Origin: Acidobacteriota bacterium
GTDB lineage: Bacteria > Acidobacteriota > Thermoanaerobaculia > UBA5066
Reading direction: 5' to 3'
Length of the DNA stretch: 64,000 bases
Assembly: GCA_029781975.1 (NCBI GenBank)
Contig: JAKOVQ010000016.1
Location: 1-64,000 of the forward strand
The notes beneath the pieces are model-generated. The model was not told the DNA's origin. It did not search any database and saw only the letters and a list, made by a program, of their open reading frames with translations. The translations under genes were made by a program, and so were the position numbers. This document shows, piece after piece, positions 1-64,000 of this stretch (position 1 is the stretch's first letter; the number at the start of each line of letters is the position of its first letter).

Positions 1-669
1 TCCTTTGCGCTCCTCGGCGCCGCTCGCGCCGCGGCTCTCCTTCGCTCCTTCGCCCTTTGCCTCGCGCTCGCCCCCGGCCTCGCCGCCGCCTCGAGCCTCT
101 CCCCCGGCGTCCCGGCCGACGACGCGGCAGGCTCGGGTCCCCGCGCGGTCCGCGTCGTCCTCGGGACGGGCGACTCCGTCGACCTCGTCGGCCCGCTCCC
201 GTCGGGCCCCGAGGGACGGGAGTCGCTCTCGGTCCTCCGGGTGAAGGGACACGTCCTCGCGATCACCTCCGTCCCCTCCCGCTGCGGGCTGAGGGAGCTG
301 AAGGTCGCCTCCGGGGAGGTCGACCTGAAGCTCCGCTGGGATCCGGCGTTCGCGGAGGAGAAGCTCGCGGTCCCGTTCTGGGCGGAGGTCGACGGGACGC
401 CCGGGCGGTTCGCGGTGGACGCGGACGGCTCCCCCTCGCCCGCGCTCCGGAAGGCTCAGGAGCTCGTCGAGGGGCTCCCCGGCTGGTTCCGCGAGGGGCT
501 GCAGGCCGCCTGGTCGCTGGCCTCGTCGAACGTGGTGGAGGGAGCCGGGCCCGACCTCCTCGTCCTCGCTCCCCTCTTCGCGGAGAGGCCCGCCCCGGCG
601 GATGTGACGGACCAGCTCCGGCTCTCGGCCGCGGAGACGGCCGCCCTCGAGGCCGCCGCCGGGCGCTGA
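1..669 (+). CDS. Secreted hypothetical protein, 5' end outside window
   Basis: The reading frame is open from the first base and closes at a TGA, so the start codon lies upstream of the window. About 222 residues are visible. The first 30 or so are Ala/Leu-rich and hydrophobic and end in an AAAS-like stretch, which looks like the end of a Sec signal peptide. The remainder is a mixed alpha/beta sequence with a single Cys (PSRCGLRELK). I recognise no family. It converges on the M20 peptidase gene. Coding status rests on the strongly C/G-biased third positions and the open frame; function is unknown. Confidence 0.6.
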   Translation, partial: SFALLGAARAAALLRSFALCLALAPGLAAASSLSPGVPADDAAGSGPRAVRVVLGTGDSVDLVGPLPSGPEGRESLSVLRVKGHVLAITSVPSRCGLRELKVASGEVDLKLRWDPAFAEEKLAVPFWAEVDGTPGRFAVDADGSPSPALRKAQELVEGLPGWFREGLQAAWSLASSNVVEGAGPDLLVLAPLFAERPAPADVTDQLRLSAAETAALEAAAGR

Positions 670-719
670 CGTCCGCCGCGAGCGGCCGGCGCGGGGCTCG
701 TCCCGCGCCGGGACGGGAC

Positions 720-750
720 GGGCGGCGCCGCCTCGAAGCGGACGCCGCCC
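720..750. terminator. Hairpin between convergent genes
   Basis: GGGCGGC (720-726) can pair with GCCGCCC (744-750) in the gap between two convergent genes. A second stem, AGGCGCG with CGCGCCT, follows at about 766-783. Neither has a clear T-tract, so this is a plausible bidirectional terminator only. Confidence 0.35.
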
Positions 751-790
751 GTGAGCGTCGGAAAGGCGCGCCTCCGCGCCTCGAGGAGCC

Positions 791-2281
791 TTACTTCCCG
801 GACTTCCTTGCGGCCGGCCTGGCGGCCTTCCTCGCCGGCCCCTTCGCCGGCTTCGCTCCGCGCGCGGCGGCCGCCTTCCCCGGCGGGGCGATCCGGGACG
901 GCTTGCCGAGCGCGGCGACCTCCGCGAAGTAGCGGGCGAACGCCGCCATCCCGCCGGACGCCTGCTCCCAGTCGAAGTTCTCGTTCGGGGCGTGGTAGCC
1001 GTGCTCCGGGAGCGAGAGCCCCATGAAGACGACCGGCACCTTCAGGACCTTCTCCATCGTCACGACCGCGCCGATCGAGCCCCCCTCGCGGACGAAGACC
1101 GGCTCGCGCTTGAACGCGAACTTCATCGACCGCTTCACGGCGTCGGCGAGCGGGCCCGTCGTCACCCCCTTGTAGGGGTCGAGCCGCCCCTCGACGTGGA
1201 GCTGGACGTCCTTGTTGCGCGCCTTGACGAACCTCGCGATCGCCTTCACCACCTTGTCGGCGGACTGGTTCGGGACGAGGCGGCAGGAGATCTTCACCTC
1301 GGCGCGCGGCGGGATGACGGTCTTCACGCCCGGCCCGGTGTACCCGCCGACGACGCCGTGGACCTCGAAGGTCGGCATCGCCCAGATCCGCTTCATCACG
1401 TCGAGCGCGTCGTTCGTCCGGAGCGACTTGAAGAGGTGGTCCTTCTTGAAGCCCGCGACGGTGAAGCCCGAGCGCCTGAAGTCCTCGAGCTCCTGCTTCG
1501 TCGGCGGCACGACGCCGTCGTAGAAGCCGGGGACCTTCACCCTCCCCGTGGTGGCGTCGAAGCACTCGGAGACGAGCTTCATCAGCTCGGCGATCGGGTT
1601 GCGGGCCGCGCCTCCGCAGACGCCCGAGTGCTGGTCGGTCGTGCCCGTCTCGAGCGTGAGCCGCAGCCCCTGAAGGCCCCGGAGGCCGGCCGGGCACGCC
1701 GGCTTGCCCCGCGCGATCCAGATGGTGTCGGAGACGAGGACGGAGTCGGTCGCGAGCTCGGCGGCGGCCGCCGAGATGCCGCGCTCGAAGCTGGGGGAGC
1801 CGATCTCCTCCTCGAACTCCCAGAGGACCCGCAGGTTGACGGGGAGCCCCGCCTCGAGGGCGGCCTTGATGCCGAAGAGCGCCGTCAGCGCCGGCCCCTT
1901 GTCGTCGGTCGTCCCGCGCCCGAGGTAGCGGTCCCCCCGCTTCGTGAAGACGAACGGCTCCGTCTCCCAGGGCTCCGTCTCGCGCGAGGCGGGCTGGACG
2001 TCGAGGTGGTTGTAGACCGTGACCGTCGGCCAGTCGGGGTTGCTCCCCCAGCTCCCCGAGACGATCGGGTTGCCGGGCGTGTCGAGGACCCGGGCCTCTC
2101 CGCCGAAGCGCCGGATCGTCTCGGCGGCGAGCTTCGCCCCTTCGCGGATGGCGTCCTTCTTCGTGGGGTCCACCGAGACGGTCGGGACCTCGACGAACTC
2201 CTTCAGGAGGGCCTCGAAGGCCTCCCGGCTCTCGCGGGCGAATGCGGTGAGGGCTTCGCGCGTCAGCTTCTCGGCAATCAT
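791..2281 (-). CDS. M20-family metallo-dipeptidase with basic AKP tail
   Basis: This is a 496-residue zinc peptidase of the M20 family (dipeptidase/ArgE/DapE-like), expected to cleave dipeptides or short peptides in the cytoplasm. Metal-site motifs are visible in order: NHLDVQP (His92), TTDDKGP (Asp126), EFEEEIGSP (Glu158/159), a dimerisation-domain DQHSG near residue 216, and a C-terminal HAPNE. The ATG was chosen because the family begins at about this point and the upstream extension is low-complexity Pro/Arg. A GCTACACT element ends 6 nt upstream, suggesting a nearly leaderless message. The last 35 residues form an Ala/Lys/Pro/Arg tail (AKPAKGPARKAARPAARK) not usual in the family and reminiscent of histone H1 tails. 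The family call is firm; the substrate is inferred. Confidence 0.9.
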   Translation of the reverse strand: MIAEKLTREALTAFARESREAFEALLKEFVEVPTVSVDPTKKDAIREGAKLAAETIRRFGGEARVLDTPGNPIVSGSWGSNPDWPTVTVYNHLDVQPASRETEPWETEPFVFTKRGDRYLGRGTTDDKGPALTALFGIKAALEAGLPVNLRVLWEFEEEIGSPSFERGISAAAAELATDSVLVSDTIWIARGKPACPAGLRGLQGLRLTLETGTTDQHSGVCGGAARNPIAELMKLVSECFDATTGRVKVPGFYDGVVPPTKQELEDFRRSGFTVAGFKKDHLFKSLRTNDALDVMKRIWAMPTFEVHGVVGGYTGPGVKTVIPPRAEVKISCRLVPNQSADKVVKAIARFVKARNKDVQLHVEGRLDPYKGVTTGPLADAVKRSMKFAFKREPVFVREGGSIGAVVTMEKVLKVPVVFMGLSLPEHGYHAPNENFDWEQASGGMAAFARYFAEVAALGKPSRIAPPGKAAAARGAKPAKGPARKAARPAARKSGK

Positions 2282-2328
2282 GGGGGAAGTGTAGCGCGCG
2301 GTCCGGCACGCGGCCCGCGGGAAAGCCC

Positions 2329-2796
2329 TCAGCCCGACGAGCCGTTCGCGGGCCCGAGGCCCCCCGGGCCGCTCGCCTCGCGAGGCTCGCGACCCTCGCG
2401 GGGACGGCGGCGGCGGAAGGGGCGCTCCTCCTCCTCCTTGTAGAGGTACTTGATGGCGTGCTTGGGGAGGAGGAGGTTCGGGGCGCCGTCCCGGTTCAGC
2501 TTGATGACGTCCTTGTCGTACCACTCGATCCAGCCGCGCAGCTCCTCGCCGTCCATCAGCCTCACGACGAGCGGGGTCTTCGCCTGCATCTGCTTGAGGT
2601 AGTAGAAGGCCTCGGCGTTCGTCGTCTCGGGCGGCCCCGACTTGCGCGACGTCCCGCGCGGCCCTCCGGGGCCCCTCCGGACGTCGGCGAGCGCGGGGCG
2701 GATCAGCTTGCGGTTCGCGAACTCCGGGGCGTCCCTCTCCGGCGCGCCGGGCGCCGGGGGCTCGCCGCCGGTCGGGGGCTTGCGTGCCGGAGGCAT
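2329..2796 (-). CDS. hfq: Hfq/Sm-like RNA chaperone with disordered tails
   Basis: A 155-residue protein with an Sm-like core at about residues 60-120. The Sm1 strand region reads VVRLMDGEELRGWIEWYDKD and the Sm2-like end carries KHAI (112-115), the hallmark of Hfq. Hfq hexamers pair sRNAs with mRNAs. Compared with the compact core of classical Hfq, this protein carries a Pro/Arg-rich N-terminus of about 55 residues and an acidic then Arg-rich C-terminus (EEEERPFRRRRPR), which may add RNA contacts. The ATG at 2796 has a good Shine-Dalgarno (GGAAGGAG). It lies downstream of the RicT gene on the same strand with an 83-bp gap. The fold is clear; sRNA function is inferred. Confidence 0.8.
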   Translation of the reverse strand: MPPARKPPTGGEPPAPGAPERDAPEFANRKLIRPALADVRRGPGGPRGTSRKSGPPETTNAEAFYYLKQMQAKTPLVVRLMDGEELRGWIEWYDKDVIKLNRDGAPNLLLPKHAIKYLYKEEEERPFRRRRPREGREPREASGPGGLGPANGSSG

Positions 2797-2821
2797 CGAA
2801 GGCTCCTTCCGGGAGACGGGT

Positions 2822-2837
2822 CTCTCCACGTGGAATA
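2822..2837. other. parS-like palindrome around CCACGTGG
   Basis: The gap between the RicT and Hfq-like genes contains TTCCACGTGGA on the minus strand, centred at 2829/2830. This matches the core of the ParB-binding site family (TGTTYCACGTGRAACA) at about 12 of 16 positions and sits in a locally AT-richer stretch. It could equally be an operator or chance. Confidence 0.3.
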
Positions 2838-2879
2838 TTTCGAGGGGGGACAGTCTAGCCGAGGACGGACCGACCGGGC

Positions 2880-3680
2880 TCAGGAGGCCGCGGGCGCCGG
2901 GGGCGCGGAGGGGGCGGGAGGGGGGACGGCTCCCCCGGGGGCGGCGGGGCCCCGGCGGTCCGCGCCCTTGCTCCCGAGCCGGCGGGCCGCCTCGATCCCC
3001 CCCTCGAGCTCGTAGGCGAGGCAGCACTTGAGCCGGCCGCACATCCCCGTGAGCTTGGAGGGGTTCGGGGTGATCCCCTGCATCTTCGCCATCTTGATGG
3101 TGACGGGGTGGAAGCCCTTCAGCCAGGTGGAGCAGCAGAGCGTGAGGCCGCACGGGCCGATGCCGCCGACGAGCTTGGTCTCGTCGCGGACCCCCACCAT
3201 CCGGGCGTCGACCCGGATCCGGAACCGCTCGGAGAGCTCCCGGCAGAGGTCCCGGGTGTTGGCGCGCTGGTCGGCCGCGTAGAGGAGCGTCATCCGGCGC
3301 CGGTCGAACCCGACGGCGCACTTCACGAGGGAGATCTCGAGGCCCAGGGCGCGGGAGCGCTCCTCGGCGAACGCGAAGGCCTCGCTCTGCAGGTCGAGCC
3401 GCTCGACGAAGTCGGCGTGCTCCGAGTCCGAGGCGAGCCTCAGGAGCCTTCTGGCCTTCCTCGCGGAGCAGGGTTTCGCCAGGACCGGGCTGACGGTGGT
3501 GACCTCGGCGAACTCGGGTCCGTCGTCCCCCTCGACGATGAGCTTCTCGCCCTTCCTCACCTGGACCTCGCCCATGAAGACGAGGGTCACCTTCCCGTCC
3601 TCGGCGTCGGCCAGGCGGGCGCCGACGTAGTTCCCCCCGGGATTCGTCAGCGTGCCGAGAGAGCAGGAGGAGCAGCTCAC
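2880..3680 (-). CDS. ricT: PSP1-domain protein RicT (YaaT-like)
   Basis: A 266-residue PSP1-domain protein. The family signature cysteines are all present: MSCSSC at the N-terminus, GPCGLTLCC near residue 175, and MCGRLKCCLAYE near residue 215. In Bacillus the RicT(YaaT)-RicA-RicF complex carries iron-sulfur clusters and promotes RNase Y-dependent mRNA maturation; that role is known for the homologue and inferred here. The C-terminal 45 residues are Pro/Ala/Gly-rich and probably disordered. The start is GTG with an AAAGG Shine-Dalgarno nearby. Location next to an Hfq-like gene suggests an RNA-metabolism neighbourhood. Confidence 0.88.
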   Translation of the reverse strand: MSCSSCSLGTLTNPGGNYVGARLADAEDGKVTLVFMGEVQVRKGEKLIVEGDDGPEFAEVTTVSPVLAKPCSARKARRLLRLASDSEHADFVERLDLQSEAFAFAEERSRALGLEISLVKCAVGFDRRRMTLLYAADQRANTRDLCRELSERFRIRVDARMVGVRDETKLVGGIGPCGLTLCCSTWLKGFHPVTIKMAKMQGITPNPSKLTGMCGRLKCCLAYELEGGIEAARRLGSKGADRRGPAAPGGAVPPPAPSAPPAPAAS

Positions 3681-3714
3681 GAACCTTTGATTTTCAACGG
3701 CTTGCGCCGTGGCG

Positions 3715-4719
3715 TCAAACGGCCCCCGACCCCGCCTCCCGCGCGAGGAGGGCCGCCCCGAGGAGCCCGGCGTCGTCGCCGAGGGCCGCCGGGAGGATCT
3801 GGATCTCGCCGATCCCCCGGAAGAAGACGAACTCGCGCGCCGTGGCCCGGACCCGGTCGAGGTACGCGGCGCCGAGGTCCACGGCCACGCCCCCGCCCAG
3901 GACGAACGCGTCGGGGGCGAAGACGTTGTAGAGGTTCGCGATGGAGATCCCGACGACGCGCGCGGAGCGCTCGACGGCCCGGACGGTGAGGGGATCGCCC
4001 TCCTCGAAGGCCTTCACGATCTCCTTCCCCTTCAGCCGCCCCCCCTTCTTCGTGACCGCGTCGGCGAGGGCGGTGTGCTCCCCCTCCTCGACCTTCCGCT
4101 TCAGCCAGCGGGTCATCCCCACCTTCGCGCCGATCCCCTCCAGCTCGCCGTCCGGCCGGCCCGGGGCCGCGCGGCGCCAGTCGACCTGGGTGTGGCCGAT
4201 CTCGCCCGCGTTGAGGTTGCTCCCCATCCAGACCTTCCCGTGCCAGACGACCCCCCCGCCGATGCCGGTCCCGACCCAGATCGCCACGACGAGGTCGCGC
4301 CCGACCGCCGCGCCGAGCCGCGCCTCCGCCAGCGCCGCGACGCGGACGTCGTTCTGGACGGCGCACGCGACGCCGGGGAACGCCGGGGCGAGCGCCCCCG
4401 CGACGTCGAAGTCCTCGACGCCGAGGTTGACGGCGGTGAGGAGGACGCCGCGCCGGGCGTCGACCGGCCCCGGCACCCCCACGCCGATCGCGGCGACGTC
4501 GTCCCGCGAAGCGCCCGCCTCCTCGAGCGCGGCGTCGGCGGCCCCGACGAGAACCTCGGCGAGCTTCCCGGGGCCGTCCTCGAACGGCGACTTGAGCTTG
4601 CCGCGCCCGAGGACCCGGTTCTCCCGGTCCACGACGCCCGCCAGGACCTTCGTCCCGCCGACGTCGATGCCGATCGTGAGTGAAGGCGTCGTCCCCGTCG
4701 TCCCCGTCGTCCTCTTCAT
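3715..4719 (-). CDS. ROK-family sugar kinase (probable glucokinase)
   Basis: A 334-residue ROK kinase that should phosphorylate a hexose, most likely glucose, using ATP or polyphosphate. The phosphate-binding motif DVGGTK is at residues 19-24, the catalytic Asp lies in QND (Asp124), the second nucleotide motif is GTGIGGG (151-157), and EIGH (173-176) supplies sugar contacts. The usual zinc motif CXCG(X2)GCXE after EIGH is missing: the sequence there is TQVDWRRAAPGRPDGELEG, with no Cys. The N-terminus carries a short TTGTTGTTP repeat from tandem GTCCCC triplets. The gene is divergent from pgi across an 84-bp gap, consistent with a glucose to G6P to F6P module. Confidence 0.85.
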   Translation of the reverse strand: MKRTTGTTGTTPSLTIGIDVGGTKVLAGVVDRENRVLGRGKLKSPFEDGPGKLAEVLVGAADAALEEAGASRDDVAAIGVGVPGPVDARRGVLLTAVNLGVEDFDVAGALAPAFPGVACAVQNDVRVAALAEARLGAAVGRDLVVAIWVGTGIGGGVVWHGKVWMGSNLNAGEIGHTQVDWRRAAPGRPDGELEGIGAKVGMTRWLKRKVEEGEHTALADAVTKKGGRLKGKEIVKAFEEGDPLTVRAVERSARVVGISIANLYNVFAPDAFVLGGGVAVDLGAAYLDRVRATAREFVFFRGIGEIQILPAALGDDAGLLGAALLAREAGSGAV

Positions 4720-4803
4720 CCGCGCCCCCCTTTCCGGCCGGTCGCGCCGGTAGTCTAAAGTGGCCCGGCCGCCGGGCGCGGCGCCCGTGCGCGGAGGACG
4801 ACG

Positions 4804-6423
4804 ATGAACGACGCCTCGTGGAACCGCCTGCAGCGCCTCTCCTGTCACGTCCCGGCCCTCGGCCTCGCCGTCGACCTCTCGAAGACGTCCCTCGCCGCCG
4901 ACGCCTTCACGGTCGACCCCCTCGTCGCCGGCCTCTTCCCCGCGGCCTTCCGGGCGATGGAGGGGCTGGAGGCGGGCGCGATCGCCAACCCCGACGAGGG
5001 GCGCCGCGTCGGCCACTACTGGCTGCGCGCCCCGGAGCGGGCCCCGGAGCCGGAGATCACCGCCGAGATCGCGCGGACCCTCGAGCGGATCGAGGCGTTC
5101 GCCTCGGACGTCCACGCGGGACGGATCGCCCCGCCGACCCAGCCGCGGTTCCGAGCCCTCCTCGTCGTCGGGATCGGCGGCTCGGCCCTCGGCCCCCAGC
5201 TCGTCGCCGACGCGCTCGGCTCGGTCTCGGACCCCCTCCTCCCGTTCTTCTTCGACAACACCGACCCGGACGGCCTCGCCCGCGTCCTCGCGCGGATCGA
5301 CGAGGCCGCCGGCCTCGAAAGGACCCTCACCGTCGTCGTCTCGAAGTCGGGGGGGACGAAGGAGACGCGCAACGGGATGCTCGAGGCCGCCGCCGCGTAC
5401 CGCGCCAAGGGGCTCGACTTCCCGCGGCACGCCGTCGCGGTGACGCAGGACGGGAGCGAGCTCGACCGGGTGGCCGTCTCCCAGGGGTGGCTCGCCCGGT
5501 TCCCGATGTGGGACTGGGTCGGGGGGCGGACCTCGGAGCTCTCGGCCGTGGGCCTCCTCCCCGCGGCGCTCCAGGGGATCGACGTGAGGGCCCTCCTCGA
5601 GGGGGCGAGGCTCTGCGACGAGGCGACGCGCGTCCCCGACGTCGCCCGGAACCCCGCCGCGCTCCTCGCCCTGGCCTGGTACCGCGAGACGGGAGGGAAG
5701 GGGCTGAAGGACATGGTCGTCCTCCCCTACAAGGACCGCCTCCTCCTCTTCTCGCGCTACCTCCAGCAGCTCGTGATGGAGTCGCTCGGCAAGGAGAGGG
5801 ACCTCGCGGGGAACGTCGTCCACCAGGGGATCGCCGTCTACGGCAACAAGGGGTCGACCGACCAGCACGCCTACGTCCAGCAGCTCCGCGACGGCGTGGC
5901 GAACTTCTTCGTCACCTTCGTCGAGGTCCGCCGCGACCGCGAGGACGGCCGCGAGTCGCTCGCCGTGGAGCCGGGCGTGACGAGCGGCGACTACCTCCTC
6001 GGCTTCCTCCTCGGGACCCGGGAGGCCCTGGCCCAGAGCGGCCGGAGCTCCGTCACGCTGACGATCCCCGACGTCTCCCCCCGCTCCGTCGGGGCCCTGA
6101 TCGCGCTCTTCGAGAGGGCGGTCGGCCTCTACGCCTCGCTCGTCGGGATCAACGCCTACCACCAGCCCGGCGTCGAGGCGGGGAAGAAGGCGGCGGCGGC
6201 CGTCCTGGCCCTGCAGGGCGCGCTCGTCGCGGCCCTCGAGAAGGCGCCCGGCACCTTCCGGACGGCCGCCGAGTGGGCCGCCGCCGCGGGGGCGCCCGAG
6301 CGGACGGAGACGGCCTTCCGGATCCTCGAGCACCTCGCCGCGAACCCGGGGCGCGGCGTCGCCCGCACGGAGGGCGCCGACCCCTTCTCGGCGCTCTACG
6401 GCGGCGTCAGCCGCTCTTCCTGA
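4804..6423 (+). CDS. pgi: Glucose-6-phosphate isomerase
   Basis: A 539-residue phosphoglucose isomerase interconverting glucose 6-phosphate and fructose 6-phosphate. Visible motifs include [12 protein letters not shown] (first SIS domain), [11 protein letters not shown] (phosphate binding), [18 protein letters not shown] (catalytic His region) and [14 protein letters not shown] (catalytic Lys region) near the C-terminus. Length is in the normal range. GGAGGACGACG gives a good ribosome-binding site for the ATG. It is transcribed away from the ROK kinase gene and its 3' end overlaps the convergent small exported-protein gene by 17 bp. Confidence 0.96.
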
Positions 6424-6952
6424 GGCTCACGAGGAGCGCGTCGAAGGTGGCGGTCGCCGCCTCCACCGTCTTCCTCGGCCCGACCATCTTGAAGAAGACG
6501 GAGCCCTCGGGCCCCTCGGCGATCGCCCCGCGCAGGGCCCAGCCCGGCTTGGGGGTGACGGCTCCCCCCGGCATCCCGGAGGCGTAGGTCCCCTCCGCGG
6601 TCACGACGGTGACGGGGACCGCCGCGGCGGCCAGCTTCACCGGCTTGCCGGGGGGGGCCGAGCCCTTCTCGGGCTGGAACTGGGAGAGCCAGCGGTCGAC
6701 GTTCGCCTGCGTCGTCCCCCCCTTGCCCGGGCCGAAGAAGAAGACGGCCACCTCGGCCCCCTCGGCGTCGCCCGGCGCCGCGGCGACCGCGTAGGTGACG
6801 ACCCGCCACGGCGACGCCGGGCCGACGGCCCACGCCTTCGGCGCCGACCAGGTCAGACCGCCCGCCGAGGCCGAAAGCGGCGAGCCCGGACCCGGGCCGT
6901 GGGACGAGACGAGCTGGGCGAGGACGACGGCCGCGGCGAGGAGTCCGTTCAT
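6407..6952 (-). CDS. Small exported hypothetical protein
   Basis: A 181-residue protein with a short N-terminal hydrophobic segment ([17 protein letters not shown]) likely to act as a signal peptide. The mature part contains [28 protein letters not shown] and a C-terminal alpha/beta region. The GPGxGG...N..RW..QF pattern recurs in uncharacterised exported bacterial proteins, but I cannot name a family with confidence. It converges on pgi with a 17-bp overlap and is divergent from the selenoprotein gene, with only 44 bp between the two starts. Confidence 0.65.
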
Positions 6953-6996
6953 GGACGAAATGTACCAAGGGGGAGCGGACGACCCATACTCGGGGA

Positions 6997-7740
6997 ATGG
7001 CGTCCTTCTCGGACCTCTCCCTGAAGAACCGGATCTTCATGGCGACCTACCGCTACCGGTCGCTCGACCCCGTCCCCTTCGCCCCGCCGCGCCGCCCGCT
7101 CGTCGAGGCGCGGGTCGCGCTGGTCACGACGGGCGCCGTCCACCGCCCCGACCAGGAGCCGTTCGACGAGGGATGGAAGGGGGGCGACCCGTCGTTCCGC
7201 GAGATCCCCGCCGACACCGACGTGGCGACCCTCGGGATCGCGCACAAGTCCGACGCGTTCGACCAGGGGCCGTTCCGGACGGACCGGAACCTCGGCTTCC
7301 CGCTCGACAGGCTCCGCGAGATGGCCGCCCGCGGGGAGGTCGGCTCGCTGAACGGCCGGCACCTCTCGTTCATGGGCTCCATCACCGCCCCGGGACGCCT
7401 GACGGCCGACTCCGCTCCCCGCGCGGCCGACCTCCTCGCCGGGGACGGCGTCGACGTGGCGCTCCTGACCCCGGTGTGACCGATGTGCCATCAGACCGTC
7501 GGTCTGATCGCCGGGGAGCTCGAGAGGCGCGGGATCGCCACGACCTCGATCACGCTCCTCGCGGAGGTGACGCGGAAGGTGCGGACGCCGCGCGCCCTCT
7601 TCGTCGACGCCCCCCTCGGCTCGCCGCTGGGCCGCCCGGACGACCCGGAGCTGCAGACGGCGATCCTCCGCGCGGCCTTCGGGCTCCTGACGCACCCGGG
7701 GCCGCCGCCGGTCCTCGTCCCCTTCGCGGGTCCCGCCTAG
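6997..7740 (+). CDS. Selenoprotein, glycine/D-proline reductase selenoprotein B family (Sec161)
   Basis: The gene reads as two same-frame pieces separated only by a TGA at 7477-7479. Read through, it gives 247 residues. The TGA falls in ALLTPV-U-PMCHQTVGLIA, and in relatives of this family the aligned position is commonly Cys in a PxCxxCHQT motif, so the site is a UxxC redox pair (Sec161, Cys164). A perfect hairpin starts 10 nt after the TGA, with GU in its apical loop at +19/+20, as in bacterial SECIS elements. The upstream part carries typical blocks (HKSDAFDQ, NLGFPLDRL, GEVGSLNGRHLSFMGSI). Expected to be a cytoplasmic thiol-redox or reductase protein; the substrate is unknown, and neither a proprotein cleavage site nor other Grd/Prd subunits are nearby. 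A CATACT element ends 6 nt before the ATG. A conventional gene caller would split this into 160- and 85-residue pieces. Confidence 0.87.
7490..7508 (+). promoter_or_regulatory. Bacterial SECIS hairpin for Sec161
   Basis: ATCAGACC (7490-7497) pairs perfectly with GGTCTGAT (7501-7508) around a GTC loop. The loop GU lies 19-20 nt after the UGA, nearly the spacing in Escherichia coli fdhF mRNA, where SelB contacts it. The stem lies inside the coding sequence and also encodes the conserved residues after the UxxC motif. Confidence 0.82.
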
Positions 7741-8234
7741 TACTGCATCGAGACCCGCCTCGCGCGATCCATCTCCACGTGCGATCCCGGCCCGGTACCG
7801 AGCATCATGAACGAAATCTCCCGGTCGGGCCCGTTGCCCGTGATGACCCCCGTGTAGGAGTACGGTCCGGCCACGGCGTCGCCGAAGTCGGCGATTCTCA
7901 TCGAGAGGGTGACGGGAAAGCTGCAGTCGGTCTGGGGCGCGCCGACGCTCGAGTCGACGAACTGCGCAACCAGCGGAACTCCGCCTGCGTTGACGCGCGC
8001 CCATCCGGTCAGGTCGCCGAGTCCGTTGACGCTGAACGCGCCGATGATCGTGACGGGGGCGTATCCCTTGGGAAGCGTCGGGTTGATCTCCGACAGGTCC
8101 TGCCACGCGGTAGCGGTGAAGGTGTAGGTGCCCCGCAGGGCCCAGACGCCCAACGTGCTGCATTCCTGCGCCCGGGCGAGAGGCGCCAGCAGCGACAGCC
8201 CGGCCAGCGTACCCAGGGACAACCAGCGTTTCAT
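7737..8234 (-). CDS. Secreted hypothetical protein, atypical codon use
   Basis: A 165-residue protein with a clear Sec signal peptide (MKRWLSLGTLAGLSLLAPLARAQ). The mature part starts ECSTLGVWALRGTYTFTATA and contains repeated beta-type segments (GAFSVNGLGDLTGWA, GPYSYTGVITGNG). Two cysteines (ECST and TDCSF) could form a disulfide. Similar small secreted beta-rich proteins occur in Acidobacteriota, but I cannot assign a function. AAAGGAG precedes the ATG. Codon use is less GC3-biased than in neighbours (ATT, GAA, AAT appear). It converges on the selenoprotein gene with a 4-bp overlap and is divergent from the CadC-like regulator, which shares its codon style. Confidence 0.72.
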   Translation of the reverse strand: MKRWLSLGTLAGLSLLAPLARAQECSTLGVWALRGTYTFTATAWQDLSEINPTLPKGYAPVTIIGAFSVNGLGDLTGWARVNAGGVPLVAQFVDSSVGAPQTDCSFPVTLSMRIADFGDAVAGPYSYTGVITGNGPDREISFMMLGTGPGSHVEMDRARRVSMQY

Positions 8235-8403
8235 GACCGTCTCCTTTCGCGGTGTGGCGGGAAGGCCTCGACTCGGTCTTCCGTTTCCTAGATCAAGGTG
8301 GGGGGCGACCGTCCCGCCGGCCATCGACGGCAGCTGGAAGTTGGCTGGATTCGACCTGTACGCGCAACCGTCTGACTCGAATGGGGTTGTCGGGCGTGGC
8401 GGC

Positions 8404-8409
8404 TACAAT
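8404..8409 (+). promoter_or_regulatory. TACAAT -10 element of CadC-like gene
   Basis: GCTACAAT ends 9 nt before the ATG of the regulator gene, which would place transcription start at or just before the start codon. There is no Shine-Dalgarno, so the message may be leaderless. Confidence 0.45.
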
Positions 8410-8418
8410 GCTGGCGCC

Positions 8419-10146
8419 ATGCCGACCACCTCCGGTCGGGTCGCCTTTGGCGCCTTCGAGCTCGACCTGGAGAGCGGCACGCTGCAGAAGTCGGGCAGGG
8501 TTCGGAAGCTCCGGCCACAGCCCGCGCGGGTGCTGTGCCTCCTCGTGAGCCAGGCGGGCAGGACGGTCTCCCGCGACGAGATCCGCCGTCTCCTGTGGGA
8601 CGACTCGACGTTCGTGAACTACGACACCGGTGTGGACTACTGCGTCCACCGGATCCGCTCCGTGCTCGGCGACGACGCGCGGGCTCCCCGCTACGTCGAG
8701 ACGCTTCCCCGCCGCGGCTACCGCTTCATCGCGCCGGTGAGGCACGAGCGGTCCTTCGCGGAGCCCACGGTGGCGGTGCTGCCCTTCGCCAACCTGAACG
8801 GCGATCCCGACAGGGACTACTTCGCCGACGGCGTCACCGACGCGCTCATCACCGAGCTCGCCCGCATCCCGGCGGTCCGGGTGATCTCACGCCAGTCCGT
8901 GCTCCACCTGAAAGGGAGCCGGCTGAAGCTGGACGAGATCGCCCGCGACCTCGGAGTGAATGGCGTCGTCGAAGGAGCGGTGCTGCACGAGGGCAGGCGC
9001 GTCCGCGTGTCGGCGCAGCTGATCCTGATGGACCCCGAGCGCCACGCCTGGGCGCAGAGCTACGACTGCGACCTGTCCGACCTGCTGGCGACGCAGCGCG
9101 AGGCGGCGCGGACGATCGCCGGGCGCGTCGCCGCGGCCCTGCGACCCGGCGGGGCGGAGCTGCCCCCCGGGGAGTCGGGAAAGCCGGTGGCGCCAGGGAT
9201 TACGGAGACCTATCTGAAGGCCCGCGCCGACTTCGACAAGATGACCGCGGAGGGTATCGGGAACGCGCTCCGGCACTTCCGGGAGATGAACCTGAAGGCG
9301 CCCGACTTCGCGCCGGGCCTCGCCCTGCACGCCGCCTGCCTGTTCATGCTGGGCTACTGGGGCCATGCTCCATCCAGCGAGGTCTACCCCGGCGCGAAGC
9401 ACCTGGCGCTCCAGGCCCTTGCCGTCGACGACGGCCTGGCCACGGCTCACCTGGTCCTCGCCTGGATGGACCTGCTTCTCGACTGGGACCTGGACGCGGC
9501 CCTCCGGGAGGCCCGGCGCGCCATCGAGCTGAGCCCCAGCGACACGGATGCGCACGCGTTCCATTCGACCCTGCTCTGCTTCGTCGGCGACCGGTCGGAA
9601 GCGATGAGAGAGGTCCAGTACGCGCTGAGGCTCGGTCCCACGTCGCTCCTGGCGAACCAGTACGCCGCCTGGATGTTCCTCCACGTCGGCCAGCACGCGC
9701 GCGCGGAAGCGCAGGCCAGACGAACCATCGAGCTGTTCCCGGACTCGCTGCAGCCCTTCTTCGTACTCGGGTGGTCCGCGTGGTACCAGGGCCGCGCCGA
9801 GGACGCGGTCGCCGCGCTGGAGAAGGCTCTCGGTCATTCGCGCGAGGCGCTGTCCCTCTCCTACCTGGGGCACGTGTACGGCCGGCTCGGCCGGACGGAC
9901 GAAGCCAGGCGCCTGCTCCGGGAGCTCGAGGAGCTGCGCACCCGAGGCCAGGGCCCACCGACCGCGTTCGCGGTCCTTCACGCGGGGCTCGGCGAGATCG
10001 ATGCGGCGTTCGAGTGGCTGGAGGCGGCCTATCGGCTCCGGGACGGCACCCTGTTCTGGCTCCCCGGGGCTCCCGGGCTCGATCCCCTCCACCCGGATGC
10101 ACGCTTCGCCGCTCTCGTGCGTCGCGTGGGGGTGTCGCCGGGCTAG
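8419..10146 (+). CDS. Winged-helix/TolB-like/TPR transcriptional regulator (CadC-like)
   Basis: A 575-residue multidomain regulator. Residues 1-100 form an OmpR/CadC-type winged helix (FGAFELDLESGTL, LWDDSTFVNYDTG, YVETLPRRGYRF). Residues 105-225 match the TolB-like/FlgO-like segment (VAVLPFANLNGDPDRDYFADG, GVVEGAVLHEGRRVRVSAQL). The rest is TPR-like, ending LDPLHPDARFAALVRRVG. Unlike CadC, no transmembrane helix is apparent between the DNA-binding and TolB-like parts, so it is probably cytoplasmic. It is divergent from the secreted-protein gene, which may be a target. Leu codons are often CTG rather than the CTC dominating the window, suggesting different origin. Its stop overlaps the convergent purD stop by 4 bp. 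Confidence 0.85.
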   Translation: MPTTSGRVAFGAFELDLESGTLQKSGRVRKLRPQPARVLCLLVSQAGRTVSRDEIRRLLWDDSTFVNYDTGVDYCVHRIRSVLGDDARAPRYVETLPRRGYRFIAPVRHERSFAEPTVAVLPFANLNGDPDRDYFADGVTDALITELARIPAVRVISRQSVLHLKGSRLKLDEIARDLGVNGVVEGAVLHEGRRVRVSAQLILMDPERHAWAQSYDCDLSDLLATQREAARTIAGRVAAALRPGGAELPPGESGKPVAPGITETYLKARADFDKMTAEGIGNALRHFREMNLKAPDFAPGLALHAACLFMLGYWGHAPSSEVYPGAKHLALQALAVDDGLATAHLVLAWMDLLLDWDLDAALREARRAIELSPSDTDAHAFHSTLLCFVGDRSEAMREVQYALRLGPTSLLANQYAAWMFLHVGQHARAEAQARRTIELFPDSLQPFFVLGWSAWYQGRAEDAVAALEKALGHSREALSLSYLGHVYGRLGRTDEARRLLRELEELRTRGQGPPTAFAVLHAGLGEIDAAFEWLEAAYRLRDGTLFWLPGAPGLDPLHPDARFAALVRRVGVSPG

Positions 10147-11453
10147 CTCAGGCCCGAGCCGGTCCGCTCCCGGAGGACGTCGATCGCCTTGGCCCCGATG
10201 TCGCGGCGGAAGTGCTTTCCGTCGTACCGGATCGTCTCCGAGGCGCGGACGGCGCGGCGGAGCGCCTCGGAGAGGCCGCGGGCGCGCCCGCAGACGCCGA
10301 GGACCCGGCCTCCGGCCGTCACGAGGGAGCCGTCGGGGCCCTTCGCGGTCCCGGAGTGGAAGACGAAGACCCCCTCCTCCGCCAGGGCCTCGTCGATCCC
10401 CGTGATCGCCTGTCCCCGCTCGAACGGCCCCGGGTACCCGTCGGCCGCGAGGACGACGCATGCCCCCGCCTCCTTCTTCCAGACCGGCTTGAGCGCCGCG
10501 TCGAACTGGCCGCGGGCCGACCCGAGGAGGTAGGGGAGGAGGTCGTCCTCCATCCGGATCAGGACGCTCTGGGTCTCGGGGTCGCCGAAGCGCGCGTTGA
10601 ACTCGAGGACGTAGGGGTTCATCCCGTTCTCGAGGATCAGCCCGACGTAGAGGAGGCCGCGAAAAGGCCGCCCCTCCTCCTTCATCCCGCGGAGGGTCGG
10701 GTGGACGATGTCGGTCAGGACCTCGCGGGCCGTCCCGGCCTCCATGAAGACCGAGGGGGAGTGGGAGCCCATCCCGCCGGTGTTCGGGCCGCGGTCGCCG
10801 TCGAAGACCCGCTTGTAGTCCTTGGCCGTGGCGAGGGGGATCGCCCGCTCGCCGTCGGAGAGGACCATGAAGCTGATCTCGTCCCCCGTGAGGAACCGCT
10901 CGACGAGGACCCGGTCCCCGGCCGAGCCGAAGACCCGGTCGTCGAAGAAGAGCTTCAGCGCCCGCTCCACCTCGGCGTCCTCGCGCGCGATGACGACCCC
11001 CTTGCCGGAGGCGAGGCCGTCGGCCTTGAAGACGCACGGGACGCCGATCGCGCGGACCGCCTTCTCGGCCTCCTTGCGGCTCGTGCAGATCTCCGCCTCG
11101 GCGGTCGGGATCTCGTACTTCTTCATGAAGGTCTTCGAGAAGACCTTCGACCCCTCGAGCTCGGCCGCGAGCTTGTTCGGCCCAAAGACGGGGAGGCGGC
11201 GCTTCTGGAGCTCGTCGACGAGCCCGAGCGTCAGCGGCAGCTCGGGGCCCACCACGGTCAGGTCGACCTTCATCTTCTCGGCGAAGTCGGCCAGCTCGAC
11301 GATGTCGGCGACGCCGATGGGGAGGCACGTCGCGAGCTGCGCGATCCCCGGGTTGCCCGGCGCGCAGAAGATCTCCTTCACGTCCGGCGACTGCGAAAGC
11401 TTCCAGACGAGGGCGTGCTCCCGTCCCCCGGACCCGACGACGAGGATCCTCAT
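10143..11453 (-). CDS. purD: Phosphoribosylamine-glycine ligase (GAR synthetase)
   Basis: A 436-residue ATP-grasp enzyme making glycinamide ribonucleotide in de novo purine synthesis. The N-terminal MRILVVGSGGREHAL, the PGNPGIA block, the nucleotide-binding KADGLASGKGVV, the GPNTGGMGSHSP motif and EFNARFGDPETQ are all canonical. Length is normal for PurD. TATCCT lies 9 nt upstream of the ATG and no strong Shine-Dalgarno is seen, so the message may have a very short leader. It stands alone, not with other pur genes. Confidence 0.97.
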   Translation of the reverse strand: MRILVVGSGGREHALVWKLSQSPDVKEIFCAPGNPGIAQLATCLPIGVADIVELADFAEKMKVDLTVVGPELPLTLGLVDELQKRRLPVFGPNKLAAELEGSKVFSKTFMKKYEIPTAEAEICTSRKEAEKAVRAIGVPCVFKADGLASGKGVVIAREDAEVERALKLFFDDRVFGSAGDRVLVERFLTGDEISFMVLSDGERAIPLATAKDYKRVFDGDRGPNTGGMGSHSPSVFMEAGTAREVLTDIVHPTLRGMKEEGRPFRGLLYVGLILENGMNPYVLEFNARFGDPETQSVLIRMEDDLLPYLLGSARGQFDAALKPVWKKEAGACVVLAADGYPGPFERGQAITGIDEALAEEGVFVFHSGTAKGPDGSLVTAGGRVLGVCGRARGLSEALRRAVRASETIRYDGKHFRRDIGAKAIDVLRERTGSGLS

Positions 11454-11562
11454 GATTCGGAGAGGATAAACCAGCGGCGCCCCGGCCCCGCGCCCCGCCT
11501 CCCCCCCGCCTTGACGCTCGATTTCGGCGCGGCGTACCCTGCGCTCGGTTCTTTGGACTGGG

Positions 11563-11685
11563 TTTCATCCAGAGCGGCGGAGGGACGGGCCCTGCGAAGC
11601 CGCGGCAACCGGCCTCCCGACGGCGACGGGCCAGGGGGGCGCCAGGTGCCAATTCCCGCTCCGGGCAGACCGGGGAAAGATGAAA
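11563..11685 (+). promoter_or_regulatory. SAM-I (S-box) riboswitch
   Basis: The 290-bp gap before the methionine genes holds an S-box aptamer. P1 is TTTCATC (11563-11569) with GATGAAA (11679-11685). Conserved core elements appear in order: CAGAG, GGAGGGACGGGCCC, GAAGCCG, GGCAACC (11604-11610), AGGTGCCAATTCC (11644-11656), a P4 hairpin CTCCGG/CCGGGG, then AAAGATGAAA closing P1. SAM binding should repress the downstream fusion gene and metH. The expression platform in 11686-11743 is not obvious; there is no T-tract, so control of ribosome access at GGAGGAG is more likely than termination. Confidence 0.93.
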
Positions 11686-11743
11686 TCGAGGCCGAACGGA
11701 CGCCGACGCCCGGTGCGCCCCTTCGTCCTCGGAGGAGCGCCGT

Positions 11744-13654
11744 ATGAAGCAGGACATCCGCGAGAGGCTGAGGGACGAGGTCCTCGTCGCCGACGGGGCG
11801 ATGGGGACGCTCCTCGTCGCGCGCGGCGCCGCCCCCGACAGCCCCCGCTCCCCCCTCTCCGTCGCCTCCCCGGACCTCGTCAGGGAGGTCTACGACGACT
11901 ACGTCGAGGCCGGCACCCGGATCCTGACGACCAACACCTGGGACGCGAACCGCGCCAAGCTCGCCAAGTTCGACTGGGCCGACTCCCTCGAGAAGATCAA
12001 CCGGGCGGCGGTCCGGCTGGCGCACGAGGCGGCCGCGGGCGAGTACGTCTACGTCGCCGGCGACGTCGGCCCGCTGGGGGAGCTGGTCAAGCCGTACGGC
12101 CCCCTGACGAAGGCGATGGTCCGGGAGCTCTTCGCCGAGCAGATCCGGATCCTCGTCGAGGAGAGGGTCGACCTCCTCCTCTTCGAGACCTTCTCCTCCA
12201 CGCTCGAGGTCCTCGAGGGGATCCGGGCCGCCCGCGAGATCGCGCCGGCCCTTCCCGTCCTCGCCTCGATGACGTTCCTGGCGGACGGGAAGACGACGTT
12301 CGGCACCGGCGTCGTCGAGGCGCTCGAGGCGCTGGAGGCCGCCGGGGCCGACGTCGTCGGGATCAACTGCACGATCGGCCCGCAGGAGTCGCTGGAGGTG
12401 ATCCAGAAGGCGGTGTCGCGCGTCGGGGTCCCGGTCAGCGTCATGCCGAACGCGGGCTACCCCTGGAACGTGTCGGGCCGGACGGTCTATCCCGCCACGC
12501 CCGACTACTTCCGCGAGGTGGCGCGCGACTTCGTCAGGAGCGGGGCCGCCATCCTCGGCGGCTGCTGCGGCACGACCCCCGCCCACGTCGCCGCGATGGC
12601 GCGGGAGGTCTCCGGGAAGCGGCGGCGGGTCGTGGAGAGGACGGCCGCCGTCGTCGTCTCCGCCCCGGCCCCCGCCGCGGCGCCGGAGGCGGCGCTCGAG
12701 ACGTCGGCCCTGAAGCGCAAGCTCCTCGACCCCTCGGCCCTCATCGTGACGGCAGAGGTCGAGCCCCCACGCGGACCCGACGCCTCGGCGGCTCTCGAGG
12801 GGGCCGCGCTCCTCCGGAAGCTCGGCGTCGACGCGGTCAACGTCACCGACAACCCGATGGCGCGCCTGAGGATGTCGTCGATCGCCGTGGCCCACATGAT
12901 CCGGCACGAGACGGGCGTCGACACGGTCTTCCACTTCTCGCCGCGCGACCGGAACGTCCTCGGGATCCAGTCCGACCTCCTCGGGGCGGCCGGGCTCGGG
13001 ATCAAGGCCCTCCTCGTCGTCGGCGGCGACCCGCTCAAGATCGGCGACTACCCTCAGGGACGGCACGTCGGCGAGGTCGACACCCTCGGCCTCCTCCGGC
13101 TCGTGCGGGGGCTGAACGCCGGCGTCGACATGGTGGGAGCCCCGATCGGCGCGGCGACCTCGTTCGCCATCGCCTGCGCCGCGAACCCGGCGGCCCGGGA
13201 CCTCGACACGGAGATCTCGAAGCTCTCCGCCAAGATCGAGGCGGGGGCGACGTTCGCGCAGACCCAGCCGGTCTACGACGTGGCGGCGCTGGACCGCTTC
13301 TTCGCCCGCCCGGAGTCGCGGGCGATCCCGATCCTCGTCGGCCTGATCCCGCCGCGGAGCCTCAAGCAGGCGCTCTACTTCGCCAACGAGGTGCCGGGGA
13401 TGGTCGTCCCGGAGGAGGTCCTCGCGCGGATGCGCCGGGCCGCCGAGAAGGGAGTGGAGTTCGAGGCGGAGGAGGGGCTCGCCATCGGCCTGGAGCTGGC
13501 GCGCGCCATCGTCGAGCGCTCGCGCGGCCTCCACCTGATGCCGATGGCCCGGTACGACGTCGTCCGACGGGTCCTCGAGGTCCTCCCCGGGCGCGCCCAC
13601 CCCGTCCCGAACGGAGCTCCCGAGGCCGGCGCCGCGCCCGGAGGCGGGCGATGA
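11744..13654 (+). CDS. Bifunctional homocysteine S-methyltransferase / 5,10-methylene-THF reductase
   Basis: A 636-residue fusion like Bacillus YitJ. Residues 1-300 are a homocysteine methyltransferase barrel ([12 protein letters not shown] start; zinc ligands in GINCT and the GGCCGTTP motif). Residues 325-615 are a MetF-type flavin-dependent methylene-tetrahydrofolate reductase ([30 protein letters not shown]). An Ala/Pro linker joins them. The MetF half makes 5-methyl-THF. Its stop overlaps the metH ATG (ATGA), so the two are translationally coupled, and both follow the SAM-I riboswitch. In Bacillus yitJ is likewise S-box controlled. GGAGGAG precedes the ATG. Confidence 0.95.
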
Positions 13655-16600
13655 GCCGCGGCGCGAAGGTCCCGGCGCCGCTCGAGCGCGCCCTCGCGGA
13701 GCGGATCGTCCTCCTCGACGGCGGGATGGGGACGATGGTCCAGGGGTACGGCCTCGACGAGGCGGCGTACCGCGGCGAGCGGTTCCGCGACCACCCGCGC
13801 GACCTGAAGGGATGCAACGACCTCCTCGTCCTGACCCGGCCCGAGGTCGTCGCCGAGATCCACCGGAAGTACCTCGAGGCGGGCGCCGACGTCGTCGAGA
13901 CCGACACCTTCAACGCCCAGGCGATCTCGATGGCCGACTACGGCCTCGAGGCTCACGTGAGGGAGATGAACGCGGCGGCGGCCCGCGTCGCCCGCGGGGC
14001 CGTCGCCGCGTTCGAGGCCGCGCACCCCGGCGAGAGGCGGTTCGTGGCCGGGTCGATCGGCCCGACGAACCGGACCCTCTCCCTCGCCGTCGACGTGAAC
14101 GACCCCGGCAAGAGGACGAACGTCTTCCGCGACTTCGCCGACGCCTACGCCGAGCAGGTCCGCGGCCTCCTCGACGGCGGCGTCGACCTCCTCCTCGTCG
14201 AGACCGTCTTCGATACGCTCGTCGCCAAGGCGGCCCTCGTCGCGATCGAGGAGGTCTTCGACGAGCGGGGGACGCGGGTCCCCGTCATGCTCTCGGTCAC
14301 GATCACCGACCGGAGCGGCCGGACCCTCTCGGGGCAGCTGGTCGAGGCGTTCTGGAACTCCGTCTCCCACGCCCCGCTCCTCTCCGTCGGGATCAACTGC
14401 GCCCTCGGCGCCCGCGAGATGCGCCCGTACGTCGAGGAGCTCTCCTCGATCGCCCCCGTCCTCGTCTCGGCCTACCCCAACGCGGGCCTCCCGAACGCCT
14501 TCGGCGGCTTCGACGAGACCCCCGAGCGGATGGCCGCCGACCTTCGCGGCTTCGCCGAGGCGGGGTGGGTGAACGTCGTCGGCGGCTGCTGCGGGACGAC
14601 GCCCGACCACATCCGCGCGATCGCCGACGCGGTCCGCGGCCTCCCGCCGCGCCGCGTCCCCTCGGTCCCGCCCCTGACGCGCCTCAGCGGCCTCGAGCCG
14701 CTGACGATCCGCCCCGACTCGAACTTCATCCTCGTCGGCGAGCGGACGAACGTCACCGGCTCGCCCCGCTTCGCGAAGCTGATCCAGGCGGGCGACTTCG
14801 AGGGAGCCCTCCGCGTGGCGCGGCAGCAGGTGGAGGGGGGCGCCAACCTCCTCGACGTCTGCATGGACGAGGGGATGCTCGACTCGGCCGCCGCCATGCG
14901 CCGCTTCCTCGACCTCGTCTCGTCCGACCCCGACATCGCGCGGCTCCCGATCATGATCGACAGCTCCCGGTGGGACGTCCTCGAGACGGGGCTCCAGTGC
15001 CTCCAGGGGAAGGCGGTCGTCAACTCCCTGAGCCTGAAGGACGGCGAGGCCGCCTTCGTCGAGCGGGCGCGGAAGGTCCGCCGGTACGGCGCCGCCGCCG
15101 TCGTCATGGCCTTCGACGAGGAGGGGCAGGCGGCGACTGCGGACAGGAAGGTGGCGGTCTGCGAGCGGGCGTACCGGATCCTGACCGAGACGGTCGGCTT
15201 CCCGCCGGAGGACGTGGTCTTCGACCCGAACGTCCTGACGGTCGGGACGGGGATCGAGGAGCACGCGGGGTACGCGCTCGCCTACTTCGAGGCGACGCGG
15301 CGGATCAAGGCCGCCTTCCCGGGGTGCAAGGTCTCGGGGGGGGTATCGAACGTCTCCTTCGCCTTCCGGGGGAACAACCCGGTCCGCGAGGCGATGCACG
15401 CCGCCTTCCTCTACCACGCGATCGCGGCCGGGATGGACATGGGGATCGTCAACGCCGGCCAGCTCGCCGTCTACGAGGAGATCCCGAAGGACCTCCTCGA
15501 GCGGGTCGAGGACGTCCTCCTCGACCGGCGCCCCGACGCCACGGAGCGGCTCGTCGCCTTCGCCGAGGGGCTGAAGGCGGGGGGCGCGGCGGCCCAGGGC
15601 CCCGCCGCCGAGGAGGCCTGGCGCGGCGGGACCGTGGACGAGCGGCTCGCGCACGCCCTCGTGAAGGGGATCGCCGACCACGTCGCCGCCGACGTGGAGG
15701 AGGCGCTCGCGGCGCACGGCTCGCCGCTCGCCGTCATCGAGGGGCCGCTGATGGCGGGGATGAACGTCGTCGGCGACCTCTTCGGCTCGGGGAAGATGTT
15801 CCTCCCGCAGGTCGTCAAGAGCGCCCGCGTCATGAAGAAGGCGGTCGCGGTCCTGACCCCCCGCCTCGAGGCCGAGAAGGCGGCCGGGACCGGCCGGGCG
15901 CGCGGGAAGGTCCTCCTCGCCACGGTGAAGGGGGACGTCCACGACATCGGGAAGAACATCGTCGGCGTCGTCCTCGCCTGCAACGGCTACGAGGTGATCG
16001 ACCTCGGGGTGATGGTGCCGGCCGACCGGATCCTGAAGGCCGCGCGCGAGCACGCCGTCGACCTCGTCGGCCTCTCGGGCCTCATCACCCCGTCGCTCGA
16101 CGAGATGGTCCACGTCGCCCGCGAGCTCTCGCGCGAAGGCTGGGACCGGCCGCTCCTGATCGGCGGGGCGACGACGAGCCCGGCCCACACCGCCGTCAGG
16201 ATCGCCCCCGCGGCCGCCGTCCCCGTCGTCCACGTGGCGGACGCCAGCCGCGCCGTCGGGGTCGTCGGCAGCCTCCTCTCGGACGACCAGCGCCCGGCGT
16301 TCGTCGAGAGGGTCCGGACGGTCCAGGAGGAGCTGCGCGGCGACCACCGGCGCCGCCTCGAGAAGCCGCTCCTGCCGATCGAGGAGGCGCGCCGCCGGCG
16401 CCCGGCGATCGACTGGGCCTCGGCGGACCTCCCGGTCCCGTCGTTCACCGGGGCGCGGGTCCTCGCCGACGTGCCGCTCGGCGACCTCCTCCCGTTCGTC
16501 GACTGGTCCCCCTTCTTCCACGCCTGGGAGCTCCGGGGGCGCTACCCGCAGATCCTCGACGACCCGAAGGTCGGCGAGCGGGCGCGGGAGCTCTTCGACG

Positions 16601-17361
16601 ACGCGCGCCGGCTCCTCGAGAGGATCGTCCGGGAGCGGCTCTTCGCGGCGCGCGGCGTCTACGGCTTCTTCCCCGCGAACGCCGTCGGGGACGACGTCAA
16701 GGTCTACGCCGACGAGGAGCGGAGCCACCAGCTCGCCGTCTTCCGGACCCTTCGCCAGCAGGCGGAGAAGAGCGGCGGCCAGCCCCAGGAGGCGCTGGCC
16801 GACTTCGTCGCCCCGCGGACGTCGGGCCGGCGCGACTACCTCGGCCTCTTCGCCGTCACCGCCGGGCACGGCGTCCCCGAGCTCTGCGCCGCGTTCGAGC
16901 GCGACCACGACGACTACCAGGCGATCCTCGCCAAGGCGCTCGCCGACCGCCTCGCCGAGGCCTTCGCGGAGATGCTCCACGCGCGGGCCCGGGCCGACTG
17001 GGGGTACGGGCGCGCCGAGGCGCTCTCCGCCGAGGACCTCATCCGCGAGCGCTACCGCGGCATCCGCCCCGCCCCGGGCTACCCGGCCTGCCCCGACCAC
17101 ACCGAGAAGCGGACCCTCTTCGCGCTCCTCCAGGCCGAGGAGGCGGCCGGCATCCGCCTCACCGAGAGCTTCGCCATGGACCCGGCCGCGTCGGTCTCGG
17201 GCTTCTACCTGAGCCACCCCGACGCGCACTACTTCGCCGTCGGCCGCCTCGGCCGGGACCAGCTCGTCGACTACGCCCGCCGCAAGGGGATGCCGCTCCA
17301 CGAGGCCGAGCGGTGGCTCGCCCCGAACCTGGGGTACGAGGCGGAGGGGGCGGAGGGCTGA
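13651..17361 (+). CDS. metH: Cobalamin-dependent methionine synthase
   Basis: A 1236-residue full-length MetH, which transfers methyl from 5-methyl-THF to homocysteine through B12. Domains in order: homocysteine barrel ([10 protein letters not shown]; zinc Cys in GINCALG and GGCCGTT), pterin barrel ([14 protein letters not shown]), B12 cap and Rossmann-type domain with [14 protein letters not shown] (cobalt-ligating His764), and the C-terminal SAM reactivation domain ([21 protein letters not shown]). Some bacteria split or lose the activation domain; here it is intact. It is read with the fusion gene from the riboswitch transcript. A 220-bp gap without recognised features follows before the sigma factor gene. 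Confidence 0.98.
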
Positions 17362-17582
17362 TTCTTCGGCCCTCCCCGGACCGTCCTGACGTCTCGTTCC
17401 AGCTCCCGAGCCATGGCCTCCTTCGACCACGCCGCCGCGTGAGCCTCCGCCCTTCCGTCTTGGACCTCCACGGAAGGGGACTCCCTGTCCCTCGGGCCTC
17501 CTACCCGGTTCACGGAGGCTGACGTCCGCGGCCGACCGGCTGCTACCATCCGGCTGCGACGACGTCTCGAAAGAGGGACCTG

Positions 17583-18164
17583 GTGGCCGACTCCAGCTCC
17601 GTGACGGCCCTCCTGCGTGCCCACGCGGCAGGCGACGAGGGCGCGTTCGACCGGCTGCTCCCGCTCGTCTACGAGGAGCTCCGGAAGGTTGCGCGACGCC
17701 AGCTCCGCCGCGGCGGGGGCGCGCGGCCGCTCGTCACCACCGAGCTCGTCCACGAGGCGTACCTCAAGCTCGCCGCGCAGGAAGGGCTGCGGCTCGAGGA
17801 CCGGCAGCACCTCCTCGCGGTCTCCGCCCTCGCGATGCGACAGGTGATCGTCGGGTACGTCCGCGCGCGCTCGACCCTCAAGCGGGGCGCGGGGCTCGCG
17901 CCGACGGAGCTCGACGAGGACGCGGCCGCGACCCAGGCCCGGGCCGAGTGGCTCCTCGACCTCGACCGGGCGCTCGAACGGCTCCGCGCGCGCGACGGAC
18001 AGCTCGCCTCGATCGTCGAGCTCCGGTTCTTCGCCGGGATGAGCGAGCAGGAGACGGCGGAGGCGCTCGGGCTCTCGCTCCGCTCCGCCCAGCGCGCCTG
18101 GATGCGGGCCCGCGCCTGGCTCCGGACCGAGCTCGAGGGGGGTGCGAAGGAGGCGGGCTCGTGA
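17583..18164 (+). CDS. ECF-type RNA polymerase sigma factor
   Basis: A 193-residue sigma-70 family protein of the ECF-like group common in Acidobacteriota and Planctomycetes. The sigma-2 region (EGAFDRLLPLVYEELRKVARRQLRR, LVTTELVHEAYLKL) and the sigma-4 helix-turn-helix (VELRFFAGMSEQETAEALGLSLRSAQRAW) are recognisable. The start is GTG with AAGAGGG upstream, and a GCTACCAT -10-like element sits at 17542-17549. Its TGA overlaps the GTG of the Ser/Thr kinase gene, so the two are translationally coupled and the kinase probably controls this or a related sigma factor. Confidence 0.92.
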   Translation: MADSSSVTALLRAHAAGDEGAFDRLLPLVYEELRKVARRQLRRGGGARPLVTTELVHEAYLKLAAQEGLRLEDRQHLLAVSALAMRQVIVGYVRARSTLKRGAGLAPTELDEDAAATQARAEWLLDLDRALERLRARDGQLASIVELRFFAGMSEQETAEALGLSLRSAQRAWMRARAWLRTELEGGAKEAGS

Positions 18165-21115
18165 GCCCCCTGCCGGCCCCTGACGAGTGGGCGGCCCTCG
18201 ACCGCCTCCTCGACGCGGCTCTCGACCGTTCCCCCGCCGAACGCGCACGGTTCCTCGAGGAGGCGTGCGCGGGGGACGGGGAGAAGCGCAGACGCCTCGA
18301 GCGCCTTCTCGAGCTCGCGGAGCTGGAGGATCCCCTCCTCGCCCCGAGCGGAGCGCTCGCAGGGCCGCTCCTGGAGGACGTCGCGAGGGAGCTCGTCGCC
18401 TTTGACGAGCAGGACGCCCTCGCGCCGGGGAGCGCGCTCGGGCCCTACCGGGTCATCGGGCTCCTCGGGTCGGGGGGGATGGGCCGCGTCTACCGCGCCC
18501 TCGACCCGCAGCTCGGCCGGGAGGTGGCGATCAAGGCGCTCGCCAGGGCCTTCCACGACGACTCCGCGAGCCTCCGCAGGTTCGAGCGCGAGGCGCGGGC
18601 CCTCGCGGCGGTGAACCACCCGAACATCGCCACCCTCTTCGAGCTCCTCGAGGTCGAGGGGAGGCCGTACCTCGTCCTCGAGCTCGTCGAGGGGGAGACG
18701 CTGGCCGAGCGGCTCGAGCGGGGCCCGATGACGCCGGCCGAGGCGGTGGAGACGGCGCGGCAGATCGTCGACGCGCTCGCGGAGGCGCACGGCAAGGGAA
18801 TCGTCCACCGGGACCTCAAGCCCTCGAACGTGAAGCTGGGCGCCGACGGGCGCGTGAAGGTGCTCGACTTCGGCCTCGCGAAGACGGCCCCCGGGCCCGA
18901 GAGACGGAGCCCGGAGGCGGCGACGACGATCTCGGGTGCCGTCCTCGGAACGGCCCCCTACATGAGCCCGGAGCAGGCGCGCGGGCTCGAGGTCGACCGC
19001 CGGACGGACATCTGGGCCTTCGGCTGCCTCCTCTTCGAGATGCTCACCGGCGTCCGCGCCTTCCAGGGACGGACGGTATCGGACGTCCTCGCGTCGGTCC
19101 TGAGGGACGATCCCGACTACGGCCTCTTCCCGCCGCCGACGCCGGCATCCCTCGTCCGGCTCGTGAGGCGCTGCCTGAGAAAGGACCCGAAGGGGCGCCT
19201 GCAGGACATCGGCGACGCCCGCGCGGACCTCGAGGAGGCGTCCTCCGCCGACACCCTCGGAGCGGTCGACCGGCGCACCCCCGGCCGTCCGGCACCGCGC
19301 CGGCTCCTCGCCGGGGCGGTCGTCGCGCTCGTCGGGCTCGTCGGACTCGGGCTGGGCGCGGCGCTGTTCCACGGACGCGCGCCGGAACGGGCACCGGTCC
19401 GCCTCGGCCTCGACCCCGGCGTCGCGCTCGAAGAGGGGTACGACCCTCCGTTCGCGCTCTCTCCCGACGGGAAGTCGGTCGTCCTCGTCGCCCGGGAGGG
19501 GGACTCGAGGCGCCTCGTGCTCCGGCGCCTCGACGCGTTCGAGGCCCGTCCGCTCGCCGGAACGGAAGGGGCGCGGCAGCCTTTCTTCTCGCCCGACGGA
19601 GCCTCGGTCGCCTACTTCGCCGACCGCAAGCTCTGGAGGCTCCCGCTCGCCGGGGGCTCGCCGATCGCCCTCGCGGAGGTCGGGAGCAACCCGCGCGGAG
19701 GGAGCTGGGGGCCGGACGGGACGATCGTCGTCGGCGCCTCGCTGACGTCCGGGCTCTACCGGGTGAGCGCGGGCGGCGGGCCGCTCGAGTCGCTGACCAG
19801 GCTCGACCTGAAGGCGGGGGAGAGCTCGCACCGCTGGCCTCAGGTCCTCCCCGGAGGCCGCTGGGCCCTCTTCTCGAGCCTCGTGGAGGAGGGCTCCTGG
19901 GACGACGCGTCCCTCGAGGCGGTCTCCCTCGAGACCGGCGAGAGGCACGTGGTGCAGCGCGAGGCGGCCTTCGGCCTCTGGGCGGGCCGGGGCCCGCTCG
20001 TCTTCGCGCGCGCGGGCCGGCTCTACGCCGCGTCGTTCGACCCGGACCGGGCCGTCGAGACCTCGGCCCCCGAGATCGTCCTCGAGGGGGTCGCCTACGA
20101 CCCGAGGAACGGAGGAACGAAGGTCGCGCTCTCCCCGAGCGGGACGCTCCTCTACGCCCCGGGCCGCCCGGTCTCGATCGAGAACCACCTCGCCTGGGTC
20201 GACGCCGACGGGCGCTCGCGCCGGCTTCCGGGCCCGCCGCGCCGCTTCCGCGAGCCGCGCCTCTCGCCGGACGGAGGCCGCGTGGCCGTGCGCATCGGGG
20301 GCGCCGACGACGCGCAGGTGTGGACGTTCGACCTGGCGACGGGAGCGCTCGTCCAGGCCTCGGCGGGGATCTCGCCGCACCGCCCGACCTGGTCCCCCGA
20401 CGGCTCCCACCTCGTGGTGGGGTCCCGTTCGGGGGATCGCTGGGCCCTCGTCGCGATCCCGGCCTCGGGCGGGGAGAGGGTCGTCCTCCACGAGAGCGCG
20501 AACCGCGTCTACCCGACGTCGTTCGCTCCCGACGGCCGCTCGCTCGTCTTCCAGGAGCAGCGTCCCGGTCAGGGATGGGACCTGCGCCTCCTGCCGCTCT
20601 CGAAGGGGCTCCGCCCCGAGGGCGAGCCGCGCGACGTCGCGGCGGGCCTCGCGAACGAGACGAACGGCGTCGTCTCCCCCGACGGCCGGTTCCTCGCCTT
20701 CGAGTCGGACGAGCTCGACGCCGTGGTGCAGGTCTACGCCTCCCGCTTTCCCGCAGGCGACGGCAAGGCCCAGCTGACGCGGGACGGTGGACGCCTTCCG
20801 AGGTGGTCGTCCGCCTCCGAGGTCGTCTACCTGAGGACGCCGCAGAGGGAGCCGCGGCGGCTGCCGCTCCGCGAGGCGGAGGGCCGGATCCTGGCCGCCG
20901 GAGACGTCCCCTTCTGGGCGGACGAGGCGGCGGCGGCGCGGGCGGGGCAGTCTCTCCTCATCCCGGACTACCTCGGCTACGACTTCGACCCGGCGCGCCG
21001 CCGCCTGCTCGTCCTCGAGGAGCCCGTGCAGCCCGGGGCGCCGGCTCCTCCCGGGCTGCGCGTCGTCCTCGGCTGGCTCGACGAGGTCTCGGGGCGGCGT
21101 TCCCGGCGCGACTGA
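18161..21115 (+). CDS. Membrane Ser/Thr protein kinase with WD40/TolB-like sensor domain
   Basis: A 984-residue protein. Residues 1-90 are a helical N-terminus, and 95-360 are a Hanks-type kinase with GSGGMG, Lys125 in VAIK, HRDLKPSN (Asp218), DFG (236-238) and PYMSPEQARG. A single transmembrane helix spans about 382-404. The remainder, predicted extracytoplasmic, is a TolB/WD40-like beta-propeller with repeated SPDGxxV blades (FALSPDGKSV, FFSPDGASV, WSPDGSHLV, SFAPDGRSLV). It likely senses an envelope ligand and phosphorylates cytoplasmic targets, possibly the sigma factor encoded immediately upstream. The start GTG overlaps the sigma-factor stop. Confidence 0.95.
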   Translation: MSPLPAPDEWAALDRLLDAALDRSPAERARFLEEACAGDGEKRRRLERLLELAELEDPLLAPSGALAGPLLEDVARELVAFDEQDALAPGSALGPYRVIGLLGSGGMGRVYRALDPQLGREVAIKALARAFHDDSASLRRFEREARALAAVNHPNIATLFELLEVEGRPYLVLELVEGETLAERLERGPMTPAEAVETARQIVDALAEAHGKGIVHRDLKPSNVKLGADGRVKVLDFGLAKTAPGPERRSPEAATTISGAVLGTAPYMSPEQARGLEVDRRTDIWAFGCLLFEMLTGVRAFQGRTVSDVLASVLRDDPDYGLFPPPTPASLVRLVRRCLRKDPKGRLQDIGDARADLEEASSADTLGAVDRRTPGRPAPRRLLAGAVVALVGLVGLGLGAALFHGRAPERAPVRLGLDPGVALEEGYDPPFALSPDGKSVVLVAREGDSRRLVLRRLDAFEARPLAGTEGARQPFFSPDGASVAYFADRKLWRLPLAGGSPIALAEVGSNPRGGSWGPDGTIVVGASLTSGLYRVSAGGGPLESLTRLDLKAGESSHRWPQVLPGGRWALFSSLVEEGSWDDASLEAVSLETGERHVVQREAAFGLWAGRGPLVFARAGRLYAASFDPDRAVETSAPEIVLEGVAYDPRNGGTKVALSPSGTLLYAPGRPVSIENHLAWVDADGRSRRLPGPPRRFREPRLSPDGGRVAVRIGGADDAQVWTFDLATGALVQASAGISPHRPTWSPDGSHLVVGSRSGDRWALVAIPASGGERVVLHESANRVYPTSFAPDGRSLVFQEQRPGQGWDLRLLPLSKGLRPEGEPRDVAAGLANETNGVVSPDGRFLAFESDELDAVVQVYASRFPAGDGKAQLTRDGGRLPRWSSASEVVYLRTPQREPRRLPLREAEGRILAAGDVPFWADEAAAARAGQSLLIPDYLGYDFDPARRRLLVLEEPVQPGAPAPPGLRVVLGWLDEVSGRRSRRD

Positions 21116-21193
21116 AGCGCCCTGGCGGGCTTCCCCCGCGAACGGCGCATCTCTCCCGCGAGGGGCGCGCGGGCGCCCCGCGAGGAGGTCGCC

Positions 21194-21739
21194 TTGATCC
21201 GATCGAGCCAGGCACGCTTCGTCGTCCTGCAGGGGCTCCCCGAGCCCCCGCCCCACGCCTGCCCGCTCCAGTACGACGCCCTGGTGTTCCAGCCGCGCGT
21301 CATGGTCGTCCTCGTGGCCGCGGCTGCGCTCTCCCGCGCGCCCGTCGCCTGGGCCGCGCTCTCGGGCGTCCTGTTCCTCGGTGCGTTCGCCCCGCGCCTC
21401 AATCCCTTCGACGCGCTCTACGCGGCGCTCGCGCGCCGGAGGTCCCGGCGGGTCCTCCTTCCCGCCGCTCGCGCGCCGCGCCGCTTCGCCCAGACGATGG
21501 CCGCGACGTTGTGCCTCGTCGCCGCCCTGGCCCTCTTGATGGGGCAGGGAGCCGTGGCCTGGGGGGTGGTGGCCGTCTTCGCGCTGGCGTTCGTCGGGAA
21601 CTTCGCGTTCGGCTTCTGCTTCGGCTCCTGGGTGTTCCGGTCCCTGTTCCGGTCGTGGAGGCCGCCGGAGGCGCGATCCGGACGGGGCTCCTCGACCGCC
21701 GTCCGGAGGGTGGCGGGGTTTCCCCCGGATCGCGTCTAG
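21194..21739 (+). CDS. DUF4395-like integral membrane protein
   Basis: A 181-residue membrane protein with about four hydrophobic segments (VMVVLVAAAALSRAPVAWAAL, WAALSGVLFLGAFAP, MAATLCLVAALALLMGQGAVAW, VAVFALAFVGNFAFGFCFGSWVF). The NPFDALY, APRRFAQ and GFCFGSWVF motifs match the DUF4395 family, whose function is unknown. The start is TTG at 21194, supported by AGGAGG five nt upstream; the first ATG in frame would remove the conserved N-terminus. A methyltransferase gene follows after 80 bp. Confidence 0.78.
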   Translation: MIRSSQARFVVLQGLPEPPPHACPLQYDALVFQPRVMVVLVAAAALSRAPVAWAALSGVLFLGAFAPRLNPFDALYAALARRRSRRVLLPAARAPRRFAQTMAATLCLVAALALLMGQGAVAWGVVAVFALAFVGNFAFGFCFGSWVFRSLFRSWRPPEARSGRGSSTAVRRVAGFPPDRV

Positions 21740-21819
21740 GTAGCTGAATCCGCGATTCGAAAGCGGAGGACGAAGAGTCTCGAAGGCGGCGCGCCGTGGA
21801 GGCGCCGCAGGAGGAACGA

Positions 21820-22665
21820 ATGCAGACCGCGACGATCCAGTCAACTCCCATCCCGGCCCCGGCTCCCCCCGACCTCGGGGCGATCAAGGCCCGCCAGCAG
21901 GCGACGTGGGCCTCTGGCGACTTCGGCCAGGTCGGCGTGCGGCTCCAGATCGTCGGGGAGTCGCTCTGCGAGGCCGTGGACCTCCTCTCCGGCGAGCGCG
22001 TCCTCGACGTGGCGGCCGGGAACGGAAACGCTTCCCTGGCGGCCGCCCGGCGATTCGCCGAGGTGACCTCGACGGACTACGTCCCGGCGCTGCTCGAGCA
22101 GGGGCGGCTCCGCGCCGCGGCCGACCGGCTGGAGATCTCCTTCCAGCCCGCCGACGTCGAGAGGCTCCCCTTCCCCGACGCCTCGTTCGACGTCGTCCTG
22201 TCGACCTTCGGGGTGATGTTCGCGCCGGACCAGGCACGCGCCGCCGCCGAGCTGCTCCGCGTCACGAGGCGCGGCGGCCGGATCGGCCTGGCGTGCTGGA
22301 CGCCCGAAGGCTTCCTCGGCCGGCTCTTCGAGACGATGAGCGCCTTCGTCCCCCCGCCGGCCGGCCTGGAGTCCCCCATGGCGTGGGGGAGCGAGGCGCG
22401 CCTCTCCGAGCTCTTCGGAGGAGGGGCCTCCGAGATCCGCTCGACCCGCAGGACCTACGCGTTCCGCTTCCGGTCGGCCGAGCACTGGGTGGAGTTCTTC
22501 CGCTCCTTCTACGGCCCGACGCACAAGGCCTTCGCCGCGCTCGACGGCGCCTCCCAGCTGGCCCTCGAAGCCGAGCTGATCTCTCTCCTGCGCGTGTGGA
22601 ACGCGCACCGCGGAGAGGCGCTCGTCGTCCCCGGCGAGTACCTGGAGACCGTGATCCGGAAGTAG
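21820..22665 (+). CDS. Class I SAM-dependent methyltransferase
   Basis: A 281-residue methyltransferase. The SAM-binding motif VLDVAAGNGNASL is near residue 60, followed by STDYVPALLEQ and the ADVERLPFPDASFDVVLSTFGVMF block characteristic of UbiE/COQ5-like (Methyltransf_11) enzymes. The ATG at 21820 is preferred over an upstream GTG because CAGGAGG lies just before it. The substrate is unknown. Two genes downstream is an AurF-like di-iron protein, so a role in modification of a small molecule is possible but not shown. Confidence 0.85.
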   Translation: MQTATIQSTPIPAPAPPDLGAIKARQQATWASGDFGQVGVRLQIVGESLCEAVDLLSGERVLDVAAGNGNASLAAARRFAEVTSTDYVPALLEQGRLRAAADRLEISFQPADVERLPFPDASFDVVLSTFGVMFAPDQARAAAELLRVTRRGGRIGLACWTPEGFLGRLFETMSAFVPPPAGLESPMAWGSEARLSELFGGGASEIRSTRRTYAFRFRSAEHWVEFFRSFYGPTHKAFAALDGASQLALEAELISLLRVWNAHRGEALVVPGEYLETVIRK

Positions 22666-22883
22666 CTCCGCGACACCGACGTCCGCCGGGAGACGGTCCC
22701 CGGACGTCCTTTCATCGAACGATTCGCTCGACCTCGAGCCAGGAGACGGACAGGACCCGATCGACCGACGCGGGCCCCGCCCGCGCCACGCCCTTCGTCC
22801 CGTACACCGGCGACTCGTCCCCCACCGCGGGCGGCTCTGGCAGCCGCCCGATCGATCAACCCACGAACCGAAGGAGAATCCTG

Positions 22884-23318
22884 ATGAAAGCCCCCGTGAT
22901 CCTCGCCCTCTCCCTCCTGACCGCGGTACCGGCGGCCGCCGCTCCGCCGTCCAGGAGGGCGGAGGACGTCTGCCTCGTCGACCGGGAATACCCGTCGGGC
23001 CCCGTTCTGAACACCTTCGTGCTCCAGGACGTCGGCCCGGTCGCCCCGACCCGCTCGATCGCGCTCCACGGTCTCTTCTTCACCCGGACGCTCAAGGTGG
23101 CGGCGATCCACGGCAGCGCCGCCGTGGCGGCCGACGGCACCGTCCGGCTGGGTCTCTTCGTCCACTCGAGCGCGGCCTCGACGAACGACTTCACGCTCTC
23201 GGGCGTGACCGCCCCGGACTTCTCGGGCGACCTCAAATTCGACGCCGACGGCGACTTCCGCCCCGACGGCTCCCTGTCGATGGAGCGGGTGGACTGCTCC
23301 ACCATCACGATTCCCTGA
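22884..23318 (+). CDS. Small secreted hypothetical protein
   Basis: A 144-residue protein with a clear signal peptide (MKAPVILALSLLTAVPAAAAP) and an excellent AAGGAG ribosome-binding site. The mature part is beta-rich (SIALHGLFFTRTLKVAAIHGSA, TVRLGLFVHSSA) with two cysteines (VCLVD and VDCST) that may form a disulfide. I recognise no family. The downstream di-iron protein gene starts 17 bp after its stop, so the two probably share a transcript. Confidence 0.72.
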   Translation: MKAPVILALSLLTAVPAAAAPPSRRAEDVCLVDREYPSGPVLNTFVLQDVGPVAPTRSIALHGLFFTRTLKVAAIHGSAAVAADGTVRLGLFVHSSAASTNDFTLSGVTAPDFSGDLKFDADGDFRPDGSLSMERVDCSTITIP

Positions 23319-23335
23319 GTCAGACGGAGACGCAC

Positions 23336-24268
23336 ATGACCACGACCGAGACGATCCCCACGGCCACGTACGAGTACCGCGACATCCTGGCCGCCTCCGA
23401 GAAGGTCCGCTGGACGGTCGACGACCTGATGGGGCCCGGGCAGAAGCTCGACTTCTCCCGTCCCTTCCTCCCCGAGTCGCTCGCGCGCGTCGAGCCGCTC
23501 GACTTCCTCACCCCGGCGGAGAAGCGGACGCTGAACCAGATCCGCGGCAACGCCTACCTCTGCATCTTCGGCGTCGTCGAGGAGTTCATCCTCCCGTTCG
23601 TCCTCGACCACGTCCGGCCGCACCTCTCGGGCCAGGACGAGCGGGTCCGGGCCATGCTCCAGTTCGCGGGCGAGGAGGCGAAGCACATCCAGCTCTTCAA
23701 GAGGTTCCGCGAGGAGTTCGAGAGGGGCTTCGGCACGGCGTGCGCCGTCATCGGGCCTCCGGACGCGATCGCGAAGGAGGTCCTGTCGCACGAGCCGCTC
23801 TCGGTCGCCCTCGCGATCCTCCAGATCGAGTGGATGACGCAGCGTCACTACCTCGACAGCATCCGCGGTGACGCCGGCCTCGACCCGAGGTTCAAGGACC
23901 TCCTGAAGCACCACTGGATGGAGGAGGCGCAGCACGCCAAGCTCGACGCGCTGATGGTAGAGGCCCTCGCCGAGGGAATGGACGCCGAGGCTCTCGCGCA
24001 CGCGGTCGACGGCTACCTCGAGATCGGAGGCTTCATCGACGCCGGCCTCGTGCAGCAGATGCTCTTCGACCTCGAGGCCCTCGAGCGCTCGACCGGGAGG
24101 AAGCTGACGGAGCCGGAGCGGGAGAAGGCGATTGCCGTGCAGCGGCAGGCCAACCGCTGGACCTACCTCGGCAGCGGGATGACCCATCCCGAGTTCCTCA
24201 GGTCCCTCGAGCGGATGGGCCCCGCCCTCCGCGAGAAGGTCGCGACGGTGGCGCCGGCCTTCAGCTGA
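23336..24268 (+). CDS. Ferritin-like di-iron protein (AurF-like oxygenase)
   Basis: A 310-residue all-helical protein with two carboxylate/His metal motifs: EE at 82-83, EEAKH (113-117), Glu165 with a nearby His171 (IEWMTQRH), and EEAQH (196-200). This arrangement fits the non-haem di-iron AurF (p-aminobenzoate N-oxygenase) and related ferritin-like families. AurF-type enzymes oxidise amines to nitro groups; the substrate here is unknown and another ferritin-like role is possible. It follows a small secreted protein by 17 bp and is closed by a strong GC hairpin. Confidence 0.75.
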   Translation: MTTTETIPTATYEYRDILAASEKVRWTVDDLMGPGQKLDFSRPFLPESLARVEPLDFLTPAEKRTLNQIRGNAYLCIFGVVEEFILPFVLDHVRPHLSGQDERVRAMLQFAGEEAKHIQLFKRFREEFERGFGTACAVIGPPDAIAKEVLSHEPLSVALAILQIEWMTQRHYLDSIRGDAGLDPRFKDLLKHHWMEEAQHAKLDALMVEALAEGMDAEALAHAVDGYLEIGGFIDAGLVQQMLFDLEALERSTGRKLTEPEREKAIAVQRQANRWTYLGSGMTHPEFLRSLERMGPALREKVATVAPAFS

Positions 24269-24281
24269 CACCGCGAGCCGC

Positions 24282-24307
24282 GAGGCCCCGCCCTCGGGCG
24301 GGGCCTC
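24282..24307 (+). terminator. Strong GC hairpin after di-iron protein gene
   Basis: GAGGCCCCGCCC (24282-24293) is a perfect 12-bp complement of GGGCGGGGCCTC (24296-24307), starting 13 bp after the stop codon. A U-rich tract is lacking, but position and stability suggest a terminator serving both convergent genes. Confidence 0.6.
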
Positions 24308-24456
24308 GCCCCTCCCTCGTACCCGGATCCGGGCCCGGGATCGCGCCCGCTCGAACGGTAGGGGCTCGCGACGCCGCGCTCGAGCGTTCACCTTCCCCGG
24401 CCCGGCTGACAGTCCGCAGCGCCGCCCGGCCGGACCCTGGTTCCCCCCGAATCGGT

Positions 24457-25059
24457 TCAGAAGAGCTTGACGTTCACCCCCGCCGTCAAGGACCAGAAGT
24501 CCCCCTTGTAGTTCGAGAGGACCGCCTGGCCGAGCTCGCCGGCCGTGTCGACGTTGAGGAAGTAGTAGCGGAGGTCGCCGTTCAGCCAGATCCCCCGGTA
24601 GAGCTTCAGGTCGACGCCGACCCCGGCGTGGGCCGCCCACTTCCGCTCGGTCGCGTCGAAGCCCTCGATCTTCCCCGTCGTCGTCAGCTCCACGTTGTGG
24701 TACCCGGCGCCCCCCAGGACGTAGACGCCGACGCGGGGGAGCTTGAGGGGGTAGAAGAGGACCGACAGCTGGAACGGCGTGTTCTTCACGTCGATCCCGC
24801 CGACCCCTTCCTTCTCGTAGTGGTCCTTGTAGATCGACGCGCGCGCCTCGGCCGAGAAGAGCCAGATGAGCTGGAGCCGCGCCTGGACGCCGCCGAAGGC
24901 CTTCGCGTTCTCCCCGTCCGGGACGTTCACGACGCCGCCGTGGACGCCGACCTCGAAGCCGAAGGCGTCGGCCGCCGCCGGGGCGGCCGCGCAGGCCGCG
25001 CCGACCGCGAGGGCGAGGGCGAGGACGAGGGAACGGAGGGGGCGCGTCGATCGGTTCAT
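24457..25059 (-). CDS. Outer-membrane beta-barrel protein
   Basis: A 200-residue protein with a signal peptide (MNRSTRPLRSLVLALALAVG, Ala-rich cleavage region) and alternating beta strands throughout (FGFEVGVHGGVVNV, GVYVLGGAGYHNVELT, LNGDLRYYFLNVD). It ends WSLTAGVNVKLF with a C-terminal Phe, as expected for a BAM-inserted eight-stranded barrel of the OmpA/OmpW type. This supports a diderm envelope. AGAAGGAG precedes the ATG. Function beyond barrel formation is not evident. Confidence 0.85.
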   Translation of the reverse strand: MNRSTRPLRSLVLALALAVGAACAAAPAAADAFGFEVGVHGGVVNVPDGENAKAFGGVQARLQLIWLFSAEARASIYKDHYEKEGVGGIDVKNTPFQLSVLFYPLKLPRVGVYVLGGAGYHNVELTTTGKIEGFDATERKWAAHAGVGVDLKLYRGIWLNGDLRYYFLNVDTAGELGQAVLSNYKGDFWSLTAGVNVKLF

Positions 25060-25155
25060 CCCGGTCTCCTTCTGGCGAGCGCGCGCAGCGGTCGCAGGTG
25101 TTCGCCGGAGGATAGCCGCAGAGGCCGCCCTGGTGCAGCCCGGCGCGGGGGCGCG

Positions 25156-25791
25156 TCAGCGGGCGGAGAGCCCGTGGAGCACCACGCGGACGAGCTCGCC
25201 CAGGCGCCGGCGGTAGACCTCGCGCGACGGCAGCCCCCCGGCGTTCTCGGGCGAGCCGATCCCGTGCCCGCACCGGACGAGGAACGCGGCGGCCGCGGCC
25301 GGCGTGAGGCCGGCGCCGGAGAGATCGAGCTCGCCCGCCTCGACCCCCTCGCCGAGGACCGCCGCAAGGAGCGCCTGGTAGCGGCGGTCGGCGGCCTCGA
25401 AGAGGTCGGCCGAGAGGCGCCCCTTCGAGTCGAGGATCTCGGCGGCGTGCGGCGAGCTGAAGACGAGGTCGTAGAGGAAGAGGAACTTGGCCTCCAGGAC
25501 GAGCCGGATCCGCTCCGCGGCGCTCCCCTCCGTCCGGCGAGCCTCCTCCGCCGCGGCGAGGAGGCTGTCGATGACGCTCTGCGACACGGCCCGGAAGAGC
25601 GCTTCCTTGCTCTCGTGGTAGAGGTAGACCGTCCCCTTGGCGACCCCCGCCTCCCGCGCCACGTCGTCGATGGAGGCCCGGCGGAAGCCGTAGCGCGCGA
25701 AGGCCGCGAGGGCGGCCTCGAGGATCCGGGCCGCCTTGTCGTCCCGGGGGACGGGCGGGGCGGCCGGAGCGGACGGCGCGGGCCTCGGCAC
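25156..25791 (-). CDS. TetR-family transcriptional repressor
   Basis: A 211-residue TetR protein from a GTG start. The helix-turn-helix is canonical (AALAAFARYGFRRASIDDVAREAGVAKGTVYLYHESKEALF). An upstream GTG at 25848 is possible, but the chosen GTG follows GCTACCGT at 6 nt, a -10 pattern seen at other starts here, and the sequence before the HTH is Pro/Ala-rich. The divergent SDR gene is the likeliest target. Its ligand is unknown. Confidence 0.88.
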   Translation of the reverse strand: MPRPAPSAPAAPPVPRDDKAARILEAALAAFARYGFRRASIDDVAREAGVAKGTVYLYHESKEALFRAVSQSVIDSLLAAAEEARRTEGSAAERIRLVLEAKFLFLYDLVFSSPHAAEILDSKGRLSADLFEAADRRYQALLAAVLGEGVEAGELDLSGAGLTPAAAAAFLVRCGHGIGSPENAGGLPSREVYRRRLGELVRVVLHGLSAR

Positions 25792-25841
25792 GGCCGAACG
25801 GTAGCACAGGGGCGGGGAGCCGGATCGACCGAAATGACCGC

Positions 25842-25858
25842 TTGACACTAAGTAGTCA
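25842..25858. promoter_or_regulatory. Putative TetR operator / -35 element
   Basis: TTGACA (25842-25847) overlaps an interrupted palindrome TGAC-N8-GTCA (25843-25858) within an AT-rich patch between the divergent TetR and SDR genes. It is a reasonable operator/promoter candidate, but no matching -10 was identified. Confidence 0.4.
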
Positions 25859-25917
25859 TATCGTCAGACTGCGCCGCCGGCCGCGGACCGCCGCCGGCGC
25901 CGAAGAAAGGACCCGCC

Positions 25918-26727
25918 ATGCCCCAGACCCTCCTCCTCACGGGCGCCTCCTCCGGGATCGGGAAGGCCACCGCCCTCCTCTTCGCCGAGAGGGGGTGGAG
26001 CGTCGTCGCCACGATGCGCACGCCTTCGAAGGCGGGCGCCTGGGCGGCGCGCCCGAACGTCCACGTCCTCCCCCTCGACGTGACCGACCCCGAGTCGATC
26101 CGGGCCGCCGTGGCCGAGACCGTCCGCCGCTTCGGGGCGATCGACGCCCTCGTCAACAACGCGGGCTACGGGATGGTCGGCGCGTTCGAGGCGTCCACCT
26201 CGAGCCAGGTCCTCCGGCAGTTCGCCACGAACGTCTTCGGCCTCATGGACCTGACCCGCGAGGTCCTCCCGCACCTGCGCGAGCGGCGGAAGGGGGTCGT
26301 GGTCAACGTCGCCTCCATGGGGGGCCGGATCACGTTCCCGCTCTACAGCGTCTACCACGCGACGAAGTGGGCGGTGGAGGGGTTCTCCGAGGCCCTGTGC
26401 TACGAGCTGGAGCCGTTCGGCGTGACGGTGAAGATCGTCGAGCCGGGTCCGATCAGGACCGACTTCTACGACCGGTCGATGGACCTCGTGACGAAGGCGG
26501 GGCTGACCGCCTACGACGCCTTCGCCGCCAAGGCGATGCCGAACATGCAGAAGGCCGGCGCGACCGCGCCCGGCCCCGAGGTCGTGGCGAAGGTGATCTG
26601 GAACGCGGTCACCGACGGCTCGCGCCGGATCCGCTACCAGGCCAACTCGGCCCCGATCCTGGCGCTCCGCCGCCTCCTCCCCGACCGCCTCTTCATGGCC
26701 GTCGTCAAGGCGGCCGTCCTGAGGTAG
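25918..26727 (+). CDS. Short-chain dehydrogenase/reductase
   Basis: A 269-residue classical SDR. The NAD(P) motif TGASSGIG is at residues 8-15, LVNNAGYG is central, catalytic Ser lies in NVASMGG and the YxxxK motif is YHATK. The C-terminal region resembles SDRs acting on retinol-like or long-chain alcohols, but substrate cannot be deduced. GAAAGGA precedes the ATG. It is divergent from a TetR repressor gene, which likely controls it. Confidence 0.93.
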   Translation: MPQTLLLTGASSGIGKATALLFAERGWSVVATMRTPSKAGAWAARPNVHVLPLDVTDPESIRAAVAETVRRFGAIDALVNNAGYGMVGAFEASTSSQVLRQFATNVFGLMDLTREVLPHLRERRKGVVVNVASMGGRITFPLYSVYHATKWAVEGFSEALCYELEPFGVTVKIVEPGPIRTDFYDRSMDLVTKAGLTAYDAFAAKAMPNMQKAGATAPGPEVVAKVIWNAVTDGSRRIRYQANSAPILALRRLLPDRLFMAVVKAAVLR

Positions 26728-26778
26728 GGCCTCCTGGCCGGGGCGACGCCGCCTCCCGCGCCGGCGGCGGCCGTCTCG

Positions 26779-27270
26779 TCACCCCCCGGCCCGCAGCCTC
26801 TTCAGGAGCTGGATCTGCCCCGCGTGGTAGAAGTCGTGGGCGGCCGCGCCGCGGATCATCCGGAACGCCCTGGCCCGCGCCGCGCCGCGCAGGCCGCCGC
26901 ACCCGGCCACCGTGGCCAGGAGCCGGCGGTGCTCGTCGAGGAGGAGCGCCCGGTCCGCCTTCCAGGCGGCCTCGGTCGGCTCCCCCTCGGGGCGTGGGAA
27001 GAAGTTGCTCCCGGCGAGGCGGAACGATCCGCGCCTCTCGCCGGTGAGCCTCCTCCTCACCACGTACTTCCAGTAGGCGAGGTGGAGCGTCAGCTCCCAG
27101 GCGTCGTGGCGCCCGGGGGCCGGACGCCAGGCCGCCGCCTCCGCGCTCATGCCGCGGAGCGCGCTCCTCACGTTGGGGCCGTGCCACGACTTCCGGTCGA
27201 AGCCCTCGGCGAGGAGGCCGAGGAGGAAGGCGACCTCGGGGTCGCGGACGGGGGACGCGGGTTCGGCCAT
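26779..27270 (-). CDS. DinB-like metal-binding four-helix protein
   Basis: A 163-residue DinB/YfiT-like protein. The expected His ligands are visible: His63 in LTLHLAYWK and the pair in HDFYHAGQ (His145, His149), a typical C-terminal DinB motif. Members are metal-dependent thiol S-transferases or DNA-damage-inducible proteins; the role here is unknown. AGGAGG precedes the ATG. It is convergent with the SDR gene and divergent from the DUF1579 gene. Confidence 0.82.
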   Translation of the reverse strand: MAEPASPVRDPEVAFLLGLLAEGFDRKSWHGPNVRSALRGMSAEAAAWRPAPGRHDAWELTLHLAYWKYVVRRRLTGERRGSFRLAGSNFFPRPEGEPTEAAWKADRALLLDEHRRLLATVAGCGGLRGAARARAFRMIRGAAAHDFYHAGQIQLLKRLRAGG

Positions 27271-27431
27271 GGGACCTCCTGCGGACCTTCGTGCTTCCGC
27301 CGAGTTTAGGGGGTACCGGCCCCCGCGCCGACGGCTCGAGGGAGCCCCGCGCCGCGGCCGGTTCCCCTCCGCCGCGGCCCCGTGAGAGACTTGCTCTCCG
27401 TCAACCTCACCAGCCGAAAGGAGGACGCCCC

Positions 27432-28043
27432 ATGAAGGCGATCCGCATCGCGTCTCTCGCCGTCGCCCTGCTCGCGCTCCCCGCCTTCGCCCAGGAGGAG
27501 AAGAAGCCGGCCGCCCCGCCCGCCGGCCCGAGCCAGGAAGAGATCATGAAGATGTGGCAGGAGGTCGCCACGCCGGGCGCGCCCCACGAGCTCCTGGCGA
27601 AGTCGGCCGGCTCCTGGACCGCGAAGGTGAAGAGCTGGATGGAGCCGGGCAAGCCGGCCGAGGAGTCCGCCGGGACCACGGAGAGCAAGATGGTCCTCGG
27701 CGGCCGCTTCCTCGAGGAGCGCATGACCGGCACCATGATGGGCCAGCCGTTCGAGGGGATCGGCTACACCGGCTACGACAACTACAAGAAGAAGTACGTC
27801 GCGACCTGGATGGACAACATGGGGACGATGATCCTCTCGATGTCCGGGAAGCTCGACAAGAGCGGCAAGAAGCTGACGATGTCGGGCGTGATGGACGACT
27901 TCGTCACGAAGAAGCTCGCGACCTACACGGGGGTCACGACCTTCGTCGACGACGACCACCACACGTACGAGATGTTCATGCCCGGCCCCGACGGCAAGCC
28001 GTTCAAGTCGCTCGAGATCACCTACACCCGGAAGAAGGACTAG
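27432..28043 (+). CDS. Secreted DUF1579 protein
   Basis: A 203-residue protein with a signal peptide (MKAIRIASLAVALLALPAFAQ) followed by a Lys/Pro linker and a DUF1579 domain: LAKSAGSWTAKVKSW, ESKMVLGGRFLEERMTG, FEGIGYTGYDNYKKKY. The domain is a lipocalin-like beta structure of unknown function common in Planctomycetes and Acidobacteriota. AAAGGAGG precedes the ATG. A strong hairpin follows the stop. Confidence 0.88.
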   Translation: MKAIRIASLAVALLALPAFAQEEKKPAAPPAGPSQEEIMKMWQEVATPGAPHELLAKSAGSWTAKVKSWMEPGKPAEESAGTTESKMVLGGRFLEERMTGTMMGQPFEGIGYTGYDNYKKKYVATWMDNMGTMILSMSGKLDKSGKKLTMSGVMDDFVTKKLATYTGVTTFVDDDHHTYEMFMPGPDGKPFKSLEITYTRKKD

Positions 28044-28053
28044 GCCGCCCGCC

Positions 28054-28084
28054 GGCCGCGCCCTCCCGGCCGGGGGGCGCGGCC
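28054..28084. terminator. Bidirectional GC hairpin terminator
   Basis: GGCCGCGCCC (28054-28063) pairs with GGGCGCGGCC (28075-28084) across an 11-nt loop in the 58-bp gap between the convergent DUF1579 and ATP-grasp genes. There is no T-tract. Confidence 0.5.
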
Positions 28085-28101
28085 GCCCCGGGGGCGCGGG
28101 G

Positions 28102-29058
28102 TCAGGCCCCGGTCCGCCCCAGGAGCCGCGGCCAGCTCCCGGTCGGCTCCCACGGGCGCGGGTGGCGCGCCAGCTCCATCAGGTACTCCGCCATCGCGTC
28201 GACGATCCACCGGAAGTTCTCCTCCCCCACCGAGTGGACGTCCGCGTCCGGCGCGCAGTTCATGAAGTCGATGGCGTAGGGGATCCCCCCCCGCACGGCG
28301 AACTCCACCGTGTTGAGGTCGTACCCGAGGCCGTCGCAGAGGGCGAGGGCGTCGCGCGTCATCCGCAGGGCGAGCCCGTCGTCCGGGGCCCGCCTGCGGG
28401 CCGCCTCGTACCGGAGGTGGTGCGGCTCGCGCGGGTCGTACCCCATGACGTGGACCTTGCTCCGGCCGACCACGTAGCAGCGGTAGTACTCGGTGAAGTC
28501 GATCGCCTCCTGCGCCATCATCGCCAGGTCCCGCGTCTGGTCGTAGGCCTCGAAGAAGGCCTCCCGCGTCTCGCACTTGTAGACGTCCTTCCACCCCCCG
28601 CCGTGGGCGGGCTTGAGGAAGATGGGGAGCCCCAGGTAGGAGAAGACCGCCTCCCAGTCGACCCACCTCATGTTCCGGAACGACTTGTCGGTCGTGTTCG
28701 GCGGGTGGGACTTGTGCGGGAGGAGGACCGTCCTCGGGACGGCGACGCCGCAGGCCTGGGCGACCAGGTTGTCGAAGTACTTGTCGTCGGCCGACCACCA
28801 GAACGGGTTGTTCACGACCTGGCTCCCCCGGGCCGCCGCGCACTTCAGGAAGGTCCGGTAGAACGGGACCTCGTGGCTGATCCGGTCGAGGATCACCGCC
28901 CAGGGATAGCTCTCCTCCTGGGTCAGGTGGCCGATCTGGACGGCCTCCGCCTCCAGCGCCTCCCCGCTCCGGGCCGCGCGCGCGTTGATCTCGTCGATGA
29001 GGGCCCAGGGGAAGGTGTCCTCCATCCCGAACAGGATCGCGATCTTCTTCGTCGACAC
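28102..29058 (-). CDS. ATP-grasp domain protein of unknown substrate
   Basis: A 318-residue RimK-like ATP-grasp protein. An N-terminal pre-ATP-grasp region (KIAILFGMEDTFPWALIDEIN) leads to FLKPAHGGGWKDVYKCET (ATP-binding Lys and Gly-rich loop), the hinge MMAQEAID, and a C-terminal metal-binding segment (DLNTVEFAVRGGIPYAIDFMN with Glu and Asn). Such enzymes join a carboxylate to an amine, thiol or alcohol through an acyl-phosphate. The start is GTG with GGGAGG upstream. It is divergent from an esterase gene 79 bp away, a pairing that suggests a common pathway. Substrate unknown. Confidence 0.8.
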   Translation of the reverse strand: MSTKKIAILFGMEDTFPWALIDEINARAARSGEALEAEAVQIGHLTQEESYPWAVILDRISHEVPFYRTFLKCAAARGSQVVNNPFWWSADDKYFDNLVAQACGVAVPRTVLLPHKSHPPNTTDKSFRNMRWVDWEAVFSYLGLPIFLKPAHGGGWKDVYKCETREAFFEAYDQTRDLAMMAQEAIDFTEYYRCYVVGRSKVHVMGYDPREPHHLRYEAARRRAPDDGLALRMTRDALALCDGLGYDLNTVEFAVRGGIPYAIDFMNCAPDADVHSVGEENFRWIVDAMAEYLMELARHPRPWEPTGSWPRLLGRTGA

Positions 29059-29137
29059 GGCGGCGCCTCCCGGGGGGTGCGTTTCGGAGAGAGGCCGATC
29101 CTAAGGCGGAGGCGACCCGTCGTAAACTCCCCGCGCC

Positions 29138-29845
29138 ATGAAGCGCGAGTACCACTCCTGGTTCAGCTCGAGCCTCGGAAGGACGATGGAGTTCCTCTGG
29201 TTCGGGGACCGGGGGTACCCCATCGTCCTCTTCCCGACGTCGATGGGCCGCTTCTACCAGTGCGAGGACTTCGGGATGGTGGGGGCCCTCGCCGAGAGGG
29301 TCGACGCGGGGCACATCCAGCTCGTCTGCGTCGACTCGGTCGACGAGGAGAGCTGGTACAACAAGGGCGCCCCGCCCGCCTACCGCGCCCGCCGCCACGA
29401 CGACTACGACCGCTACCTCCGCTGGGAGATGATCCCCTTCGTCCAGGACCGGGCGCAGCGGTGGGAGCTGGGGGTCTGCGGGGCGTCGTTCGGCGCCTAC
29501 CACGCCGCGAACCTCGCCGGACGCTACCCCGGGACGGTGACGAAGGCCGTCCTCTTCTCGGGCCTCTACCACATCGGCCGCTACCTCGACGGCTACTGGG
29601 ACGACACCTGCTACTACCACTGCCCCGCCGCGTACATCCCGAACATGGACGCGGAGTGGACGAACCGCCTGCGGCAGGTCGAGTGGGTCGTCGCCACCGG
29701 CGAGCACGACTCGCTGATCGAGGAGAACCGGCAGTTCGCCGAGATCCTCTGGGCCAAGGGGGTCTCCGCGCGGGCGGAGTTCTGGCCCGGCGTCTTCGGC
29801 CACGACTGGCCGTTCTGGAACGACGCGGTGCGGCGGTTGCTGTAG
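29138..29845 (+). CDS. Alpha/beta-hydrolase esterase
   Basis: A 235-residue esterase of the putative-esterase (esterase D-like) alpha/beta-hydrolase group. The nucleophile elbow is CGASFGAYHAA (GxSxG), an acidic residue is offered by ATGEHDSLIEEN, and the catalytic His by GHDWPFW. There is no signal peptide. TAAACT lies 9 nt before the ATG, suggesting a short leader. It is divergent from the ATP-grasp gene; hydrolysis of an ester or thioester product or substrate of that enzyme is conceivable. Confidence 0.8.
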   Translation: MKREYHSWFSSSLGRTMEFLWFGDRGYPIVLFPTSMGRFYQCEDFGMVGALAERVDAGHIQLVCVDSVDEESWYNKGAPPAYRARRHDDYDRYLRWEMIPFVQDRAQRWELGVCGASFGAYHAANLAGRYPGTVTKAVLFSGLYHIGRYLDGYWDDTCYYHCPAAYIPNMDAEWTNRLRQVEWVVATGEHDSLIEENRQFAEILWAKGVSARAEFWPGVFGHDWPFWNDAVRRLL

Positions 29846-29925
29846 CCGGAGAAGCGAGGAGGGGCATCGCGACGGGAAGCGGGTATCGCTCCCCCCGGCA
29901 TCCGCTGGCGCTCGTCGCCTTCGGG

Positions 29926-31698
29926 GTGGTCGCCCTCCTCCGGCTCCTGACGATCGCTCCGGACCCCTGGGAGTGGGACGAGGTCTTCCTGAGCCGGGCC
30001 GTCCAGTCGGGAATCGACCTCCGGGCGCACCGGCCCCACCCGCCGGGGTATCCCCTCCTCGTCGAGCTCGCCACCAGCCTCCCCGGCGCACGCGCGAACC
30101 CGTACCGGGCTCTCGCGCTGGTCGGCACGGCCGGGGGGATCGCGGCCTGCGGCGCCCTCGCCTTCCTCCTCTGCGTGGTCGGGCTCCCGACGGGCGCGGC
30201 CGCCTTCGGGGGGATCCTCTACGCCCTCGTCCCCTCCGTCTGGCTCTTCGGCGTCCGGGGGTACAGCGACGCTCCGGCCACCGCCGCGTTCCTCCTCGCG
30301 TCGGCCCTCCTCCTCCGATCGCTGAAGAGCCCGGACCGGCAGTCGGCGCTCCCGGGCCTCGTCCTCGTCGCGGTCACCGCCGGGCTCCGGCCGCAGACGG
30401 CGGTCCCGCTTCTCCCGCTCGCGCTGGTCGCGACCGTCGCGGGACTGCGCAGGCCCGGCTCCAGCCGGAGGGCCGCCCTCGGCGGGGTCCTCGCGTCCGC
30501 GTTCGTCAGCGCGCTGGTCTGGCTTCCCGCCGTCGTCGGGTCGGGCGGTTTCCGGAGGTTCGCCGAGCAGGTTGAGATCCAGGCCGGCGACGTCCGGAGG
30601 AACGCCGTCCTCCCTCTGTCGCGCCTCCTCTCGCCGGACGTCTGGCGACGGTGGCTCCTGGACCCGTTCGGCTCCGCCCCGCTCTTCGCCGCGGTCGCCG
30701 CCCTGGCCCTCCTCGGGGCGGCGGTCGCGCGGAGGAGGGCCCTGGTCCTCTTCGCCGTCTTCGCTCCCTGGGCCGCGGTGACGATTCCCGTCTCCCATCC
30801 CTACGCCGCCACCCGCTACGGCGCGCCCCTCCTCGCGTTCGTCTGCGGGCTCGTCGCGCTCGCCGTCGCGCGGACCGGCGAACGCCACCGGTTCGCCGGG
30901 GCAGCCCTGGCGGCGTCGCTCCTCGCGGCGGAGGCATGGATCGCCGTCGGGCCGGTGACGCGGGTGGCCTCGCAGCCGAGCCCCCCGGTCGCCGCCATCA
31001 GCCGCATTTCCCGTCCGCCGTTCGACCGGGGCACCGTCGTCGTCGACCCGGTCCTCCGCGTCCACGCGGAGTGGCTCCTGCCGGGACGGAGGGTCAGCGA
31101 GATCGCCCCGGACCGGCCGGTGGTCGCCGCGGCCGGCGACATCGTCGTCCTCGCCGACCGGAGCCTCCTCGCCCTGTCCGACGTCCGCACCTTCTCGTTC
31201 GGTGAGCCCGTCCTCGGCCGGATCGGCCAGGAGCGGCTCCTCTCGGTGACCGTCGGCCGCGCCGACCGCCCGACCTCCGTCGGGCTGAAGCGCGCGCGCG
31301 GAGCGACACCCGTCGTGAGATACGACGAGGGAATCCCGGTCGCCGTCGACGAGCCGGCGACCGGAGCCGTCGTCTCGGGGGCGCTGGTCGTCCGCGGGTG
31401 GTGCCAGGAGGCCGGCGGGCGGGCCGTCGAACCGGTCCTGTTCCAGGTCGACGGGACGGTCCTCGAAGTCCGGTCCCTTCGCCGGGTCGCCCGCCCCGAC
31501 GTGGCCGCCGTCCTCCGGTGGATCGGCCCCGCTTCACGCGCGGGCTACGTCGCTACGCTCGACTCGGCCGAGCTGACGCCCGGACCCCACGCCCTCGTCG
31601 TCACCTTCCGTGCGGCCGACGGGCGCGAGCGAGTCGCCCAGCCCGTCCCGTTCACGTGGGCCGCGGGGATTCGTCCTCCGAGCGGGCCCGCCCGCTGA
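29926..31698 (+). CDS. Polytopic GT39/ArnT-like glycosyltransferase with C-terminal beta domain
   Basis: A membrane glycosyltransferase of the lipid-phosphosugar-dependent (GT-C) type. WEWDE in the first periplasmic loop supplies the expected acidic residues, about eight to nine hydrophobic helices follow, and HPPGYPLL and RPQTAVPLLPLAL occur in the core. After the last helix comes an extracytoplasmic region ending in a beta-sandwich-like module (GAVVSGALVVRGWCQEAGG, FQVDGTVLEVRSLRR, AELTPGPHALVVTF). The start is uncertain: GTG 29926 is the first conventional codon but removes half of helix 1; AGGAGGGG at 29857-29864 with in-frame ACG at 29872 would keep it. The acceptor is unknown; 590 residues from the GTG. 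Confidence 0.72.
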   Translation: MVALLRLLTIAPDPWEWDEVFLSRAVQSGIDLRAHRPHPPGYPLLVELATSLPGARANPYRALALVGTAGGIAACGALAFLLCVVGLPTGAAAFGGILYALVPSVWLFGVRGYSDAPATAAFLLASALLLRSLKSPDRQSALPGLVLVAVTAGLRPQTAVPLLPLALVATVAGLRRPGSSRRAALGGVLASAFVSALVWLPAVVGSGGFRRFAEQVEIQAGDVRRNAVLPLSRLLSPDVWRRWLLDPFGSAPLFAAVAALALLGAAVARRRALVLFAVFAPWAAVTIPVSHPYAATRYGAPLLAFVCGLVALAVARTGERHRFAGAALAASLLAAEAWIAVGPVTRVASQPSPPVAAISRISRPPFDRGTVVVDPVLRVHAEWLLPGRRVSEIAPDRPVVAAAGDIVVLADRSLLALSDVRTFSFGEPVLGRIGQERLLSVTVGRADRPTSVGLKRARGATPVVRYDEGIPVAVDEPATGAVVSGALVVRGWCQEAGGRAVEPVLFQVDGTVLEVRSLRRVARPDVAAVLRWIGPASRAGYVATLDSAELTPGPHALVVTFRAADGRERVAQPVPFTWAAGIRPPSGPAR

Positions 31699-31898
31699 GG
31701 CGGGGCCTTCGGCGGCCGGCCCCGGACCGGCCCGCTCCCCGGGCCCCGGAGGGGCGGCCGGGAGCCTGGGACCGAACGGGTTTAGGATCTCCTCCTGCCC
31801 GGCCGCGCCGCCGACGCCGGGCCCCGGAGCGCCCGATCCGGCGGCGCGTCGCACGTGCGGGAGGGTCCCGCGCCCGCAATCTCACTCGAGAGGTGTCC

Positions 31899-33680
31899 AT
31901 GCAGAACCGTCGGAAACCCCTCCTCTTCACCGCCGGGCTCGCCCTGGCCCTGACCGTCGGGGGCGCCGCGCGCCTCTCGGCCCAGGAGGTCAAGGTCGAG
32001 GAGCACGTCCTCCCGAACGGGATGAAGCTCCTCCTCGTCCCCCGTCCCGACGAGCCGACCGTCGCCGCCGGCTGGGTGGCGAAGGTCGGGAGCGTCAACG
32101 AGCGGATCGGGATGACCGGGATCAGCCACCTCTTCGAGCACATGATGTTCAAGGGGACCGACTCCATCGGCACGAAGGACTTCGCCAAGGACAAGGAGAT
32201 CATGGCGGAGCAGGAGAAGGTCCGGGCCGAGATGCGGGTCGAGGAGTCGAAGATGCGCGCCGAGCTCCGCCGCGGCACGATCGACGACATCGCGAAGCCC
32301 GAGAACAAGACCGCGCGCTACAAGGAGCTCGAGAAGAAGTTCGACGAGCTCGTGAAGGCCCAGCGCGACCTCCTCGTGAAGAACGAGTTCGACCGGATCT
32401 ACACCAAGAACGGCGCCTCGGGGATGAACGCCTTCACGATGAACGACCTGACGGCGTACTTCATCACCGTCCCCAAGAACAAGCTCGAGCTCTGGTTCTG
32501 GATGGAGTCCGACCGTCTCTTCCACCCGGTCTTCCGCGAGTTCTACTCCGAGCGCGACGTCGTCTACGAGGAGCGGCGGATGCGGGTCGAGTCGACCCCG
32601 ACCGGCAGGCTCGACGAGGCGTTCGAGTCGATCTTCTGGCACTCCACCCCGTACACCTGGCCGGTCATCGGCTACCCCTCCGACGTGGCGAACATCACGA
32701 AGGAGGAGGCCGACGACTACTTCGCCACCTACTACGCCCCGAACAACGTCACCGCGGTCCTCGTCGGCGCCTTCGACCCCAAGGACGCCGTCAGGCTGGC
32801 CGAGGAGTATTTCGGGCGGATCCCGCGCGGGAAGACGCCGCCGCCGGAGATCATCACCCTCCCGCCGAAGTGGGACTACGACGTGGTCCTCGAGGGGGAG
32901 GCCGACACCAACCCGCAGTGCGAGGTCCGCTGGCACACCGTCCCCTTCCAGCACAAGGACTCCTACCCCCTCCAGATCCTCGCCGAGATCCTCAACGGCC
33001 GGACGGGGCGCCTCTTCAAGTCGATGGTCCTCCCCGCCGACGGCGTCGCCACCCAGGCCTACGCGCGGAGCAACGGGTTCGGCGAGCCGGGCAAGTACGC
33101 GGGCTCGTTCGCCGTCGGTGCCGAGGCGAAGGAAGGAAAGACCCCGCAGGAGCTCGAGCAGAAGATCCTGTCCGAGGTGGCGAAGCTCCAGAAGGAGCCG
33201 GTCCCGGCCGAGGAGCTCCAGAAGGTCAAGAACAACGTCGCGGCGAACTCGTTCCGGAGGCTCTCCAGCAATTTCCCGATCCTCCTCCAGCTGCTCGTCT
33301 ACGAGGGGTACGGGGACTACAAGGAGCTGAACGAGGGGCCGAAGAAGCTCGCGGCCGTCACGGCCGAGGACCTCCAGCGCGTCGCGAAGCAGTACCTCGT
33401 GAAGACGAACCAGGCCGCCGCCCTCTACACCCGCAAGGCGGGGACGGCGCAGGCGGAGGACCCCGCGCTGGCGGAGGTCCCCGAGCAGATGCGCCCGATG
33501 ATCAAGGGGGCGCTCCAGCGGATCTCCCAGGAGAAGGACGCCGCGAAGCTCAAGGAGCAGGTCGGGAAGATGGAGGCGCAGTCGGCTCAGGTCCCGCCCG
33601 AGATGAAGAAGGGCTTCGACCTCCTGCTCACGAAGGCGCGCGAGCGCCTGACGGAGCTCGAGAAGACGGAGAAGAAGTGA
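31899..33680 (+). CDS. M16-family zinc metallopeptidase, catalytic subunit
   Basis: A 593-residue secreted M16 (insulinase/pitrilysin) peptidase. The signal peptide is MQNRRKPLLFTAGLALALTVGG. The inverted zinc motif HLFEH is at 77-81 and the distal Glu lies in VVYEERRMRVES (about Glu224). An insertion of about 75 charged residues (about 90-165, coiled-coil-like) separates them, longer than in classic members. The neighbouring gene encodes an M16 homologue without the zinc motif, so the pair likely forms a periplasmic heterodimer that degrades peptides. Confidence 0.92.
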   Translation: MQNRRKPLLFTAGLALALTVGGAARLSAQEVKVEEHVLPNGMKLLLVPRPDEPTVAAGWVAKVGSVNERIGMTGISHLFEHMMFKGTDSIGTKDFAKDKEIMAEQEKVRAEMRVEESKMRAELRRGTIDDIAKPENKTARYKELEKKFDELVKAQRDLLVKNEFDRIYTKNGASGMNAFTMNDLTAYFITVPKNKLELWFWMESDRLFHPVFREFYSERDVVYEERRMRVESTPTGRLDEAFESIFWHSTPYTWPVIGYPSDVANITKEEADDYFATYYAPNNVTAVLVGAFDPKDAVRLAEEYFGRIPRGKTPPPEIITLPPKWDYDVVLEGEADTNPQCEVRWHTVPFQHKDSYPLQILAEILNGRTGRLFKSMVLPADGVATQAYARSNGFGEPGKYAGSFAVGAEAKEGKTPQELEQKILSEVAKLQKEPVPAEELQKVKNNVAANSFRRLSSNFPILLQLLVYEGYGDYKELNEGPKKLAAVTAEDLQRVAKQYLVKTNQAAALYTRKAGTAQAEDPALAEVPEQMRPMIKGALQRISQEKDAAKLKEQVGKMEAQSAQVPPEMKKGFDLLLTKARERLTELEKTEKK

Positions 33681-33690
33681 GGAGCCGACG

Positions 33691-35313
33691 ATGACGCAGA
33701 TTCGGAAGCCCGTGCGCCCCGCCGCCCTCGCCGGCACTGCCGGCCTCGCCGGTCTCGCCCTTCTCGCCACGGCCCTCACCGTTCCGGCGCGGGCCGCGAT
33801 CCCGGCCCGGCCGGACCAGATCGCCTTCAAGCCGTTCGCCTACCAGCCGCCCGACGCCAAGGCGTACCGGACGGTCCTGAAGTCCGGCCCCGTCGCCTAC
33901 GTCGCCGAGGACCACGAGCTCCCGCTGGTGAGCATCACCATGACGATCCGGGGCGGCTCGTACCTCGATCCCGCCGGGAAGGAGGGGCTCTCCGACCTGG
34001 CCGGCTACCTCCTCGTCCGCGGCGGCACGCAGGCGATGACCGCCGAGCAGCTCGAGGAGCGGCTCGCGTTCCTCGCCGCCAACCTCAACTCCTCGATCGG
34101 CGACGACCGGGGGACGGTCAGCCTGAACCTCCTCTCGAAGGACCTCGACGAGGGGCTGAAGCTCCTCCGCCAGGTCCTCACCGAGCCGCGCTTCCAGGAG
34201 GACCGCCTCGCCCTCCGCAAGCAGCAGCTCCTCTCCGACATGAAGTCGCGCAACGACGACTCGGCCGACATCGAGGCCCGCGAGCGCGGCTTCCTCGCCT
34301 GGGGCGAGGGCTACTACACCAACCGCTACGACACGAAGGCGTCGGTGGAGTCGATCACGCGCGAGGACCTCCTCGCGTTCCACAAGAAGTGGTTCACGCC
34401 GAGGAACTTCCTCGTGACGGCGGCCGGCGACTTCGGCAAGGGGGTCTCCCGCGCCGAGATGGTCCGGAAGCTCGACGCCCTCTTCGCGGGCTGGCCCTTC
34501 AAGGGCGAGGCGGCCCCCGGCGTCCCGAAGCCCGACCACAAGATGGTCCCCGGCCTCTACATCGTCGACAAGGACGTAAACCAGGGGCGGGTCTCGATCC
34601 TCCTCCCGGGCATCTCCCGCGACGACCCCGAGTACTTCCCGGTCATCGTGATGAACGACATCCTCGGCGGCGGCGGCTTCACGAGCCGGATCACGAACCG
34701 GGTCCGGTCGGACGAGGGGCTCGCCTACTCGGCTGGCTCCGGGCTCGTCGGCGGCGTCTGGTATCCCGGCCTCCTCCGGGCCGGCTTCCAGTCGAAGGTC
34801 CGGACCTGCTCGTACGCCACGGAGATCGTCCTCGAGGAGATGAGGAAGATGAAGGAGGCGGAGGTCTCCGACGAGGAGCTCCAGACCGCCAAGCGCTCCT
34901 TCGTCGACACCCTCTCGCGCCGCTTCATCACGAAGGCCCAGACGATGGCCGTCTTCGCCGACGAGGAGTTCACGGGGCGCGAGAAGACCGACCCCGGCTT
35001 CTACAGGAACTACGCCGCGAACGTCGAGAAGGTGACGAAGGCCGACGTGAAGAAGGCCGCCGCGCGCCTCCTCGCCACGGACAAGGCGACGATCCTCGCC
35101 GTCGGCAAGATGGCCGACCTCCTGAACCCCGACCCGAAGCACCCGATCAAGTTCCCCGACCTGACCGGCGGGAAGATGACGCAGCTGCCGCTGCGCGACC
35201 CGTTCACCATGAAGCCGATGCCGCTCGCGGCCCCGGCGGCGCCCGCCGCGGCTCCCGCGGCTTCCGCCGCTCCCGCCGCTCCCGCCGCGGCCCCGGCTTC
35301 GCCGGCGAAGTAG
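33691..35313 (+). CDS. M16-family non-catalytic partner subunit
   Basis: A 540-residue M16 homologue with an N-terminal signal segment (AALAGTAGLAGLALLATALT). At the position of HxxEH it reads SDLAGY (101-106), so zinc and catalysis are lost. It keeps the Arg/Tyr-type substrate-binding block RVRSDEGLAYSAGSG expected of the partner half. A C-terminal Ala/Pro tail of about 30 residues follows. It begins 10 bp after the catalytic subunit stop, in one operon, and is followed by two hairpins, the second with a T-tract. Confidence 0.9.
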   Translation: MTQIRKPVRPAALAGTAGLAGLALLATALTVPARAAIPARPDQIAFKPFAYQPPDAKAYRTVLKSGPVAYVAEDHELPLVSITMTIRGGSYLDPAGKEGLSDLAGYLLVRGGTQAMTAEQLEERLAFLAANLNSSIGDDRGTVSLNLLSKDLDEGLKLLRQVLTEPRFQEDRLALRKQQLLSDMKSRNDDSADIEARERGFLAWGEGYYTNRYDTKASVESITREDLLAFHKKWFTPRNFLVTAAGDFGKGVSRAEMVRKLDALFAGWPFKGEAAPGVPKPDHKMVPGLYIVDKDVNQGRVSILLPGISRDDPEYFPVIVMNDILGGGGFTSRITNRVRSDEGLAYSAGSGLVGGVWYPGLLRAGFQSKVRTCSYATEIVLEEMRKMKEAEVSDEELQTAKRSFVDTLSRRFITKAQTMAVFADEEFTGREKTDPGFYRNYAANVEKVTKADVKKAAARLLATDKATILAVGKMADLLNPDPKHPIKFPDLTGGKMTQLPLRDPFTMKPMPLAAPAAPAAAPAASAAPAAPAAAPASPAK

Positions 35314-35321
35314 TCCCGACG

Positions 35322-35351
35322 CCCGGAGGCCGCCCGCGGGCGGCCTCCGGG
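35322..35351 (+). terminator. Perfect 15-bp palindromic hairpin
   Basis: CCCGGAGGCCGCCCG (35322-35336) is followed directly by its exact reverse complement (35337-35351), nine bp after the M16 partner stop. The inner pairs must open to form a loop. It probably acts with the next hairpin to end the operon. Confidence 0.6.
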
Positions 35352-35372
35352 CTGCTTTCCGTTCCCTTCTGC

Positions 35373-35402
35373 GCCCCCCGCCTGCCGGGGGGCGTCTCTT
35401 TT
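35373..35402 (+). terminator. Intrinsic terminator
   Basis: GCCCCCCG (35373-35380), loop CCTGC, CGGGGGGC (35386-35393), then GTCTCTTTT. This is a good Rho-independent terminator separating the M16 operon from the DPP IV gene. Confidence 0.75.
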
Positions 35403-35421
35403 CCGCTATCGTTCCCATCCC

Positions 35422-37674
35422 ATGGCCCGTCAACGCCCGCGCCCCGACCTCCCCCGCCCGGCTGCCGGTCGTCCCGCGTCGCGCACGCCCGCCGCCGTCG
35501 CCGGCGGTCTCGCCGCCCTCGCCCTCTCCGTGGCCACGGCCCTCCTCGCCGCGGACGCCCCCCCCGCGAAGAAGGCGTTGACGCTCGAGGCGGTCTCGGG
35601 CCCCTTCGGAGCCTTCGCCCGCGGCATCCAGGCCCTTCGCTGGCGCGACGGGAAGACGTTCACCTTCGTCGTCTCCGAGGGATTCGGCAAGGGTGCGAAG
35701 AGCGCCCTCTGGGAGGAGAGCGCCGAGAGCGGGAAGAAGATGAAGCTCCTCGACGCGATCCCGCTCGACGGCGTCGACCCGGGGGGGGAGCCGCGGACGC
35801 TCCCCGTGGCCGGCGCCCTCTGGAGCCCGAAGGGGACGGCGCTCCTCGCGTCGGGAGAGGACGACCTCTGGCTCTACGAGCTCGGGGCGAAGGCCGCCCG
35901 GCGCCTCACGAACGACGCCGCCGAGGAGGAGCACCCGACCTTCTCCCCCGACGGCTCCCGCGTCGCCTACGTGAAGGGGAACGACCTCTGGGTCGTCGAC
36001 CTTGAGGCCGGGAAGGAGACCCGCCTCACCCGGACCGGGAGCGCGACCGTCCTCAACGGGACCCTCGACTGGGTCTACGAGGAGGAGCTGGCGCACCGGA
36101 ACGGCGGGCGCTCGTTCGAGTGGTCGCCCGACTCGACGGCGATCGCCTACCTCAGGCTCGACCAGGCCCGCGTCCCCGAGTACCCGATCGTCGACTTCCT
36201 CCCGACGAACGGGAAGGTCGAGATGCAGCGCTACCCCTGTCCCGGCGACCCGAACGCGATCCCGTCCGTCCACCTCGTCACGGCATCCGGTCCGGACGCG
36301 GGGCGCGAGGTGGCGGCGACCCCAGACCCGGAGGAGCTCGTCAGCCCCGACCTGAGCTTCACCGCGGACGGGAAGGGGGTCTCCTTCACGACGATGGACC
36401 GGGGCCAGTCCTCGATCGACGCGTGGCTCCTCTCCCGCGACGGGACGATCCGCAAGCTCCTCCACGAGACCGACCCGGCCTGGATCAACTCGCACGAGCC
36501 GCCGATCTTCCTCCCCGACGGGTCGGGGTTCCTGTGGCAGTCGGAGCGGAGCGGCTTCCTCCACTTCTACCGGTACGGGATGGACGGGGCTCTCCGGGGC
36601 GCCGTGACGAAGGGGACGTGGATGGTCGACGGGAGCCACGACCTCGACGCGGCGGCGGGGACGCTCACCTTCGTCGGGACCGGGAAGGACCCGCGCGACC
36701 GTCAGGCGTACCGCGTGAGGTGGGACGGGACCGGCTTCACGCAGCTCACCTCCGAGCCCGGCACCCACAAGGTCGTGCCGGCGCCGGGCGGGGCGTATCT
36801 CCTCGACACCTTCTCGAGCGTCGACGCGCCGCCGAAGACGGTCCTCCGGGGGAAGGACGGGGCGGTGATCCGCCTCGTCGACCAGCCGGCGAACAAGCTG
36901 TCGGAGTACGCGCTCGGCGCCGTCGAGCTCGGCTCCTTCACGGGGTCGGACGGGACCCTCTTCTACACCCGCCTGGTCAAGCCCCCCGACTTCGACCCGT
37001 CGAAGAGGTACCCGGTCATCGTCGACGTCTACGGCGGGCCGCACGCGCAGGTGGTGACGAACTCCTTCCCCCGGTCGGCGTTCGACCAGCTCTGCGCCTC
37101 GAAGGGGTTCCTGGTCTTCTCCATGGACAACCGGGGCTCCTGGGGGCGAGGCCACGCCTTCGAGACGCCCATCCTGAAGCGGATGGGCGAGCAGGAGCTC
37201 GCGGACCAGCTCGAAGGGATCGCCTGGCTGAAGAGGAACCCGTGGGTCGACGGCTCGCGGATCGGGATCTGGGGCTGGTCGTACGGCGGCTACATGACGC
37301 TGTATGCCGCGACGCACGCGCCGGAGACCTTCAAGGTCGCCGTCGCGGGGGCGCCGGTGACGCACTGGAAGTACTACGACTCCATCTACACCGAGCGCTA
37401 CATGAAGCTCCCGGCCGACGGCAAGGATGCCTACGAGAAGACGGCCCCGCTGACGGCGGCCGCGAAGCTCGGGCCGAAGCTCCTGATCCTCCACGGCACC
37501 TCGGACGACAACGTCCACATGCAGCAGACCATCACCTTCGCCGACGCCCTGATGCGCGCCGGGAAGGACTTCACCTTCGTCCCGCTCCCGCGCCAGAAGC
37601 ACGGCCCGCGCGACCCGGCGGCCCGCCTCTACGCGAACAAGCGGATCCTGGAGTTCTTCGAGAAGAACCTGTGA
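35422..37674 (+). CDS. Dipeptidyl peptidase IV-type S9 serine peptidase
   Basis: A 750-residue S9 peptidase removing N-terminal dipeptides, typically after Pro or Ala. An N-terminal hydrophobic segment (about 24-45) exports it. Residues 60-500 form the beta-propeller (LWSPKGTALLA, FSPDGSRVAYV), including YEEEL, whose Glu pair binds the substrate N-terminus in DPP IV. The hydrolase domain has GWSYGGY (Ser620), Asp695 in GTSDDNVH and His727 in KHGPRD. TATCGT lies 9 nt before the ATG. It is followed by a proline iminopeptidase gene, a consistent pair for proline-rich peptide use. Confidence 0.95.
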   Translation: MARQRPRPDLPRPAAGRPASRTPAAVAGGLAALALSVATALLAADAPPAKKALTLEAVSGPFGAFARGIQALRWRDGKTFTFVVSEGFGKGAKSALWEESAESGKKMKLLDAIPLDGVDPGGEPRTLPVAGALWSPKGTALLASGEDDLWLYELGAKAARRLTNDAAEEEHPTFSPDGSRVAYVKGNDLWVVDLEAGKETRLTRTGSATVLNGTLDWVYEEELAHRNGGRSFEWSPDSTAIAYLRLDQARVPEYPIVDFLPTNGKVEMQRYPCPGDPNAIPSVHLVTASGPDAGREVAATPDPEELVSPDLSFTADGKGVSFTTMDRGQSSIDAWLLSRDGTIRKLLHETDPAWINSHEPPIFLPDGSGFLWQSERSGFLHFYRYGMDGALRGAVTKGTWMVDGSHDLDAAAGTLTFVGTGKDPRDRQAYRVRWDGTGFTQLTSEPGTHKVVPAPGGAYLLDTFSSVDAPPKTVLRGKDGAVIRLVDQPANKLSEYALGAVELGSFTGSDGTLFYTRLVKPPDFDPSKRYPVIVDVYGGPHAQVVTNSFPRSAFDQLCASKGFLVFSMDNRGSWGRGHAFETPILKRMGEQELADQLEGIAWLKRNPWVDGSRIGIWGWSYGGYMTLYAATHAPETFKVAVAGAPVTHWKYYDSIYTERYMKLPADGKDAYEKTAPLTAAAKLGPKLLILHGTSDDNVHMQQTITFADALMRAGKDFTFVPLPRQKHGPRDPAARLYANKRILEFFEKNL

Positions 37675-37705
37675 ACGGCGGCCGCGCGCGCGGCCCGGAG
37701 GAAAC

Positions 37706-38695
37706 ATGGCGACGACGGCAGGCACGCCCCATCCCGTGAAGGACCCCGTCAGCTGGCAGTACCCCGACATCGAGCCCTACCGGACCGGGAGGCTCCCGGT
37801 CAGCGGCGGCCACGACCTCTACTTCGAGGAGAGCGGCAACCCGAAGGGGAAGCCGGTCGTCTTCGTCCACGGCGGGCCGGGGGGCGGGACCGACCCGAAG
37901 ATGCGGCGCTTCTTCCATCCCGGCAAGTACCGGATCGTCCTCTTCGACCAGCGGGGCTCGGGGAAGAGCACCCCCTACGCCAGCCTCGAGAACAACACGA
38001 CGTGGGACCTCGTGGCCGACATGGAGAAGCTGCGGGAGCACCTCGGCATCCAGAGGTGGCAGGTCTTCGGCGGCTCGTGGGGATCGACCCTCGGCCTCGC
38101 CTACGCCGAGACCCACCCCGACCGCGTCACCGAGCTCGTCCTGCGCGGCATCTTCCTCCTCCGGAAGAAGGAGATCGACTGGTTCTACCAGTCGGGCGCG
38201 TCGATCCTCTTCCCCGACGCCTGGGAGCCCTACCTCGCCCACATCCCCGAGGCCGAGCGGGGCGACCTCCTCTCGGCCTACTACAAGCGGCTGACGAGCG
38301 ACGACCCGGCGGTGCGGGTCGCCGCCGCCAAGGTCTGGAGCGGCTGGGAGGGAGCCACGTCGAAGCTCCTCCCGGACGCGGCCTTCACGAGCCACTACGA
38401 GGAGGACGAGTTCGCCCTCGCGTTCGCGCGGATCGAGGCGCACTACTTCCACCACAAGGGGTTCTTCGAGGTGGACGACCAGCTCCTCCGCGACGCCGGA
38501 AGGATCCGCCACATCCCCGGCGTCATCGTCCAGGGGCGCTACGACGTCGTCTGCCCCATCGACAGCGCCTGGGCCCTCCACCGCGCCTGGCCCGAGGCCG
38601 ACTTCGTGATCACCCCCGACAGCGGGCACAGCGCCTACGAGCCGCCGAACAGCCGCGCGCTCGTCGCCGCGACGGACCGCTTCGCGGGGATCTGA
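37706..38695 (+). CDS. pip: Proline iminopeptidase
   Basis: A 329-residue S33 alpha/beta-hydrolase that removes N-terminal proline. HGGPGGG (oxyanion region), DQRGSGKS and GGSWGSTL (Ser124) are the standard motifs; Asp in GRYDVVCP and His in SGHSAYEP complete the triad. No signal peptide is seen, so it acts in the cytoplasm. GGAGGAAAC precedes the ATG, 31 bp after the DPP IV stop, implying one transcript. Together they would complete breakdown of imported proline peptides. Confidence 0.95.
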   Translation: MATTAGTPHPVKDPVSWQYPDIEPYRTGRLPVSGGHDLYFEESGNPKGKPVVFVHGGPGGGTDPKMRRFFHPGKYRIVLFDQRGSGKSTPYASLENNTTWDLVADMEKLREHLGIQRWQVFGGSWGSTLGLAYAETHPDRVTELVLRGIFLLRKKEIDWFYQSGASILFPDAWEPYLAHIPEAERGDLLSAYYKRLTSDDPAVRVAAAKVWSGWEGATSKLLPDAAFTSHYEEDEFALAFARIEAHYFHHKGFFEVDDQLLRDAGRIRHIPGVIVQGRYDVVCPIDSAWALHRAWPEADFVITPDSGHSAYEPPNSRALVAATDRFAGI

Positions 38696-38785
38696 CGGGT
38701 CGGCGGGGCGCGCCGGAAGAGGATCCCGCTCGACGGAGGCCGGGGGGGCCTTGGGCCGGCCCGAAGGCCGTGGCTCCCCCGGACC

Positions 38786-39232
38786 TCAGACCGCCATCGC
38801 GGCCGCGTGGAGCTCCCGCCCCTCCCCCTTCACCGCCTTGGAGACGATGCAGTACTTCTCGGCGAGCTGGAGCGTCTTCTCGACGTCGGCCGCTCGCTCG
38901 GCGAGGAGCGCGGCGGGGACGTGGGCGTGGAGGTCGATCCTCACCACGCGATAGCCGCCGGCGGGGTCCTTGTCGAGCTCGAGCGACCCCTCGACGTGCG
39001 GCGCGTCGATCGGGACGCGGAGCTTGGCGAGGAAGATCGCCCACGTCTGGACGAAGCACGCGAGGACGGCGCCGAGGAGGAGCTCCTCGGGGTTCGTCAG
39101 CTCCGCGCGCCCGCCGAGCGACGGGGCGCCGCCGAAGCGGGTCGCGAGGGTGCCGCTGCCGCTGGCGAGGGCCCCCTCCCTCTCGTTCGGGTTCCAGGTG
39201 GACGACGCGGTGTAGCGATGCTCGTCGGACAC
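38786..39232 (-). CDS. OsmC/Ohr-family peroxidase
   Basis: A 148-residue OsmC-like protein. The two redox cysteines are Cys59 (VLACFVQTW) and Cys128 (KYCIVSKA), the typical pair that reduces organic hydroperoxides. The fold pattern and length match the family. The start is GTG with AAGGAGT upstream. It is convergent with pip. Membership is clear; whether it is Ohr or OsmC subtype is not. Confidence 0.9.
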   Translation of the reverse strand: MSDEHRYTASSTWNPNEREGALASGSGTLATRFGGAPSLGGRAELTNPEELLLGAVLACFVQTWAIFLAKLRVPIDAPHVEGSLELDKDPAGGYRVVRIDLHAHVPAALLAERAADVEKTLQLAEKYCIVSKAVKGEGRELHAAAMAV

Positions 39233-39271
39233 GGGGACTCCTTCCGGCCCTCGATCGGGCCTGGCGCGCGT

Positions 39272-40627
39272 CTAGCCCTGGTCGGGCAGCTGGTCGGGGT
39301 TCCAGGCCTTCGGCGCGCTGAAGGCGCGCGCCGAGAAGAGGGTCGAAAGGCCCAGGGGGACGAGGCCCGGGAGGCCGCGGCGCGCGTCGAACGCGTCGAC
39401 CACCCGCGCCACCTCGGGCGGCGCGGCCGGCGGGGAGACCATCCTCGAGCGGGCGAGGAGCCCGGGGGGCGCCTCGAGCCGGACCTTCCCCCACGGCTCG
39501 GAGAGGGCGGCCTCCTCCTCGGGGGCGAGCGGCGCGACGCCGCCGAGCGCGAGGGTGCCGGAGAGGAGCGCGAGGAGGAGCGGGAGGTCGCGGAAGAGGG
39601 GGATCCCGGTCTCGAACCGGAACGTCCTCACCTCTCTCCGCCCCCCGGGGCTCCACCCGGCGAACCGGTACGGGCGCGTCGGGTGCCCGGCGTTCGCGAT
39701 GGCCGACCAGACGAGCGCGATCGGCCAGAGAGGGATCGAGAGGACGAGGAGGACGAGGGCCGCGAGCCGGCTTCCGACTCCGGGCGCCGGGGCCCTGCCC
39801 GCGGCCGACGGGAGGAGGTCGGTGAGCCGGGTGACGGCGCCGGTCTCCGGGTCGACGACGCGGTTCTGCGTGACGACGGCGTCCGCGAGCTTCACCCCCG
39901 AAGGGACGACCGTCCGCGGCAGGACGGTCACGCCGGACAGCTCCGCCCCGTCCAGGACGACGGCCTCCTCCGCGACGCTCGTCCCCCCCTTGAGCCTGGC
40001 CCTCGGCCCGACCGTCGCGCGCGGCGAGACGGCGGAGGCCTCCGCCCCGCGGTCGGCCCGCCAGAACGCCGCGAGCGAGTCGAGCGGCTTCGCCTCCACG
40101 TCCAGCGCCAGGGGGACGTGGTCCTTCGCGAGCGCCCAGCCGGGGTCGGCCGGCTCGCGCGGGAGCTCCACCTTCTTCAGCGCCTGCGGCTCGATCCGCC
40201 AGAGACCGAGCGGGCGCGCCCGGTCGCCGGACGCGACGGCCGCGACGACCGGCTCCGTTCGGGACTCGACGGCCGAGACGAAGCCGGAGATCGCCCCCTC
40301 CGTCCCGACGTCGCCCCGGACGACGAGCGTCTCGCCGTCGAGGCGCTGCTCCAGCCGGCGGAGGACGTCCCCCGGGCTCTCCGACTCCTCGCGGCGGACG
40401 TACTCGAGGGCGATCCCCCAGCGGATCCCCTTCCCGAACCGCCGCTCGACCTCCCCCGCCCGCGGCCCGACGACGCAGAGCGCCGTCCGGATCCCGGAGG
40501 AGACGAGCGCCTCGAGCGTCCGCTCCAGGGCGGGGGCCGATCGGATCGGGAAGAGGGCGGGCACCGTCACGTCGGAGAGGGGAGCGAGGGACGAGCCGTC
40601 CCGGTCGGCGAAGAGGACCGTCGTCAT
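39272..40627 (-). CDS. Degenerate nucleotidyltransferase fused to sugar-transferase-like domain
   Basis: A 451-residue fusion. Residues 1-180 resemble an NDP-sugar nucleotidyltransferase, but the Gly-rich loop is ADRDGSSLAPLSD and the Lys of the PK motif is absent (VPALFPI). Residues 195-260 look like left-handed beta-helix turns (ATVGPRARLKGGTSV). A hydrophobic helix at 287-310 is followed by a region aligning by eye with bacterial undecaprenyl-phosphate sugar transferases (REVRTFRFET for the KFRTM block, LFRDLPLLLALLSGTLALGGVAPL for LPQL..GDMSLVGPRP), with several key residues changed. It starts 11 bp after the upstream GT39-like gene and probably serves envelope glycan assembly in a regulatory or divergent catalytic role. 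Confidence 0.65.
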   Translation of the reverse strand: MTTVLFADRDGSSLAPLSDVTVPALFPIRSAPALERTLEALVSSGIRTALCVVGPRAGEVERRFGKGIRWGIALEYVRREESESPGDVLRRLEQRLDGETLVVRGDVGTEGAISGFVSAVESRTEPVVAAVASGDRARPLGLWRIEPQALKKVELPREPADPGWALAKDHVPLALDVEAKPLDSLAAFWRADRGAEASAVSPRATVGPRARLKGGTSVAEEAVVLDGAELSGVTVLPRTVVPSGVKLADAVVTQNRVVDPETGAVTRLTDLLPSAAGRAPAPGVGSRLAALVLLVLSIPLWPIALVWSAIANAGHPTRPYRFAGWSPGGRREVRTFRFETGIPLFRDLPLLLALLSGTLALGGVAPLAPEEEAALSEPWGKVRLEAPPGLLARSRMVSPPAAPPEVARVVDAFDARRGLPGLVPLGLSTLFSARAFSAPKAWNPDQLPDQG

Positions 40628-40638
40628 GCGGCCGTCGA

Positions 40639-42387
40639 TTATGCGGGAGGCGGCGCCGGGGCGAGGTAGACGCGCAGGCCGGTCCTCCTCCCGGCCCGGG
40701 CGTCGACCTCGGAGGTGACGTCGCGGGCCTCGGCGGCGAGCCAGGCGCGGACGTCCTCGGGAGGGGCCGACGCTCCGGGGGGGGCGTCCGAGCGGTAGAC
40801 CCAGAAGGCGACGTGCCCTTTTCGCGCCTCGGCGGCGACCGCCGCGACGGACCGGACGTCGGCCCAGCTCCGCCCCGTCCGGAAGAGGTGGAACTCCAGG
40901 ACCTCGGGCTCGGGCGAGCGGAAGGCGACGTCGCGCGGGTCGAGCCGGGCGACGGCCGGAGCCACCTGCTGGGCGACGGCCCGGAGGCCCGTCCTGTGGC
41001 GGAGGAGGGCCTCTTCGATGAAGCGGGCCGCTCCGACCGCCTCCGAGACGAGGAGGGTCCCGAGGAAGGCGAAGGTCACCGGGCCCGCGTACCGCGTCCG
41101 CGCCGCGAGGGCGCCCGAGACGAGGACCGCCGCCGCCGCGGTGCAGAGGACGATCGACGCCACCGGGCCCCAGCGGGGAAGGAGGCCGGGCGCCTCGCCT
41201 CCGCCGTGGTCGATCAGGAGGAGCGCTCCCGCGAGGACGACGACGCCGGAGACGACCGCGGTGGTCGTCTCGAGGCGGACGCGGAGCGGCGACCGCGGAC
41301 GTGCCAGGAGCGCGGCCGCGCCGAGGCCGAGGAAGGCCGAGAGGGCGGGGAGGACCGGCGTGGACGAGAGCTGGAGCCTCCCCGAGACGGCGACGAGGTA
41401 GAGGAGCTCCACGCCGTAGACCACCCAGAGCGCGCCGTGCGAGAGGCGTCGCTCCCCCCCGGTCGCGCCCGAGGCGATCTCCGCGTCGACGATCCCCCGG
41501 GAGAGGAAGCCGATGCCGAGCCCCCCGAGAGGGAGGAGGAAGAAGAGGGTCCGGACGATGACCCTCACCTCGGTGGTGATCACCCCCCCGACGGCCAGCC
41601 GGCGAAGCGCCTCCGGCGCCGAGGCGAGCGCCCGATGGACCTGCGGGGCGACGGCGCCGGGCGAGACGATGGCGGTCACGAGGAGCTGGAGCCCCGCGGT
41701 GAGGAGGAAGCTGCCGAGGAGCAGCACGGTCGACTTCTTCGTCCGGCCCAGCGAGAAGAGGCGGGGGCGAAGGGCCAGGGCGGCCGCGAGGGGAAGGATG
41801 AAGAGGAAGACGGCCGTCCCCTTCGCGAGGAAGCCGAGGCCGAAGAGGAACCCCGAGAGAGGCGCCTCCGCCAGGCTGTCCTCCTCGAACGCGCGGAGCC
41901 CGAAGATGATCCCCCCCAGGCCGAGGGCGGTCAGCGTCGGCTCGACCGACGCCACCCGCGACGCCGCCACGAGCGGCGGCGCCAGCGCGGCGAACGCGCC
42001 GGCGAGGTGCCCCGCGGGCTGCCCGTACCCCCGGCGGACGATCCGCTCGAGGACGAGCGCCCCCAGGAGCCCGGCGAAGACGGAGGGGAGGCGGAGCGCC
42101 CACTCGTAGGGGCCGAAGACCTTCACGCCGACGGCGAGGAGCGCGGGGAAGAAGACGGGCGTGCCGCTCGCCTCGCCCAGCGGGGTCGAGGCCGGAGCGA
42201 AGAACTGCGGAAGCCCCCCCTCGACGATGTTGCGGGCGCCGACGGCCCAGCTCCCCTCGTCGGTACCGAGGAGGTCGGGGGCTCCCAGGCTGACGAGCCG
42301 GAGGAGGAGGCCTGCGAGGAGCGCCGCCAGGAAGAGGAGCCGGCCCGAGGCTTCGGGGTCTTCGGCCGTCAGGCCCGCGGGCGTCAC
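40639..42387 (-). CDS. GT39/ArnT-like membrane glycosyltransferase
   Basis: A 582-residue polytopic protein with about 12 hydrophobic helices. LGTDEGSWAVGARNIVEGG after helix 1 has the acidic pair typical of lipid-linked-sugar GT-C enzymes (dolichyl/undecaprenyl-phosphate mannosyl- or arabinosyltransferase type). The C-terminal 110 residues are a soluble domain. GTG 42387 was chosen because TATACT lies 8 nt upstream and the extension is Arg-rich. It heads a two-gene minus-strand unit with the nucleotidyltransferase/sugar-transferase fusion and is divergent from the GT2 gene. Sugar and acceptor are unknown. Confidence 0.85.
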   Translation of the reverse strand: MTPAGLTAEDPEASGRLLFLAALLAGLLLRLVSLGAPDLLGTDEGSWAVGARNIVEGGLPQFFAPASTPLGEASGTPVFFPALLAVGVKVFGPYEWALRLPSVFAGLLGALVLERIVRRGYGQPAGHLAGAFAALAPPLVAASRVASVEPTLTALGLGGIIFGLRAFEEDSLAEAPLSGFLFGLGFLAKGTAVFLFILPLAAALALRPRLFSLGRTKKSTVLLLGSFLLTAGLQLLVTAIVSPGAVAPQVHRALASAPEALRRLAVGGVITTEVRVIVRTLFFLLPLGGLGIGFLSRGIVDAEIASGATGGERRLSHGALWVVYGVELLYLVAVSGRLQLSSTPVLPALSAFLGLGAAALLARPRSPLRVRLETTTAVVSGVVVLAGALLLIDHGGGEAPGLLPRWGPVASIVLCTAAAAVLVSGALAARTRYAGPVTFAFLGTLLVSEAVGAARFIEEALLRHRTGLRAVAQQVAPAVARLDPRDVAFRSPEPEVLEFHLFRTGRSWADVRSVAAVAAEARKGHVAFWVYRSDAPPGASAPPEDVRAWLAAEARDVTSEVDARAGRRTGLRVYLAPAPPPA

Positions 42388-42478
42388 GATCCGCGAGTAT
42401 ACGGGCCGCCGTCGTCGCCCGGCGGCTCCCTCCCCTGCGGGGCTCCGCTGCCGCCCCGGCTCGATGCAAAATCCGGCC

Positions 42479-43279
42479 ATGCGGGAAGGGACGCCGCGCG
42501 CCGGGCTCTCCGTCGTGGTCATCGCCCGCGACGAGGAGGACCGGCTCCCCCGCACGATCGCCTCCGTCCGCTTCGCCGACGAGGTGGTGGTCGTCGTCGA
42601 CGAGCGCTCGACGGACCGGACGGCGGAGGTCGCGCGGGCGGCCGGCGCGCTCGTCGTCGTCCGGAGGTTCGACGGCTTCGGCCCGCAGAAGAACGCCGGC
42701 GTGGACGCCGCGCGGGGCCCGTGGATCCTCTCGCTCGACGCGGACGAGGAGGTCGACGCCGAGCTGGCGGCGGCGATCCCCCCCGCCCTGGCGGCGGCCG
42801 CCCGGCGGTCTCCGCCCCGGCCGGCCGCGTTCCGCGTCGCGATCCGCCTCGAGTTCCTGGGGCGCCCGCTCCGCCACGGCCGCGGGACCCTTTCGCACCC
42901 GATCCGGCTCTACCACAAGGAGCACGCCCGCTTCTGCGACGCGCCGGTCCACGAGGCGCTGCGGACGTCGGGCCGTCCCGGAGCCGTGCGCGGCACCGTC
43001 CTTCACCGCTCGTACCGGGACCTCGCGCACTACCTCGAGAAGCTCGACCTCTACACGACGCTCGCCGCCGAGGCGCGCGCCCGGAGCGGAAGGCGCCCCT
43101 CCCCGCTCCTGCCGCTCCGGATCGCGGCGGCGGTCGTCGACTCGGCCGTCCTCCGGCTCGGCGTCCTCGACGGCGCCCCCGGCCTGGTCTGGGCGGGCCT
43201 CTCCGCGGGGGCGGTCGGGTTCAAGAACCTCAAGCTCACCGAGCGGCTCGCGAGCGCCCGCCCCGCGAGCCCTTCGTGA
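42479..43279 (+). CDS. Family 2 glycosyltransferase
   Basis: A 266-residue GT2 of the WaaE/LgtF-like type that adds glucose or a related sugar to LPS core or similar acceptors. LSVVVIARDEEDRLPRTIASV, DERSTDRTAEVA and the DXD-like LSLDADEEVD motif are clear. Catalytic-loop QKNAGVD is present. The C-terminus has a hydrophobic stretch (AAAVVDSAVLRLGVL). An ATG 15 bp upstream is an alternative start. Its TGA overlaps the GTG of the polysaccharide deacetylase gene, so they are coupled. Confidence 0.9.
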   Translation: MREGTPRAGLSVVVIARDEEDRLPRTIASVRFADEVVVVVDERSTDRTAEVARAAGALVVVRRFDGFGPQKNAGVDAARGPWILSLDADEEVDAELAAAIPPALAAAARRSPPRPAAFRVAIRLEFLGRPLRHGRGTLSHPIRLYHKEHARFCDAPVHEALRTSGRPGAVRGTVLHRSYRDLAHYLEKLDLYTTLAAEARARSGRRPSPLLPLRIAAAVVDSAVLRLGVLDGAPGLVWAGLSAGAVGFKNLKLTERLASARPASPS

Positions 43280-44061
43280 TCGGCGCCTGGGTCGCCGGGG
43301 CGGGAGGCCTCGCCCTCGCCTTCTCCCTTCGCTACACCTGGTGGCGCCCGAAGCGCCCGGGGGTCCCCGTCCTCATGTACCACCAGGTCGGCCCGCACCG
43401 GCCCGGGTCGCGCCTCGACCGCTGGCGCGTCCGCCCGGCCGACCTCGCGCGCCAGCTCGACCACCTCCGCCGGCTCGGCCTCGTCGGCGTGCCGCTCCGC
43501 GACCTCCTCGACGATCCGCCGCGCGCACGGGGCGACCGGCGCGTCGTCCTCACCTTCGACGACGGGTTCGACGGCGTCCGGACCGGGGCGCTCCCGCTCC
43601 TCGCCGCCCGTGGCTTCCGCGCGACGGTCTTCGTCATCTCGGGCAAGCTCGGGGGCGCGAACGACTGGGACGGCGAGAGCCCCGCCGAGCCGCTCCTCTC
43701 CGCCGCCGGCGTCCGCGAGCTCCTCGCCGCGGGCTGGGAGATCGGGTCGCACGGCGCGACGCACCGCCCCCTCCCGGAGCTCGACGACCGCCGGATCGAG
43801 GAGGAGACGGCCGGGAGCCGCGCGGCGCTCGAGGCGGTGACCGGTGGGGCGGTCGTCTCCTTCTGCTACCCGTACGGCGCGTGCGACGCGCGCGTGGAGG
43901 CCGCGGTCCGCGCCGCCGGCTACCGGCTCGCGACGGTCATCCGCGGCGGGCTCGTGCGGGACCTCGCCGACCCGCTCCGCCTGAAGAGGGTCGCCGTCCG
44001 CGGGACGAACGACCTCCTCGACTTCCGCCTCGCGCTTCGCCGCGGCCGATCGCGCCTCTGA
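43276..44061 (+). CDS. Polysaccharide deacetylase (NodB domain) with N-terminal anchor
   Basis: A 261-residue carbohydrate esterase family 4 protein. An N-terminal hydrophobic segment (IGAWVAGAGGLALAFSL) likely anchors it. The metal and catalytic residues are visible: TFDDGFDG (Asp95/Asp96) and SHGATH (His159, His163), with a C-terminal SFCYPYGACD. It should remove N- or O-acetyl groups from a glycan. The GTG start overlaps the GT2 stop, so deacetylation and glycosyl transfer are probably linked in one envelope pathway. Confidence 0.92.
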   Translation: MIGAWVAGAGGLALAFSLRYTWWRPKRPGVPVLMYHQVGPHRPGSRLDRWRVRPADLARQLDHLRRLGLVGVPLRDLLDDPPRARGDRRVVLTFDDGFDGVRTGALPLLAARGFRATVFVISGKLGGANDWDGESPAEPLLSAAGVRELLAAGWEIGSHGATHRPLPELDDRRIEEETAGSRAALEAVTGGAVVSFCYPYGACDARVEAAVRAAGYRLATVIRGGLVRDLADPLRLKRVAVRGTNDLLDFRLALRRGRSRL

Positions 44062-44091
44062 CCGGGTGGGCCCGGCCGGGGCCACGCCCCC

Positions 44092-44115
44092 GTCGTCGCG
44101 TCGTCGCGTCGTCGC
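44092..44115. repeat. Three tandem copies of GTCGTCGC
   Basis: Three exact 8-bp units lie end to end, with a partial fourth (GTCG), in the 125-bp gap between the deacetylase and NTase-like genes. No function is evident. Confidence 0.7.
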
Positions 44116-44186
44116 GTCGACGGGCCGTCCTGCCGCCGCGCCGCCGCGCGCTCCTGCCGACATCGGCGGCGTCGCCGGCGTCGCCG

Positions 44187-45359
44187 TCAGGCCGTCGCGG
44201 CCCAGGCGGCGAGGCGTGACCGGAGCGCCTCCCGGGAGGCGTCCGCAGGGAGGTCGAGGAGCGGCGGCGCGATCGCGAGGTCGCCCGGCTCCCAGTCGAG
44301 GAGCGTCGCGAGCGCGGGCGCGATCCGCTCGGCGATCGGCCAGCTCCTCAGAGCCCGCGGCGACGGCACCTCCGAGCGCGTCTCGGGGAGGAACGCCTCG
44401 AAGAGGCCGCGCGTCCTCGGGCCCGCGGCGCGGCGCGCGAGGGCCGAGAGGTAGGCCGTCCAGGTGGGGAGCGGCTCGCCGAGCCTCTCCTCCTCGAGGA
44501 GCCGGAGGACCTCGAGGAGCCGGTCCGCGGCCCGCCCCGTCTCCTGGCGGGCGTCGGCGACCGGGACCGGGAGCGTCACCGCGGCCGCGTCGGAGACGGC
44601 CGCGCGGTGACGGGTGACGACGTCGTGGAAGCGCGTCCAGGTCATCCGCGCGTGGACCCCGAAGGAGGCGGCGGGCGACGGGGAGGCGCCCAGCGCGCGG
44701 AGGGCGTCGGCCCGCGCCCTCTCGCCGGGGACGAAGCGGCCCGCCGAGACGAGGAGGGCGGTCCCGCACGCGAGGTCGGCGCCGCGGACGGCGGCGAGGG
44801 CCGCCGCCACCGCGCCCCGCCCCGCCGCCGGACGGTCGAGGGACCGCTCGGCCGCCACGAGCGCCCCGCCCCGCCGGACGAGGAGCCGGAGGGCCTCGAG
44901 CCCGTCGAGGGGCGCGCTCGCGAGGCGGGCCGCCGGCCCGAGGAGATCGGCCGGTCCGTCGAGGACGCGGCCCGCCCCCACGCACTCGGCGAGCTCCATC
45001 TCCGCGGGGAGGAGGGCGAGCGCGTCGGCCGAAACGACGCGGACGCGCACCGTCCCCCGGCGGGACCGCGCCGTCGCGGCAGCGGCCGCGGCGAGAGGCG
45101 CGCGGAGCGCCGCGGCCCGGGGCGGGGGGACCTCGAGGACCGCGAGGAGGAAGAGCGGCTCGGGGGAGACGAAGGCGCCGCGGACGTCCACGGAGGTCCC
45201 CGCCTCGCCGTGGCCGTGGGGGCCGCCGAGCGCCGCCCCTCGCCAGGCCGGCCCCGCCGCCTCCGAGAGGGACGAGACGAGCGCGTCGACGAGCTCGCCG
45301 ACGCGTCTCTCCACGGCGGGGATCCGCGCCAGGGTGAACGGCCGGCCGACCGCCGTCAC
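44187..45359 (-). CDS. Nucleotidyltransferase-like protein, degenerate
   Basis: A 390-residue protein I cannot place firmly. Its N-terminal third (AALGGPHGHGEAGTSVDVRGAF, then FLLAVLEV) resembles the GGxGRGE...DxD nucleotidyltransferase motif with the acidic pair eroded. It continues ALALLPAEMELAECVGAGRVLDGP and CGTALLVSAGRFVP, a pattern found in uncharacterised NTase-like proteins. The GTG start overlaps the TGA of the RsbW-like gene, placing it third in an operon with a hybrid histidine kinase and an anti-sigma-type kinase, so a signalling role is likely. Confidence 0.55.
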   Translation of the reverse strand: MTAVGRPFTLARIPAVERRVGELVDALVSSLSEAAGPAWRGAALGGPHGHGEAGTSVDVRGAFVSPEPLFLLAVLEVPPPRAAALRAPLAAAAAATARSRRGTVRVRVVSADALALLPAEMELAECVGAGRVLDGPADLLGPAARLASAPLDGLEALRLLVRRGGALVAAERSLDRPAAGRGAVAAALAAVRGADLACGTALLVSAGRFVPGERARADALRALGASPSPAASFGVHARMTWTRFHDVVTRHRAAVSDAAAVTLPVPVADARQETGRAADRLLEVLRLLEEERLGEPLPTWTAYLSALARRAAGPRTRGLFEAFLPETRSEVPSPRALRSWPIAERIAPALATLLDWEPGDLAIAPPLLDLPADASREALRSRLAAWAATA

Positions 45360-45799
45360 GGCCCGTCCTCCTCGTCGGCCGAGAACGTCAGGATCAGCCG
45401 GTTCCGCCCCTCCTCGCTCACGTACGTCAGCTTCTCGCAGGCCGAGCGGATGAGGGGAAGCCCCATTCCCCCGCGGTCCGGCCAGGTGGAGGGGTCGTTC
45501 GGGTCGGGCTCGGGCGGAGGGGGGACCCCGGCCGGGTCGAAGGAGCGGCCGTGGTCGACGACGGCGACGCAGAACGTCCTCCCCTCGCGCGCCAGGTGGA
45601 TCTCGAGCCGTCCCGGCGGCCCGTCGCCGTAGGCGTGCCGGACGACGTTCGTCGCCGCCTCGACGAGGGCGAGCTCGAGGAGGCCGACTCGCGCCTCGGG
45701 CAGGTGCCACGCCTCGAGGACCGCCCGGCTCGCGGCCGCCAGGAGCCGCACGGCGGGAAGGGTCGCGCCGGCCGCGAGGACGATCTCCTGCCGCGACAT
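45356..45799 (-). CDS. RsbW-like HATPase (anti-sigma/serine kinase type)
   Basis: A 147-residue stand-alone GHKL ATPase of the RsbW/SpoIIAB type. The N box is ELALVEAATNVVRHAYG, the G1 box is VVDHGRSFDP and GGMGLPLIRSACEKLTY is the G2 region. Such proteins bind a sigma factor or phosphorylate an anti-anti-sigma STAS protein. No STAS gene is adjacent. It lies between a hybrid kinase (39-bp gap) and an NTase-like gene (GTGA overlap), suggesting one signalling operon. Confidence 0.85.
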   Translation of the reverse strand: MSRQEIVLAAGATLPAVRLLAAASRAVLEAWHLPEARVGLLELALVEAATNVVRHAYGDGPPGRLEIHLAREGRTFCVAVVDHGRSFDPAGVPPPPEPDPNDPSTWPDRGGMGLPLIRSACEKLTYVSEEGRNRLILTFSADEEDGP

Positions 45800-45838
45800 G
45801 GCGCGGACCTCACCGCCTCCGGCCGGGCGGGCGCCGCG

Positions 45839-47056
45839 TCATCGGCGCGCGCCCGGGGGCGCCTCGGGGAGGACGACGGTGAAGCGGCTCCCCCGTCCGG
45901 GCTCGGACCGCAGGCCGATCCGTCCGCCGTGCCGCTCGACGATCTCCTTCGAGATGGAGAGGCCCAGCCCCGTGCCGGCGGGCCGCGTCCCGGAGGGGTC
46001 GGGGATCTGCCGGTACTTCTCGAAGACGATCGCCTGGTCCTGGGGCGCGATGCCCACCCCCGTGTCCTCCACGGCGAGGAGGACCGCGCCCGCGCCCGGC
46101 TGCGGCTGGACTCCCCAGCGCGGCGCCTCCTCCGGGCCGACGCGCGCCGCCGCGAGGCGGATCGCGCCCCCCCGCGGAGTGAACTTGAGCGCGTTGGTGA
46201 CGAGGTTGACGAAGACCTGGGTGATCCGGTCCCGGTCGCCGCGGACGAGCCCCTCGCCGGGCCCCATGGGGCGGACGACCACGGCCAGCTGGAGCCCCTG
46301 CTCGTCGGCGACCAGCCGGTAGACGTCCGCGACGACGGAGACGACCTCCGCGGCGTCGAAGACCTCGTCGCGCCACGGCACCTCTCCCGCCTCGAGCCGC
46401 GCCATGTCGAGGACCTGGTCGAGGAGGCGCGTCAGCCTCCCGCACTGCTCCACGATCATCGGCGTGAACTTCTCGACCGACTCGGGGCTCGTCGCCCCGT
46501 GCTTCTGCAGGACGCGGGCCGCCGAGGTGATCGCCGTCAGCGGCGTCCGGAGCTGGTGGGAGACGCTCGAGAGGAACTCGGTCTTGAGCCGGTCCTGGTC
46601 CGCCGCCCGCCGGCGCGCGGCCTCCAGCTCGTCGTAGGTCCGCTTCACCGCCAGGAGCGCCTTGATCCGGATCTGGAGCTCGAGCGAGTCGACCGGCTTG
46701 CTGACGAAGTCGTCGGCGCCCGCGTCGACCGCCCGCTGGCGCGACTTGGCGTCCGACAGGGCGGTCACCATGACGATCGGGATGAGCCGCGTCAGCGCGT
46801 CGCCCTTGAGGATCCGGGTCGCCTCGATCCCGTCGAGCTCCGGCATCATCGCGTCCATCAGGATCAGGTCGGGCTGCTCCTGGCGCGCCACCTGGATCGC
46901 CTTCGCGCCGTCGGGGGCGCTCAGCGGCGCGTAGCCGAGCACCTTCACCATCTTCGAGAGGACGAGGACGTTGGCCGCCACGTCGTCGACGACCAGGATC
47001 CGCGCCTGGCGGGGCGCCGGAGGGGCGGAGAGGTCGGGCGCGGTGGTGGCGGGCAT
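45839..47056 (-). CDS. Hybrid response regulator/sensor histidine kinase
   Basis: A 405-residue soluble protein. Residues 18-135 are a receiver domain (acidic DD, phospho-acceptor Asp68 in LILMDAMMP, Lys120 in VSKP). Residues 156-225 are HisKA with phospho-His167 in SVSHQLRTPLT, and 265-400 are HATPase_c (N box FVNLVTNALKFTP, G boxes VEDTGVGIA and GTGLGLSISKEIVERHGG). The receiver is N-terminal and no membrane segment is present, so it is probably fed by another kinase. It heads an operon with RsbW-like and NTase-like genes and is divergent from truA. Confidence 0.94.
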   Translation of the reverse strand: MPATTAPDLSAPPAPRQARILVVDDVAANVLVLSKMVKVLGYAPLSAPDGAKAIQVARQEQPDLILMDAMMPELDGIEATRILKGDALTRLIPIVMVTALSDAKSRQRAVDAGADDFVSKPVDSLELQIRIKALLAVKRTYDELEAARRRAADQDRLKTEFLSSVSHQLRTPLTAITSAARVLQKHGATSPESVEKFTPMIVEQCGRLTRLLDQVLDMARLEAGEVPWRDEVFDAAEVVSVVADVYRLVADEQGLQLAVVVRPMGPGEGLVRGDRDRITQVFVNLVTNALKFTPRGGAIRLAAARVGPEEAPRWGVQPQPGAGAVLLAVEDTGVGIAPQDQAIVFEKYRQIPDPSGTRPAGTGLGLSISKEIVERHGGRIGLRSEPGRGSRFTVVLPEAPPGARR

Positions 47057-47079
47057 GGGACCTCGGAGAGAATACCTCC

Positions 47080-47925
47080 GTGAAGCCGTCCCGCCCCGCC
47101 GACCGCCTCGCGCCCCGCCGCACCGGCCCCGTCCTGAGGGCCACGATCGAATACGACGGCGGGCGCTACCGCGGGTGGCAGGCCCAGGTGAACGCCCGCA
47201 CCATCCAGGGGGTCCTCCTCCCGTCCCTGCGCGAGCTCGTCGGCGAGGACGCCCTGCTGCACGGCGCCGGAAGGACCGACGCGGGGGTCCACGCGCTCGG
47301 GCAGGTCGCCTCCGTCCACCTCCCCCCGGGGAAGGGCGCCGGCGACCTCGAGGCCCTCCGCCGCCGCTGGAACGACCTCCTCCCCGCCGACGTCAACGTC
47401 CTCTCCCTGGTCCGCGCGCCGGACGCGTTCCACGCGCGGCACGACGCCGTCCTGCGCGTCTACCGCTACCGGTTCGCCCGCCGCAGGACCGCGTTCGGGA
47501 AGCCGTTCGTCTACTGGGTGAAGGACCCCCTCGACGCGGCCGCGATGGACCGCGGCGCCGCGCTCCTGGCCGGGCTCCACGACTTCCGGAGCTTCTGCGA
47601 GAACCCCGAGGGGCACGACTCCACGCTCGTGAAGGTCGACTTCGCGCGGGTCGAGGAGGGGCCGCCGGGGAGCGACCTCGTCCTCTTCCGGATCGGCGCC
47701 TCGCACTTCCTCTGGAAGATGGTCCGGCGCCTCGCCGGCGTCCTGCTGGAGGTGGGCGCCGGCCGGCTCGCGCCCGCCGACGTCTCCCGCCTCCTCGCGC
47801 AGCGCCCGGGCGGGGCCGACGGGCCCGCCCGCCTCACCGTCCCGCCCTCCGGCCTCTTCCTCGAGGCGGTCCTCTACCCCGGGGAGGAGCTCCGCCCGGC
47901 GGACCCGCTCCGCCCCGGCTTCTGA
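47080..47925 (+). CDS. truA: tRNA pseudouridine(38-40) synthase
   Basis: A 281-residue TruA, which isomerises uridines 38-40 in the tRNA anticodon arm. The catalytic motif GAGRTDAGVHALGQVA carries Asp67, and YRYRFA, the DFRSFC block and FLWKMVRRLAGVLLEVG match the family. The start is GTG; the first 19 residues are a basic extension. It is divergent from the hybrid kinase gene with 23 bp between starts. Confidence 0.96.
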   Translation: MKPSRPADRLAPRRTGPVLRATIEYDGGRYRGWQAQVNARTIQGVLLPSLRELVGEDALLHGAGRTDAGVHALGQVASVHLPPGKGAGDLEALRRRWNDLLPADVNVLSLVRAPDAFHARHDAVLRVYRYRFARRRTAFGKPFVYWVKDPLDAAAMDRGAALLAGLHDFRSFCENPEGHDSTLVKVDFARVEEGPPGSDLVLFRIGASHFLWKMVRRLAGVLLEVGAGRLAPADVSRLLAQRPGGADGPARLTVPPSGLFLEAVLYPGEELRPADPLRPGF

Positions 47926-47984
47926 CGGCGCGCGCCCCGCCGCCCGCGTTGACCGGCGGCGAGATCGCGTGTTCTCATCGCCGC

Positions 47985-49310
47985 GTGAAGCGCCTCCTCC
48001 CCGCCGCCGCCGCCCTCGCCCTGCTCGCCGGCGGCCGCCCCGCTCCCGCGCAGGAGGCCACGGCTCCCGCGCTCGCCGTTCCCTTCGTCCAGGGGCGCCC
48101 GTTCGCCGAGAGCCTGAAGCGCGCCCGGGCCGAGAAGAAGCCGCTGATGGTGGACGTCTACGCCGTCTGGTGCGGCCCGTGCAAGCAGCTCGACCGGGTG
48201 ACGTTCGCCGACGCCGAGGTCGGCGCCTGGGCGAAGCGCCGCCTCGTGGCCGTGAAGGTCGACGCCGAGAAGGGGGAAGGGCGGAGGATCGCGGCGCGCT
48301 ACGGCATCGCCGCCTTCCCGACCGTCCTCTTCCTCTCGTCCGACGGCGAGGAGCTCGACCGGATCGCCGGGGTCCTCGGGCCCGAGGACTTCGTCGCCGC
48401 CGGCGAGAAGATCCTGGCGGGGCAGTCGCCGCTCCAGGAGGCCGCGGCCTCGCTCGGGAAGCGCTGGAGCCCGGAGCAGGCGTCCGCGCTCGCCATCACC
48501 TTCGCGCAGCGGAACGACGTGGTGCGGCTCCGGCCGGTCGTGACGCAGATCGTGGAGCACGACCCCGACCTCGCCGAGCCCGGCGCGCGCGACGCCTTCC
48601 TCTACCTCGTCAGCCTCGAGGACGGACGGGGGAAGCTCACCCCCGAGACGCTCGACCTGATCGCGACCTACGTCCCGCGGTTCGCCGGGGACCCGCGGGA
48701 GGGGATCCTCCACGTCGCCGCCGCGCGCGAGTACGCCCGGAGGGGCGACCTCGCCGGGGCGCGCGCGTCGGTTGCGGCGGGGCTGAAGGTCCTCGGGCCG
48801 GCCAGCCCCCTCTCGTCGGACCTCTACGCCACGCTCGGGACGGCCGAGTCGAAGGCCGGGAACGCCGACGCCGCGATCGCCGCGTTCCGGAAGGGAGTCG
48901 AGGCCTCCGAGGCGGGCAAGGCGTCCGGCGGAGTCCGGTCGCTCCGCCAGATGCAGCTCGCCGAGGCCCTCGCCGACGCGGGGAAGGCGGCCGAGGCGCG
49001 CACGGCCGTCGCGGCGTCCCTCGGCCTCGCGCCGGACGACCCCACCGCCCTCTCGCGCGCCGCGCTCGTCCTCCTGAAGACGCGCGACCTCGCCTCCGCC
49101 ACCGCCCGCGCCCGGCGCGCCGTCGAGGTGAGCGGCGGCGCGGACGCCGAGGCGCAGGCTGCCCTCGGGGCGGTGCTCGCGGCGGGCGGCGACCGGGCCG
49201 GGGCCGCGGCCGCGTACGCGCGCGCCGCGGACCTGGAGCCCGACAACGCCGACTACCGGCGCCGCCGCGACGAGCTGGGGAAGAAGAAGGCCGACCCGAA
49301 GGCGTCCTGA
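47985..49310 (+). CDS. Exported thioredoxin-like protein with TPR domain
   Basis: A 441-residue protein with a signal peptide (MKRLLPAAAALALLAGG) and a thioredoxin-fold domain at 35-150 bearing WCGPC (Cys63, Cys66) and the cis-Pro loop AAFPTVLFL. From about 155 to the end it is helical, with TPR-like repeats (LYATLGTAESKAGNADAAIAA, AQAALGAVLAAGGDRAGAAA). It likely acts in the periplasm as a disulfide reductase or chaperone-like factor. The GTG start is the only reasonable one before the signal peptide. It follows truA by 59 bp. Confidence 0.88.
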   Translation: MKRLLPAAAALALLAGGRPAPAQEATAPALAVPFVQGRPFAESLKRARAEKKPLMVDVYAVWCGPCKQLDRVTFADAEVGAWAKRRLVAVKVDAEKGEGRRIAARYGIAAFPTVLFLSSDGEELDRIAGVLGPEDFVAAGEKILAGQSPLQEAAASLGKRWSPEQASALAITFAQRNDVVRLRPVVTQIVEHDPDLAEPGARDAFLYLVSLEDGRGKLTPETLDLIATYVPRFAGDPREGILHVAAAREYARRGDLAGARASVAAGLKVLGPASPLSSDLYATLGTAESKAGNADAAIAAFRKGVEASEAGKASGGVRSLRQMQLAEALADAGKAAEARTAVAASLGLAPDDPTALSRAALVLLKTRDLASATARARRAVEVSGGADAEAQAALGAVLAAGGDRAGAAAAYARAADLEPDNADYRRRRDELGKKKADPKAS

Positions 49311-49352
49311 GGGGCGGAGGCCCGGAGGCCGGGGGCGGAGCCCCTCGGCGCG

Positions 49353-49973
49353 CTACGCGCCCGGAGCCTCGCCCGGAGCGGGAGGGGGAGCCTCGACGGC
49401 CGGAGCGGCCGCGGCCTCCTCGCCGGCCGGCGGCCCGGGGGCCGGCGTCACCCGGAGGGTCGGCACGCGCTCGGGCCGCGTCCGGCGCGCGAGGAGGACG
49501 ACGAGGCCGGCCGTCACGAGGATCCTCACGAGGAGGACGCTCGCCGAGTAGGCGTGGAGCCGGGCCCAGGAGCGCCGGAGCGGGTCCGCGTGAGGCATCA
49601 GGTCGATGAGGGTCGGCATCCGGTCCCTCAGGGACATCATCTCGGGCGTGATCACCTCGTGCGACGCGAAGGCCGCGGCGGCCGCGACGACGAGGAGGCG
49701 GACGGCCAGCCCCTTCTGCACCCGCGGCAGCGGCTCCAGCCGGTCGAGGGCGAGGACGAGGACGAGCAGGAGCGCCGCGGCGCCGTAGGACCAGAGGTCG
49801 AGGACGTCGAGCAGCGCGGCGTTGACCGTCCCGCCGACGTGGCGGGACGGCGCGACCTTCAGGACGAGGCCCGCGACGGCGGCGAAGAAGACGAGGGCGC
49901 CGCACCAGCTCCCCGCGACGAGGATCGCGGCCGACCGGGCGACGCCCGCGCCCGACCACCTCTCGAGGGTCAC
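49353..49973 (-). CDS. DUF4149-like integral membrane protein
   Basis: A 206-residue protein with four predicted helices (AAILVAGSWCGALVFFAAVAG, YGAAALLLVLVLALD, LAVRLLVVAAAAAFASHEVI, LLVRILVTAGLVVLLA). AGSWCGALVFF and the helix-3 to helix-4 loop with PEMMSLRDRMP resemble DUF4149 proteins. The C-terminal 40 residues are Pro/Ala-rich. The GTG start overlaps the mqnD stop (GTGA), so it is coupled to menaquinone biosynthesis genes. Function unknown. Confidence 0.72.
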   Translation of the reverse strand: MTLERWSGAGVARSAAILVAGSWCGALVFFAAVAGLVLKVAPSRHVGGTVNAALLDVLDLWSYGAAALLLVLVLALDRLEPLPRVQKGLAVRLLVVAAAAAFASHEVITPEMMSLRDRMPTLIDLMPHADPLRRSWARLHAYSASVLLVRILVTAGLVVLLARRTRPERVPTLRVTPAPGPPAGEEAAAAPAVEAPPPAPGEAPGA

Positions 49974-50821
49974 GACGCGGCGATCCACTCGGGCTCGACC
50001 AGAGCCGGGAGCGCCCCGACCGCGTGCCCGCGCGCCAGGAAGAGCCGGACCGCCTCCCGGCCGCGCTCGCCGTAGTCCCGCGTCCAGTCGTTCACGTACA
50101 TGCCGACGAAGCGGTCGGCCTTCTCGCGGGGGAGCCCGCGCGCGAAGCGCATCGCGTCGGTGAGGGCCTCCTCGCGGTTGGCGAGCGCCCACTCGATCGA
50201 GCGGCCGAGGGCGCGGGAGATCCGGCCGATCCTCTCGGCGCCCAGGTCCTTCCGGATGACGTTCCCCCCGAGCGGGAGCGGGAGGGACGTCTCCTCCTTC
50301 CAGACGACGCCGAGGTCGGCGAGGAGGCGGAACCCCTCGTCCTGCCACGTCAGCTGCCCCTCGTGGATGAGGACGCCCGCGTCCACCTCGCCCCGGAGGA
50401 GCGCGTCGCCGATCGCGTCGAACGGGACGACGACCTCCGTCACGGGGGGCGCGTAGAGGCGGAGGGCGAGGGCCGCGGAGGTGAGCGTCCCCGGGATCGC
50501 CACGCGCCGCCCCGCGAGGGACGCGAGCGTGGACGGCGCGCCGGCGGCCTCGCGCGCGACGACGCACGGCCCGTAGCCGTCGCCGAAGGAGGCGCCGTGC
50601 GGGAGGAGGACGTAGCGGTCGGCCAGGTGCGCGTATGCGTGGAAGGAGACCGCCGTGACGGGGAGCTCGCCCGCGAGGGCGCGGCGGTTGAGCGACTCGA
50701 TGTCGCCGAGCTCGTGGCGGAACGCGAGCCCCTCGGTGTCGACGGCGCCGAGGCGGAGCCCGGCGAACATGAAGGCGTCGTCGGAGTCGGGAGAGTGCGC
50801 GACGAGGATCTCTTCGGTCAC
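49970..50821 (-). CDS. mqnD: 1,4-dihydroxy-6-naphthoate synthase (futalosine pathway)
   Basis: A 283-residue MqnD, which converts cyclic dehypoxanthine futalosine to 1,4-dihydroxy-6-naphthoate for menaquinone. HSPDSDDAFMFAGLRLG near the start, SFHAYAHLADRYVLLPHGAS, the periplasmic-binding-protein-like VAIPGTLTSAALALRLY and GVLIHEGQLTW are typical and distinguish it from MqnA. The start is GTG with GCTACGAT 6 nt upstream, so it may be leaderless. No other mqn gene is adjacent. Confidence 0.92.
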   Translation of the reverse strand: MTEEILVAHSPDSDDAFMFAGLRLGAVDTEGLAFRHELGDIESLNRRALAGELPVTAVSFHAYAHLADRYVLLPHGASFGDGYGPCVVAREAAGAPSTLASLAGRRVAIPGTLTSAALALRLYAPPVTEVVVPFDAIGDALLRGEVDAGVLIHEGQLTWQDEGFRLLADLGVVWKEETSLPLPLGGNVIRKDLGAERIGRISRALGRSIEWALANREEALTDAMRFARGLPREKADRFVGMYVNDWTRDYGERGREAVRLFLARGHAVGALPALVEPEWIAAS

Positions 50822-50896
50822 GCGAGGATCGTAGCGCGCCCCTCCGCCGTCCCCGAAAGCGCGAGAAGAAAATGTGCGAGCACGTCAAGAAAAATG

Positions 50897-50924
50897 TTGC
50901 GCGCCGTTCCGGTTGCTCTACAAT
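50897..50924 (+). promoter_or_regulatory. Promoter of the Lys/Ala peptide gene
   Basis: TTGCGC (50897-50902) and TACAAT (50919-50924) are separated by 16 bp in an AT-richer patch. This is the best sigma-70-type promoter in the window and would start a leader of about 190 nt. Confidence 0.6.
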
Positions 50925-50943
50925 CTCGGCGGAAAGAAAAAAC

Positions 50944-50970
50944 GGCGGAACGACTCGAACTCGTTCCGCC
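50944..50970 (+). ncRNA. Structured 5' leader hairpin
   Basis: GGCGGAACGA (50944-50953) pairs perfectly with TCGTTCCGCC (50961-50970) around a CTCGAAC loop, near the predicted 5' end of the Lys/Ala peptide transcript. It may stabilise the RNA or be part of a regulatory leader. It is not a tRNA. Confidence 0.5.
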
Positions 50971-51120
50971 GCATCCGGGAGACCGGAGCTCCGAGGGAAC
51001 TAGCGACCAAGGGCAGTCGGCAGTTCGAAGGAAGCGGGCCCCCCGTCTCGAGGGACGGTCAAGGTAGCACGCAGCTTTCGGCACTGTCAATCGATCCTGC
51101 CAAGAGGAGGTGACAGAGCA

Positions 51121-51192
51121 ATGGCTACGAAGAAGGCTGCGAAGAAGGCTGCGAAGAAGCCCGCCAAGAAGGCTGCCAAGAAGGGCAAGTAA
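51121..51192 (+). CDS. 23-residue histone-H1-like Lys/Ala peptide
   Basis: A short gene encoding 23 residues beginning MATKKAAKKAAKK and ending AAKKGK: 11 Lys and 8 Ala with one Pro, a histone H1 C-terminal-type repeat expected to bind DNA or RNA. Support for expression is strong: AGGAGGTGA lies 9 nt before the ATG, a promoter lies about 200 bp upstream, and a textbook terminator follows 50 bp after the TAA. Codons (GCT, AAG) differ from the C-rich usage around it. It is shorter than most annotation cut-offs. It may compact the nucleoid or coat RNA; that is inference. Confidence 0.75.
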   Translation: MATKKAAKKAAKKPAKKAAKKGK

Positions 51193-51242
51193 GTCCCATA
51201 CCGGACTCATAAGTCCAATCCAATAAAGGTTTTCCGGGATAC

Positions 51243-51269
51243 GGGGGCGAAACGCCCCCTTATTTTTTT
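51243..51269 (+). terminator. Intrinsic terminator of the Lys/Ala peptide gene
   Basis: GGGGGCG (51243-51249), loop AAA, CGCCCCC (51253-51259), then TTATTTTTTT. This is the clearest Rho-independent terminator in the window. Confidence 0.92.
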
Positions 51270-51356
51270 GCCCACGCGCCGCCCGCGTCGGAAATGTTCG
51301 ATCTGCAAGGGTCGCCCGACGAATTCCACAGGCTGTCCACGCGGTTTTCCACCGAG

Positions 51357-51376
51357 GTATATAGAAACTTATATAC
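51357..51376. promoter_or_regulatory. AT-rich inverted repeat, likely PadR operator
   Basis: GTATATA (51357-51363), six bases, TATATAC (51370-51376) form a perfect inverted repeat ending 7 bp before the preferred PadR start. In such a GC-rich genome this is very unusual and probably combines a -10 region with an autoregulatory operator. Confidence 0.55.
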
Positions 51377-51383
51377 TTCGCTG

Positions 51384-51926
51384 GTGTCGCTTCCCCACGT
51401 CCTTCTCGGCCTCCTCTCGCGCGGCAGCGCGAGCGGATGGGACCTGAAGAACCGGATGACGCGCGACGGGGCGCTCGGCTGGGACGCGGAGCTCTCGCAG
51501 ATCTACCCCGCGCTGCGCCGGCTCCTGAAGGGCGGGTTCGTCGCGCTGAAGCGCCGCCGCTCGACGAAGGGGCCGCCGCGGCGCGAGTACCGCCTCACGC
51601 CCGCCGGACGGCGCGAGCTCCTCGAGTGGCTCGCCGAGCCGGTGGCTCTCCCGCGCCCGAAGGACGCGCCCCTCGCCCGGCTCGCCTTCCTCGAGAGGCT
51701 CGCGCCCGACGTCCGCGCCGCGCGCCTCCTCGAGCAGCGCCGCCTCGTCGCCGCCGCGCTCAAGCGCGCCGGCCCCCCCTCGAACGCCGCGCGGCGCCGG
51801 CGCCGCGCGCTCCTCGAGGCCGAGCTCGCCTGGCTCGACGCCGAGAGGGCCCTCCTCCTCGCGGACGCGCCCGCGCCCCCGGCCGCCGCGCCTCGCCGGC
51901 GGGGGGGCGGCGCTACGCCGGCGTGA
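51384..51926 (+). CDS. PadR-family transcriptional regulator
   Basis: A 180-residue PadR regulator. From the GTG at 51384 it reads SLPHVLLGLLSRGSASGWDLKNRM, the normal PadR N-terminus, followed by SQIYPALRRLLKGGFVALKR (recognition and wing) and REYRLTPAGRRELLEWL. A longer start at 51294 is possible but would place the AT-rich inverted repeat inside the gene and add an atypical 30-residue extension. The C-terminal part is the Vir_C-like helical dimerisation region and ends in an Ala/Arg tail. Its 3' end overlaps pcrA by 14 bp. Confidence 0.87.
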   Translation: MSLPHVLLGLLSRGSASGWDLKNRMTRDGALGWDAELSQIYPALRRLLKGGFVALKRRRSTKGPPRREYRLTPAGRRELLEWLAEPVALPRPKDAPLARLAFLERLAPDVRAARLLEQRRLVAAALKRAGPPSNAARRRRRALLEAELAWLDAERALLLADAPAPPAAAPRRRGGGATPA

Positions 51927-54249
51927 GGTTCGAGAAGCGGGCGACGAACTTCTTCCGCCCGGCGCGGTCGAAGTAGACCGTCAGCTTCTCCTGGTCCCCC
52001 GACCCCTCGACGAGGAGGACGATGCCGCCGCCGTACTGCGGGTGGACGACGCGCGACCCGCGCCGGAAGCCGGAGGCCGAGGCCGGCGGCGGCGTCCGCC
52101 GCATCGGCGGGATCGCGGGACGCGCCGCGCGCGGCGCCGGCCGGCCCGCGGGGCGCGGCGGCGGGCGGCGGCTCCCGCCCTCCTCCCGCTCCTGCGACTC
52201 CCCCTCGTAGTCCGGGAAGAGCGACTCCCCGCGCCCCTCGCCGAAGGCCCGACCCGGTCCCCGCCCGCCGAAGAGGGCGCGCTGCGTGAGGTCCTCGAGC
52301 TTCAGGAGCCGGCCGGGGATCGCGTCGAGGAACGGCGAGGGATCCCGGCCCGACCACTCCCCGTGGACCATCCGGCGGAGGACGCGCGAGAGGGTGAGCC
52401 GCTCCTTCGCCCGCGTCATCCCGACGTAGGCGAGGCGCCGCTCCTCCTCGAGCTGCTCCTGGTCGTCCCGCGACGAGGCGTGCGGGAGCGACCCGTCCTC
52501 CATCCCGACGAGGAAGACCTCGTCGAACTCGAGCCCCTTGGCCGCGTGGAGCGTCATCACGAGGACGCCGCGCCGCTCGTCGACGTCGTCCGCGTCGGAG
52601 CGGAGGGTCACCGAGTCGAGGAACGCCGCCAGCGAGCGGTCCCCGCCCCGCGCCTCCTCGTCGTCGCCGCCGGCCAGGGCCGCCCGCTCGTGCTCCCGCG
52701 CCGCTGCGAGGAGCTCGTCGAGGTTCTCGCGCCGCGCCTCGTCCTGCGGGTCCTCCGACCCCTCGTAGAGCTTCAGGAGGCCGGTCTCGCCGAGCGTCGC
52801 CTGGACGAGGGAGGCCGCCCCGGCCCCTTCCTCGGCCGCCCGCGCCGCGAGGCGGTCGACGAGCGCCTTGAACTCGAGGAGCGCCCGACGCGCCCGCTCG
52901 GTCAGCCCCGCGGGGGGGGCGTCGAGGACGCGGAAGAGCGAGACCCCCCGCTCGGCGGCCGCCGCCTCGAGCCCCTCGAGGGTGGCGGCCCCGACCCCCC
53001 GGGCCGGGACGTTCACGACCCTCCGGAACGAGGCGTCGTCGTCGGCGTTCCGGAGGAGCCGGAGGTAGGCGAGGGCGTCCTTCACCTCGGCCCGCTCGTA
53101 GAAGCGGGTCCCGCCGACGAGGAGGTAGGGGACGCGGGCGCGGACCAGCTCGTCCTCGAACGGCCGCGACTGCGCGTTCGTCCGGAAGAGGACGGCGATC
53201 TCGGCGTCGGGCCGGCGCTCGCGCGAGCGGACGATCCTGGAGACGACCTCGCGCGCCTCGTCGCGCTCCTCCTCGTGGACGAGGAGGGTGACGAGGTCGC
53301 CCCCCTGCTTCACCGCCCGGAGGCGCTTGCCGAGGCGGCGCTCGTTCTCGGCGACGACCGCGCCCGCCGCCTCGAGGATCGGGCCGGTCGAGCGGTAGTT
53401 CCGCTCCAGACGGACCGTGCCCGCCCCGGGGAAGACCCGGTCGAACTCGAGGATGTTCCCGACGTCGGCCCCCCTCCACCGGTAGATCGACTGGTCCTCG
53501 TCGCCGACGGCGAAGACGTTCCGCCGCTCGCCCGCGACCAGCGTCACCAGCTCGGCCTGGACCCGGTTCGTGTCCTGGTACTCGTCCACCAGGAGGTGGA
53601 CGACGCTCCGCTGGAGGAGCCCCCGGACGTCCTCGCGCTCCCTGAGGAGGCGGACGGTCCGGAGGAGGAGGTCGTCGAAGTCGAGCGCGTGCGAGGCCGC
53701 GAGCCCCTTCTCGTAGAGGCGGTGGAGCTCGGCGAGACGGGTCCCGACGAAGTCGCCGAACCGCTTCGGGTACTCCTCCGGCCGCAGGCCGGCGTTCTTG
53801 GCGTGGGAGATCCGGCTCTGGACCGCCCGCGGGGTGAGCGCCTTGTCGGTGATCCCGGCGGCCTTCATCGCCTGCTTGACGAGGCCGAGCTGGTCGTCGG
53901 CGTCGAAGACGACGAACGACGGCGGGAGCCCCGCCTCCGCGGCGAACCGGCGGAGGAGCCGGACGCCCCAGGAGTGGAAGGTGCCGACGAAGGAGCGCGG
54001 GCGCGGGGTCGCCAGGAGGTCCGCCACCCGCTCCTTCATCTCGCCGGCGGCCTTGTTCGTGAAGGTGAGGGCGACGATCGACTCGGCGGGGACGCCGTGG
54101 GCGACGAGCCAGGCGAGGCGGCGCGTCAGGACGCGGGTCTTCCCCGAGCCGGCGCCGGCGAGGACGAGGAGGGGGCCGTCGCCGTGCGAGACGGCCGCGG
54201 CCTGCTCGGGGTTCAGCCCCGCGAGGAGCCTCTGGGACGATTCGTTCAC
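51913..54249 (-). CDS. pcrA: UvrD/PcrA-type DNA helicase
   Basis: A 778-residue superfamily 1A helicase, unwinding DNA 3'-5' in repair, replication and rolling-circle processes. Walker A is AGAGSGKT (31-38). FTNKAAGEM (motif Ia), DEYQDTN (Walker B), GDEDQSIYRWRGA (III), RLERNYRST (IV), LMTLHAAKGLEF-type VLVMTLHAAKGLEF (V) and YVGMTRAKERL (VI) follow. The C-terminus has a Pro/Arg linker and a Tudor-like RNA-polymerase-binding module (GSRVVHPQYGGGIV, FDRAGRKKF), as in PcrA. It is last in the glmU-glmS operon, 9 bp after glmS. Start GTG. Confidence 0.96.
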   Translation of the reverse strand: MNESSQRLLAGLNPEQAAAVSHGDGPLLVLAGAGSGKTRVLTRRLAWLVAHGVPAESIVALTFTNKAAGEMKERVADLLATPRPRSFVGTFHSWGVRLLRRFAAEAGLPPSFVVFDADDQLGLVKQAMKAAGITDKALTPRAVQSRISHAKNAGLRPEEYPKRFGDFVGTRLAELHRLYEKGLAASHALDFDDLLLRTVRLLREREDVRGLLQRSVVHLLVDEYQDTNRVQAELVTLVAGERRNVFAVGDEDQSIYRWRGADVGNILEFDRVFPGAGTVRLERNYRSTGPILEAAGAVVAENERRLGKRLRAVKQGGDLVTLLVHEEERDEAREVVSRIVRSRERRPDAEIAVLFRTNAQSRPFEDELVRARVPYLLVGGTRFYERAEVKDALAYLRLLRNADDDASFRRVVNVPARGVGAATLEGLEAAAAERGVSLFRVLDAPPAGLTERARRALLEFKALVDRLAARAAEEGAGAASLVQATLGETGLLKLYEGSEDPQDEARRENLDELLAAAREHERAALAGGDDEEARGGDRSLAAFLDSVTLRSDADDVDERRGVLVMTLHAAKGLEFDEVFLVGMEDGSLPHASSRDDQEQLEEERRLAYVGMTRAKERLTLSRVLRRMVHGEWSGRDPSPFLDAIPGRLLKLEDLTQRALFGGRGPGRAFGEGRGESLFPDYEGESQEREEGGSRRPPPRPAGRPAPRAARPAIPPMRRTPPPASASGFRRGSRVVHPQYGGGIVLLVEGSGDQEKLTVYFDRAGRKKFVARFSNLTPA

Positions 54250-54258
54250 CGGGAGGTT

Positions 54259-56103
<1,845 letters not shown>

Positions 56104-56108
56104 GGCCG

Positions 56109-57539
56109 TCAGTCTCCCTTCGCGCGGGCGCCGGCCCTGCGCTCGCGGTACCGCCGCCCCCCGTCCTCGAGGGTCTTCTGCGGGGTCCGCGACGTGGCGA
56201 GGGCGTCGGCGGGGACGTCCTTCGTGACCGTCGTCCCGGCGCCGATCACCGCGCCGTCGCCGACGCGGACGGGCGCCACGAGCTGGACGTCGGAGCCGAC
56301 GAAGACCCCGGCCCCGATCTCGGTCCGGTGCTTGGCGTAGCCGTCGTAGTTGCAGGTGATGACGCCGGCGCCGACGTTCGTCCTCTCGCCCACCGTCGCG
56401 TCGCCGAGGTAGGTGAGGTGGTTCGCCTTGGCCCCCTTCGCCAGGCGCGCCTTCTTCGTCTCCACGAAGTTGCCGACGTGGACCCCCTCGCCGAGGTCGG
56501 TCCCTTCCCGCAGGCGGGCGAAGGGGCCGACGACCGCCCCGTCCGCCACCCGCGCCTTCTCGATCACGCAGTAGGGCCGGACGGTCACGTTCCGCCCGAG
56601 GGACGAGTCGGAGACGACGCACCCCTGGCCGATCCGGGTCCCGCTCCCGACCCGCGTCTCGCCCGAGAGGGTGGCGAACGGCTCGACGACACTGTCCGGC
56701 TCGAGGACGACCGTCTCGTCGAGGGTGATGGTCTCGGGGCGGACCAGCGTCGCGCCCGCCGCCATCGCCGCCTCGGCGGCGCGGCGGCGGAGGCGGGAGT
56801 CGACGTCGGCCAGCTCGGAGCGCGAGTTGACGCCGAGGACCTCCGCGGGGTCGTCCACGGGGACCGCCACGACCCGCCGGCCGGCGCCGACCGCAAGGGC
56901 GACGACGTCGGTCAGGTAGTACTCGCCCTGCGCGTTGTCGCTCGTCAGGTGCGGGAGGGCGCCGGCGAGGAAGGCGCCGTCGAAGGCGTAGATCCCCGAG
57001 TTGAGCTCGCGGACGGCGCGCTCGGCGGGCGTCGCGTCCTTCGCCTCGACGATCCTCAGGACCGCGCCGTCCGCCCCGCGGATCACGCGGCCGTAGGCGC
57101 CGGCGTCGGGGACCACGGCCGTCAGGAGGGCGACGGCGTTCGAGGCCTCCGCGGCGAGGGCCGCGCGGAGCCGCGACAGCGCGGAGACCGGCAGGAGGGG
57201 GACGTCCCCCGCCAGGACGACGACCTCGCGGGCGCCCGCGGTCGCGCCGAGCGCGACGCGCGCGGCGTCCCCCGTCCCGAGGGGCGGGTCCTGGACGACG
57301 GGGACCGCGTCGGGGAAGGCCGCCGCGAGATGGGCTTCGACCGCCTCGCGCCCCGCGCCGACGACGACGACGAGCGGCCCGCCGCCCGCCTCGGCCAGGA
57401 GGGCGCGGGCCGCGAGGAGCGGCCGGTCGACGAGCGGCCGGCCCGCGGCGGGGTGGAGGACCTTCGGGAGCGCCGACCGCATCCGGACGCCGCGGCCCGC
57501 CGCGAGGACGACGACCGAGAGCCGGGGCGCTCCGGTCAC
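56109..57539 (-). CDS. glmU: Bifunctional GlmU (GlcN-1-P acetyltransferase / GlcNAc-1-P uridyltransferase)
   Basis: A 476-residue GlmU performing the last two steps to UDP-GlcNAc. The N-terminal pyrophosphorylase has VVVLAAGRGVRMRSALPKVLHP, GDVPLL and NSGIYAF. The C-terminal left-handed beta-helix carries NHLTYLGDATVG and TCNYDGYAKHRTEIG, with the acetyl-CoA site in the last turns. GTG overlaps the TGA of the SANT/TPR gene, and glmS follows. No residues appear missing. Confidence 0.97.
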   Translation of the reverse strand: MTGAPRLSVVVLAAGRGVRMRSALPKVLHPAAGRPLVDRPLLAARALLAEAGGGPLVVVVGAGREAVEAHLAAAFPDAVPVVQDPPLGTGDAARVALGATAGAREVVVLAGDVPLLPVSALSRLRAALAAEASNAVALLTAVVPDAGAYGRVIRGADGAVLRIVEAKDATPAERAVRELNSGIYAFDGAFLAGALPHLTSDNAQGEYYLTDVVALAVGAGRRVVAVPVDDPAEVLGVNSRSELADVDSRLRRRAAEAAMAAGATLVRPETITLDETVVLEPDSVVEPFATLSGETRVGSGTRIGQGCVVSDSSLGRNVTVRPYCVIEKARVADGAVVGPFARLREGTDLGEGVHVGNFVETKKARLAKGAKANHLTYLGDATVGERTNVGAGVITCNYDGYAKHRTEIGAGVFVGSDVQLVAPVRVGDGAVIGAGTTVTKDVPADALATSRTPQKTLEDGGRRYRERRAGARAKGD

Positions 57540-58207
57540 GAGGCGCGCCCGACCACGGCCTCGAACTCCGGGTCGCCGCGGAGCGAGGCGAGGTCCGCCT
57601 CGAGCCGCGCCTGGATCCGGTTCTGCGGCCAGGCCTGGACCGCCGCGCGCAGGCTCGCGAGGGCGCCCGGGCGGTCTCCGGTCAGGGCGAGGCAGCAGGC
57701 CTCGAGGTAGCGGCACCGGCCGTCCGTGTCGGGGGCGCCGTCGAGGTCGGCGAGGAGGTCGAGCGCGCCCCGCACGTTCCCGCGGTTCTTCTCGAAGACC
57801 GCCTCGTGGTAGAGCTCGGCGGCGCTGCACGGCCGGCTCGCGCCCCCGTTCCCGCCCCGCGCCAGCTTGAGGTACGTCCGGGCGCGGTCCGCCAGCTCCC
57901 GCTCGTCCGGGTAGCGCTCGACCACCTCCGCGAAGCAGGCGGCGGCGCGGGCGAGCTCCTTCTGGCGAAGGAGCTCCATCCCCTGCTCGTACGCCTTGCG
58001 GGCGGCGGAGCTCTCGCGCTCGGCCTCGCGCACGGTGGCGGGCGTCCTGCGCGCGGCCGCCTCCGCGCGCGCGGCGCGCTGCTCTCGCACCTTCGCCTCG
58101 ACCGCCGCCACCGGGACCTTCAGGGCGCGCGCGAGCGAGAGGGCGTCCATCCGGTCCATGTTGGCCCCGAGCCACCGCGTTTCTTCCTCGGTCCAGAGAC
58201 GTTCCAT
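57536..58207 (-). CDS. SANT/Myb-like and TPR protein of unknown function
   Basis: A 223-residue protein. The first 45 residues (LWTEEETRWLGANMDRMDALSLARALKVPVAAVEAKVREQ) look like a SANT/Myb-type helix-turn-helix (W.xEE...L..N). A charged linker leads to TPR-like helices (AYEQGMELLRQKELARAAACFAEVVERYP, ALDLLADLDG, RYLEACCLALTGDRPGALASLR). It heads the glmU-glmS-pcrA operon and its stop overlaps the glmU start, so a regulatory or scaffolding role for that operon is conceivable. No family name can be given. Confidence 0.65.
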   Translation of the reverse strand: MERLWTEEETRWLGANMDRMDALSLARALKVPVAAVEAKVREQRAARAEAAARRTPATVREAERESSAARKAYEQGMELLRQKELARAAACFAEVVERYPDERELADRARTYLKLARGGNGGASRPCSAAELYHEAVFEKNRGNVRGALDLLADLDGAPDTDGRCRYLEACCLALTGDRPGALASLRAAVQAWPQNRIQARLEADLASLRGDPEFEAVVGRAS

Positions 58208-58339
58208 TCACGCCCTCACACAGACGAACCGGTCCGCAGGCGACCGCTCGACTTTCGGATCGGGGATTCTGTCCGCCCCCGTGACGGGCCGTCAAGGCGT
58301 GCGGAAAGCCGCCCGCCCCCGCCGGCCGTAGAGGAGGGC

Positions 58340-59884
58340 GTGGGGACGCGAGCCTGGGACGCCGTCGTGATCGGCGCGGGGGTGGGGGGCCTGGTGGCGG
58401 GCGGGCTCCTCGCCCGGTCGGGCCGGAAGGTCCTCCTCCTCGAGGCCCACGACAAGCCGGGCGGCTCCGCCGGCTTCTACGAGGCGGGAGGCTTCACCTT
58501 CGACGCCGGCGCGACGACGCTCGTCGGCCTCGAGCCGGGCGGCCCGTTCGCGGAGGTCGTCTCGGCCCTCGGGATCGAGCCGGGGCGCGACCTCGCCCTC
58601 GAGCCCGTCGACGGCGTCGACGTCCGGCTGCCGGGCGCGTCGTTCGTCTACGGCCGCGACCGCGAAGCCTGGAGGGAGACCGTGGAGGCGCTCTTCCCGC
58701 GCGCGGCCGGCTTCTTCGGGCGCGTCGAGCGGGACGCCGCCCGCCTCTGGGAGACGGGGCGGCGCTTCCCCGCCCTCCCGCTCGTCTCCCCCCGCGACCT
58801 GGGGCGCAACGTCCGCCTCCTCCACCCGCGGCTCCTGGCCCTCCTCCCCTCCCTCGACCGGACGGTGGCCGACGTCGAGCGGCTCGAGGCGGCGCCCGCC
58901 GACGACCCGGCCTTCCGCTCGTTCGTCGACCTCTCGCTCCTCATCACCGTCCAGGCGCCCGCGGCCGTCGCCCCGTGGTGGAACGGCGCGCTCGGCCTCG
59001 ACCTCTTCCGCCGGGGCGTCTCGCGGCCGCGCGGCGGGATGCGGGCCTTCGTCTCCGCCCTGGAGGGGGCCCTCCGCCGGTCCGGAGCCGAGGTCCGCTA
59101 CCGGACGCTCGTCGCGCGGCTGGAGCGCCGCGGCGACGGCTGGCGCGTGACGACCGCCTCGGGCGAGGAGATCGCCGCCCGGGTCGTCGTCCCCAACGTG
59201 CCGGTCCTCGACCTCGTCCGGCTCCTCTCCGACGGGAGCCCGGAGCGCGCCGCCGGCGTCGCCGAGTCCCGCCGCGTCGGCGAGGGGTGGGGCGCGCTCG
59301 TCTGGAACCTCGGCCTCTCCCGCGTCGTCCACCCCGACCCGAGGCGTCTCCACCGCCTCGTCCTCCCGGAGGAGGGCGCGCGGGCCGGCTCGGGCGGCGG
59401 GAGCTCCCTCTTCCTCTCGTTCTCCCCTCCCGGCGATCCCGTGGCGCCGCCCGGCGGGCAGACCCTCTCCGTCTCCCTGCACACCTCGCTGGCCGCCTGG
59501 CGCGGACTTTCGGGCGACGCCTACAGGGAGCGGAAGGACGAGGCCCTTCGCCGGATCCGCTCGGCCGTCGAGCGCGAGGTCCCCGGCCTCGCGCGAGCGA
59601 TCGCCTGCGAGGACCTCGGGACGCCCCGGACGTTCCGGCGCTTCACGCGGCGCGGCGCGAGCGGGGTGGGGGGGCTCCGGATGTCGGTGGGGAACTCCGG
59701 GTTCCGCGCGCTCGACCCGACCTTCGGCGTCCCCGGCCTCCACCTCGTCGGCGACACGACCTTCCCCGGCCAGGGGACTCTCGCGGTCGCCCTTTCCGGG
59801 GCGCTCGCCGCCGAGCGGCTCGGGGCCGTGAGGCTGCGACGCGACGGCCGCATCTCCTTCGCGGCGTCCCCGCGCCGGGCGTAG
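58340..59884 (+). CDS. CrtI/phytoene-desaturase-like FAD oxidoreductase
   Basis: A 514-residue flavoprotein of the phytoene dehydrogenase/carotenoid isomerase family. The FAD-binding Rossmann motif is VVIGAGVGGLVAGGLL (DxGxGxxG-type) followed by EAHDKPGGSAG; the C-terminal FAD motif is GLHLVGDTTFPGQGTLAVALSG. Length matches CrtI/CrtISO-like enzymes. No crt genes are adjacent, so it may act on another polyene or lipid. The GTG start follows GAGGAGG closely (2-nt gap), so the exact start is uncertain. It is divergent from the SANT/TPR gene. Confidence 0.85.
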   Translation: MGTRAWDAVVIGAGVGGLVAGGLLARSGRKVLLLEAHDKPGGSAGFYEAGGFTFDAGATTLVGLEPGGPFAEVVSALGIEPGRDLALEPVDGVDVRLPGASFVYGRDREAWRETVEALFPRAAGFFGRVERDAARLWETGRRFPALPLVSPRDLGRNVRLLHPRLLALLPSLDRTVADVERLEAAPADDPAFRSFVDLSLLITVQAPAAVAPWWNGALGLDLFRRGVSRPRGGMRAFVSALEGALRRSGAEVRYRTLVARLERRGDGWRVTTASGEEIAARVVVPNVPVLDLVRLLSDGSPERAAGVAESRRVGEGWGALVWNLGLSRVVHPDPRRLHRLVLPEEGARAGSGGGSSLFLSFSPPGDPVAPPGGQTLSVSLHTSLAAWRGLSGDAYRERKDEALRRIRSAVEREVPGLARAIACEDLGTPRTFRRFTRRGASGVGGLRMSVGNSGFRALDPTFGVPGLHLVGDTTFPGQGTLAVALSGALAAERLGAVRLRRDGRISFAASPRRA

Positions 59885-59895
59885 TCTCCCCTCTC

Positions 59896-60426
59896 GTGGA
59901 CGACCGCCCCCTCTTCTGCACCCGCTGCGGGACCAGGCTCGAGGAGCGCGTCGTCGGACACGGGGGCAAGACCGTCCCCTCCTGTCCCGCCTGCGGCGCC
60001 ATCCACTGGCTCGACCCGAAGGTGGCCGCCGGGTGCCTGGTGGTCCGCGACGGGAAGGTCCTCCTCTGCCGGCGGGGCATTCAGCCGGGCTACGGCCAGT
60101 GGATCTTCCCGGGGGGACACGTGGACCGGGGGGAGACCGTCGAGGCGGCGGCGCTGCGGGAGACGCGGGAGGAGTGCGGCGTCGAGGCCGAGATCGAGGC
60201 CCTCCACGGTATCTACTCTTATTCGGGTCGCCCGGTGATCGTGGTCGTCTTCCGGGCGCGGATGGCCGAAGGGAGCCCCGAGCCGCGCCCCGCCGACGAG
60301 ACGCTGGAGGTGGGGTGGTTCGGCCCCGACGAGGTCGCGGCCCTCGAGCTCCCCTTCCGCTCGAGCGCCGAGTCGCTCGGCACCCTCTTCGGGAGGACCT
60401 ACTCCGTCGCCCCGGCGCGGCGGTGA
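59896..60426 (+). CDS. NUDIX hydrolase with N-terminal zinc ribbon
   Basis: A 176-residue NUDIX protein. A zinc ribbon is formed by CTRCG and CPACG (about 8-11 and 34-37). The NUDIX box GGHVDRGETVEAAALRETREEC matches GX5EX7REUXEE. Zinc-ribbon NUDIX proteins of this size include NudC-like ADP-ribose or NADH pyrophosphatases. It starts at GTG, 11 bp after the CrtI-like stop, and ends in a GTGA overlap with the P-loop fragment. Substrate unproven. Confidence 0.9.
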   Translation: MDDRPLFCTRCGTRLEERVVGHGGKTVPSCPACGAIHWLDPKVAAGCLVVRDGKVLLCRRGIQPGYGQWIFPGGHVDRGETVEAAALRETREECGVEAEIEALHGIYSYSGRPVIVVVFRARMAEGSPEPRPADETLEVGWFGPDEVAALELPFRSSAESLGTLFGRTYSVAPARR

Positions 60427-60542
60427 GCCCCCGCCTCGTCCTCCTCTGCGGCCTCTCGTTCTCGGGCAGGTCGACCCTCGCCCGGCGCCTCGCGGAGCTC
60501 CCCGCCGGCCGGGAAGGCCCGCTCACCCGAGACGGATCGTGA
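60423..60542 (+). pseudogene. Truncated P-loop kinase fragment
   Basis: A 39-residue frame starting at a GTG coupled to the NUDIX stop. It reads SPRLVLLCGLSFSGRSTLARRLAE, an intact Walker A-type start (GLSFSGRST) of an AAA_33-like nucleotide kinase, then breaks into unrelated sequence and a stop just as it enters the 3' end of the opposite-strand cupin gene. The remainder of a kinase is absent on either strand nearby. It is best read as a 5' remnant left by a deletion or insertion junction. Confidence 0.6.
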
Positions 60543-61302
60543 CGCCTTCGGACCCGAAGCCGACCGCCGAGGAGGAGTCGGTCCCCGCCTGCAGAGCCAG
60601 CGGCGTGCGGGGGTCTGCCACGAACGCCACCTCGAAGGCCCTGACGTCGCGCGCCTCCGCCCCGTCGTAGAGCGTGACCTTTCCCCGGAGGACGGCGAGG
60701 CACCGGAGCCCGGTCACCGTCCAGCGGGCCCCGGGGGGCGGCCCGAGCCTCAGCGCGACGCGCCCCCCGCCCCGGTGGACGGCCCGGACCCCCGACACCC
60801 CGGCGAACCCGGACCCGGCGAGAGCGTCCCGGCGGACCACGCGGACGACTTCGCGGCCGGCGGGCGGCGCGGCCGCCATGGTCGCCGCCTGGTCGAGGAG
60901 GACGAGGGCGCCCACGTCGCCCGCGGGCCCGAGGCTGAGGCCGGAGCCGGCGGGAAAGGCGACGAGGTCCCCCGCGTCGAGGGGCGGGGTGGCAGGCTCG
61001 GCGACGACCGACCCGGCGAGGAGGAACGCCGCCCACGCCTCGCCGGGGCGCGCCTCCTCGTTCAGGTCTCCTCCCGGCGCGAGAATCCGGAGCGCCGTCG
61101 CCGCGTCTCGAGCCGCCGAGCGGGGCGCCCCCGCCCGGAGCGACGGCCCCTCGCGCGCCAGGACCCGGAGCTCGTGGACCGTGACGCCGGGAAGCGCGGG
61201 CGGACGCGGCGCGGGAGACCCGGCCTGGTCGCCGCGGCCCGGAGCCTCGTCCCCCGGGCTCCCCGCGTCGGGGCTGCGTCGGAAGGGCCAGCGGAACGGC
61301 AC
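60523..61302 (-). CDS. Bicupin-like hypothetical protein
   Basis: A 259-residue protein with two cupin-like beta modules: GDLNEEARPGEAWAAFLLAG with LDAGDLVAFPAGSGLSL at about 95-150, and WTVTGLRCLAVLRGKVTLYDG with FVADPRTPLALQAG at about 205-250. Metal-binding His residues of classic cupins are not clear. The N-terminus is a basic, Pro-rich extension. The GTG start has GCTACGAT 6 nt upstream. Its 3' end overlaps the P-loop fragment by 20 bp. Function unknown. Confidence 0.6.
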   Translation of the reverse strand: MPFRWPFRRSPDAGSPGDEAPGRGDQAGSPAPRPPALPGVTVHELRVLAREGPSLRAGAPRSAARDAATALRILAPGGDLNEEARPGEAWAAFLLAGSVVAEPATPPLDAGDLVAFPAGSGLSLGPAGDVGALVLLDQAATMAAAPPAGREVVRVVRRDALAGSGFAGVSGVRAVHRGGGRVALRLGPPPGARWTVTGLRCLAVLRGKVTLYDGAEARDVRAFEVAFVADPRTPLALQAGTDSSSAVGFGSEGVTIRLG

Positions 61303-61390
61303 GGCCGGATCGTAGCGCGCGGCCCGCTCCGGCCCAGCGGGTGACGCGCCGTGGCCCGCCGACGTATCGTGGGGATGTCGGGAGAGAACC

Positions 61391-64000
61391 GTGACCAAGC
61401 GCAAGACCGGGGCCTTCGCCCTCCGCACCCGTCCCAAGCCCCTGCTCGTCCTCGCCGCCGCGCTCCTCGCCGCGTCCGCCTTCTCCCGGCCGCTCCTCGC
61501 CGGGGAGGAGGACGGGGAAGGCCGGCCCGCGAGACTCCGGGACAACCCGAGGGAGAGAGCGGCGTGGACGGCCCTTCAGAAGGTCGACTCCCGGGGAGCC
61601 GTCTCCTCGGAGAACCGGCTCCGGGCGCTTCGCGCGGCGTGCCTGGTCCCGGCCGACACGTCGCTCCCCCTCCCGTCGGCGGGGCGCTACCCCCGCTCCG
61701 ACGCCGGCCCGAGCGTGCCCCGGGCGCTCGCCACGGCGGGGGGCTGGGAGCCGCTCGGCCCGAGCCCCGCGCGCGCCCTCGCCTACGGCAACGTCGACTT
61801 CGGTCTCGTCTCGGGCCGGATCACCGCGGTGGCCATCCACCCGACGAACCCGTCGATCGTCCTGGTCGGCGCGGCCACCGGCGGGATCTGGAAGTCGACC
61901 GACGCGGGCAGGACGTTCCGCGCCGTCTCCGACTCCGCGCCGGCCCTCGCCACGAGCGCCCTCGCCTTCTCCCCCTCCGACCCGAACGTCGTCTACGCGG
62001 CCACGGGCGAGGCCGACAGCGCGGACCTCGAGTTCAGCGTCTCCCGCTCGCTCGGCACCTACCTCGGCGCCGGCCTCCTCAGGAGCCTCGACGGCGGCGA
62101 GAGCTGGACGCGCGTCGACGTCGACCTGCCGCCCAACGCCGTCCTCTCGCGCGTCGTCCCCCACCCCACCGACCCGAGCCGCGTCCTCGTCGGCGTCTAC
62201 ATCTGGCACGACGTGGAGGCGGGGAGGGCGCGCGTCGGCGGCGTCTACCTCTCGACCGACGGGGGCGTCCACTTCTCCCGGACCCTCAACCACGCCGTGA
62301 GCGACCTCGTCCAGGACCCGAACGCCGCCGGCACGGTCTGGGCGGGGATCGGAGTCACCGGCGGCTGCACCTCGTGCACCCTGAAGTCCGGGGTCTACGT
62401 CTCGACCGACTTCGGCGCCACCTGGACGCCCTCGCTCACCGCGGACACCCCCGGCGCCACCTTCGCCGCCCAGACGGGGAACGTGAAGCTCGGCCTCTCG
62501 CGGACGAACCCGCTGACCCTCTACGCCTCGATCGTCGACACCGGCGACAAGCACGACGGCGGAGGGATCTTCCGGTCGGCCGACGGCGGGGCCACGTGGG
62601 TCAAGCGCGCCGTCCACGTCGGGATGTGCCCCTCGAGCGGGCTCAACCAGTGCTCGTACGACCACGTCATCCTGCCGAGCCCGACGAGCCCCGACACCGT
62701 CTACTTCGGCTCGGTGGACCTCTACCGCTCCACCGACGGCGCGGCGTCGTGGAAGATGCTCACCAACGTCTACAGCGCCGGCGGCAGCGTCCACGTCGAC
62801 CACCACGCGATGGCGATCCCCCCGTCGGCGCCCGACACCGTCTACTTCGCCAACGACGGCGGCCTCTACCGCTCGACGGACGGCGGCACGACGTTCGAGA
62901 ACCTGAACGCGTCCCTCGGCCTGATCCAGTTCAACGGGATCGCCCTCCACCCGACGAACCCCGACCTCATGATGGGAGGGACCCAGGACAACGGGAACCT
63001 CCGGTACACCGGCTCGCCCCTCTGGGAAGACCGGACCGGGTCCGACGGCGGCTTCGACCTGATTCGCGCCGACGACCCGAGCCAGGTCCTCGCGGCGAAC
63101 TACTACGCCTACATGAACTTCTCGCAGGACGGCGGGATCGACTTCGCCGACGTGACGCCCTTCGGGAAGCTGATGACCCTTTCCGGCGACGCGAAGGAGC
63201 CGATGGGTTTCTACCCTCCCGCGATGGCCGCGCCGGCGGCTCCGGGCCTCGTCTTCCTCGGGACGCAGCGGCTCTGGGCGAACCCGACGTTCGGGAGGGA
63301 CCCCTCGCAGTGGGCCCCCCGCTCGGCGGCCGCGATCACGGCGACCCGCATCAGCGCCCTCGACGTCCTCGGGGACGGGAGCGGCCCCGCCTGGATCGGG
63401 AGCTCGTCCGGCGAGGTCTACTTCTCGACCGACGGCGGTGCGACCTTCACGAAGCGGAGCGACGGCCTCCCGGCCGCGTTCGTCAGCTCGATCCACGCGG
63501 TCACGCCCGACGGCCTGTCGGCCTACGCGACGTTCGCCGGCTACCTCGGGAGCCCGTCCCGCCACGTCTTCGTCACGACGGACGGCGGGGTGACCTGGAC
63601 GAACGTCACCTCGAACCTCCCCGACGTCCCCGTCAGCGCCCTGGCCGTCGCGCCGGCCGACCCGTCGACCCTCTTCGTCGCCACCGACGTCGGCGTCTTC
63701 CGCTCCGCCGACTCCGGGGCGAGCTGGACGTCGCTGAACGAGGGGCTGCCGAACACCACCGTCACCGCCCTCGCGTTCCACCCCGTCACGCGAGACCTCG
63801 TCGCCTCGACCTACGGGCGAGGCGCCTGGCGTCTCCCGTTCGCCGTCTGGAGCGTGCCGGTCGGCCCCGCGGCCGACTTCGCCTTCGCGCCGGCCGACCC
63901 GGCGCCGCGGCAGAGCGTCCTCTTCGAGGACCGGAGCACCGGAGGGGCCACGGCCTTCGCGTGGGACTTCGGCGACGCCACCCCCGCCTCCGCGGAGAGG
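61391..64000 (+). CDS. Secreted Asp-box beta-propeller protein with PKD domain, 3' end outside window
   Basis: The frame is open from a GTG preceded by GGAGAG to the window end (870 codons). A signal peptide lies at about 12-37 (KPLLVLAAALLAASAFSRP). The mature part is a VPS10/sortilin-type sialidase-like propeller with about 11 Asp-box repeats (for example KSTDAGRTF, RSLDGGESW, STDGGVHF, RSADGGATW, TTDGGVTW, RSADSGASW). Near the window end a PKD domain starts (ADFAFAPADPAPRQSVLFEDRS, FGDATPAS). Such proteins are secreted, bind or process polymers, or serve as adhesins; the role here is unknown. The gene continues beyond the window. Confidence 0.88.
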   Translation, partial: MTKRKTGAFALRTRPKPLLVLAAALLAASAFSRPLLAGEEDGEGRPARLRDNPRERAAWTALQKVDSRGAVSSENRLRALRAACLVPADTSLPLPSAGRYPRSDAGPSVPRALATAGGWEPLGPSPARALAYGNVDFGLVSGRITAVAIHPTNPSIVLVGAATGGIWKSTDAGRTFRAVSDSAPALATSALAFSPSDPNVVYAATGEADSADLEFSVSRSLGTYLGAGLLRSLDGGESWTRVDVDLPPNAVLSRVVPHPTDPSRVLVGVYIWHDVEAGRARVGGVYLSTDGGVHFSRTLNHAVSDLVQDPNAAGTVWAGIGVTGGCTSCTLKSGVYVSTDFGATWTPSLTADTPGATFAAQTGNVKLGLSRTNPLTLYASIVDTGDKHDGGGIFRSADGGATWVKRAVHVGMCPSSGLNQCSYDHVILPSPTSPDTVYFGSVDLYRSTDGAASWKMLTNVYSAGGSVHVDHHAMAIPPSAPDTVYFANDGGLYRSTDGGTTFENLNASLGLIQFNGIALHPTNPDLMMGGTQDNGNLRYTGSPLWEDRTGSDGGFDLIRADDPSQVLAANYYAYMNFSQDGGIDFADVTPFGKLMTLSGDAKEPMGFYPPAMAAPAAPGLVFLGTQRLWANPTFGRDPSQWAPRSAAAITATRISALDVLGDGSGPAWIGSSSGEVYFSTDGGATFTKRSDGLPAAFVSSIHAVTPDGLSAYATFAGYLGSPSRHVFVTTDGGVTWTNVTSNLPDVPVSALAVAPADPSTLFVATDVGVFRSADSGASWTSLNEGLPNTTVTALAFHPVTRDLVASTYGRGAWRLPFAVWSVPVGPAADFAFAPADPAPRQSVLFEDRSTGGATAFAWDFGDATPASAER

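Follow-up and report, generated by a model that had tools for sequence, protein, structure and literature searches.

A predicted UxxC selenoprotein related to PrdB and GrdB in Acidobacteriota

An acidobacterial gene related to the reductase subunits PrdB and GrdB carries an in-frame UGA codon that, on strong comparative evidence, almost certainly encodes selenocysteine (Sec). The gene lies in a window of 64,000 nucleotides, the whole stretch of DNA analysed, which belongs to the draft genome of an uncultured member of the phylum Acidobacteriota (5.37 Mb, 54 contigs, 96% complete). By analogy with its relatives, its product is probably a partner-free, PrdB-like UxxC selenoprotein that acts as a selenol/thiol reductase. 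When Sec insertion at the UGA and this partner-free reductase mechanism are taken together as a single statement, the balance tips modestly in its favour.

An in-frame UGA and the machinery to decode it

Translated with table 11, the interval 6997–7740 yields two open reading frames of 160 residues (6997–7479) and 85 residues (7483–7740), so that a gene caller would split the gene, as a preliminary description of this DNA had warned. We confirmed that the interval forms one frame once the TGA is decoded, and that the TGA opens a UxxC motif (U161 in UPMC). In a search of the whole genome with the PrdB model, the gene is the single match (127.3 bits). The features discussed below are:

6985–6990, + strand: -10-like element CATACT, 6 nt before the start codon and also found in four orthologues
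6997–7740, + strand: PrdB/GrdB-like predicted selenoprotein gene, 247 residues from ATG to TAG, with the TGA read as Sec (U161)
7477–7479, + strand: UGA codon for predicted selenocysteine 161, the residue that opens UPMC (UxxC)
7486–7488, + strand: codon for Cys164, which completes the UxxC pair and hardly varies in the family alignment
7490–7508, + strand: SECIS-type hairpin of 8 bp, with arms AUCAGACC (7490–7497) and GGUCUGAU (7501–7508) and the loop GUC (7498–7500)

The placement of CATACT 6 nt 5′ of the ATG, a pattern seen in none of 100 shuffles (region 6985–6999), suggests that the mRNA is probably leaderless; in the orthologues L024, L025, L026 and L028, CATACT likewise precedes the start codon by 6–7 nt.

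If the UGA encodes Sec, the genome must carry selA, selB, selC and selD, and all four are present: a tRNA-Sec gene (selC, 65.9 bits) whose anticodon is TCA in DNA (UCA), selA (425 bits), selB (307 bits in its main segment, 330 once its neighbours in the frame are counted) and two copies of selD. One selD copy (L119, G000:C15:537242–538171) has an in-frame TGA in SACAG-U-ASKLP, the position at which SelD selenoproteins carry Sec, and is itself a predicted selenoprotein; the second copy, on contig C2, is free of TGA.

The codon is conserved as TGA in all 74 homologous loci covered by a first survey. When the survey was extended to 118 sequences, 101 had TGA in the Sec column, 12 had Cys, 4 had Ser and 1 had Glu; the label of this column requires 6 changes on the tree, compared with 16.5 after shuffling. 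The UGA thus stands at a Sec/Cys column of the homologues, and the alignment bears out the proposed exchange of U and C at residue 161; Sec and Cys even alternate within one distant clade (Cys in L144 beside Sec in L158). The accompanying claim that relatives commonly carry Cys did not hold, as close relatives overwhelmingly have Sec, and Cys, Ser and Glu occur solely in more distant clades. Across six orthologues, the part after the TGA (dN 0.13–0.21, dS 0.44–0.81) resembles the part before it, and the 79 codons after the TGA retain 75–80% amino-acid identity. With dN/dS well under 1, these sequence comparisons indicate purifying selection on both sides of the TGA.

Several loci depart from the common motif. 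L144 and L158 are sisters in a CPxxCHRT/UPxxCHRT clade with one extra motif residue (UxxxC), and their sequences point to a recent Sec/Cys exchange. A stop-free clade (L142, L143, L145 and L148) has Ser (TCA or TCG) at the Sec column and keeps the second Cys (SxxC; SRLCHQT), and L146 has Glu there; such loss of the catalytic chalcogen is unexpected in a PrdB-like family. At L161 (G281:C91:14600–15900), two in-frame TGAs give UPIU (UxxU) and the hairpin at the usual place is degraded, which reflects either a double Sec or a sequencing error.

The nearest relatives are found in metagenome-assembled genomes (MAGs) of Acidobacteria and Thermoanaerobaculia, followed by Acidimicrobiales, with single homologues in Myxococcota, Alphaproteobacteria and Chloroflexota. 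A homologue is present in 100 of 396 acidobacterial genomes. By hand count, 60 of these genomes have the TGA form, and selB exceeds the cut-off (242 bits, read as about E = 1e-72) in 59 of them; in the exception, the 370-contig draft G002, a selB match over the cut-off was not found. Of the 40 genomes whose homologues are all stop-free, 5 lack a selB match over the cut-off, and for all genomes that lack the TGA form the count with selB is 183 of 336. The direction of this co-occurrence is as predicted for the Sec reading, and the Fisher probability of 5e-13 overstates its strength because the genomes are related and not independent.

A covarying hairpin downstream of the UGA

The preliminary description had placed a perfect 8-bp hairpin 10 nt 3′ of the UGA and likened its geometry to that of the Escherichia coli fdhF element. 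The stem is exactly as claimed, starts 10 nt after the UGA and covaries in relatives. Plain dinucleotide shuffling gave no significant signal for the hairpin (z = -1.07). When synonymous codons were varied with the protein held fixed, the 8-bp stem of the window gave P = 0.003, and the same control gave P = 0.002–0.025 in other clades whose stem is perfect. In a set of 35 sequences, base-pairing is retained in 95.7% of cells and three base pairs have changed on both sides, with 10 double-change cells; none of 500 shuffles reached this score, and sliding the partner columns destroyed the covariation. In several clades, for example, the base pair is preserved because a Thr to Ser change (ACC to TCC) is matched by GGA in place of GGT at the Gly codon, and in other relatives CAT to CAC accompanies ATC to GTC in the stem. 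The distant pair L105 and L106 has the stem CGCGCC/GGCGCG. No stem was found at this place in the Cys homologues tested. The perfect stem is not kept in full in L041, L096 and L108, and the standard form is not shown by the TGA-form loci L096, L155, L157, L158 and L160. Together, these comparisons point to a SECIS-type hairpin maintained by selection just downstream of the UGA. In fdhF, the loop G/U occupies positions 23/24, counted from the U of the UGA as 1, and there is a bulged U. In the window the loop G/U is at 22/23, so that the likeness holds to within one nucleotide, although it is not exact and the bulged U is absent.

The TGA could instead be a nonsense mutation, an assembly error or a real stop that ends a 160-residue protein, as would suit an in-frame stop under table 11 in a draft of 54 contigs. 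Such a codon would hardly be kept in 74 loci, with purifying selection continuing past it, a covarying hairpin behind it and the Sec machinery present, and given this comparative evidence we regard that explanation as very unlikely. Genome-wide reassignment of TGA, for example to Trp, found no support and has a negligible probability: the recognisable neighbouring genes (PSP1, ROK, PGI and HMT/MTHFR) terminate at TGA, and therefore the genetic code is not reassigned; stop-free homologues have Cys, Ser or Glu at the column and never Trp; and a tRNA-Sec with a UCA anticodon is present.

Family placement, structure and genomic context

The proposed membership in a GrdB/PrdB-like family is upheld by PF07355, the PrdB/GrdB superfamily, which matches over its gathering threshold (30 bits versus 22), and by the PrdB model TIGR04483, which ranks first in NCBIfam. 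The TIGR04483 score of 133.5 bits is under the 300-bit cut-off of this equivalog, and the model of full-length GrdB, TIGR01917, gives 30.7 bits against a cut-off of 602.

AlphaFold2, run on the family alignment, returned a model with a pLDDT of 96.2 and a pTM of 0.93. In this model, residue 161 is in a turn between a β-strand (154–158) and a helix (164–177) that starts with Cys164. Invariant or nearly invariant positions include 161 (Cys in the alignment file), C164, P102, R199, D64, R68, D96 and G208. A search by sequence found no solved relative; a match to 7rmy (E = 7e-5) was dismissed, since it spans 31 residues and 7rmy is a protein designed de novo. Fold searches gave no clear match. The best VIA-align hits (Z = 8.0) were LacI-type Rossmann-like domains, a likeness that may reflect merely a common arrangement. 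There was no solved PrdB or GrdB among the fold-search matches, and no thioredoxin fold among the top ones, all of which were weak (best Foldseek E = 0.013).

Searches of the window genome found neither the pyruvoyl partner of PrdB (PrdA) nor the GrdE and GrdA that accompany GrdB. PF09338 (PrdA/GrdE) and GrdA (PF04723) were not found in it by searches that detect both in the phylum members G206 and G390, and PrdA TIGR04480, a model without a positive control, was not found either. The claim that the protein stands alone therefore holds, with the controls positive in relatives. Across the phylum, PF09338 occurs in 2 of 396 genomes (G206 and G390), where it adjoins distant GrdB-type homologues; GrdA occurs in the same pair out of 8 genomes tested, and G390 has separate lone copies of the homologue too.

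The neighbours of the window gene encode PSP1, a ROK kinase, PurD and a homocysteine methyltransferase/MTHFR protein. ORF clustering of the window together with 64 loci (65 sequences in all) revealed no neighbour conserved across clades, with ORF calls from a simple script that may miss short or odd genes. Pfam annotation of ten adjacent genes likewise returned an ABC transporter, Met-tRNA synthetase, NUDIX, TauD, CoA-transferase, HlyD and others, none common to clades. The window genome has four matches to COX1-family oxidases. On the + strand, a SAM riboswitch (RF00162, 84 bits) precedes the homocysteine S-methyltransferase and MTHFR-domain gene (window 11562–13654).

Possible activity and known relatives

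We propose that SelB, carrying the Sec-tRNA with its UCA anticodon, binds the 7490–7508 hairpin, so that the UGA at 7477–7479 would be read as Sec161. The product would belong to the PrdB/GrdB family, have the size of PrdB and work with neither a pyruvoyl subunit (PrdA/GrdE) nor GrdA. The Sec161 selenolate may attack an electrophile, which could be a disulfide, a peroxide or, as in PrdB/GrdB, a polarised C–X bond; Cys164 could then resolve the intermediate as a Se–S bond, and a thioredoxin-type dithiol might recycle the Se–S form. All steps beyond Sec insertion are inferred from family resemblance and the motif alone. The chemistry may also differ between clades, given the Ser clade and the Glu homologue, which have neither Sec nor Cys at the column. 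The protein is unlikely to take part in Stickland-type fermentation of amino acids, because terminal oxidases are present in the genome and the reductase partners are missing.

Attack by Sec on a substrate held by a partner subunit is the chemistry proposed for PrdB and GrdB (PMC13188914, PMC10838667); in the window genome that partner was not found. This chemistry, together with the match of all 54 family-alignment sequences to the PrdB model, would fit a true B subunit of a D-proline or glycine-type reductase whose diverged pyruvoyl partner is encoded elsewhere and went unrecognised. We consider this improbable, as the score is 133 bits versus a PrdB cut-off of 300, PF09338 and TIGR04480 are absent here while PF09338 stands beside the GrdB-type copies in two phylum members, a conserved neighbour is absent and terminal oxidases are present. 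Somewhat better placed, if still doubtful, is the view that the protein is not an amino-acid reductase and serves as a thiol peroxidase, disulfide reductase or detoxification reductase that depends on Sec (reductive dehalogenation being one example), which would be one specific form of the partner-free reductase that we favour. Its appeal lies in UxxC as a redox pair, in a genome with terminal oxidases and in the proposal that a GrdB homologue reduces fluoroacetate (PMC10838667), but a substrate-specific neighbour was seen at no locus examined. On the broader view of a partner-free reductase, there is about an even chance that the gene represents a widespread family of Sec-dependent reductases or peroxidases in Acidobacteriota and Actinomycetota, related to PrdB/GrdB, lacking a pyruvoyl subunit and with a distinct activity hidden under the 'PrdB' name.

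The window protein resembles D-proline reductase PrdB (TIGR04483) in length (a 238-position model, aligned over 20–216) and in having a predicted Sec in UxxC, and differs from it in falling short of the 300-bit equivalog cut-off, at 133 bits, and in lacking PrdA and a prd operon. With GrdB of glycine/sarcosine/betaine reductase (PF07355, TIGR01917/01918) it shares the C-terminal half (195–401 of 431), including the Sec, whereas it has no N-terminal half, its genome has no GrdE or GrdA, and its motif is UPMCHQT instead of the UxxCxxC described for GrdB (PMC13188914).

A PrdB-named UxxC selenoprotein family was already known, and the name has been applied to selenoproteins in marine metagenomes since 2005. 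The Sargasso Sea metagenome yielded 42 Sec genes named proline reductase PrdB, with UxxC (PMC1088965), Global Ocean Sampling (GOS) counted 235 Sec and 110 Cys forms of 'PrdB' (PMC2398784), and 'proline reductase PrdB' is among the most frequent selenoproteins of ocean surveys (PMC2398784, PMC9402790). As described there, the marine family is like the window gene in its relation to PrdB/PF07355, its UxxC, its UGA-encoded Sec and its excess of Sec over Cys. The marine proteins were named by similarity and, in the accessible text, described without neighbourhoods or partner genes, whereas the window gene belongs to an acidobacterial genome in which partners were searched for and not found. To this picture the present analysis adds the distribution of the homologues within Acidobacteriota, a SECIS hairpin that covaries, and searches in which the partner subunits were not found. 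In Acidobacteriota, a homologue occurs in 100 of 396 genomes and PF09338 in 2 of 396. Should most ocean-survey 'PrdB' proteins likewise be without PrdA, the annotation would be misleading and the name would cover a common selenoenzyme without a known reaction. The window gene is small and well modelled and has Cys and Ser relatives, and therefore the question is directly testable.

Follow-up and report, generated by a model that had tools for sequence, protein, structure and literature searches.

H1-type tails bind DNA, and chlamydial Hc2 and lysine-tailed HU likewise carry Lys-rich, low-complexity DNA-binding tails, in HU on a folded domain. bTHX and eL41 are tiny ribosomal proteins, and some ribosomal-protein mRNAs begin with structured, autogenously regulated leaders near the Shine-Dalgarno sequence (SD). 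In Pseudomonas, AlgP organises polyphosphate (polyP) granules; it combines a helical domain of 124 aa with a 154-aa KPAA repeat (PMC9239181).

Here, we analysed 64,000 nt of an Acidobacteriota contig (this whole stretch is called the window), in which an open reading frame (ORF) on the plus strand encodes a 23-residue Lys/Ala-rich (K/A) peptide, MATKKAAKKAAKKPAKKAAKKGK. The locus comprises the following features:

50897–50924, plus strand: promoter-like TTGCGC (50897–50902) and TACAAT (50919–50924), 16 nt apart; region kept in relatives
50942–50972, plus strand: strong 5′ stem-loop, close to where the transcript presumably starts; arms vary by lineage, complementarity kept
51012–51101, plus strand: leader core with helices P1 (51012–51016/51097–51101), P2 (51019–51023/51084–51088) and P3, the P4 hairpin and the conserved loop CAANNTAGCA, from covariance model R1, folds and pair counts
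51106–51113, plus strand: SD GGAGGTGA, 7 nt upstream of the ATG; motif common to the 16 leaders of the order
51121–51192, plus strand: K/A microprotein ORF, 23 aa; relatives carry counterparts
51243–51269, plus strand: intrinsic terminator, 7 G-C pairs and U tract; terminator-like hairpin at the equivalent place in relatives
51384–51926, plus strand: padR-family regulator (PF03551); likely start GTG 51384, inferred from the family alignment

Like the H1-like C-terminal domains of AlgP and PhaF, the microprotein is Lys/Ala/Pro-rich, basic and of low complexity with a period of about 4 (for AlgP, PMC9239181). Unlike the AlgP/PhaF layout, in which the tail sits on a separate N-terminal domain, the whole protein measures 15–28 aa, is built on lysine doublets and has no attached domain. 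Chlamydial Hc2 and lysine-tailed HU share the Lys-rich, low-complexity character, but they greatly exceed the microprotein in length or join the tail to a folded domain. The H1-tail-like makeup is one of composition: among 20 members scanned, Pfam and NCBIfam returned 0 families. PDB sequences gave no match to the peptide, a query so short and simple that one may be missed, PHROGs yielded nothing significant for it, and a literature search of partial coverage turned up no description of an acidobacterial peptide of this kind. Gene-family libraries miss the gene because it is so short, and a recurrent gene of a widespread bacterial phylum has in this way escaped the family libraries searched.

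The earlier note, made from this one sequence, had described a Lys/Ala-rich, histone-H1-like frame with an excellent SD, a good sigma-70-type promoter, a long leader and the strongest intrinsic terminator in the window. The observation of the small ORF is confirmed, and its description was right in substance with some details overstated. ORF, SD and H1-like composition stand as described. Promoter region, leader, ORF and terminator are kept together in relatives, in agreement with a transcription unit of its own, the long leader has a strong hairpin at 50942–50972, and the predicted transcript of 341 nt folds with z = -4.6 (0 of 100 shuffles equally good). The promoter TTGCGC-16-TACAAT is supported because its region is retained in relatives, but "good" was too generous: the -35 element matches 3 of 6 consensus positions, and a consensus sigma-70 scan found 0 sites. 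The terminator, a stem at 51243–51259 followed by TTATTTTTTT, ranks 4th of 7 by stem energy among the hairpin plus U-tract sites of a window scan and is not the strongest. The reported preference for GCT is real in the window (4 of 8 Ala codons vs 3 of 209 in truA, mqnD, padR and uvrD) but is not a conserved feature, since relatives use GCC, GCG or GCA at the same Ala places. What remains of the earlier interpretation is a real, conserved microprotein, with promoter and terminator overrated; the leader's own conserved fold and the recurrence across the phylum are beyond what a single sequence could show.

Two further elements were noticed around the unit. The strongest stem of the hairpin plus U-tract scan lies on the minus strand at 50941–50972, where the 5′ hairpin reads as a terminator-like hairpin with U tract upstream of mqnD. 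The longest padR ORF begins at 51294, and directly before the likely padR start there is a palindrome, GTATATAGAAACTTATATAC (51357–51376), which reads CTATAT...ATATAG in relatives of families f2 and f3; owing to this change it is probably a PadR operator.

A DNA search of 60 relatives with 50900–51275 recovered the unit in 11 of the 14 genomes of the window's family. Promoter region, 5′ hairpin, leader, SD, ORF and terminator are all conserved in the alignment, and the peptide varies from 20 to 25 aa through in-frame changes. padR aligns downstream in 10 of these 11 loci; in the remaining one (L011) the stretch after the unit is unalignable, and a padR homologue is nevertheless present on the same contig. 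The covariance model of the order's leader (R1), run on 148 class genomes, matched 13 at E ≤ 0.001, of which two belong to another family; a laxer cut added three loci, each just upstream of padR. All five loci added by R1 encode a K/A peptide of 19–23 aa. Altogether, folded leader, ribosome site, K/A peptide of 19–25 aa and padR occur together in 16 of the 19 genomes of the order, which is the arrangement of short frame and leader upstream of padR that the earlier note had proposed to look for. The other three genomes (G003, G009 and G013; 96, 90 and 75% complete) gave no significant match to leader or padR, and G003, the most complete of them, is a member of the window's own family without the unit. 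Weak additional R1 matches in G003 and G011 were rejected, as no such peptide lies behind them, and a weak match in G000 (E 1.18) was left out on score. Across 396 genomes of the phylum, R1 returned 4 matches, all already-known members of the window's family, and a leader plus SD pattern searched in every genome of the collection matched 12 contigs, all acidobacterial (one Thermoanaerobaculia) and apparently those already found.

Single-sequence folds, a five-row alignment of f2 and f3 and hand-set helices gave mostly one architecture for the leaders of f1, f2 and f3: P1, P2, P3 and the P4 hairpin, an AAUC bulge separating P1 from P2 on the 3′ side and a conserved loop CAANNUAGCA or a near variant. 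MAFFT alignments of the 16 leaders misplace the 3′ strand of P1, which is why RNAalifold shows little of this helix. In all 16 sequences the five P1 pairs are canonical, and both f2 genomes have U-A in place of one C-G pair; P2 is canonical apart from its last pair in these two genomes. P3 arms pair within their lineage at means of -14.8, -10.8 and -13.1 kcal/mol and across lineages at -5.0 to -10.9 kcal/mol; own-lineage partners are favoured on average, while the 5′ arms of f3 also pair well with the 3′ arms of f1 (-10.9). The leader of L005 folds no better than its shuffles (z -0.33), and that of L011 prefers a variant fold. An alternative pairing around the SD, CUGUCA/UGACAG, competes with P2; this stem, which encloses the SD, has little strength in f2, is interrupted by one mismatch in L011 and is in part dictated by the SD itself. 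In the window leader, the SD stretch has a mean unpaired probability of 0.13. Each genome holds one strong R1 match, and the leader therefore looks gene-specific.

Autogenous ribosomal-protein leaders resemble this arrangement in that a gene-specific, structured 5′ leader lies beside the SD of a small basic protein; unlike them, the order's leader had no relevant Rfam match, be it at gathering level on the window or at lax E-values at the locus and seven relatives. The only Rfam match of the window is a SAM riboswitch (RF00162, 11562–11686, plus strand, 84.2 bits), which is unrelated to the locus.

ORF-only matches led to a second family, f7, with K/A ORFs of 19–21 aa. Its leader, which carries GCGCGACCNNGAGGTCCCGTACGGCANGAAAGG before the SD, differs from that of the order, is equally conserved and had no relevant Rfam match; a DNA search found it in 13 genomes, with the peptide present in 13 of 13 loci. 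The f7 gene sits behind a glycosyltransferase gene and not before padR, and in three members (L103, L104, L106) Ser or Gly takes the place of most Ala with the Lys doublets retained. In f13, the K/A ORF follows the gene of a B12-dependent ribonucleotide reductase. Nine further families of the phylum also have the peptide, several other lineages show a TTGACA promoter, an own leader and a terminator, and two genomes of f66 have two copies each. In two f75 loci (L167, L168), the CCCCGG loop of a leader hairpin can, by eye, pair with CCGGGG before the SD, forming an H-type pseudoknot.

A strict pattern, M-A-[AT]-K-K...K-stop, occurred in 27 of 147 class genomes (24 K/A peptides after manual sorting, 3 set aside) and in 59 of 396 phylum genomes (15 set aside by eye, leaving 44 with K/A peptides in 14 families); a count of the reversed control pattern gave 14 occurrences. 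These numbers are lower bounds, since at least nine class members known through their leaders were missed. A peptide profile search matched 0 of 32 genomes and is uninformative, because two of the genomes searched (G055 and G046) carry the peptide. The proposed homology between distant lineages draws on composition and gene layout rather than on alignment scores, and Acidobacteriota, in which the gene was sought and found, are not a proven limit. Common to all lineages are only the peptide and its ribosome site; therefore, the peptide and not the RNA is the conserved product. Conservation of frame vs RNA had been set beforehand as the test on which the claim could fail, and the peptide turned out to be conserved far more widely than the RNA. 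Judged by these comparisons, the microprotein gene is real and recurs across the phylum.

Substitutions point in the same direction. In the f1 and f7 groups, which were assembled by way of leader or DNA, 91.7 synonymous sites held 26 differences and 343.3 non-synonymous sites held 11 (three groups summed; same-length rows within a lineage, compared between neighbouring rows and not over all pairs). Only these groups are relied on, as the pooled ratio of 0.056 is biased by f24, f66 and f13, which came from the strict pattern with its six constrained codons. The 46 distinct peptides (15–28 aa) consist of 50% K, 29% A, 3% P and 0.2% R, contain no D, E, C or aromatic residue and have net charges of 8 to 15. 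Lys runs mostly comprise two or more residues, single K making up 8 of 213 runs (4%) vs 50% in shuffles, and 60% of run starts are spaced by 4 vs 19% in shuffles, in a set whose pattern-derived members favour K at fixed places. The rule looks like one of charge spacing rather than of sequence, and this composition rule is strict enough for searching and testing.

We consider it rather likely that the locus makes a translated microprotein, disordered and polycationic, that would act on a polyanion of the cell, with nucleic acid as the most likely target, and that in the window's order a gene-specific signal probably adjusts its translation. The microprotein is probably a free-standing positive tail: a free chain of lysine doublets spaced by small residues, with a net charge of about +11, which would act on nucleoid DNA or RNA much as a C-terminal tail of histone H1 or AlgP would if freed from its protein, and unlike a folded enzyme. 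Charge spacing would matter and the exact peptide sequence would not. Such a chain should lack a stable fold, which makes electrostatic binding its likely action. Composition alone cannot separate DNA from RNA or polyP as target; nucleic acid is the preferred candidate, since H1-type tails bind DNA and similar K tails are found in the same class on topoisomerase I (L016) and ribosomal protein S6 (L027). High expression and association with nucleoid or RNA, as suggested before, are plausible. The gene-specific leaders suggest dosage control, perhaps autogenous. In the order, the mRNA would carry the 5′ stem-loop and the gene-specific folded leader beside the ribosome site, and this leader may alternate between the P1–P4 fold, leaving the SD free, and a stem enclosing it; the simplest candidate for the signal would be the peptide binding its own leader. 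Much more tentatively, Acidobacteriota as a whole might use the 15–28 aa lysine-doublet peptide as a "polyamine" encoded by a gene: it would diffuse, serve nucleic acid or polyphosphate as a counter-ion and be dosed through its translation, and the structured leaders, which would have evolved separately in different lineages, might be read by the peptide.

A tiny protein associated with the ribosome, comparable to bTHX or eL41 and dosed through an autogenous leader as ribosomal proteins are, would also match the size, the charge and the gene-specific leader, and the KK tail on S6 in the class agrees with this. We regard such a role as unlikely: a core ribosomal part would not usually vary in length or be missing from some genomes, the loci read show no ribosomal gene next to the microprotein, and NCBIfam and PDB sequences gave no match, a weak argument for so short a query.

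A peptide organising polyP condensates, for which the AlgP granules offer a precedent (PMC9239181), is suggested by genome G256, where one copy stands in the order ppk1 - K/A microprotein - ppx (L181, 1433–5381), and by a ppx 1.6 kb downstream in G279. However, the G279 stretch has no ppk, and the neighbours in other lineages are unrelated; with the ppk-ppx flank found in one genome only, a polyP function is kept as a rival of rather low probability. The two genes flanking the G256 copy make and degrade polyphosphate, with a polycation gene between them.

That the RNA itself is the product, a structured sRNA or riboswitch with the ORF secondary, would accord with the deep conservation and common fold of the leader inside the order. 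Against this, in other lineages the peptide comes with a leader that is short or of another kind, or stands behind nrdJ, substitutions favour synonymous change, and Rfam holds no match; as the peptide is the only element common to all lineages, we judge this very improbable. Finally, a lysine-rich leader peptide for padR attenuation, as the many Lys codons ahead of a terminator and the padR next to it in 16 of 19 order genomes might suggest, was rejected as scarcely credible, because padR starts beyond the terminator, with a conserved palindrome there to itself, and is not the neighbour in other lineages, and an unsystematic look revealed no antiterminator pairing.

If the microprotein, as favoured here for nucleic acid, binds nucleic acid or polyP, the histone-H1-type tail would exist as a stand-alone protein, and work on acidobacterial chromatin or condensates would gain a direct target. 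The gene-specific leaders add further RNA elements absent from the Rfam library searched.

A separate, longer K/A-rich ORF of about 56–60 aa was found in the same genome on the same contig, outside the window (L030, 1393–3050), and also in relatives (L028, L029). These ORFs end in KKKDAGMI or KKKDVGLV/I, and in L030 and L028 an adjoining radical-SAM enzyme matches TIGR03975 (RiPP maturation C-methyltransferase); ORFs of this type are perhaps lysine-rich RiPP precursors.
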